From positions 1 through 33,391 of the forward strand of contig JAFGGA010000001.1 of the NCBI GenBank assembly GCA_016930835.1: 33,391 nucleotides of DNA, written 5' to 3'. The notes under the pieces are model-generated. The model was not told where the DNA came from. It worked only from the letters and a program-made list of their open reading frames with translations, and did no database searches. This DNA comes from Deltaproteobacteria bacterium (GTDB taxonomy: Bacteria; Desulfobacterota; DSM-4660; Desulfatiglandales; HGW-15). This document shows, piece after piece, positions 1 to 33,391 of this stretch. Position 1 is the stretch's first letter. Each line of letters starts with the position of its first letter. Both the position numbers and the translations under genes were made by a program.

Positions 1-2
1 GA

Positions 3-188
3 AGTTGGAGTGATTTTGACCCGCAGGCATATTACCGATATGGTGAGGATCAAAATCACGAAACAAGCTTTATCGTCAAGGCGCTTCGAGCGGCAGTAGA
101 TGATTGGTGCAAGATTCAGGTTTTATATTGTTCATATTACGTAACATGTATTCTTAATAAGTATGTTTTTTCCTTTAGAATCATATGA
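3..188 (+). CDS. C-terminal fragment of an unrecognised protein, cut by the window edge
   Basis: An open frame enters from the left edge (codons begin at base 3) and stops at TGA 186-188. The first 40 or so residues look like ordinary coding sequence: they start SWSDFDPQAYYRYGEDQNH and continue with a helical, charged stretch ending near DDWCKIQV. The last 20 residues are rich in Tyr, Cys and Phe. They lie over the 3' end of the broken methyltransferase gene on the other strand, so the original stop may have been lost and the tail may be non-native. I do not recognise the family. No start or ribosome site is visible because the gene begins outside the window. Confidence 0.4.
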   Translation, partial: SWSDFDPQAYYRYGEDQNHETSFIVKALRAAVDDWCKIQVLYCSYYVTCILNKYVFSFRII

Positions 189-548
189 TGACAAAAGACA
201 ATATTTACGATGATCAGAACAATCATTAACATGCTTGGTTGAATGAGAAACAGGCCGAAAAACATAATGATGTAAGAAAGAAGATATGGATTTCTGGCGT
301 ACCGATAAACCCCATTTTGGACAAGTTCCGTTGTCTGGGTATCAAGCACACCGACCGGCCAGGATTCTTTCATATGGGTGGCAAAAAACCATCTCATAAT
401 GATGCTGATGGCAAATAGAAAAAATTATCGGGTAAACACCAGAGACCAGAATCCAGCAATTAGAAACCGTAAACCGGTCGATCCCCCGGACTTTGAGCGA
501 GAAATTAGAATCTGTTCTAGTCGTCCCTCCACTCCCAATCTCTTCCAC
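119..548 (-). pseudogene. Decayed isoprenylcysteine carboxyl methyltransferase (ICMT)-like gene
   Basis: Two overlapping minus-strand frames together make one ICMT/phospholipid-methyltransferase-like C-terminal half. The upstream frame (548 down to about 410) gives VRGIDRFTVSN and a hydrophobic segment. After a frame change near the T-rich run at about 420, the other frame gives ISIIMRWFFATHMKESWPVG, then NGVYRYARNPYLLSYI and a membrane segment. That matches the family pattern of a GxYxxxRxPxYL core followed by an EExxL motif, here KEKTYLL. A TAA at 137-139 ends the frame, but reading on gives YEQYK, the family's usual tail, so this stop is a nonsense mutation. The N-terminal part expected in the family is missing, and the remnant overlaps the 3' end of the MBL gene. 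It is probably non-functional. Family assignment is fairly firm at the level of fold, not substrate. Confidence 0.72.
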
Positions 549-1368
549 CTTTAAATACCGCCGCGTTCATCTCATTGCTCAGGAAGATGAGATTGGAATC
601 AGGGAATCTCATGGCCATGTTGTAAAAGAAATCCCCTGTCGTATTGGTATTGGCCAGTTCTTCTTCCGTAGCAATAAGATAATCCTTCATAAAGGTAAAG
701 CAGGAGGAGTCAAAGGGCATGCCGGGTTTCTGGTGACCGGGAATAACCACTTCCGCTCCCAGCTTTTCAAGCCTTTCTATATCCTTAAGCCACTGCTGCC
801 GCTCCTCGGCAGTGATTTCGCAGGTAAAGGGATGCGACTTGTTGAAAAGCACATCACTGCCATAGAGGGTTTTAATGGAAGGGATCCAGACGACAGTATT
901 ATACTTTAGGTCGCCCATTATTTTAGGGATTATCTCAATCCGCTCCCCTTCCAGCTTAAAGTAATTTTTTGAGAGAGACTCAATATTGACCGTCCTTGTA
1001 GGCACATTGGTCGGTCCGATAATGTTTTTCCAGTGTTCTATCTTGCCGAACATCTGCTTGTTGATGGTGCTGGCCACTTCCGGAAGGGCAATGATCTTTG
1101 CCTCGGGATAGGCCTGGGCAATAGGTCCCAGTCCAAAATAGTGGTCAGGGTGGGCGTGGGTCACGTAAATATATTTCAGACTTAATCCTGTTTCCAGGAC
1201 CTCCGCGGCGACCCGATGCCCATTTGACAGGCTCCACTGGGCATCGAGAAGGGCAGCGTCTTTTTGGCCCATAACGATCACTGATGCTACTGAAAAACCG
1301 CTCTCATCGCTGAATAATACTTTTGTGGAGAGTAAATTCGGTCCATGGTTATTAATTCTTACCTCCAT
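517..1368 (-). CDS. MBL-fold metallo-hydrolase
   Basis: 283-residue metallo-beta-lactamase-fold protein, complete. The start is set by GGAGGG six bases before the ATG. The zinc motif HAHPDH lies at residues 71-76, an Asp in the usual GD position at 172 (YGSDVLF) and the late His in PGH at 212. At the place where most relatives have the third His (GHTPGxxVVWxP) this protein reads GDLKYNTVVWIP, giving Asp153 instead of His. The active site may therefore bind metal differently. No signal peptide is seen, so it is probably cytoplasmic. Relatives hydrolyse many esters, thioesters and lactams and the substrate cannot be told from sequence. It stands alone: the downstream methyltransferase remnant is broken and the upstream SnoaL-like gene is 122 bases away on the same strand. 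Confidence 0.85.
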   Translation of the reverse strand: MEVRINNHGPNLLSTKVLFSDESGFSVASVIVMGQKDAALLDAQWSLSNGHRVAAEVLETGLSLKYIYVTHAHPDHYFGLGPIAQAYPEAKIIALPEVASTINKQMFGKIEHWKNIIGPTNVPTRTVNIESLSKNYFKLEGERIEIIPKIMGDLKYNTVVWIPSIKTLYGSDVLFNKSHPFTCEITAEERQQWLKDIERLEKLGAEVVIPGHQKPGMPFDSSCFTFMKDYLIATEEELANTNTTGDFFYNMAMRFPDSNLIFLSNEMNAAVFKGGRDWEWRDD

Positions 1369-1490
1369 ATTTTGCCCTCCTATGAATTGGAATGTTGGTT
1401 ACAAAACGGTTTAAAGAAAGATTAAAAAAGGATGTTATCTTCCAAGCATAAAACTTTAATACCGATAATGTTACTTTTAAGGAATAACCC

Positions 1491-1916
1491 TTATGATGCC
1501 TGCGGTATGCTGTGCCACCATATTCCGCACTTACTGCAAAGGTTATCCTCGAACTCGGCAATTAGGACGCCGTCGAGAACCATTCGAGGCAGTGGATCAC
1601 CGGGCTTTCGCGCCACGAGGTTTGTGCCGGTGGATTTGGCCCAGATTTGAAAGAGTTCTTCAGAGGCAACTTGGTAGGTTACGTGCCAATGAGCGATGCC
1701 ACCCTGGGGAGTAGACGCCAATACCTCATATTTGACGCGTACCTCCTCCTGTAGCTTCACACGGCGCCAATACTCTGCAAGCTGTGCGTGGCCGCGCTGG
1801 ACATTGAACGGCGTGTTGTGATACTCGCCATGTGAGGTGAATAGGGCGCAAAACATTGATTCGTCACGTTGCTCCCATGCAGCTTTGTACCCTTGCATAA
1901 AACGATTGATATTCAC
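1491..1916 (-). CDS. SnoaL/NTF2-like protein
   Basis: 141-residue protein with the look of the NTF2-like/SnoaL superfamily: an N-terminal helix with YKAAWEQRDESMF, a segment with GEYHNTPF, the RGHAQLAEYWRRV helix and alternating strands with HWHVTYQV. These folds form a cone-shaped barrel used by small isomerases, hydratases and binding proteins; the actual role is unknown. I chose the GTG at 1916 because AAGGAG sits seven bases upstream. An in-frame ATG 31 codons further up has no ribosome site and would add a segment that overlaps likely operator palindromes. The upstream DNA holds three perfect palindromes (see 1957-2054), which suggests repressor control. The gene is monocistronic as far as can be seen. 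Confidence 0.75.
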   Translation of the reverse strand: MNINRFMQGYKAAWEQRDESMFCALFTSHGEYHNTPFNVQRGHAQLAEYWRRVKLQEEVRVKYEVLASTPQGGIAHWHVTYQVASEELFQIWAKSTGTNLVARKPGDPLPRMVLDGVLIAEFEDNLCSKCGIWWHSIPQAS

Positions 1917-1956
1917 AATACTACTCCTTTGCTGTTCAGTACCAGATTGGTTAGAT

Positions 1957-2054
1957 GGAAAATTTTCCACTAATTGTAATATTACAGAGTAGAAAGTGTA
2001 AAAAATCATTTAAATTTTCCACTTATCACAATATACTTTTCATACTATGAAAAG
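1957..2054. promoter_or_regulatory. Cluster of perfect palindromes upstream of the SnoaL-like gene
   Basis: Within 98 bases lie three perfect inverted repeats: GGAAAATTTTCC (1957-1968), TGTAATATTACA (1975-1986) and CTTTTCATA-C-TATGAAAAG (2036-2054). In addition AAATTTTCCACT occurs twice as a direct repeat (1960-1971 and 2012-2023), 52 bases or about five helical turns apart. The cluster starts 41 bases upstream of the GTG at 1916. This arrangement is typical of dimeric repressor or activator sites. Which regulator binds is unknown, and no regulator gene is adjacent. Confidence 0.5.
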
Positions 2055-2202
2055 CAATAAAAATTCATACCTAATCCGCACGTGAAACCTGTGAATCAAG
2101 CCCGTCAAGGGCTTAGATATCATCATAATGAGACTCAGAGAAATAGGGTGCTTATTCTGGGTCCGGGTTGTATATCTCTGAATACCACGGAGGGATGGTA
2201 AT

Positions 2203-2628
2203 ATGGAACATAAAGGAACGTTTACTAAAATTTCTAAATCCGGAAAGCGCATGTATGGTCCACGGGGGTTGCTGGTTTGCGGTTATCTTGAAGCGGAACG
2301 AATGGACTTGATAAACCTGCTTGATCAGGCCGATCTGACTGGAATTCGAGTCGTTTTTGCCTGCTCCGATGATCTTGAGACAAGGGTGGGCGATGTGATT
2401 ACGAAAGAGGATAGGGCCGGGTTGGATGGCGTGTCGGATATGCCGAGGGCCATTGTGATGTCAGGGCTGATACAGCATGAGCTGCATAATCTGATGGCGG
2501 CATATAAAAAAGAAGGTCTTGTTCGTCAGATCTGGGCGTCATTGACACCTGTATCCGAAGGATGGCCGCTGAAAGACCTTCTTAATGAACTTCAGAAGGA
2601 AGATAAGGTGATGAGGAATAAGAGATAA
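2203..2628 (+). CDS. DUF3783 domain protein
   Basis: 141-residue protein. The C-terminal half matches the DUF3783 pattern: AIVMSGLIQHELHNLMAAYK, then a short link and an ASLTPVSEGWPLKDLLNEL end. The N-terminal part begins with GPRGLLVCGY and a helix-strand unit resembling the same fold. Such proteins are common in anaerobes and have no agreed function. GGAGGG lies eight bases before the ATG, which supports the start. It is convergent with the zinc-ribbon gene 40 bases downstream. Upstream, 2096-2112 holds a small perfect hairpin (AAGCCC/GGGCTT). Confidence 0.75.
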   Translation: MEHKGTFTKISKSGKRMYGPRGLLVCGYLEAERMDLINLLDQADLTGIRVVFACSDDLETRVGDVITKEDRAGLDGVSDMPRAIVMSGLIQHELHNLMAAYKKEGLVRQIWASLTPVSEGWPLKDLLNELQKEDKVMRNKR

Positions 2629-2668
2629 TTTACGAGATCGCGCTTCATCTAAAAACCTTCAACCGATC

Positions 2669-2902
2669 TCAAGGGATCTCAATAATAGCGCCGCAATCAT
2701 CGCAACGATACCGAACCTTGCCATCATTCTCCTGTTCAAGCGTTTCAAAATCACGACGTCGAATCCCATGGACCTCCAGGCATTCAGGACAACAACCTCG
2801 ACCCAATTCTGTTTCGTCAATGGTCAGGTGGCAATGACGGCAACGGAGTTTATTATCCGTTTGGTTTATAAGACTCAATCTGTTATGCCTGCATGATGTC
2901 AT
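2669..2902 (-). CDS. Small zinc-ribbon protein
   Basis: About 77 residues with the start chosen here. It contains CRHCH, then CCPEC about 17 residues later, and a C-terminal CDDCG, so it has at least three CxxC pairs of the kind that hold zinc. The middle carries EVHGIRRRDFETLE, typical of a small rubredoxin- or ribbon-like adaptor. No enzyme domain is visible; a role in binding nucleic acid or protein is only a guess. The frame is open to an ATG at 2956, but that extension (PLTPPAKRG) is encoded by the palindromic repeat at 2926-2953 and is unlikely to be translated. The exact start remains uncertain because no strong ribosome site precedes 2902. Confidence 0.6.
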   Translation of the reverse strand: MTSCRHNRLSLINQTDNKLRCRHCHLTIDETELGRGCCPECLEVHGIRRRDFETLEQENDGKVRYRCDDCGAIIEIP

Positions 2903-2925
2903 GGTTGATGTCCATCCATTAATGT

Positions 2926-2953
2926 CCCCTCTCTTTGCGGGAGGGGTTAGGGG
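2926..2953. repeat. Short GC-rich palindrome, dispersed-repeat type
   Basis: CCCCTC, nine bases of loop, then GAGGGG, followed by TTAGGGG. The same kind of CCCCTC...GAGGGGTTAGGGG unit is, from general knowledge, a common dispersed intergenic repeat in proteobacterial genomes. Only one copy is in this window, so its repeat nature is inference. It sits between the zinc-ribbon gene and the decayed gene upstream of it. Confidence 0.45.
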
Positions 2954-2979
2954 CAATGCTGTTGACTTAATCCCCCAAT

Positions 2980-3188
2980 TTAGTCATGGAAGCCTTTGAT
3001 GTCATTCCGGCCTCGTATCAGGTACAGGATAAACTGCGGTCGGTCGAAGATACCGATTATCAGTGAATCCAGGTTTTGCGGATTCATCTGGACCCCGGCC
3101 TTAGCCAGGGTGACGACAGGGCCAACAAAATTTCCCTCAAGTCAACAACATTCAGGTTAAGGGGAGGGAGTAAATCATGGTTTTTAAC
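2980..3188 (-). pseudogene. Decayed C-terminal remnant of an unrecognised conserved protein
   Basis: Reading the minus strand across this apparently empty stretch gives a convincing protein tail: TLAKAGVQMNPQNLDSL, then IIGIFDRPQFILYLIRG, ending RNDIKGFHD at TAA 2980-2982. Just upstream a different frame gives NHDLLPPLNLNVVDLRE, which would join on after a one-base shift near 3130. In the tail frame a TGA lies right before LEGNFVGP, and in the upstream frame a TAG lies near 3190, so no intact reading frame with a start exists. The amphipathic, well-balanced residue pattern over more than 40 codons argues for former coding sequence. I do not recognise the family. Confidence 0.55.
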
Positions 3189-3233
3189 AATCTAAACTGG
3201 AATAGGCAAGGGATTTATGTTTTTGATTTGACC

Positions 3234-3262
3234 TTGACACAAAGGTCTTATTTCTCTAACCT
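3234..3262 (+). promoter_or_regulatory. Possible sigma-70 promoter for nudC
   Basis: TTGACA at 3234-3239 matches the -35 consensus perfectly and is followed, after 17 bases, by TAACCT at 3257-3262, a weak -10. Transcription would begin about 25 bases before the nudC start. It is the only good -35 in this gap; the -10 is poor, so confidence is modest. Confidence 0.35.
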
Positions 3263-3292
3263 TCCTCAAGAAATTATGTAAAGGAAAAATGA

Positions 3293-4108
3293 ATGTCATT
3301 TATACCTGGTTTCGAGCCTTTGTCAGAGCCATCAGGACCTGCTCTGTGGTTTATTTTCAATGAACAGAAGCTTTTGATTGTAAACAGAGACGGACATGAA
3401 GATTTGCCACAGACATCAGACTTGAAAACCCCCAGTCTGATGACGATGTATCAACAGTATATTGGTTCTTTAAATGGGAAACCGTGTTATGCGGCAGAGG
3501 TCAATGGAACAGATCCTATCCCAGCGGCCTTTGTATTCCGGGGAATTCGTTCACTTTTCGGACGGTTTGAAGACGAAGCCGTGCTGGTTGCAGGTTTGGC
3601 CAACCAGCTGATCGTCTGGAATCGGAATCATCGTTACTGCGGAAAATGTGGACACCCCACTGAAAACAAAAAAGATGAACGCGCCAGGGTCTGTCTGGAT
3701 TGTGGATTGGTGAACTATCCCCGTCTTTCACCCGCGGTGATCATGGCCGTTTTAAAGGGCGAGCAAATCCTACTGGCCCGTTCTCAACGGATGCCCGCAA
3801 AATTCTATAGTGTACTTGCAGGGTTCGTAGAACCGGGAGAAACACTGGAACAATGCGTTCAAAGAGAGGTCCGAGAAGAGACCGGTATTGAGGTAGATCA
3901 TATCCGCTATTTCGGAAGCCAGCCGTGGCCGTTTCCGGATTCCCTCATGGTGGCATTTATTGCCGACTATGCCGGCGGGACTATTACAATAGACGGGTCA
4001 GAGATTCTTGATGCCGGATGGTTTTCAGCCGGCAGTCTGCCGGCCATACCCCCCAAGATCAGTATCGCCAGGCGATTGATCGATTGGTTTATGGAGACAA
4101 AGGGTTAA
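3293..4108 (+). CDS. nudC: NADH pyrophosphatase (NudC family)
   Basis: 271 residues. An N-terminal NudC-type domain is followed by a zinc ribbon with Cys116, Cys119, Cys134 and Cys137 (CGKCG and CLDCG). The catalytic Nudix box runs over residues 177-201 with the full G-x5-E-x7-REVREE-TG pattern. The SQPWPFP motif at 209-215 is the family's marker for NADH specificity. The enzyme hydrolyses NADH to NMNH and AMP; family members in E. coli also remove NAD caps from RNA. It is cytosolic. GGAAAAATGA precedes the ATG at a usable distance. A membrane metallophosphoesterase gene follows 16 bases downstream and may be co-transcribed, though the two need not act together. Confidence 0.95.
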   Translation: MSFIPGFEPLSEPSGPALWFIFNEQKLLIVNRDGHEDLPQTSDLKTPSLMTMYQQYIGSLNGKPCYAAEVNGTDPIPAAFVFRGIRSLFGRFEDEAVLVAGLANQLIVWNRNHRYCGKCGHPTENKKDERARVCLDCGLVNYPRLSPAVIMAVLKGEQILLARSQRMPAKFYSVLAGFVEPGETLEQCVQREVREETGIEVDHIRYFGSQPWPFPDSLMVAFIADYAGGTITIDGSEILDAGWFSAGSLPAIPPKISIARRLIDWFMETKG

Positions 4109-4124
4109 CCCTAGGGAGAATTCT

Positions 4125-5315
4125 TTGAAAATGATGACCATTATCAAATTTATTGCATTTATTGTTGTATTTGTGGGATTGTTGTTTGGCGCACATTATT
4201 TGTTGTACACATCATTTATACGATTTATGGGAGTCTCGGATCCGGGTATCCGAAGGACTGTCTTCTGGATCGTGGTCTGCCTGGCACTCAGCTTTTTCCC
4301 ATCCGTTATCCTGCTTCGTATCCACGTAAATATCGCTACCACGCTTTTTTATCTGATTGCGTGCATCTGGCTGGGGCTGTTCCTTTATCTCTTGATGGGT
4401 ACGGGCCTGCTCTGGGTCATCTTTGGCTTAGGCAAAGGGGTAGGAGCGGTTCCGAATATGCGGATAATCGGTATGGCTGTTTTTTTGTTAGCCGTGGGTT
4501 TTTCTTCTTACGGCATATGGCGTGCCCGGTTTCCAGTGGTGAAACCCATTTCTGTTCAAATCCAGGATCTTCCGGATACCTGGAAGGGAAAGACCATTGT
4601 CCAGCTCTCCGACGTTCACCTCGGCGCCATCAACGGTCCGGGATTTATGAAGCGGGTTACGGAAACCGTCAACAGCCTGGAACCGGATCTCATCCTCATC
4701 ACCGGAGACCTTTTTGATGGTATGGGAGGAGACCTCCAATCCTTTATTGAGCCGATAAACAACCTGAAGACGTCCAAGGGCATCTACTTTGTCACGGGGA
4801 ATCACGAGGGCTATTTGGGGCTTGAGAAGCCACTTGACATTATCGATAAAACGCAGATCAAGGTCCTGGATGATCAAATCGTTGAGGTGGACGGGCTTCA
4901 GATTATCGGGATCAGCTTCCCTGAACACAATCGAAAAAATGTTTCCCGGCAACTTCTGAATGAATCCGGGGCATATGATGCGAAAAAACCTAGCATCCTC
5001 ATGTATCACACGCCCACCAGCATCGAGGAGAGCAACACGGATAGAGGAAGCCAGCAGGCCAAGACGTATTGGTTCCCGGATACCCGCATGCTCCTGGCCA
5101 AAGAACTGGGTATCGATCTTCAACTCTCGGGCCATACCCATCAGGGTCAATTATTTCCCTTCATTTTTTTGACCCGTCTCATTTACAAAGGTTACGATTA
5201 CGGCCTGCATCAAGTCAATGGCTTCCAGATTTTTATATCAAGCGGCACGGGCACATGGGGACCGCCCATGCGCTCCGGGTCACGCTCGGAGATCGTGAGT
5301 ATTCGACTGCATTAA
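4125..5315 (+). CDS. Membrane-anchored calcineurin-like metallophosphoesterase
   Basis: 396 residues. The first 130 or so hold about four membrane segments (roughly 5-29, 45-65, 70-100 and 112-131). The phosphoesterase domain follows with all metal motifs: SDVHLG (Asp163, His165), TGDLFDG (Asp195), GNHE (Asn226, His227), His295 in MYHTP and GHTHQGQ (His337, His339). This is the YkoQ/YaeI-like architecture; relatives act on membrane-linked phosphoesters such as UDP-diacylglucosamine or on unknown substrates. The best-spaced start is a TTG at 4125 after GGGAGA; an ATG at 4131 is the alternative. It lies 16 bases after nudC and 37 bases before the ATP-grasp gene, so all may form one transcript. 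Confidence 0.9.
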   Translation: MKMMTIIKFIAFIVVFVGLLFGAHYLLYTSFIRFMGVSDPGIRRTVFWIVVCLALSFFPSVILLRIHVNIATTLFYLIACIWLGLFLYLLMGTGLLWVIFGLGKGVGAVPNMRIIGMAVFLLAVGFSSYGIWRARFPVVKPISVQIQDLPDTWKGKTIVQLSDVHLGAINGPGFMKRVTETVNSLEPDLILITGDLFDGMGGDLQSFIEPINNLKTSKGIYFVTGNHEGYLGLEKPLDIIDKTQIKVLDDQIVEVDGLQIIGISFPEHNRKNVSRQLLNESGAYDAKKPSILMYHTPTSIEESNTDRGSQQAKTYWFPDTRMLLAKELGIDLQLSGHTHQGQLFPFIFLTRLIYKGYDYGLHQVNGFQIFISSGTGTWGPPMRSGSRSEIVSIRLH

Positions 5316-5352
5316 ATATTGATTCATACACAACCGTGAAGGAGAAGCGCCT

Positions 5353-6381
5353 ATGGCCCCCGGAACCGACATCGCTCATCTGGCTATCGTCATGATCTAC
5401 AACGTCGACCAATCCTGGACTTGGCCCGAAAAGGCCGTGGTGAAGGATGCCGTGGGTCAACTCATGAAGGCGCTAATAGCGGAAGGTCACCGGGTCGTTG
5501 ACGTGCCAGTCACCAACGCGGATCTCGCCGCTGTCCTGAGGCCGTTCGATCCTTGCAGCCATATCATTTTCAACTGTTGTGAAGAGCTGCCGGGCATCCC
5601 AAAAAGCGATGTTCGGGCGGCCATGATCCTGGAAGAATTGGGGTATATCTACACCGGTTCCCCGCCTGAGGTGCTTTCTTTGAGTTGGGACAAGCCCGCT
5701 GTCAAGGCCCGGCTGGTGGAGCAAGGAGTGCCTACCCCTTACGGGCGGGTTGTCGACGCCGCTACCATGGACGGTTGGAATCGGTTTCCTGCCATTGTAA
5801 AACCGGCCTTCGAACATTGCAGCATGGGGGTCGACAGCAACGCGGTGGTCCTGGATGAAAGGACGCTGTATGATCGGGTGGAGGAAGTCCGGAAAGCATT
5901 TGCCCAACCGGTCTTGGTTGAGGATTTCATTGACGGACGGGAATTTCACGTGACGCTTTGGGGGAACGGTCGTGTCGAGATGTTACCCCCGGCGGAAATG
6001 GATTTTTCCGCCTTTGACGATGTCCGAGACCGACTGTGCACATTTGATTCCAAGTTTACACCCGGATCGCGCCATTACGAGGGAATCGAACTGCGCATCC
6101 CGGCCCCCATATCCGATGTTGATCTGGCCACGCTGCGGCAGACATCGGTTGCGGCTTACCAGCTGCTGGGTTGTCGCGATTATGCTCGGATCGATCTTCG
6201 GCTGGAAAACGAGGTTTTTTATGTCTTGGACATCAATCCGAATGCGGATATCAGTCCGGATACCAGTCTGGCTTATGCCGCGGAAGCTGCAGGCATGGGT
6301 TACGGGGGATTCGCTAAGCGGATCGTCCAATTGGCCTGCGCCCGTCATCCCGGCGGATCAGCGCATGAGGCACGGTCATGA
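5353..6381 (+). CDS. D-Ala-D-Ala-ligase-like ATP-grasp enzyme
   Basis: 342 residues of the ATP-grasp superfamily, closest in layout to D-alanine-D-alanine ligase. Visible marks are FNCCEELPG near residue 73, YTGSP near 100, the ATP-binding Lys114 (WDKP) and Lys150 (AIVKP), VEDFIDGREFHV at 189-200 and the metal site Asp281 (DYARIDLR), Asp293 and Asn295 (DINPN). The usual ENP of the ligases is DINPN here. It would join a carboxylate to an amine with ATP; the substrates are unknown. AAGGAG nine bases before the ATG sets the start. The last codons overlap the C39-like peptidase gene (ATGATGA), pointing to translational coupling. The GC content looks higher than that of the glnD-amt region. Confidence 0.85.
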   Translation: MAPGTDIAHLAIVMIYNVDQSWTWPEKAVVKDAVGQLMKALIAEGHRVVDVPVTNADLAAVLRPFDPCSHIIFNCCEELPGIPKSDVRAAMILEELGYIYTGSPPEVLSLSWDKPAVKARLVEQGVPTPYGRVVDAATMDGWNRFPAIVKPAFEHCSMGVDSNAVVLDERTLYDRVEEVRKAFAQPVLVEDFIDGREFHVTLWGNGRVEMLPPAEMDFSAFDDVRDRLCTFDSKFTPGSRHYEGIELRIPAPISDVDLATLRQTSVAAYQLLGCRDYARIDLRLENEVFYVLDINPNADISPDTSLAYAAEAAGMGYGGFAKRIVQLACARHPGGSAHEARS

Positions 6382-6905
6382 TGATACCCTATGAACAGGG
6401 CGGTCTGGACGGTTTATGCGCCATATATAGCATTGTGAACGCGGCACGGATTATTTCAGCCATCCGGGACGTTGAGGCGAAGGCGTTGTTTCGTCGGATA
6501 CTGGAATACCTGGAACAATCGCGTGATTTGAGCCGGCTGCTTTGCGAAGGAATTGGACTGACCACAATCGGCGGCATTCTCCGCGACGTTGTGGGTGACC
6601 TGATTCCTTATCGCAGCATGCCTTATAAAAATCTGCCCCACACACCACTTGACGAATTCTGGAATGAGATGATCCGATTCCTCGATACCGGCGGGGAAAG
6701 GGCGATCCTCATCGGTTTGGACGGACCCATGTGGGACCACTGGTCTATCGTCCACGAAATCACTGCCCGACAGATTCGCTTTTTTGATTCACATAAACTG
6801 TGTCAACTTAATCGCACCCGCTGCACCACCATACGTAGCACGTCCCGGCGCCCTCATGTGCTATGCCCCACCCACACTTACTTTCTTTCTCTGAATCCCC
6901 ATTAA
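6378..6905 (+). CDS. C39-like / papain-like cysteine peptidase
   Basis: 175 residues. QGGLDGLCAIYSIVNA at 7-22 carries the likely oxyanion Gln7 and nucleophile Cys14. DHWSIV gives His121 and FFDS gives Asp137, in the order Cys-His-Asp of papain-like folds and in the spacing of C39 peptidases. The tail has RTRCTT and HTYFLSLN. No ABC transporter or membrane segment is attached, unlike bacteriocin-exporting C39 proteins, so it is a soluble single-domain enzyme. It starts inside the end of the ATP-grasp gene. Its role is unknown; the pairing suggests that it cleaves, transfers or recycles whatever the ligase makes. Assignment rests on motifs only. Confidence 0.7.
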   Translation: MMIPYEQGGLDGLCAIYSIVNAARIISAIRDVEAKALFRRILEYLEQSRDLSRLLCEGIGLTTIGGILRDVVGDLIPYRSMPYKNLPHTPLDEFWNEMIRFLDTGGERAILIGLDGPMWDHWSIVHEITARQIRFFDSHKLCQLNRTRCTTIRSTSRRPHVLCPTHTYFLSLNPH

Positions 6906-7048
6906 TGCTATGTAACTGCCATGCATTCATTTACATCCTCACCACACCGGTCATGTGACGACCATTCAAAATCACGCCAACTTCGCGTTATCATCATGCG
7001 TTCTTCATTTTGCGGTGAAAATGGTATAAGAGTCAGGTCTTTTTTTTC

Positions 7049-9043
7049 TTAAATGTCCGCTGTCTTGTCGATCTCGGTGATGGGTTCAGGGGAGTTTTCG
7101 TCGGAAAAGCCTTTTCCGTCCTGTTCAATATAGTAGTGGTGCACCAACAGGGTGGAGAGGATGGCTGTGATTCTCATGTTGTCGGTGTTGCTCATACCGA
7201 TCCCTTTGACCTTGTTACACTTGTGGATGAGTCCCAACGTAGGCTTTGATGCAAATATTCCCGTCCGTTTCAGGTTTGTTTGGTCAGTCAAATCATCAAC
7301 CCAATCCAGATTTTTTCCATTAAAAAAACTTGCTGCATCCGGTGCACGATAAGGCTTTTTCGGACGTTTTAGTATGCCATCCGGGATAAGATCTCTAAAT
7401 GCAATCTTCAGCAAATGCTTTTCATCCAAGGCTATGAGCTTGTGTCTGGGCGGGAGTTGATTCGCAAAATCCACAAGTTCACAATCCAGGAATGGAAAAC
7501 GACCTTCAACCGAGTTGGCCATGAGCATCCGGTCGCCCTGGGCTGATAAAATATAACCGGACAATAGGGAGACCATCTCCAGCCATTGGGCCTTGCACAG
7601 ATTATCCCATTTTTGGCTTGGTGGGGGAAACGAGGTCAAGAGTTCGTCTTCCACGTTTGTCCTTTTCATCTCTTGTTGCAGATTCGGATCCAGCATGAGT
7701 TTAATGGCCGCCGTGGTATCCCATCTAGGACGATGGGAGAGCCCTGGATCTCTAGGATCGAGGCTTTTACTGAAAAAGGCACGGGCAAAGGCAGGAGCTT
7801 GGCCTGGTGATCGGGCCAGCCATGGATATAGGCGCAGGATAATCTGCGCCCTTTTATTTGAAGTAGGATTTCGTGAAAGAAATTGACGAACCTTGGCCTC
7901 ACGGAAAAGATCATACCCTGCCAGGACCTCGTCGGCCCCTTCACCAGTGACCACGACCTTAAATCCCGATTCCCGCACCAATTTTGAAAGAAGATACAGT
8001 GGGACTGGTGCGGTTCGCAATATGGGTCTTTCCGTGTGCCATACGACTTGCGGAAAAGCCTTACCAATATCTTGGTATGATACATGGACATCATGGTGTT
8101 CAGCCCCAAGCCGACGTACCATCTCTTTTTGAAACGCGCCTTCATCAAATTCCGGGTCCGCAAATCGAATGGAAAATGTCTTCAGGGGTGATTCGGTATA
8201 TTTTGTGACGATGGCCGATGTGATGGATGAGTCAAGCCCTCCGGAAAGGTAAGCCCCGACAGGTACATCACTTCGGGTGAATCGTAATCGGGATGCCTTG
8301 ATTAAGTGCTGCCGGAGAAGGACGGCATTTTCTTCTTCTGTCGACGGATCATCATGATCACGAGAAGGAAATCGGATAGACCAATACGGTTCTAACAAAA
8401 ATGTGTTGTTGGAAACAACCGCATGGTGACCGGGCTCTAGTTCGTAAACGTCTTTAAATATGGTCCGAGGAGCAATGGGGCTCCAGAACGTAAAAACCTC
8501 GGAAAGACCTGTTGGATCGAATTCTCTTTTAACGTCTTTATTCGCAAAGAGAGATTTGATCTCGGATGCAAAGAGAAAGGCGTTGTTTAATCGTGTGTAA
8601 TAAAGGGGCCTGATTCCAAGGCGATCACGTGATAGGACCATCTGTTTTTTATTCCTATCCCATATGGCCAAGCCCCACTGACCGTTAAAGCGTTCAAAAC
8701 ATCCTGTGCCCCATTCTTCATACGCATGGACGATCACTTCCGTATCGCTTTTGGTCTTAAACGAATGACCTTTTAGGCGCAGTTCGGATGCCAATTCCAC
8801 ATAATTGAAGATCTCGCCATTAAAGGTGATCCAGATCGATCCATCTTCATTGGATAAGGGTTGGGCCCCATTTTCAAGATCAATAATGGCAAGTCGGGTA
8901 TGTCCAAGGGCCACATGCTTATCGCGGTAATAACCGCTGGAGTCCGGTCCGCGGTGTCTCAGTCTCCCCATCATCCGTTTTAGAATTTCGAGACCCGGTA
9001 TAGGACCTTCTTTTAGATTGATGATACCGCATATTCCGCACAT
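7049..9043 (-). CDS. asnB: Asparagine synthase, glutamine-hydrolysing
   Basis: 664 residues. The start must be the ATG of MCGICGI, since Cys2 is the glutaminase nucleophile; GGAG lies five bases upstream. The class II amidotransferase domain (about 1-220) keeps RLAI at 50-53, FNGEI with Asn75 and SDTEV at 99-103. The synthetase domain has the pyrophosphatase loop SGGLDSS at 267-273. It is about 100 residues longer than E. coli AsnB, as in many AsnB relatives of soil and anaerobic bacteria. It converts aspartate, glutamine and ATP to asparagine. It is last in the amt operon, 90 bases after the ACP-like gene, linking it to nitrogen status. A role in amidating a peptide or sugar instead of free Asp cannot be ruled out. 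Confidence 0.92.
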   Translation of the reverse strand: MCGICGIINLKEGPIPGLEILKRMMGRLRHRGPDSSGYYRDKHVALGHTRLAIIDLENGAQPLSNEDGSIWITFNGEIFNYVELASELRLKGHSFKTKSDTEVIVHAYEEWGTGCFERFNGQWGLAIWDRNKKQMVLSRDRLGIRPLYYTRLNNAFLFASEIKSLFANKDVKREFDPTGLSEVFTFWSPIAPRTIFKDVYELEPGHHAVVSNNTFLLEPYWSIRFPSRDHDDPSTEEENAVLLRQHLIKASRLRFTRSDVPVGAYLSGGLDSSITSAIVTKYTESPLKTFSIRFADPEFDEGAFQKEMVRRLGAEHHDVHVSYQDIGKAFPQVVWHTERPILRTAPVPLYLLSKLVRESGFKVVVTGEGADEVLAGYDLFREAKVRQFLSRNPTSNKRAQIILRLYPWLARSPGQAPAFARAFFSKSLDPRDPGLSHRPRWDTTAAIKLMLDPNLQQEMKRTNVEDELLTSFPPPSQKWDNLCKAQWLEMVSLLSGYILSAQGDRMLMANSVEGRFPFLDCELVDFANQLPPRHKLIALDEKHLLKIAFRDLIPDGILKRPKKPYRAPDAASFFNGKNLDWVDDLTDQTNLKRTGIFASKPTLGLIHKCNKVKGIGMSNTDNMRITAILSTLLVHHYYIEQDGKGFSDENSPEPITEIDKTADI

Positions 9044-9133
9044 GGGGTCTCCATAATGAAAACGTTCTTTTTATTCGAATCGATAGCCAAAGAAAATTAT
9101 TTATCGAAAATCGAAAGGCGCATGACACAGGGC

Positions 9134-9355
9134 TCAGGGGTCAGGGTCCAATGCATCCAATTTTTCAGTCACAAACCGTTCCAGGTTATCATAGGTCCCA
9201 AGGTTGCTTTGACATATTTCATCATCGGTTAGAACGAATCCGAATTCATCCTCAATAAATAATGCCGCCTCCAAGAGGGCTGGCTCATCATTTGCGGCCT
9301 CATCACGGATATTGATGAATTCCATGATACGTTTTTTTATTTCTTGCCTACTCAT
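9134..9355 (-). CDS. Acyl-carrier-protein-like protein lacking the attachment Ser
   Basis: 73 residues with the size, acidity and helix pattern of an acyl carrier protein. The segment LFIEDEFGFVLTDDEI lines up with the family's MALEEEF...IPDEDAE, and the end NLERFVTEKL matches helix IV. In the usual DSL motif, where Ser carries the phosphopantetheine arm, the sequence reads DEP (Asp23-Glu24-Pro25), so the Ser is absent. It cannot be a standard acyl carrier. The start overlaps the end of glnD by eight bases, and asnB follows 90 bases later, so it is an integral operon member. A protein-protein adaptor role, for example docking to AsnB or GlnD, is inference. Confidence 0.7.
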   Translation of the reverse strand: MSRQEIKKRIMEFINIRDEAANDEPALLEAALFIEDEFGFVLTDDEICQSNLGTYDNLERFVTEKLDALDPDP

Positions 9356-11960
9356 GGGACTGTTCTTTGGTCAATTGATAGATAAGCGCCCTTTTGATCT
9401 CACGGACCTGTTCCTCATCTTCAACTTTTTGTCCTTCCAAGTCTCGCACATAGAATATATCGGCGATATGATCACCTTTTACACCTGTTTTTGCCACCCG
9501 GATATCGAGACGAAGATCAAAAAGGGTACGCGTAATAAGATATAAAAGACCGATACGATCCGGGGCAAATACCTCCACTAGTGTAAAAAAATCGGATGAT
9601 TGATTATCCACGACCACTTCGGGTGGGCGGACGGGTTTCTTTGTCCCTGATAGAATGGATGGGGCGGCCTTTTGACCAAGACGATAAGGTAGCGAGATTT
9701 TTCCACTAAAAGTGTTCAAAAAATCCTTTTCTACCTTTTTCCATGTTTCACCGGGGTGAATCAAATCCAAAGGTCGTGTAACCGAAAAGATATCCACAGC
9801 GATTCCATCGACCCATGTATAGATATTTGAAGACAGAATATTGATATTATTCAGGGCCATGACTCCTGCAATATCCGAAAAAAGGCCTGGCCTGTCTCTG
9901 GCTACGAAGCAGACTTCCCATATATTTTTTTGTGTATTTTCACGTGCATCCAATACAAAGGCCGTACTTTGCTTTGATTTCGAGTCGTGTTTCAGTTGAT
10001 CGATCATTTCAAGGTGATGTATCACATTCAGGGGGTCCGTGTTCAGAAGGTACCTCGGGGGCATCACTTCAAAAAGAGCTGCCAGTGCCCTGGCCGTGAT
10101 TCGATCGGCCGTCATTTTTTGTATCTGCATCTTTGCACTGGCCACCTTTTGTGAAGAATCGGGTGTGGCCAGCTCTCCCCGTTCCAGGATATGTAGAATC
10201 TTGAAAAAAAGCTCCTGCACCAGATTCCCGATCCAATCGTTCCATGCCCTCGGCCCGGTTGCCCTGGAATCGGCCCATGTCAATAGATATAGCATCTTGA
10301 GACGATCCGTGTTTCCGATATGGCGCGCACATTGGACGATGATCTTTTCATCATTTAGATCCCTGCGCGTGGCGGTCTCTATGAGTAGAAGGTGATTTTC
10401 TATCAGAAAGAGTATATCCCCGGTCTGATTTTTGGGATATCTAAAGCGCTTTAGAATTTTGTTCGTTACATTGACGCCCCGGAGGGCATGACCCTTTCCG
10501 TCTTTTCCGATATCATGAAATAATCCGGCCAGAAAGAGGGGTTCAGAGAAGGGTAAATCCATGAATATGGCGGGAAGAAGGATATCCTTTTCTTTTGGAA
10601 GGTCTTTTAGGTATTTGACGGTCTCCAATATGTGTCTTCCCACGGGGAATATATGATAGGCATCGAACTGCACGCGATTTTTGATCTTGCCGAATTCGGG
10701 GATAAAGGTTTCCAAAAATCCGGTTTCGAGCATTTGATCCAGAGTAGTTGTTGTGTCTTTACTGTTGATGATATTCAGGAAACTATGGATCACCTTTTCA
10801 TCCGACCTGAATGGATCATTAACGACTTGGAGAAATTCCTTGACCAATCGTCGTGCCTCAACAGAAAGGGGAAGCTCCAATCGACTGCTCTGTTCAAAGA
10901 TTTCCATCAACAGGAACGGATTTGACAGGATGACCGTGGAGGAGTGAAAATTCAACTCATTATGATGGATATAAAGACCTTTTGTAATTTCCTGTTTAAC
11001 AAGACTTCCCTTTGGCGTGTGTTTTTTTTGGATTTGCCCCCTCACATAGGATCGATGCAGGATCTTGATAACTTCCATGGAAGCATGAAGTTCCCCGAGG
11101 AACTGCTCCACCGCCGCTATCTTTTTTTTGTTTTTAAAACCCAATCGGCCTGCGATATCCTCCTGGTATTCGAAGTTGAGTCGATCGTTTTTGCGGCCAG
11201 AGATCTCATGGAGAAAATTTCGGACCTTCAGGATGAATCGTATTTGATCGGTCAACTCCTCATATTCTTTATATGAAAGTTTACCCGTGTATTCCAGATC
11301 CTTGGGGTCCCTTACCTGAAAAAGTACCTTTGCCAGCCATAACAGATGATGGTAATCCCTTAGACCTCCGATACCATCTTTCAGATTGGGTTCAAGGAGG
11401 TGACTGGCATCTCCAAATGTGACCAAACGCGTCTTGTATACATTTTCGAGCCAAACTCCAAAGGCATCAGTCTTTTTTTTAACCACTTTTGTCTCAAGAT
11501 CTTCCATCAAATGCAGAAAAAGTGGTGAATCCCCGCAAATAAAGCGGGCATCCAGCATAGATGTGAAGACTTCAAAGTCTTTTTTGGCCAAAGAGATGCA
11601 GTCTCCAACGGTACGGATGCCATAACCCAGATCCAATCTCAAATCCCATAAAGGATAAAAAATTTCCCCAGCCAGGACCTTTGCGCTTTCGGGTATGGAT
11701 TTGTTGAACACTATTAAGATATCGATATCCGAATGGATGCATAATTCTCTGCGCCCGTAGCCCCCCACCGCTATAAGAGCAAAGGGTGTATTTTCATTAA
11801 ATAAATCAATACCAATAAGGCTTTCTTGAATGCACGTTCGAAAATACTGATCCATCATCTCGGAATAGACCTCATGAAATGATTCCACGATTTTTCCGGA
11901 ACGAAAGCTGGCCATGAGATTTTCTTTGGCCACTTTGAGCTCGTCTTTAATGAGAGTCAT
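9348..11960 (-). CDS. glnD: PII uridylyltransferase / uridylyl-removing enzyme
   Basis: 870 residues, normal length for GlnD. An N-terminal nucleotidyltransferase domain has GGYGRRELCIHSDIDILI, with the GG and DID residues that bind metal and UTP. A central HD domain has FLAGLFHDIGKDGKGH for removal of UMP. Two C-terminal ACT domains follow (ARDRPGLFSDIAGVM and APDRIGLLYLITRTLF) and sense glutamine. It adds UMP to Tyr51 of PII when glutamine is low and removes it when glutamine is high. The start directly abuts the stop of the PII gene; no strong ribosome site of its own is seen, so translation is probably coupled. Its 3' end overlaps the ACP-like gene. Confidence 0.96.
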   Translation of the reverse strand: MTLIKDELKVAKENLMASFRSGKIVESFHEVYSEMMDQYFRTCIQESLIGIDLFNENTPFALIAVGGYGRRELCIHSDIDILIVFNKSIPESAKVLAGEIFYPLWDLRLDLGYGIRTVGDCISLAKKDFEVFTSMLDARFICGDSPLFLHLMEDLETKVVKKKTDAFGVWLENVYKTRLVTFGDASHLLEPNLKDGIGGLRDYHHLLWLAKVLFQVRDPKDLEYTGKLSYKEYEELTDQIRFILKVRNFLHEISGRKNDRLNFEYQEDIAGRLGFKNKKKIAAVEQFLGELHASMEVIKILHRSYVRGQIQKKHTPKGSLVKQEITKGLYIHHNELNFHSSTVILSNPFLLMEIFEQSSRLELPLSVEARRLVKEFLQVVNDPFRSDEKVIHSFLNIINSKDTTTTLDQMLETGFLETFIPEFGKIKNRVQFDAYHIFPVGRHILETVKYLKDLPKEKDILLPAIFMDLPFSEPLFLAGLFHDIGKDGKGHALRGVNVTNKILKRFRYPKNQTGDILFLIENHLLLIETATRRDLNDEKIIVQCARHIGNTDRLKMLYLLTWADSRATGPRAWNDWIGNLVQELFFKILHILERGELATPDSSQKVASAKMQIQKMTADRITARALAALFEVMPPRYLLNTDPLNVIHHLEMIDQLKHDSKSKQSTAFVLDARENTQKNIWEVCFVARDRPGLFSDIAGVMALNNINILSSNIYTWVDGIAVDIFSVTRPLDLIHPGETWKKVEKDFLNTFSGKISLPYRLGQKAAPSILSGTKKPVRPPEVVVDNQSSDFFTLVEVFAPDRIGLLYLITRTLFDLRLDIRVAKTGVKGDHIADIFYVRDLEGQKVEDEEQVREIKRALIYQLTKEQSHE

Positions 11961-13533
<1,573 letters not shown>

Positions 13534-13566
13534 AACAGGTACTCCTTATGTTTTTTGACATTTATG

Positions 13567-13582
13567 AGCAATGTCCATGCCA
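13567..13582 (-). promoter_or_regulatory. Sigma-54 (-24/-12) promoter of the amt operon
   Basis: On the minus strand the sequence is TGGCATGGACATTGCT, which matches the consensus TGGCACGNNNNTTGCW at every fixed position except one (T for C). The invariant GG and GC are correctly spaced. Transcription would start near 13556, giving a leader of about 22 bases containing the AAGGAG ribosome site (13542-13547). This fits activation by an NtrC-type protein. No clear NtrC palindrome was found further upstream. Confidence 0.8.
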
Positions 13583-13800
13583 TGGCGAAAAAAATAAAAA
13601 GTTATAGTAAATTCAATAGGCTGTAAAAAAGTTTGAGAATCGTTGGGTTGAATAATGCGACAATTTCGTAGAATAATGACGGATTTTTTACAATAGTGTG
13701 AATAAAGGTAGAAAGTCGACGGGAGCCCTTACTTGTTTTTGTCAAGACCAATACCAAAAGACGATTTCAGAGACAAGCCATTTCGTTATGACTTAAATCC

Positions 13801-13829
13801 TTGACACTCATAAAGCGCTTTTCTATATT
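13801..13829 (+). promoter_or_regulatory. Sigma-70 promoter of carB
   Basis: TTGACA at 13801-13806, a 17-base spacer and TATATT at 13824-13829: perfect -35, five of six in the -10, ideal spacing. The leader would be about 52 bases, ending in GAGAGGAG before the carB ATG. The rest of the gap between amt and carB (13534-13887) holds only this and the divergent sigma-54 promoter. Confidence 0.7.
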
Positions 13830-13887
13830 AGCGAAACTTAAATTCCCGCCCTGCTCAATGCAGCTTATTCAATGAGAGGAGACTACA

Positions 13888-16800
13888 ATGCCCCGTCTTG
13901 AAGATATAAAAAAGGTGATGATCATCAGTTCAGGTCCCATAATTATCGGCCAAGCCTGTGAATTTGATTATTCCGGGACGCAGGCCTGCAAGGCCCTTCG
14001 AAAGCTCGGTTACGAAATTGTTTTGGCCAATTCTAATCCGGCTACCATCATGACCGACCCTGGAATGGCCGATGTAACCTACATTGAGCCCCTCAACCTT
14101 CAGACCATGACCGAGATCATTGCACAGGAAAGGCCTGATGCTTTGCTTCCCAACCTGGGTGGGCAGTCCGGTCTGAATTTATCTTCCGAACTAGCGCGCA
14201 CCGGTGTATTGAAGGAATATGGTGTTCAGGTTATCGGTGTTGACGTGGATGCCATTACACGCGGCGAGGATCGGATTGCATTTAAAGAGACCATGAAGCG
14301 ATTGGGAATCGAAATGCCCAAAAGCGAGCCTGCTTTCAGTGTGGAGGAAGCGGAAAAAATCGCCGAACAATTGGGTTATCCCGTGGTTATCAGACCGGCC
14401 TATACCATGGGTGGTACGGGCGGTGGCCACGTATATAATGTGGAAGAGTTGCGAACCGTTGCGAGCCGCGGTATTTCAGCAAGCCTTATTGGTCAGATCT
14501 TAGTGGAGGAATCCGTCATCGGTTGGGAAGAGTTGGAATTGGAAGTGGTTCGCGATTCCAAAAACCAGATGATCACGGTCTGCTTTATTGAAAATGTGGA
14601 TGCCATGGGAGTGCACACGGGTGATTCCTATTGTACGGCACCCATGTTGACCATTGATCCGGAACTTCAAAAAAAGCTTCAGCAATATTCCTATGATATT
14701 GTGGAGGCCATAAAGGTTATTGGTGGTACCAATGTTCAATTTGCCCATGATCCAAAGACAGGACGGGTGGTCGTAATCGAGATCAACCCGCGCACATCGC
14801 GATCATCGGCTCTTGCCTCTAAGGCCACCGGGTTCCCTATCGCTCTTGTGTCTTCCTTGCTGGCCGGAGGCATGACATTGGATGAAATACCATACTGGCG
14901 AGAAGGCACCCTAGAGAAGTACACGCCTTGGGGCCATTATGTCGTGGTCAAATTTGCTCGATGGAACTTTGAAAAATTTGAAGGTTCAGAGGATAAGCTG
15001 GGGACGCAGATGCGTGCCGTGGGTGAGGTGATGAGCATCGGGAAAAATTATAAAGAGGCCTTCCAAAAGGCGATCCGATCCTTGGAGAACGGACGGTATG
15101 GGCTTGGATTCGCCAAGGACTTTCATGAAAAATCTCTGGAGGATCTAATTGATCTACTGTCCGAACCTTCCAGTGAACGTCAGTTTATTATGTATGAGGC
15201 CCTCCGAAAAGGCGCATCTATTCAATGTCTGAATGAGAAGACATTTATTAAGGCCTGGTTTATTGAACAGATGAAGGAATTGGTGGATTTGGAAGAGGAG
15301 ATATTACAATATAAAGGAAAAAATTTACCCGATACTCTTCTGGAACAGGCCAAAAAAGATGGTTTTTCTGATAAATACTTGTGTCAGCTTTTAAAGATAA
15401 CGGAAAAAGAAATCCGGGACAAGCGTATCTCATTGGGTATTGTTGAGGCTTGGGAACCGGTACCGGTGAGTGGTGTTGAAGATGCAGCTTATTATTATTC
15501 TACTTATAACGCCCCCGATCAGGTCACTACGAGTGATCGACCAAAGATCATGGTCTTGGGTGGCGGCCCCAACCGGATCGGTCAAGGCATAGAATTTGAT
15601 TATTGTTGCGTTCATGCCGCCTTTGCCATACGCGATGAAGGTTTTGAGTCGATTATGGTCAATTGTAATCCTGAAACCGTGTCAACGGATTATGACACGT
15701 CGGCTAAACTTTATTTTGAACCACTTACCGTAGAAGATGTGCTTAGCATCTACGAAAAAGAAAAACCCGAGGGTTTGATCGTCCAATTCGGTGGACAGAC
15801 TCCTTTGAATATCGCTAATGAGTTGGCTTCCGCGGGTGTAAAGATTATCGGAACATCACCGGATACCATTGATCTTGCCGAAGACCGGGATCGCTTTCGT
15901 CAAATGATGCGCAAATTGGGTATTCCTCAGCCCGAGTCGGGGATGGCGAGTAATCTGGAAGAAGCATTAAAAGTAGCCGGGGAGATCGGCTATCCTCTCA
16001 TGGTTAGACCCTCCTATGTGTTAGGCGGAAGGGCCATGGAGGTCATTCATGACGAAGAGATGCTTCGCCGTTATGTAAATGCGGCCGTGGGGGTCAGCCC
16101 TGAACGGCCCATCCTGATTGATAAGTTTTTGGAAAATGCCATCGAGGCCGAAGCCGATGCCGTTGCCGACGGCAGTGATGCCTTCGTGCCGGCGGTCATG
16201 GAACATATCGAGTTGGCAGGTATCCACTCGGGGGATTCGGCCTGCGTAATTCCACCGGTTAGTATTCCAGCCAAACATATTGAAACAATTAATGATTATA
16301 CCAAAAAGATTGCCATCGAACTCAATGTCGTGGGCCTGATGAATATCCAATATGCTATTGCCAATGATACGGTTTATATCCTTGAGGCCAATCCAAGGGC
16401 ATCTCGAACCGTTCCTTTGGTTTCCAAGGTATGTAATATCTCCATGGCACGTATCGCGACGCAACTGATGCTGGGGAAAAAGCTAAAGGATCTGGATATC
16501 CAACGTAAGATGATCCCACATTTCGGCGTGAAAGAATCGGTTTTCCCATTCAATATGTTTCCTGAGGTCGACCCGATTCTGGGTCCGGAAATGCGTTCAA
16601 CGGGAGAGGTTTTGGGACTTGCCGATTCATTTGGACTTGCCTATTATAAGGCCCAGGAAGCCACCCAATTGGTGCTGCCGTCCGAGGGAACCGTGCTCAT
16701 AACCGTATCCGAATCAGATAGGCCCGCGGTCCAGGAGGTTGCGAAGAATTTTGCGGACCTCGGTTTTAAGATCCGGGCGACCAACGGTACGAATCAATTC

Positions 16801-17088
16801 CTTAATGCCCAAGGTATCGAGTCGGAATTGATCAATAAGATGCACGAAGGACGGCCGAACATCATCGATGCCATAAAAAACAACGAGATCCAATTGGTGA
16901 TCAATACACCCAGCGGCAAACTCAGCAAGCATGATGACTCCTATATCCGAAAAGCGGCCATTAAGTATAAGATCCCATACATTACCACGTTGGCGGCTGC
17001 ATCGGCAGCAGCGAAAGGTATTCGATCATTTCGAAAAGGGCATGGAAAAGTGAAGTCTCTGCAAAGTTATCATACAGATATTAAATAA
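13888..17088 (+). CDS. carB: Carbamoyl-phosphate synthase large subunit
   Basis: 1066 residues, full length. Two homologous ATP-grasp halves are evident: the first (about 1-400) with FDYSGTQACKALRKLGYE and RPAYTMGGTGGG, the second (about 550-930) with GGGPNRIGQGIEFDY and RPSYVLGGRAMEV. An oligomerisation region lies between, and an MGS-like allosteric domain (about 935-1066, with NGTNQFLNAQGI and INTPSGK) closes the protein. With the small subunit CarA, not present in this window, it makes carbamoyl phosphate from glutamine, bicarbonate and ATP for arginine and pyrimidines. The start is supported by GAGAGGAG. Most relatives sit next to carA, so the lone location is worth noting. Confidence 0.97.
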   Translation: MPRLEDIKKVMIISSGPIIIGQACEFDYSGTQACKALRKLGYEIVLANSNPATIMTDPGMADVTYIEPLNLQTMTEIIAQERPDALLPNLGGQSGLNLSSELARTGVLKEYGVQVIGVDVDAITRGEDRIAFKETMKRLGIEMPKSEPAFSVEEAEKIAEQLGYPVVIRPAYTMGGTGGGHVYNVEELRTVASRGISASLIGQILVEESVIGWEELELEVVRDSKNQMITVCFIENVDAMGVHTGDSYCTAPMLTIDPELQKKLQQYSYDIVEAIKVIGGTNVQFAHDPKTGRVVVIEINPRTSRSSALASKATGFPIALVSSLLAGGMTLDEIPYWREGTLEKYTPWGHYVVVKFARWNFEKFEGSEDKLGTQMRAVGEVMSIGKNYKEAFQKAIRSLENGRYGLGFAKDFHEKSLEDLIDLLSEPSSERQFIMYEALRKGASIQCLNEKTFIKAWFIEQMKELVDLEEEILQYKGKNLPDTLLEQAKKDGFSDKYLCQLLKITEKEIRDKRISLGIVEAWEPVPVSGVEDAAYYYSTYNAPDQVTTSDRPKIMVLGGGPNRIGQGIEFDYCCVHAAFAIRDEGFESIMVNCNPETVSTDYDTSAKLYFEPLTVEDVLSIYEKEKPEGLIVQFGGQTPLNIANELASAGVKIIGTSPDTIDLAEDRDRFRQMMRKLGIPQPESGMASNLEEALKVAGEIGYPLMVRPSYVLGGRAMEVIHDEEMLRRYVNAAVGVSPERPILIDKFLENAIEAEADAVADGSDAFVPAVMEHIELAGIHSGDSACVIPPVSIPAKHIETINDYTKKIAIELNVVGLMNIQYAIANDTVYILEANPRASRTVPLVSKVCNISMARIATQLMLGKKLKDLDIQRKMIPHFGVKESVFPFNMFPEVDPILGPEMRSTGEVLGLADSFGLAYYKAQEATQLVLPSEGTVLITVSESDRPAVQEVAKNFADLGFKIRATNGTNQFLNAQGIESELINKMHEGRPNIIDAIKNNEIQLVINTPSGKLSKHDDSYIRKAAIKYKIPYITTLAAASAAAKGIRSFRKGHGKVKSLQSYHTDIK

Positions 17089-17112
17089 TGAACATCCATA
17101 AACTAAAGTTTC

Positions 17113-17212
17113 TGGATCCAAACTATCCGCCATCAGCATTCAGTTTTCAGCCAAAGCCTTGCTACTAAGTAGATGGCTGAGTACTGATTGCTGACCGCGG
17201 AACGCTTCATCC
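17113..17212. repeat. Imperfect long palindrome between carB and the PurF-like gene
   Basis: Two 21-base arms, 17133-17153 and 17174-17194, are reverse complements at 18 of 21 positions; each contains three CAG/CTG-type triplets (TCAGC, TCAG, TCAGCC). Outside them GGATCC-AA...CCGC and CCGCGGAACGCTTCATCC show weaker complementarity, so the structure may reach 17113-17212. The centre holds CTACT-A-AGTAG, a perfect 11-base palindrome. Arms of this TCAGC/GCTGA type occur as dispersed repeats in many Deltaproteobacteria by general knowledge. It has no run of T and is not a classical terminator. Confidence 0.6.
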
Positions 17213-17288
17213 TTAAATTTTTTTCTGGATGAGCGCCAATTCAAAATATAGATAATGATAAAATATATCAAGATTGGAGCGAGTGTAT

Positions 17289-18767
17289 ATGGATGGTATC
17301 GTAGGTGTTTTTGGAACAGATGATCATGAGCTTGTAAACAAGGCCTTTTTAGCCACAGGCGCTTGTCAGCACCGCGGAAAAGCCTGCACAGGACTGGCCA
17401 TCTCGAATGGGAAAGGTATCTATATTCATAAGGGCCTTGGAAGGATTGCCGAGGTGATTGATTATAACATCGTCCGAACCTTTCAGGATCTGGAGCCTGT
17501 AGCCGCAATCGGTAACATCGGATATACCAAGAGTGCCGTTGTTGAAAAGGTCAACACCGAACCCATTGAGGTATTTCCCTTCCGAAGATCCAAACACCGG
17601 TTGGCCCTGACCATGGATGGATATTTAATCAGGGAAGATGATCTTATCATTGAGTTGGAAACGGATTACAGCTTTCAGACGCGGAACAAAACAGAAATTA
17701 TTGGCGCTTTGTTACATAAACATATTAATGAGTACGGCGTGTCGTTCGCGGCAGGTGAGAAGTTGTTGGAAAAGTTAAGGGGGCGTGCAACATTTGCTTT
17801 GGTTGCGCTGGTTTTCGACGGTAAACAAAGCTATTTGCTAACCTTAAATGATGCCAAGGCATTTGAGCCTTTTTGTTATGGGACCATAAATAGCACGTTT
17901 ATCGCAAGCTCTGAGTCCGTTTCCCATCGTCGACTGGGCGGAAACATAACCAGAGAGTATGAAGGCGCAGAAATGACCATATGCTCCGAAAACGGTGTTG
18001 AGACGAAAAGGCTCGTGGAAGAGCCGCTTATGCCGGACATATTTCAGGGTGTCTATTTTGGGAATGTGGCTTCAATATGCAGGGGAAAAGAGATCTTTCA
18101 GATTCGGAGGGAATTGGGCCTTAAATTGGTTGAGCATTATAAAGAATCTAAGGCCGATGTTGTTATTCCCAATCCGGAATCCGGATGGGGGGTGACGGTA
18201 GGTATAGCGGAGGGGTTGCATAAACCGTTGCTCCCTGCACTGATCAAACTTCCCCAAGCGGTGCGTACTTTTCAAGAAGGTGAGCGAACCATACGGAATA
18301 AAGAAGTGGGTCTCAAATTCGGGGGAATCGACTCCATTCTAAAGGATAAAGTCATAGCCATGGGTGATGACAGTATTGTTAGGGGAAGTGTGAGCGAAGG
18401 GGGATCGGTTTGGGTGGTCTACAATGCAGGCGCAAAATACATAGAATTCTGGATTTCTTATGGTCCCATGTTTTTCCCCTCCTTTAAAGAGTGGCACCGT
18501 GGTGTGGATTGTTTGCAGGAACTTGCCGTTCAGCGGGCTTTTGCGGGTAATTATCCTTACGATAAATCCGAGGATGAGATCAATAAGGCCGCTGCAAAAC
18601 TCATAGGTGTGGACGAGGTGAGATACAACTCCCGGGAAAGCATTCAGGCGGTTTCAGGGAAGGGTTCTTTTCAGGCCCTGGATGCAAGCTACCCCATTGG
18701 CGAAACTTTTTGGCCGGATTGGCTGAAAGTCGAGGTGGAGAAATATCATAAGTATAGAGGAAGGTAG
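17289..18767 (+). CDS. PurF-like protein with lost glutaminase site
   Basis: 492 residues from the ATG at 17289, chosen because GGAG lies nine bases upstream; a longer start at 17274 adds only five residues. The whole length follows amidophosphoribosyltransferase (PurF): N-terminal amidotransferase fold beginning MDGIVGVFG and C-terminal phosphoribosyltransferase fold with VVIPNPESGWG, RTFQEGERTIRNKEVGLKF and the PRPP loop GDDSIVRGS. The N-terminal Cys nucleophile (MCGI in PurF) is Asp2, HNG is MDG (near residue 110), and the SDTE site reads NKTE. All three glutaminase features are therefore gone, while the PRPP site looks kept. It may use ammonia or another amine, or be regulatory. A genuine purF is expected elsewhere. 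Confidence 0.85.
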   Translation: MDGIVGVFGTDDHELVNKAFLATGACQHRGKACTGLAISNGKGIYIHKGLGRIAEVIDYNIVRTFQDLEPVAAIGNIGYTKSAVVEKVNTEPIEVFPFRRSKHRLALTMDGYLIREDDLIIELETDYSFQTRNKTEIIGALLHKHINEYGVSFAAGEKLLEKLRGRATFALVALVFDGKQSYLLTLNDAKAFEPFCYGTINSTFIASSESVSHRRLGGNITREYEGAEMTICSENGVETKRLVEEPLMPDIFQGVYFGNVASICRGKEIFQIRRELGLKLVEHYKESKADVVIPNPESGWGVTVGIAEGLHKPLLPALIKLPQAVRTFQEGERTIRNKEVGLKFGGIDSILKDKVIAMGDDSIVRGSVSEGGSVWVVYNAGAKYIEFWISYGPMFFPSFKEWHRGVDCLQELAVQRAFAGNYPYDKSEDEINKAAAKLIGVDEVRYNSRESIQAVSGKGSFQALDASYPIGETFWPDWLKVEVEKYHKYRGR

Positions 18768-18771
18768 ATGA

Positions 18772-18879
18772 TCATTTCAAAACGATTCACACATCGACGA
18801 TGTCGGCGCCAGCTTCATACACTTAAATGGGGTTGAGGTCTATTTCTTGGATTTGGGGATACGCATCAACAATCTCAGG
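18772..18879 (-). pseudogene. Remnant of an ADP-forming acyl-CoA synthetase (C-terminal end)
   Basis: Read on the minus strand the gap gives PEIVDAYPQIQEIDLNPI, a TAA, then VYEAGADIVDV, a TGA, then IVLK and a final TGA at 18772-18774. The PxIxEIDLNPxxVYExGAxxVDxRI ending is the classic C-terminus of the ATP-grasp part of acetate-CoA ligase (ADP-forming)/NDP-forming acyl-CoA synthetases. One stop replaces the residue after NPI and the other replaces the expected Arg (CGA to TGA is one change). The rest of the gene is missing or unrecognisable upstream (18880-19039), so this is a dead fragment. Confidence 0.75.
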
Positions 18880-19039
18880 GCATAGCAACCATAACCTTCT
18901 ACGGACCTTCACGTGATATTCTTTAGGCTTAAGAGATTTAAGTATAATCCTTCTGATTTCAGTTGTCAAAAACATGCATTTTTGTCATGATCCTTAAGGT
19001 GTTTAACAACCATCCGGTTTAGATCCCGCGGAGACCTGA

Positions 19040-20335
19040 ATGGAACATATTATCTACATTGTCATATCATTGGCAGTAGCCTCGTTGGTTTATCTAGGCT
19101 TTGTCCTTATCTTGCGGAAAGAAAACATCAAGCGCTATTTTACGATCCATTGGTTTCTTCATCCGAATGCCATTTGTTTCTGGCGTTTATTAATCGGTTT
19201 ATCCGGTATGTTGCTTTATTTTATTGTTGGACAAAAGTTCTGGGGGATATTTCTCTTCACCCATTCAGCCATGCTGGATGGGGTGGATGGTTTGGTCGCC
19301 AGAAGTTGCAACCTGATTACTATTTTCGGCGAAGAGATTGATCCTTTATGTGATAAATTAACCTATCTCCCCCCCATGGTGATATTTGCCCACCAAGGTC
19401 TGTTGGATATTGACCTCATATGGACCCTGGTGATCATCGAAATCCTGGGGCAGTTCGCAGTTCGATATATTATCAAGCGATTCACAAGTTTTTCCGTCGG
19501 GGCCAACAATTTTGGAAAAATCAAGGCCGTTCTTTGTTTTGCCCTGATCGTGTATTGCGCATTGTTGGACGGTGCGCTTGAGATACCTGATTTCACGCGA
19601 CAGATTCTTTATGTCGCCATCATACTGGCCGTTGCATCCAGCGTGTTTAAAACCATACCCAACCGATTTTATGCGGATATCTTATCGATTTTGAATTTAT
19701 CGTGTGGGATTATCGGGATTGTACTCGTGTTTCAGGGTCGATATGTCACCGCGGCGATTTCAATCCTTACTGGTCAGATCTTTGATCTATTCGATGGCCG
19801 AATGGCTGAAAAACACGGCGGTACGAGAATGGGACCCTGGTTAGACGATATCGCCGACCTCGTCAGCTTCGGCATGTGTCCCGGTTTGTTAATCCTGATG
19901 CAAGGACGAGTGACGCCCGTATCTTTTCTGTTCGGGATTATTTATTTTCTATCCGTGGGTTTCCGCCTCTATAGATATCTTATCTATGATAAATACGATG
20001 AGGCCCTTCCTTCCGGGTTATTTAATGGGTTGCCCAGTCCAGCGGGCGCAATCATGGCGATGGGCGCCGCCCTTTTTTGGGAAAACCTTTGGATCTCCCG
20101 GATCGTCATTCTATTCTGTTCTTTTTTGCTCATAAGTCACATCCGGTTCGTCCATTTCGGAAGGGTTGTTCTTCGAGAAATCCCCAGAACCTTCATTGTC
20201 CTTCTCGGTTTCATTATTGTATTTATTATCGCTTACATGATCAAGGTTAAAGATGCGGAGATCTTAGGCGCGCTTCTTCTTATGTCTTTTCTTGTTTATG
20301 CGTTCATTAGCAGTAGATTGATAATGAGGCCATGA
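19040..20335 (+). CDS. Tandem-domain CDP-alcohol phosphatidyltransferase
   Basis: 431 residues, polytopic membrane protein. Two separate CDP-alcohol phosphotransferase motifs are present. The first, Asp80-x2-Asp83-Gly-x2-Ala-Arg-x8-Gly-x3-Asp101-x3-Asp105, fits the family signature exactly. The second, Asp249-x2-Asp252-Gly-x2-Ala-Glu-x7-Gly-x3-Asp269-x3-Asp273, is followed by LVSFGMCPG as in phosphatidylserine synthases, but the signature Arg is Glu257. Family enzymes transfer a phosphatidyl or similar group from a CDP-alcohol to a small alcohol such as glycerol phosphate, serine or inositol phosphate. Typical members have one such domain in about 180-250 residues, so this is a fusion or duplication. 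The start follows CGGAGACCTGA. Substrates are not predictable. Confidence 0.82.
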   Translation: MEHIIYIVISLAVASLVYLGFVLILRKENIKRYFTIHWFLHPNAICFWRLLIGLSGMLLYFIVGQKFWGIFLFTHSAMLDGVDGLVARSCNLITIFGEEIDPLCDKLTYLPPMVIFAHQGLLDIDLIWTLVIIEILGQFAVRYIIKRFTSFSVGANNFGKIKAVLCFALIVYCALLDGALEIPDFTRQILYVAIILAVASSVFKTIPNRFYADILSILNLSCGIIGIVLVFQGRYVTAAISILTGQIFDLFDGRMAEKHGGTRMGPWLDDIADLVSFGMCPGLLILMQGRVTPVSFLFGIIYFLSVGFRLYRYLIYDKYDEALPSGLFNGLPSPAGAIMAMGAALFWENLWISRIVILFCSFLLISHIRFVHFGRVVLREIPRTFIVLLGFIIVFIIAYMIKVKDAEILGALLLMSFLVYAFISSRLIMRP

Positions 20336-20452
20336 TTCTTCATACATGAAAATGGGCAATCTTTCCATAGCATGGAAGGTTGACATGATAACGGCTCCGC
20401 ATAGTAAACATCCTTGTTGGTTGGTGTGCGGTACCAGGAACGGTTTGTTTTC

Positions 20453-20479
20453 AAGCTCGTTGATTCGAGCTTTCGAATC
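20453..20479. other. Two mutually exclusive perfect hairpins in the gap before the cNMP/PilZ gene
   Basis: AAGCTCG (20453-20459) pairs with CGAGCTT (20466-20472), and GATTCGA (20462-20468) pairs with TCGAATC (20473-20479). Each stem has seven perfect pairs, and the two share the same bases, so only one can form at a time. The surrounding gap 20336-20618 has no other recognisable gene or terminator. A switch role is conjecture. Confidence 0.35.
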
Positions 20480-20618
20480 ACTTGCAACGGAACCGACGAG
20501 GTTATGAACACAAAGAGGAAGAGATAATTACTCTTGACTTTTGGACATATTTAAAGGTATTTCCAAACCTTAGAGTCAATTTTGCGGCACGAAAAAATTT
20601 TAAAGGACCGCTTCACTC

Positions 20619-21389
20619 ATGAATACCACGAAAGATGATCATTCAAGCCTCCCACAATTAAGATATAAAAAAGGCGACCTGATCATTAAAGAGGGAGACT
20701 ATGGGCTGTCTATCTATAAGGTGATTCAAGGGAAGGTCCAAATCTTTACAGAATCGGACAGCGTGGAGATCCCTCTGGCCACCTTGACCGCTGGTGAGGT
20801 TATCGGTGAAATGATCTTGTTGGATAGGGATATCTCCCAGCGTGCCGCTTCCGTCCGTGCACTTGAGGATTCGATTCTGGAAGTATGGCATCCCAGCATG
20901 CTCTCAAATGAATACAAAGAGATGCCTTCCATGCTGAAATACATTGCCGATCAGGCCTTGAATAGACTAGTAAGGATGAATAAGGTCATTGCAAAATTGA
21001 CTCGGAAACAGCAGCAAAATGCCATGTTAAAAAGGAAAGATCCATGGTCACCACAGAGACGCTTTTATAGAAAACAAGTCGATCTTCCTTTTGTCGCAGA
21101 AGGTATTGATTCGAATCAAAAGGACCGATTTACCGGCTCGATCAAAGATATCAGCTTAAGTGGCGCGGGATTGGAAATCGGGTCCAAAAAACTTGCATTC
21201 CCCCTTCAACTAGATGAAATAATCGTCATCAACACCACACTTCCAAATAAAAAAGAGATCAGTGTTACAGCACAAATCATATCCATCAATCAAGGGAAAT
21301 CACCCGGGACACTACTTTTGGGTGTATCCTTTACGGAGTTATCACCCCGGGCAAGCAAGGACCTCGGTTTTTTCCTTTTACCAGCTTAA
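20619..21389 (+). CDS. cNMP-binding domain / PilZ domain fusion protein
   Basis: 256 residues. Residues 12-95 form a cyclic-nucleotide-binding (CRP-like) beta-roll with IIKEGDYGLSIYKVIQGKV and GEVIGEMILLD. Residues 100-140 are a helical, basic linker. Residues 145-250 are a PilZ domain with the c-di-GMP-binding RRFYR (Arg147 and Arg151) and DISLSG (Asp177, Ser179, Gly182), ending LGVSFTELSPRASKDLGFFL. No DNA-binding helix-turn-helix is present. The protein therefore could couple one ligand on the beta-roll to c-di-GMP on PilZ. Whether the roll binds cAMP is uncertain, since the usual Arg-Ser/Thr phosphate cassette is not clear. It heads a plus-strand row of signalling genes. Confidence 0.82.
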   Translation: MNTTKDDHSSLPQLRYKKGDLIIKEGDYGLSIYKVIQGKVQIFTESDSVEIPLATLTAGEVIGEMILLDRDISQRAASVRALEDSILEVWHPSMLSNEYKEMPSMLKYIADQALNRLVRMNKVIAKLTRKQQQNAMLKRKDPWSPQRRFYRKQVDLPFVAEGIDSNQKDRFTGSIKDISLSGAGLEIGSKKLAFPLQLDEIIVINTTLPNKKEISVTAQIISINQGKSPGTLLLGVSFTELSPRASKDLGFFLLPA

Positions 21390-21503
21390 GTGCCATGAGT
21401 GGCTTTTTGATGCCTTCCCGGGGGCGACGAAGAAAATATCTCCCATGATTTCCCCGCAAAGGTATTGGTTTTGAAGTAAAAATCATATAGGGGAGAAGAG
21501 TCA

Positions 21504-21902
21504 ATGGACGTCAAACAATTTTTGTATTCATATATTGCCAAAGAGGAATATTACGAGGATCAAGAACATATCATTGATGAGGGTAGGCGAGGAGACTGGC
21601 TTTATGTCGTCCTGGAGGGTCAAGTAAAAGTAAAAAAAATGACTCCCAAAGGTGTACTAACCCTAGACACCCTGCAAAAGGGTGAGATATTCGGTGAAGT
21701 CAGTCTCTGGCTTGCCGGGAAGGGCGTGCGAACCGCATCAGTTGTTGCGGAAGGACCTGCCAAGGTAGGTATTTTGGATACGGATCAGTTACTCAAGGAT
21801 TATGAGTCTATATCTCCACGCCTTAAAAGTCTTATGAAGTCCCTTATTATGCGTTTTGCGGATACCACGAAAAAGGCGGCTATTTTATCCGTTGAGACCT
21901 GA
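21504..21902 (+). CDS. Stand-alone cNMP-binding (Crp/Fnr-like) domain protein
   Basis: 132 residues, essentially one cyclic-nucleotide-binding roll: IIDEGRRGDWLYVVLEGQV, then GEIFGEVSLWLAGKGVRTASVVAEG, followed by a C-helix with LLKDYESISPRLKSLMKSL. There is no helix-turn-helix or effector domain, so it would act by binding other proteins. The cassette has GE and a distant Arg (VRTASV) as in cAMP-binding relatives, but ligand binding is unproven. GGGGAGAAGAGTCA precedes the ATG. It lies 114 bases after the cNMP/PilZ gene; both have the same type of domain and may be paralogues. Confidence 0.8.
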   Translation: MDVKQFLYSYIAKEEYYEDQEHIIDEGRRGDWLYVVLEGQVKVKKMTPKGVLTLDTLQKGEIFGEVSLWLAGKGVRTASVVAEGPAKVGILDTDQLLKDYESISPRLKSLMKSLIMRFADTTKKAAILSVET

Positions 21903-22238
21903 TAACCCATTTTTTAAAGAGAAGCAGATCATCCCGGGACGATATTTTTTATTATCTCCATATCGCAATACTATAATCGGTGATACAGACGGGTTAGGAT
22001 GATCCCAATCTGTCGACCACATTGGTTTCAGATCTGCACACATCGCCCCCATCATACCCATTTCAATCTCAGCATCAAGACTGCAAGGTCTCCGGGTGCA
22101 TGGCCAACTAATCGAAAAAGGGCGCCGTGGCAAGAGAATTGCAGAATTAAAATGAAAAGAGGCTATCAGATATTAAAATGATTCTCTACTTATCCATTTT
22201 TTTAATAAAAATACGTATCATGCCGATAACATTAAGTA
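21903..22238. other. Gap without a recognisable gene
   Basis: Open frames on both strands here (the longest on the minus strand, 21885-22133) have Pro/Arg/Met-rich, unlikely compositions and no ribosome sites. The last 60 bases are AT-rich and probably hold the promoter of the HDOD gene, but I cannot point to clear -35/-10 boxes. Confidence 0.4.
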
Positions 22239-23144
22239 ATGCAAATCGATGATCAAAATACAAAAGAACGGTTCAGTAGGCTGCAGAGATATATCGACAG
22301 GATGCCAAGCCTATCAACGACTGTAACGAAGGTCCTTGAAATCTGCAATCATCCCAACACGTCGCCGAATGACCTCAATAAAGTCATTTCATTAGATCCG
22401 GTTTTAACAGGACAAGTATTAAAACTGATTAATTCCGCTTATTACTCTCTTCCCAATAAAGTCACATCATTAACACGAGCGATTATTATCCTCGGGCTGA
22501 ACACGGTCAAAAATCTGGCTCTCAGCACAGCAATACTGGGATCATTGGGAAAAAATACATCCAACTCATTGAATATGGATCATTTTTGGAGCCATTCCAT
22601 TTGTGTGGGGGTAATGGCAAAGGCATTGGCTGATCTTAAACGTATACCGGCCCCTATACAGGAAGAATTTTTTATTGCCGGGCTCTTGCATGATCTTGGC
22701 AAAATTCCTTTAAGTGATTGTTTTTCGGAAGATTATGCCAAGGTACTGGACCTAACGAATCGAAATGGATGTGATTTAAAGGAGGCTGAGACATCGATTT
22801 TCGGGTTTGATCATTGTGAAACCGGCAGGATGATCGCAGAAAAATGGAAATTGACTGATTCAATCCTAAAAACACTTGCCTATCATCACCAACCGGAAAG
22901 TGTTGATTCTATGTTTCGGAACATGATTTTATTCGTCTCTATTGGTAATCTCTACGCAAATTACCATAAAATCGGGTATGCAGGTGGAAAGGAACCCAAT
23001 TTGTTGGACATTCATTTTATTATGGGGCTGTCCGATTTCAAGTGGGAGGACGTTCTAACGCTTGAAGAAAAGGTTCGGCTAGAAATCGATAAGGCGCAGA
23101 TCTTTTTAAAAGTCGGGAAGGAGGAACAGGTGGATGCGGGTTAA
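22239..23144 (+). CDS. HDOD domain protein
   Basis: 301 residues. The HDOD (metal-dependent hydrolase-related) domain spans about residues 20-215: MPSLSTTVTKVLEICNHP, NDLNKVISLDPVLTGQVLKLINSAYYS, and AGLLHDLGK with His151-Asp152. Later His residues 192, 216 and 217 could complete an HD-type site, so unlike many HDOD proteins this one keeps several potential metal ligands. Members work in chemotaxis, motility and c-di-GMP related signalling, usually as adaptors. The C-terminal 85 residues are helical. No strong ribosome site precedes the ATG. Its last 11 bases overlap the following MBL-fold gene, so the two are almost certainly made together. Confidence 0.85.
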   Translation: MQIDDQNTKERFSRLQRYIDRMPSLSTTVTKVLEICNHPNTSPNDLNKVISLDPVLTGQVLKLINSAYYSLPNKVTSLTRAIIILGLNTVKNLALSTAILGSLGKNTSNSLNMDHFWSHSICVGVMAKALADLKRIPAPIQEEFFIAGLLHDLGKIPLSDCFSEDYAKVLDLTNRNGCDLKEAETSIFGFDHCETGRMIAEKWKLTDSILKTLAYHHQPESVDSMFRNMILFVSIGNLYANYHKIGYAGGKEPNLLDIHFIMGLSDFKWEDVLTLEEKVRLEIDKAQIFLKVGKEEQVDAG

Positions 23145-24051
23145 ATTTTGGGGTGTTCGAGGGTCTATTCCATGTCCGGGGCCAAACACAGTTCAATATG
23201 GCGGGAATACACCATGTATTGAACTTCGATTTCATAACCCAGAACGTTTAATCATTGTGGATGCAGGTTCCGGTATTCGTGAATTGGGCAACGCCATGAT
23301 GATTCATGATTTTCCGAAAGGACCCATACAAACGGAGATTTTTTTAACCCATACGCACTGGGATCATATCATGGGATTCCCGTTTTTCACACCGATATAT
23401 ATTCCCGGAACCCATCTGAAGGTCTATGGTCCTGTTTCATATGAACAAGATTCGCTGGAAAAGGTCGTGGGAGGTCAGCTCAGTTATCGCTATTTTCCCG
23501 TTCGGCATATTGAACTGGCCGCAAGGATAGAATATTTTGACCTCAAAGAAGGGGATCTCGAACTTGGAGATGGCATTAGCTTAACCACAAAATATCTTAA
23601 CCATCCTGTTCTCTGTCTCGGTTATCGGTTTGAATTTGAAAACAAAAGTATTTGTACGGTTTATGATACTGAACCATTCCGAAATCTTTTCTGCATGGAT
23701 ACCGGGTCTCCATCCTACAATGAGGAAATGTCCCTGGAAGGTGAGCAGGTCGCAAAAGAGCAGAATGAAGCAATTGAGCAGTTTATGTTTGGGGCTGATC
23801 TGGTTATTTATGACAGTCAATACACACAAGGCGAATACGAATTGGGTAAAATTGGTTGGGGTCATTCTCCGATCGAGCATGTTTGCATGGTCGCAGATCG
23901 AGCAAAGGTGAAACGGATGGCCCTTTTTCATCATGAACCAATGAGGACCGATGAGCAAATGAAAGAATTGGAGCGAATCCATTGTCGAGAAGGCAATCAT
24001 GATCATGCCGAAATCTTTTTTGCCCGCGAAAGGATGGAGATAGATCTATAA
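23134..24051 (+). CDS. MBL-fold phosphodiesterase-like hydrolase
   Basis: 305 residues. It starts MRVKFWGVRGSIPCPGP, a typical opening of MBL-fold enzymes related to cyclic phosphodiesterases and PhnP/RNase Z. All metal ligands are visible: THTHWDH (His73, His75, Asp77, His78), His157, Asp178 and His267 near LFHHEP, plus YDSQYT and GWGHS as in this subfamily. Such proteins often sit beside sensor or HD-type genes in Desulfobacterota and are suspected of cleaving cyclic nucleotides or similar phosphodiesters. GGAAGGAGG lies just upstream, inside the HDOD gene. The overlap with HDOD suggests a shared pathway. Substrate specificity is unknown. Confidence 0.85.
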   Translation: MRVKFWGVRGSIPCPGPNTVQYGGNTPCIELRFHNPERLIIVDAGSGIRELGNAMMIHDFPKGPIQTEIFLTHTHWDHIMGFPFFTPIYIPGTHLKVYGPVSYEQDSLEKVVGGQLSYRYFPVRHIELAARIEYFDLKEGDLELGDGISLTTKYLNHPVLCLGYRFEFENKSICTVYDTEPFRNLFCMDTGSPSYNEEMSLEGEQVAKEQNEAIEQFMFGADLVIYDSQYTQGEYELGKIGWGHSPIEHVCMVADRAKVKRMALFHHEPMRTDEQMKELERIHCREGNHDHAEIFFARERMEIDL

Positions 24052-24172
24052 GGTTATGTCTCGTTCTAAGTTGGTTTTGTTTTCATGATTTCATTTGAAA
24101 TTTAATTGATTTTCTCATTCCTCCAGTATAAACATTTAGGACCATCGGGCCCATCGCTTCAAGGAGGCGTCT

Positions 24173-24466
24173 ATGTTAAAAAAAGATTCCGAGCGAAGAA
24201 AAAATTTCCGGTTTCGACCTGATCCTCTTGATTATGCCCTGATCGATAAAGAGGCTCAAAAAGATAGCTTTGACCCCAAACATATCGGGCTGATCATAAA
24301 TGAATCCTATGGGGGTTGTGATCTTGCCGTTCTTTTGGAATGCGGCATTGAGAAGGGGGATCAATTAAAGATCAAGCTCGGAGAAAGCGGCGTTATGAAG
24401 GCGGAGGTCTCCTGGAAAAAAACCCTTGATTATAAGGTCAGCAGGATCGGACTGCAGTATGTATAA
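24173..24466 (+). CDS. Small PilZ-domain protein
   Basis: 97 residues, one PilZ-like domain: ERRKNFRFRPDP at 7-18 supplies the arginine-rich N-terminal motif, INESYGG (Asn43, Ser45, Gly48) the second motif, and GDQLKIKLG then KAEVSWKK the strands, ending RIGLQYV. PilZ proteins bind c-di-GMP and pass it to partners. Asn in place of Asp in DxSxxG is common. AAGGAGG eight bases before the ATG sets the start. It follows the MBL gene by 121 bases and closes the signalling cluster. Confidence 0.78.
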   Translation: MLKKDSERRKNFRFRPDPLDYALIDKEAQKDSFDPKHIGLIINESYGGCDLAVLLECGIEKGDQLKIKLGESGVMKAEVSWKKTLDYKVSRIGLQYV

Positions 24467-24785
24467 CAAGCTTCCCACGAGTTGTGGAATAATCTCCCCT
24501 GAAAACCCTATTCAATGATGATCAACACCTTCACAGGCATTGACTTTCAATGGTGTCCAGTCGGCATTTTATATCACATGTATCATTTATCCGGATATGA
24601 TTGATTGTCTTTTGAAAATTCAGATGCTTTCTTACACCTCAAAAAAGGTAATCAATGCTTGGAATTTCAACCTGTTGGTGGAAAAATCGATCGCTTAGTG
24701 GAGAGAGAATAATCGGTGAGAGACTCGATCTCGAACCAGTGGGGTCGAGTTCGAATATAGGATAACCTGTCCCCTATTTCAACTG
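24467..24785. other. Gap without a recognisable gene
   Basis: No gene is recognised. Short interrupted frames occur on the plus strand, for example a stretch 24515-24600, but none continues or looks like a known family. Around 24725-24760 there are nested inverted repeats (ACTCGA...TCGAGT and TCGAAC...GTTCGA). Confidence 0.35.
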
Positions 24786-25019
24786 ATGAAGCCTTTTTTA
24801 AACAAGGTCCTCAAGGTCCTGAGTATCCATGATTATTTCCCCAAACCAAAAGAATTACATGATCTCAAGGCCAGCGGAGATATTTTATTATTGGCGTATG
24901 AGGAGTTGATGAAGTTTGTTCAAGCAGATACACGTAAGATTCTAGAGGTCGAATCCGAGTTCTCATAGGATGAACTCAGGGAAGGTATTCGGTTTGCCAA
25001 ACAAGAGTTAAAATGGTGA
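24786..25019 (+). CDS. Small hypothetical protein interrupted by an in-frame amber codon
   Basis: An ATG at 24786 opens a frame of 60 codons ending at TAG 24966-24968 (residues ..KILEVESEFS). Reading on in the same frame gives DELREGIRFAKQELKW and a TGA at 25017-25019. The residues on both sides of the TAG make one continuous charged, helical protein of about 77 residues, which suggests either a nonsense change (CAG to TAG is one step) or read-through. I do not recognise the family; HDYFPKPKELHDLKASGDI is the most distinctive part. No good ribosome site is seen before the ATG, so the gene may be dead or start elsewhere. Confidence 0.4.
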
Positions 25020-25070
25020 TAAACCCACATGGGGGATCTATGAAGATGGATGAAAGATCAAGGAGCAAGA

Positions 25071-26267
25071 TCAAATGCCATGAATCGGGAATATTTCCTT
25101 CTGAATGTAGGTCATGACCCGTTGGGCCTCGCTCATGGCTTTATCCTTTATCTCCCCTGAACTGGCATATGAACGATCATACAGACTACCGACCTCCGAC
25201 TCCGGACCGAACATCATTCCTCCCACAAGACCGGCTAATTCGTCCAAAGGCTCAATAAAGTTCATGATCGACCAGGCCAATGTCCAACAGCGAGCAGTAC
25301 GAAAAAGGTCATATCCACCACCTCCCAAGGCCAATAACCTTGGGGAGCGCTCTACGATTTTTTTTATGGCGTTTTGATAGCTGTTATTGGTGAGTTTGAG
25401 GTGGGTTAGCGGATCGGAAATCATTGTGTCCGCCCCAAGCTCGGCCACGACCACATCAGGTGAAAAGGATTCAAATAAAGGTGGAACAATATTATCGAAT
25501 ACATATAAAAAGACCTCATCGTCCGAACCAGCCTCAATAGGCACATTGACGGTGAACCCCTTTCCATCGCCTTCACCCATTTCAGTCTCAAATCCAACCC
25601 ATGGGTATAAGGTCTTTCCCGTCTCATGGATAGAGATCACCAAGACCGTCGGATCATCATAAAAGGCCTCCTGAACGCCATTGCCATGATGGGCGTCAAT
25701 ATCAATATAGACGACTTTTATGTCATTTTTTTGTCTAATAGCTTCTTTAATGGCAATCGCGATATCATTAACATAACAGAATCCTTCGGCTTGATCGGAC
25801 TTGGCATGGTGAAAACCACCCAACGGATTAAATGCGACAAGGGCGTTGTTCTGCATCAATTGATTCATTGCCGCAACCGTGCCTCCCGTGACCTTTAAGG
25901 ACCATTCCAAGATCCCTGAAAGTATAGGGTTGTCTGATGTTCCAATGCCATGTTCAAGCATTTCAAGTCTGATGTCGCCTTTTTCGGCATCTTTTAGGAG
26001 GTCGATATATTTTGAATTGTGAAAAAGATGTATCATATTGTCTTCTATGGATTCGGGTTTTAGTATTTTCATCCACGGTTGATGCATGAGTGCATATCGA
26101 TTACATAGTTCATAGGTTTTGGCGCTTCGTTCTGGCTTGAAAGGGTGGTCCGTACCAAAGTCAAACCACGCCAATTCATCCGAATACACAAACAGAGAAC
26201 CTTTTTTATGAACAGCTTGTTGCGTTAATCCTTTTATTTCAGACATTTTGAAATTAGCCTTTCCCAT
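25071..26267 (-). CDS. Histone-deacetylase-superfamily protein (AcuC-like)
   Basis: 398 residues with all class I/II deacetylase marks: GGFHHA (His153, His154), IDIDAHHGNG with zinc ligands Asp191 and His193, the third ligand Asp285 in GADTMISDPL, and the catalytic-site Tyr319 in GGGGYD. Bacterial AcuC-type enzymes remove acetyl groups, for example from acetyl-CoA synthetase. The remnant of an acyl-CoA synthetase elsewhere in the window is not linked to it. Start: an ATG at 26267 gives the full frame; an ATG at 26246 (eighth codon) has AAAGG 11 bases before it and is a reasonable alternative. It reads toward the small interrupted gene and is divergent from the GNAT-like gene. Confidence 0.9.
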   Translation of the reverse strand: MGKANFKMSEIKGLTQQAVHKKGSLFVYSDELAWFDFGTDHPFKPERSAKTYELCNRYALMHQPWMKILKPESIEDNMIHLFHNSKYIDLLKDAEKGDIRLEMLEHGIGTSDNPILSGILEWSLKVTGGTVAAMNQLMQNNALVAFNPLGGFHHAKSDQAEGFCYVNDIAIAIKEAIRQKNDIKVVYIDIDAHHGNGVQEAFYDDPTVLVISIHETGKTLYPWVGFETEMGEGDGKGFTVNVPIEAGSDDEVFLYVFDNIVPPLFESFSPDVVVAELGADTMISDPLTHLKLTNNSYQNAIKKIVERSPRLLALGGGGYDLFRTARCWTLAWSIMNFIEPLDELAGLVGGMMFGPESEVGSLYDRSYASSGEIKDKAMSEAQRVMTYIQKEIFPIHGI

Positions 26268-26504
26268 TGTGCTTAGCCAACCGAAATAGTCAATTTTTCA
26301 CTCCGTCCCTCGGATATCCTGCGGTAAAATGGATGTATCCTAACAGGAGGGAGGGTAATCAAAAACACGCAAAAATTTGACCGTAATCATAACAGGACTG
26401 AAAATACATTATGCTGTGGGTATGGTCAATAAAAAGCATTTTACTTTGTTTTGACAACATCTGAAAAATAGTCTAATGAAATGAGATGGGTGAAAGGATG
26501 GACC

Positions 26505-27311
26505 ATGGCATGGATTCAACGGATTAGCCGGCTTGACCAATTGCAAAAGGAAGGTCTCTATAGGCCCCTTATCCCTCCTTCGCTTTACCATCGTTTTGGG
26601 ATTAATCCCCTCAACTTTTGCAATGAAAAAGGGCGGAAGGTCGTTCGATTTTTTTCTCCGGATGGAGACAGAACCTGTCTCGTTGAAATCAAGCTGGAGG
26701 AACAGGATGACCCCGTTTTTTCCACGCAACTTTCCGATTCCACGGATTCCACCCTGCTTGAGTGGGATTTTCTTGTTGTGAATGATCTATCTTCTCAAAA
26801 ATTTCAAACGCATGTCGACGAAAACGGCAAGGATACACTGTTTGGGTGGGCTTCTAGAAATATCCCCGAAGAACAAAAGGCTATTGAAGCTGGTTATTTT
26901 CCTGGACAGACCTATAAAGGAATGGGGTTGACCCGTGAAACCCTTGAGTCATTAAAGTTTTTTTGTCGCATATTGAACATCAAAAGCATTCGATTGGAAG
27001 CCCTTTTTTACCATAATGCCGTTACCTATGAACGAATGGGATTCAGCTATTTCGAAGGTTATAAAGAAATGAAAAGGATTAATGATCTCTTTCAACCTGG
27101 GGAAAAGCTCTTCCAGCGGTTGGATGATGATACAGTATTTCGAAAACGGGCGTTTGCGCAGTCCATACGTGGACGAAGTTGGGCGATCCATGATGGGATA
27201 TTAAACGACCTTGATGATGATGTCCTGGAGGGGGGTTGGATATCACCGGTTATGTATATGATGGTGGATAAACCCCGGGCGATGGTGACTTTTCCTGATC
27301 CTGTTTATTAG
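26505..27311 (+). CDS. Uncharacterised protein with a GNAT-like C-terminal half
   Basis: 268 residues from the ATG at 26505, chosen for AAAGGA six bases upstream; the frame is also open to an ATG eight codons earlier. The N-terminal third contains LYRPLIPPSLYHRFGINPL and strands ending VRFFSPDG. The middle has LLEWDFLVVNDLSSQKF and PGQTYKGMGLTRETLESLKFF. The segment IRLEALFYHNAVTYERMGF resembles the end of GNAT acetyltransferases, where a helix carrying N-x2-A-x2-xYExxGF follows a strand. The typical acetyl-CoA loop (Q/RxxGxG/A) is not obvious, though GQTYKGMG could be a variant. I give no enzymatic function. Confidence 0.6.
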   Translation: MAWIQRISRLDQLQKEGLYRPLIPPSLYHRFGINPLNFCNEKGRKVVRFFSPDGDRTCLVEIKLEEQDDPVFSTQLSDSTDSTLLEWDFLVVNDLSSQKFQTHVDENGKDTLFGWASRNIPEEQKAIEAGYFPGQTYKGMGLTRETLESLKFFCRILNIKSIRLEALFYHNAVTYERMGFSYFEGYKEMKRINDLFQPGEKLFQRLDDDTVFRKRAFAQSIRGRSWAIHDGILNDLDDDVLEGGWISPVMYMMVDKPRAMVTFPDPVY

Positions 27312-27435
27312 TTTCTTTTTTGAAACCTTTATCTATTTGTTTGGAAGGTATGAAGCCCGGAATCTTTGGATTCTAAACCGCCTTCTCTTAAATGTGTACG
27401 AGAAAAATTATAATCCTTTACTTTAGGTTCTAAAA

Positions 27436-29811
27436 ATGAGCATTCCTCAATTTCGTAATATGAGAATAAGGGCAAAACTGATCACCGTGACGATCATCCT
27501 GGTATTACTCCCCTTGATCTGCGTGGCTGTGCTCTCTATGATACGATTCAGCCATGCCCTTCAAAAAGCAGCTGAAGCGGATCTAGAACATCTTGTAAGA
27601 AATTTTTATTCCATGTGCAAGGTTCAAGAAGAGATGTTCCATGATATCAATCCACTCGGGTTATCTCGTGCAACAGATCAATATATCTCTTCTCTTCGGG
27701 CCGAGATCAAAGATATTCAAGTCGGTAAAACGGGGTATATGTATGTTATGAATAGCCGGGGCGATCTCATCATTCATCCCGCAAAAGAAGGAGAAAATAT
27801 CATTGATTCAAAGGATCCATCGGGGTTTGAATACATCCGGGCCATTGTGAATGATATCCTGAAATTGCCGCCTGGGCAGATTGGAACCATCCGTTATCCA
27901 TGGATTAATCCGGAATTGGGAGAGACTGAACAGCGGCAAAAAATCCTCAAATATATCTACTTTGAACCATGGGATTGGATTATTACGGCAGGGACTTATG
28001 AGGAGGAAATATATCAAGCCCTTTATGAAACCGAGCAGTTCATCCTTGTCGTTGTCCTTATTAGTGTTGCCATGGCGCTTTTCCTTACTATCACCCTGTC
28101 CAAATTCCTGACCCGTCCCATCCAGGAACTTACAGAGGTTACCACGAAGATGATGGCGGGTGATCTCTCACAGCGAGTTAATGTGGTGGCGACAGACGAG
28201 ATCGGGATACTGGGAAATTCTTTCAACCGCATGATTACCCAGATACAGGACTATACCTCTAACCTGGAAAATATGGTTAAGGATCGCACAAAAGAGCTGG
28301 AGCAATCGCGTGCGCGGCATAGAGATTTGTCTCATTTTTTAAACAGCATTTTGGACAGTGCCACTGAATACGCCATTATAGCCCTTGATGTATACGGGGA
28401 TATCGTGGAGTTCAACAAGGGAGCGGAAAAGATATTTGGATGGAAAAAAGAAGAAGTGAATCACAAGCAAAATATCGATATCACCGACACCCTTGAAGAC
28501 AAAGAGCAAAACATCGGAAAGACGATTATCGACTGTCTTCAGACCAAAGGCGTTTATGAGGGAGATCTGAACCGGGTACGGAAAGACGGATCAGAATTTC
28601 CATCCTATACAAATATTACAACGATTAAAGGCCCCGCCGGTGAAATAACCGGCTTTGTGGAGATCGTCCGAGATATTACCAGGCGGAAAACCCTAGAAAG
28701 AGAGCTTCGGGAGACCAAGGATTTTCTTGAAAACATCATGGAAAGCTCGGTTGATGGTATTATTACAACAGATTTAAAGGGAAAGATTACATACCAAAAT
28801 CGTGCCATGGAAGAGATGACTCAATATAAACGAGAAGAAGTAATAGGGACCCACATCTCAAGGTTTTATCCCGGCGGGATCAATCAGGCCCGCGAAATCA
28901 TGGATCTTTTGCGAAAATGTGAAAGAACGGAAAATTTTGAGATGGAAGTGAAGAGTCGCGATGATACCACGGTGGCTATTTTGACATCTCTCTTCTTGCT
29001 GAGAAACGAAGAAGGGGAGGTGATCGGTACTGCCGGGATTTTCAAGGATATTTCCGGCCAAAGACTCCTGGAGGCAAAATTGAAAGCCGCCCAGGTTCGA
29101 CTTGTAGAGGACTCCAAGATGAGGGCACTTGGAGAGCTGGTGGCGGGCGTGGCTCATGAGATCAATAATCCGTTGATGGCTTCCCAAACTATCCTGCATG
29201 TGATATTAAAAAATTCACGCAAGGATAATCCGGAGCGTGAAAGACTGGAATTGATCCAAAAATGCAATAACCGTATTGAGCGCATCGTGGAACATCTTAG
29301 GGAGTTCAGCAGACAGAAAAAACCGGAATTCAGGAGATTGGATATCAATCTTCCCATTAATAACGCACTTATGATGACGGGACAACAACTCCTTAACCAT
29401 AGTATCGCCATTGTCAAGCAGCTCTCGGATGACCTGCCTGAAATCTCTGGGGATAGTAATCAGCTTGAACAGGTTTTTCTGAATCTGATCGCCAATGCCC
29501 GTGATGCATTGGAAGGATCGAGAGGTGAAAAAGTCTTAACCATTTCAACGGATCTAATCGATGAGGGAGGTGATCCCTATGTTGCCGTATCCCTTCATGA
29601 TACGGGAATCGGAATCCCTAAAGAAAATCTAGATAAAGTGATGGAACCTTTTTTCAGCACCAAACCTGTGGGGAAGGGGACAGGTTTGGGTCTTTCTCTC
29701 TGTTTTGGGATCATCGAGTCCCATGGCGGAAGGATCGAGATCCATAGCAAACCGGATGAGGGAACGGAAATCAAGGTCCTTTTGCCAGTTAACAAACCTG
29801 GAAAGGAGTAA
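27436..29811 (+). CDS. Cache-HAMP-PAS-PAS sensor histidine kinase
   Basis: 791 residues. Membrane segment at about 15-37, extracytoplasmic Cache-type sensor at about 38-200 (VGKTGYMYVMNSRGDLIIHP, YFEPWDWIITAGTY), second membrane segment at about 202-222, HAMP at about 223-280, two PAS domains at about 300-415 and 425-545, then the kinase core. The phospho-acceptor is His574 in GVAHEINNPL; the ATPase has the N box around Asn687, DTGIGIP at 722-728 and GKGTGLGL at 747-754. Cache domains of this type usually bind small organic acids or amino acids. A CheY-like regulator begins four bases after the stop, so it is the likely partner. Confidence 0.93.
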   Translation: MSIPQFRNMRIRAKLITVTIILVLLPLICVAVLSMIRFSHALQKAAEADLEHLVRNFYSMCKVQEEMFHDINPLGLSRATDQYISSLRAEIKDIQVGKTGYMYVMNSRGDLIIHPAKEGENIIDSKDPSGFEYIRAIVNDILKLPPGQIGTIRYPWINPELGETEQRQKILKYIYFEPWDWIITAGTYEEEIYQALYETEQFILVVVLISVAMALFLTITLSKFLTRPIQELTEVTTKMMAGDLSQRVNVVATDEIGILGNSFNRMITQIQDYTSNLENMVKDRTKELEQSRARHRDLSHFLNSILDSATEYAIIALDVYGDIVEFNKGAEKIFGWKKEEVNHKQNIDITDTLEDKEQNIGKTIIDCLQTKGVYEGDLNRVRKDGSEFPSYTNITTIKGPAGEITGFVEIVRDITRRKTLERELRETKDFLENIMESSVDGIITTDLKGKITYQNRAMEEMTQYKREEVIGTHISRFYPGGINQAREIMDLLRKCERTENFEMEVKSRDDTTVAILTSLFLLRNEEGEVIGTAGIFKDISGQRLLEAKLKAAQVRLVEDSKMRALGELVAGVAHEINNPLMASQTILHVILKNSRKDNPERERLELIQKCNNRIERIVEHLREFSRQKKPEFRRLDINLPINNALMMTGQQLLNHSIAIVKQLSDDLPEISGDSNQLEQVFLNLIANARDALEGSRGEKVLTISTDLIDEGGDPYVAVSLHDTGIGIPKENLDKVMEPFFSTKPVGKGTGLGLSLCFGIIESHGGRIEIHSKPDEGTEIKVLLPVNKPGKE

Positions 29812-29815
29812 TACC

Positions 29816-30181
29816 ATGTCAAAACGTATTTTACTGGTCGATGATGATGAGATGGTCCTTATGGCCCTTAATGAACTTCTTAAACCTGAGGGTTATATCA
29901 TCGATTCAACCAACAGCCCGAAAGAGGCACTTAAAAAGATCGCGGAGAATACTTATGATCTGTTAATGCTGGATATAATCATGCCTGAGATGAATGGATT
30001 GGAGTTATGTAAAAACATCCGGGCAAAAGAAGAATGCCGTGAAATACCCATTGTTTTTTTAACAGCCAAAAGTCGCGAAGAGGACAAAACTTTAGGCCTG
30101 GAGGCCGGCGCCAATCTGTTTTTATCAAAACCTATCTCACCGGAAAAACTCGTCGCGATCGTTTCCGAGGCTATGGCATAG
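29816..30181 (+). CDS. Single-domain response regulator
   Basis: 121 residues, a lone receiver domain. The acidic pocket is Asp10/Asp11 (LLVDDDE), the phosphorylation site Asp53 (LMLDIIMPEMNG), with Thr83 (FLTAK) and Lys105 (LSKP). There is no output domain, as in CheY and Spo0F, so it passes phosphate on or binds a target. The start at 29816 follows AAAGGAG eight bases upstream; the frame is open further back into the kinase gene but that part is shadow. It is co-transcribed with the preceding kinase. Confidence 0.92.
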   Translation: MSKRILLVDDDEMVLMALNELLKPEGYIIDSTNSPKEALKKIAENTYDLLMLDIIMPEMNGLELCKNIRAKEECREIPIVFLTAKSREEDKTLGLEAGANLFLSKPISPEKLVAIVSEAMA

Positions 30182-30321
30182 GTGGTTCCATGAAACAAAT
30201 GCTTAACTCATGGATGTCCAGGATATATGAAATTCGGATTTCGGGTGGTGAACTTGAAGAGAGATCCCCGTAATCTTGAAAACCGTTTTTGGACTAGCAT
30301 AGGCAGGCCGGGGTGACGAAT

Positions 30322-31389
30322 TTATGAGATTGACAATGTTTGGATTAAACGATTTAGGGAATCATCTTGGTCCATCATATTGGTGAAATGCAGAAGTTTA
30401 TCCTGATCGGAAGGTACGAGTGTAGGGGTGTTCAGATCTAAATGTTCTTTTACGGAAAAGTTATCGTCTTTTATCAATATTAAAGGGATTTTTGCTTTCT
30501 TGGCAATCTCTAAGACCTTTTCAGCAGGCTCTCTGTCTCCCGTCAGCAATATACCTGCAATGGCCCTTGACCCTGTTTGATCCCTCGATTCCAATGGCAT
30601 CCGTGAAGGCCCTAAAAGAATCACTTTGTTATAAACCCTTTTAAAAAGGAGAAGATCTCCGTGTAAGTCCGAAGTCCCCACGGTCATTCCATCAACTGGG
30701 CGATCCAAGAATTCCTCTCCCCAAATGAGTTTTCCATGAAGGACATCCAGAATCTCCCGAAGGCTCCAAAGAGAAAGTACGGGGTCTTCATGCAATAATA
30801 CAGCATTCGATATTCCATTTTGAATAAGCGCCGGAACAATCTTACCCTGAGTATCTTCGAATTGATCCCCCGGGACTCGATTGATAATAACGCCTTTGAC
30901 CTTTTTCTTTAACAGAGAAATAACCGATAAAATGGAGTATAAGGATGTTGAAACTTTTTTAAACCGATGGGTGAGGATCAGATCGGCATTTAATTCGTTG
31001 ATCATGGTAATGTCCGGAAGCGGGTAGGGGACGTCATCAAAAAATATGTGTTTGGCCCCTAAAACTATGAGTAAGTCTATTTCCATTAAGCGTTCTTGGG
31101 CAAGAGATTGAACGGACTTCATTAAGTCGAGAGGTCCACGATGAACTCCGATTGCCTCGGATGTCATAAAAGGGCAAATTGCATCCAAGGTCTCACGAAG
31201 CTTGAAGGCTTCCTTGAATAATACCGCATCCGAATCAATCCAGCGATTATGAACCCGAATGAGTTTGGTGCCAAACGGTTTTAAAAATCCTATCCGGACT
31301 CCTTTCTCCGATAATCTGCGTCCTATGGCCCATGCTGTAAGGCTTTGTCCTGCATGATCGCCGGTAGAGCTGATAAATAATACGGGCAT
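30322..31389 (-). CDS. DRTGG-domain protein with BioD-like N-terminus and altered P-loop
   Basis: 355 residues. The N-terminal half resembles the dethiobiotin-synthetase/phosphotransacetylase N-terminal ATPase: STGDHAGQSLTAWAIGRRL with DSDAVLFKE and KKVKGVIINRVP. The Walker A motif reads GDHAGQS (10-16), with Gln15 where Lys is expected. The C-terminal half (about 225-335) is a DRTGG-type domain with GDLLLFKRVYNKVILLGPSR and AGILLTGDREPAEKVLEIA. Proteins of this class are linked to acetyl-CoA or cobyrinate metabolism and small-molecule sensing, but the role is not established. Its start ATG is at 31389; no strong ribosome site. It lies between the two histidine-kinase systems and shares its strand with the hybrid kinase, 91 bases downstream of it. 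Confidence 0.75.
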   Translation of the reverse strand: MPVLFISSTGDHAGQSLTAWAIGRRLSEKGVRIGFLKPFGTKLIRVHNRWIDSDAVLFKEAFKLRETLDAICPFMTSEAIGVHRGPLDLMKSVQSLAQERLMEIDLLIVLGAKHIFFDDVPYPLPDITMINELNADLILTHRFKKVSTSLYSILSVISLLKKKVKGVIINRVPGDQFEDTQGKIVPALIQNGISNAVLLHEDPVLSLWSLREILDVLHGKLIWGEEFLDRPVDGMTVGTSDLHGDLLLFKRVYNKVILLGPSRMPLESRDQTGSRAIAGILLTGDREPAEKVLEIAKKAKIPLILIKDDNFSVKEHLDLNTPTLVPSDQDKLLHFTNMMDQDDSLNRLIQTLSIS

Positions 31390-31480
31390 TTTCTCCGGAA
31401 TCCTCCAAAGGGGTCAGGTCGGTATTTGATGGGTGTTTGGTTTGTTTAACAAGATATTATATGGCGAAACATCGGAAACA

Positions 31481-33112
31481 TCAAAGGGTATTTTCATTCG
31501 ATTTATCGCCATCCAGGACTTTTCTCAAGACTTTGGATAGATCTTTGGTTTCAATCGGCTTCACTAAATAGGCCGCTATTCCCAGATCATTTGCCTTATC
31601 CTCATCTATAAGATCACTGTATCCAGTACATAAAATAATGGGAATATTCGGTCGGATTTGTTTGATCTTTTTTAGCAGATCAATGCCGGTCATTTCAGGC
31701 ATGGTCATATCCGTGATAACCAGATCAAAAAAATCTGGTTTCTCTTGGAAAAGATTGAATGCCTTCGAGGGATTTTTTTCAATGATTACGTCATATCCCA
31801 AGTACTCCAAGATGTCTCTTGCAAAGGCTCCGATGGCCTCTTCATCATCAACGAATAAGATACATTCATCTCCGTGATTCAAAGGAGCGGTTTTGTCACT
31901 TTTTACCGGAGATCTTGATACCTGTTCGATGCTTGGAAAAAAGACTTCAAACACGGCTCCCTGTCCTTTTTCACTCCTCACGGTGATCGCGCCTTTATGA
32001 TTTTGTACAATTCCATGTACCACGGAGAGTCCCATGCCGGAATGGTCTGCCAAACCTTTGGTTGTAAAATAGGGATCAAAAATGTGTTGCATGTCGTCCG
32101 GGGTTATCCCTTGACCCGTATCCTTAACGGTCAGCTTGACATAACGTCCAGGTCGCAAGTGAAAACCATTTTCTATCAGGCCGTCATTCATCTGTACATT
32201 ATCCAGTCCGATATCCATGGTTCCGAACACATCTTTCATGGATTGAGCGGCATTAACGCAGAGGTTGATAACAATCTGTTCAATCTGGCTTGCGTCGGCC
32301 AGGATGAAATCGGTTTCGGATGGAAAACGGCTTTGAATTTTTATAGTGGAGGGGATGGTAGCCTTGAGGAGGCTTATGGATTCCTTTACGATCAAAGAGA
32401 TGTCAACCGGTTTATGGCCCGGTAGTGCTTGACGGCTGAACGTTAATATCTGGCGGACGAGGTTTCTTGCGCGAATAGATGCCTTATGAATTTCATCCAG
32501 ATAATGTTTGGTTTCATGCGAAACCATGATATCCAATAAGGCCAATTCCGTATTTCCGATGATGATCCCCAAAATATTATTGAAATCATGGGAGATGCCA
32601 CCTGCCAGTGTCCCGAGGGCTTTCATCTTATGGGATTCTCTGATCTGTGCCTCAAGTTCTTTTTGTCTTGTAATGTCAATATAAAGTACCAAAACGGATT
32701 GAAGATTATTATTCGCGTCAAATAACGGATGGGATGATGACAATAGGCATATTTTTCCACCGGATTTGTGTGAATGAAGATGTTCGTTTAGATACCCTTG
32801 CCCTTTTCCGCTTTCTCTCATCCGTCTGTGGATGGCTTGATAATCCGGATGGTTTTCAGGCCTATGAAGAATGGAAAATGGTCTTCCTATCGCCTCGGAA
32901 CGGGTATAGCCGAATATCTTTTCTGCGCCTGAACTGAATTGAGTTATATGAGGCATAGGTTCCTGGACGTCTGATAAAACAAAGCCGACATTTTCCGCTG
33001 CTTCGATAATGGATCGAAAATGCCTTTCGCTGATCTGAAGATCAGCCATTTTCTTTTCAAGGGTTCGAATCTTTTTTTCCAAATCAGAATAGGTCGGCTC
33101 ATTGTCCATCAT
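31481..33112 (-). CDS. Soluble hybrid histidine kinase (PAS-HisKA-HATPase-receiver)
   Basis: 543 residues from the ATG at 33112 (AAAGG eight bases upstream; the ATG at 33118 is too close to it). A coiled coil at the N-terminus (DLEKKIRTLEKKMADLQIS) leads to a PAS domain (about 30-155), then the kinase core with His177 (SHDFNNIL, numbering from the 33118 start), the DTGQGI and GMGLS ATP-binding boxes, and a C-terminal receiver with Asp424/Asp425, phospho-site Asp470 and Lys520. No membrane segment is seen, so it senses a cytoplasmic cue. Output is unknown as no regulator gene is beside it; the DRTGG gene follows downstream. Confidence 0.92.
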   Translation of the reverse strand: MMDNEPTYSDLEKKIRTLEKKMADLQISERHFRSIIEAAENVGFVLSDVQEPMPHITQFSSGAEKIFGYTRSEAIGRPFSILHRPENHPDYQAIHRRMRESGKGQGYLNEHLHSHKSGGKICLLSSSHPLFDANNNLQSVLVLYIDITRQKELEAQIRESHKMKALGTLAGGISHDFNNILGIIIGNTELALLDIMVSHETKHYLDEIHKASIRARNLVRQILTFSRQALPGHKPVDISLIVKESISLLKATIPSTIKIQSRFPSETDFILADASQIEQIVINLCVNAAQSMKDVFGTMDIGLDNVQMNDGLIENGFHLRPGRYVKLTVKDTGQGITPDDMQHIFDPYFTTKGLADHSGMGLSVVHGIVQNHKGAITVRSEKGQGAVFEVFFPSIEQVSRSPVKSDKTAPLNHGDECILFVDDEEAIGAFARDILEYLGYDVIIEKNPSKAFNLFQEKPDFFDLVITDMTMPEMTGIDLLKKIKQIRPNIPIILCTGYSDLIDEDKANDLGIAAYLVKPIETKDLSKVLRKVLDGDKSNENTL

Positions 33113-33165
33113 GATCATAGCCTTTCTTGAAATTTATTAACCTATTTTATTGTTATTCCACTGTT

Positions 33166-33195
33166 ATTATAGGCAAATACAATGACTTAATGCAA
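33166..33195 (-). promoter_or_regulatory. Sigma-70 promoter of the hybrid kinase gene
   Basis: On the minus strand TTGCAT (33195-33190), an 18-base spacer and a perfect TATAAT (33171-33166). It lies about 55 bases before the kinase start. The rest of the AT-rich stretch 33113-33391 shows no other gene or recognisable site. Confidence 0.5.
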
Positions 33196-33391
33196 TAGGT
33201 TTTTAGATCCGAGTTACTGCCAGAGCCTTCTATTATATAATGAAAGTATATATTTTTTTTTATTGAAAATCTAATTAGAATTGTAAAGATATTATTCAAT
33301 TGTTGATTTTTTTGTTTCAATACGTTATAACTATTATTCTTAAGTCACGATATAGATTCAGTTTCTAACTCACTGATTTTTAAAATGATAA

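Follow-up and report, generated by a model that had tools for sequence, protein, structure and literature searches.

In a stretch of 33,391 nucleotides from a member of the Desulfatiglandales (phylum Desulfobacterota; contig JAFGGA010000001.1), hereafter 'the window', we identified a gene for what appears to be an old, functional paralogue of PurF, here dubbed PAR, whose C-terminal phosphoribosyltransferase would still bind PRPP and whose N-terminal glutaminase is, judging by its residues, dead. PAR is conserved in a group of sediment bacteria and often follows carB2, a second gene for the large subunit of carbamoyl-phosphate synthase. The reading that we prefer, and hold tentatively at somewhat short of an even chance, is that the two genes form an operon independent of glutamine, with PAR transferring free ammonia to PRPP.

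The membership of PAR in the PurF superfamily is far beyond chance. Pfam returns only GATase_7/6 matches, and the NCBIfam purF profile (the TIGR01134 equivalog, with a curated cut-off of 350 bits) scores PAR below its cut-off at 138.1 bits (E = 5e-40), compared to 527.7 bits for the host's own purF, whose product is roughly 29% identical to PAR. Its best relatives in the PDB are the PurF proteins of Bacillus subtilis and Arabidopsis (E = 2e-31). An AlphaFold model built from 29 homologues (mean pLDDT 73.8, pTM 0.76, with the PRPP loop and the flexible loop modelled weakly) retrieved only PurF structures at Foldseek ranks 1–17 (TM 0.65–0.71), and at this predicted accuracy (mean pLDDT 74) PAR combines an Ntn with a type I PRTase fold. 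The motifs on which the initial annotation relied (MDGIVGVFG, LTMDGYL, RNKTE, GDDSIVRG and VRTFQ) are all present where it had placed them. As a GGAG lies about 9 nt 5' of the ATG at 17289 and 34 of the 35 homologues whose sequences reach the start open with Met-Asp (the remaining one reads Leu, from a TTG start), the absence of the cysteine does not result from a wrongly chosen start codon. An Rfam search of the window found no RNA element upstream of PAR. The same window also encodes a Cys-containing superfamily relative, an asparagine-synthase-type class II amidotransferase whose N-terminus, MCGICG, is intact (7049–9043, minus strand).

For the glutaminase pocket, we compared PAR with 17 canonical PurFs, of which 15 belong to the same family of genomes and the other two are those of B. 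subtilis and E. coli (the E. coli string used differs from NP_416815 at position 440, which leaves the residues considered here unaffected). Across homologues, Cys1 is replaced by Asp2, Arg73 by Gly78 and Thr76 by Lys81 (35/35 each), Asn101 by Asp110 (36/36) and Asp127 by Lys134 (34/36), and both Asp2 and Asp110 are invariant among 29 full-length sequences. All four cysteines equivalent to the Fe–S ligands of the B. subtilis type are missing. Thus, the Asp after the initiator Met, the Asp in the HNG loop and the NKTE in place of SDTE, all reported from the single sequence, hold across the family; that every catalytic residue had been replaced was a slight overstatement, as it applies to these five positions and R26 and G102 are retained. 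The residues now found in the pocket (D2, N76, K81, D110 and N133) are themselves invariant, so it was re-made rather than left to drift, and the 76 invariant positions of the glutaminase-like domain, for which an enzyme using ammonia alone would have no need, indicate that this domain probably does something specific. A Met that precedes an Asp is normally not removed, so the nucleophile position of PAR is probably capped. With these replacements, the use of glutamine by PAR is very unlikely.

With canonical PurF (E. coli b2312; B. subtilis 1GPH/1AO0), PAR shares the two-domain fold, DDSIVRG and the K..RTF..R..K flexible loop. In addition to D366, D367, S368, I369, V370, R371 and G372 of the PRPP loop, PAR retains K326, R332, R342, K349 and Y258, the PPi loop (P-E-S-G), R332-T333-F334, and Y74, P87 and L415; DDSIVRG and the basic residues of the flexible loop are kept in 39/39 sequences. 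The alignment thereby bears out the earlier observation that the PRPP and RTF loops are kept. PAR departs from canonical PurF at Tyr329 and Ile335, both now Gln and both of which line the ammonia channel in PurF, at Thr374, now Val, and by the loss of R261-P262-D263, so that its acceptor or its PRPP geometry may differ.

Table 1. Coordinates of PAR, its sequence features and associated genes (window positions unless a locus is given).
Feature	Position	Strand	Remarks
PAR, PurF-fold paralogue, 492 aa	17289..18767	+	Glutaminase site replaced, PRPP loop kept; alignment, profile and fold searches
N-terminus MDGIVGVFG	17289..17315	+	Asp replaces nucleophile Cys1; M1, D2, G3 invariant in 29 aligned sequences
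PAR residues 78–81 (GYTK)	17520..17531	+	Gly and Lys replace Arg73 and Thr76; alignment
PAR residues 109–112 (MDGY)	17613..17624	+	Asp replaces oxyanion-hole Asn101, Gly102 kept; alignment
PAR residues 133–136 (NKTE)	17685..17696	+	Lys replaces Asp127; alignment
PAR residues 320–335, flexible loop	18246..18293	+	K320 and RTF kept, channel Y329 and I335 now Gln; alignment
PAR residues 360–368 (DDSIVRGSV), PRPP loop	18366..18392	+	Kept except Thr374 to Val; alignment
carB2, second carbamoyl-phosphate synthase large subunit	13888..17088	+	No carA partner; catalytic residues kept, allosteric S948/K954/T1017 changed
amt, ammonium transporter	12313..13533	-	Divergent neighbour, named from sequence; also at L022
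glnK/PII signalling protein	11961..12299	-	Named from sequence; also at L013/L063 and L022
glnD, PII uridylyltransferase	9348..11960	-	Named from sequence; also at L013/L063
Type B, example	L204:4976–6364		Directly 3' of carB2

PAR was found in 40 of the 85 genomes of the host's order, at 67–79% identity and with no homologue of intermediate score in that survey, in 10 of 395 genomes sampled across the phylum, and at 32 GTDB loci when searching by exact peptides. The form with Asp2 is thus a conserved clade, and it coexists with a normal purF in 25 of the 26 PAR genomes that are at least 90% complete, two points that the initial annotation had singled out for checking. The only exception, a draft genome rated 97% complete (G441), carries PAR and no normal purF that we could find, where PAR could stand alone or the assembly could have a gap. 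Over 45 genome pairs, the mean pairwise identity of PAR is 74.1% compared to 75.8% for purF, and the dN/dS ratios are 0.058 and 0.068 (from only one unsaturated pair); PAR evolves as slowly as true purF, under purifying selection, and its alignment has 174 invariant columns. At one locus (L026:5001–6462, the same contig data as G449), PAR is split into two frames near residue 404, by a frameshift or an assembly error. Another copy (L024, JAFGCE010000031.1) lies on a contig titled Woesearchaeota archaeon; it is 71% identical to bacterial PAR, so that this contig is probably misbinned Desulfobacterota.

In the host genome, carA, carB1 and purF lie together on another contig (C217), carB2 lies in the window and there is one full carA genome-wide; wherever a full carA was found, it is single and adjoins carB1 and the normal purF. 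Copies of carB2 from nearly all PAR loci share 82–88% identity with one another, compared to 50–57% with carB1, and carB2 keeps all the catalytic residues checked while its effector site carries S948T, K954R and T1017P. Among 36 distinct loci with upstream DNA, it lies directly 5' of PAR in 20, at 11–256 bp, and PAR is not directly behind it in 16; at L011 the order is asnA–PAR–carB2, with carB2 downstream. The gap of 200 bp in the window makes co-transcription likely there. The carB and amt/PII neighbours described previously are real, with glnD in addition, and genes of the amt/glnK/glnD group recur near PAR in a few loci, so the suggested nitrogen or nucleotide link stands in so far as genes of nitrogen and carbamoyl-phosphate metabolism accompany PAR. 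To that annotation we add that the adjacent carB is a second copy lacking carA, that the four Fe–S cysteines of PAR have disappeared as well, and that in relatives another glutaminase-altered PurF family occupies the position behind carB2. In one single-contig genome (G343, L195:1736–5081), carB2 appears as two overlapping open reading frames of 792 and 347 residues, which may reflect a frameshift, an assembly error or a split gene.

In relatives without PAR, the search of the order revealed weaker matches directly 3' of carB2, which we call type B; where PAR is absent, carB2 is often followed by this family. This second PurF-like family is present in 20 of 390 sampled genomes of the phylum, and its 29 aligned sequences come from at least seven families. 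carB2, 76–84% identical to that of the window, lies just upstream of type B in 18 of 18 checked loci with usable upstream DNA. Type B scores 308–323 bits against the NCBIfam purF profile, again below the cut-off. Like PAR, it has lost R73 and N101 (both Ser in 29/29), has a polar residue at I335 and lacks T374; unlike PAR, it keeps Cys1 and the Fe–S cysteines, has residues 74–76 (Y74–T76) deleted and carries D, N or H at D127. Type B may be fully glutaminase-dead. The two families are about 26% identical and form separate clades, and just three columns are common to type B and PAR alone, compared to 11 for canonical PurF and PAR; neither these columns nor the tree support sisterhood, and type B therefore serves as evidence by analogy only.

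Two related genomes put this arrangement into a wider context. In G174, the single carB is carB2, type B is the only PurF and purD is present, with no carA or normal purF detected in the genome. In G411, a single contig, whole-genome searches returned no carA and no PurF except type B, and carB2 and purD are again present; in the roughly 69% of this genome that was read directly we also found pyrB. As both genomes are rated 90% complete, the absences are suggestive rather than proven. Should they be real, CarA is dispensable for CarB2, and phosphoribosylamine can come solely from a PurF with an altered glutaminase. The TrpG of G411 keeps an intact GVCLGH motif. Its GMP synthase (L257:6393–7421) is a stand-alone synthetase domain of 342 residues with no fused or adjacent amidotransferase; this could be a further case, in the same lineage, of a nucleotide enzyme that has no glutaminase.

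An ammonia operon is the simplest reading of a retained PRPP site, a lost glutaminase and a paired carB2 that has no carA. carB2 without carA and PAR without glutaminase would form the glutamine-independent counterpart of a carA–carB–purF operon, the most likely reaction of PAR would be PRPP + free NH3 -> 5-phosphoribosylamine + PPi, and the former glutaminase domain would be kept for architecture or for ligand-controlled regulation. From sequence, we infer PRPP binding, ammonia as nitrogen donor and phosphoribosylamine as product; more broadly, and as the initial annotation had proposed, the donor may be ammonia or another amine, or PAR may be a regulator. Consistent with the use of ammonia, asnA, whose product AsnA uses ammonia, adjoins carB2 or PAR in four loci, the glutaminase-altered type B consistently follows carB2, G411 and G174 combine carB2, type B and purD, and, according to PMC3261824, which cites Mei and Zalkin 1989, E. 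coli PurF with Cys1 replaced loses the use of glutamine and keeps that of ammonia. Against it speak the constraint on the former glutaminase domain and the changes in channel and PRPP-site residues; moreover, carB2 could share the single carA, 25 of 26 near-complete PAR genomes have a normal purF, and PAR is not directly behind carB2 in 16 of 36 loci. Nor is the co-occurrence of AsnA with PAR tight: many PAR genomes lack AsnA and two type B genomes have it, so that its role as an obligate partner of PAR is not supported.

A precedent for a Cys-less paralogue coexisting with normal PurF exists in Crenarchaeota, where an ammonia-dependent PRPP aminotransferase was hypothesised for PurF' (PMC3261824). 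PAR shares this coexistence; however, many PurF' members have, by the published description, Ala or Val where PAR has an invariant Asp, and PurF' clusters with purine genes (PMC3261824) whereas PAR recurs beside carB2. In the open-access literature, we found no paper on the PAR–carB2 pair or on type B except that study on archaeal PurF'. What is new here is a bacterial family whose Asp is invariant, the association of this family with a carB2 that lacks carA, and the second family, altered in a different way, that occupies the same position.

It is also conceivable, if rather doubtful, that PAR is a PRPP-dependent transferase whose acceptor is not ammonia but a different amine. The flexible loop and channel were re-made with invariant new residues (Y329 and I335 to Gln, and E330), as was the glutaminase pocket with its own invariant set, and the coexisting PurF already supplies phosphoribosylamine. 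A parallel is found in beta-lactam synthetase, which arose from asparagine synthetase B by loss of glutaminase function and, like PAR, is related to class II amidotransferases and has retained a glutaminase domain that is inactive, although its synthetase fold and chemistry are different. Yet the core PRPP residues of PAR match those of PurF, and no pathway genes that would suggest a special product lie near PAR, carB2 being its only strongly recurrent partner.

Unlikely, in our view, is a non-catalytic role in which PAR senses PRPP or a nucleotide and controls CarB2 (or PurF) in place of the normal allostery of carbamoyl-phosphate synthase. The altered effector-site residues of carB2 next to intact catalytic ones, its tight pairing with both PAR and type B, and the PII/amt neighbours at some loci would fit such a sensor, as would the fact that animal CPS II is activated by PRPP. 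However, PAR preserves its PRPP loop, including both acidic residues, and the Arg/Lys of the flexible loop, as enzymes do, 16 of the 36 PAR loci are not beside carB2, and a second carB was not found in three PAR genomes (G007, G009 and G016).

That PAR is a glutaminase-dead PurF fed by a partner glutaminase, or acts in mixed oligomers with canonical PurF, is improbable. The presence of normal purF in 25 of 26 near-complete PAR genomes and the retention of Y74, P87 and L415 are compatible with it, but no glutaminase gene recurs near PAR among the loci examined, and 29% identity to normal PurF makes mixed tetramers unlikely. A decaying duplicate without function, for which only the loss of canonical catalytic and Fe–S residues speaks, and which the initial annotation had named as what would overturn its proposal, can be dismissed given 70–77% identity across families, the 174 invariant columns, a dN/dS of about 0.06, occurrence in 40 of 85 genomes and coexistence with normal purF.

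Extending the ammonia reading to the phylum, it is possible, though we hold it with considerable doubt, that a duplicate of carAB–purF that does not depend on glutamine is conserved in Desulfobacterota, with both glutaminases gone and two separate PurF-like families behind carB2. Fed by ammonia or controlled by PRPP, it would open the way into pyrimidine/arginine and purine synthesis, in some lineages as the sole entry. Glutamine amidotransferases are textbook coupled enzymes; here, a nucleotide-entry enzyme pair would have shed its glutaminases together, the PurF partner by two different routes, and ammonia could be a standing nitrogen source for carbamoyl-phosphate and PurF-type steps. The system would then offer a natural test of why a glutaminase domain is retained, and a warning that the products of many genes annotated as purF or carB may not depend on glutamine.

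Another neighbour, a GltB2-like FMN protein, adjoins PAR in seven loci; we rejected a specific link as its relatives occur in 194 of 395 genomes of the phylum. This protein (L034:3112–4764) and its relatives have an N-terminal Cys cluster, score 47 bits against Pfam Glu_synthase without an NCBIfam match and apparently represent an unnamed glutamate-synthase-like family.
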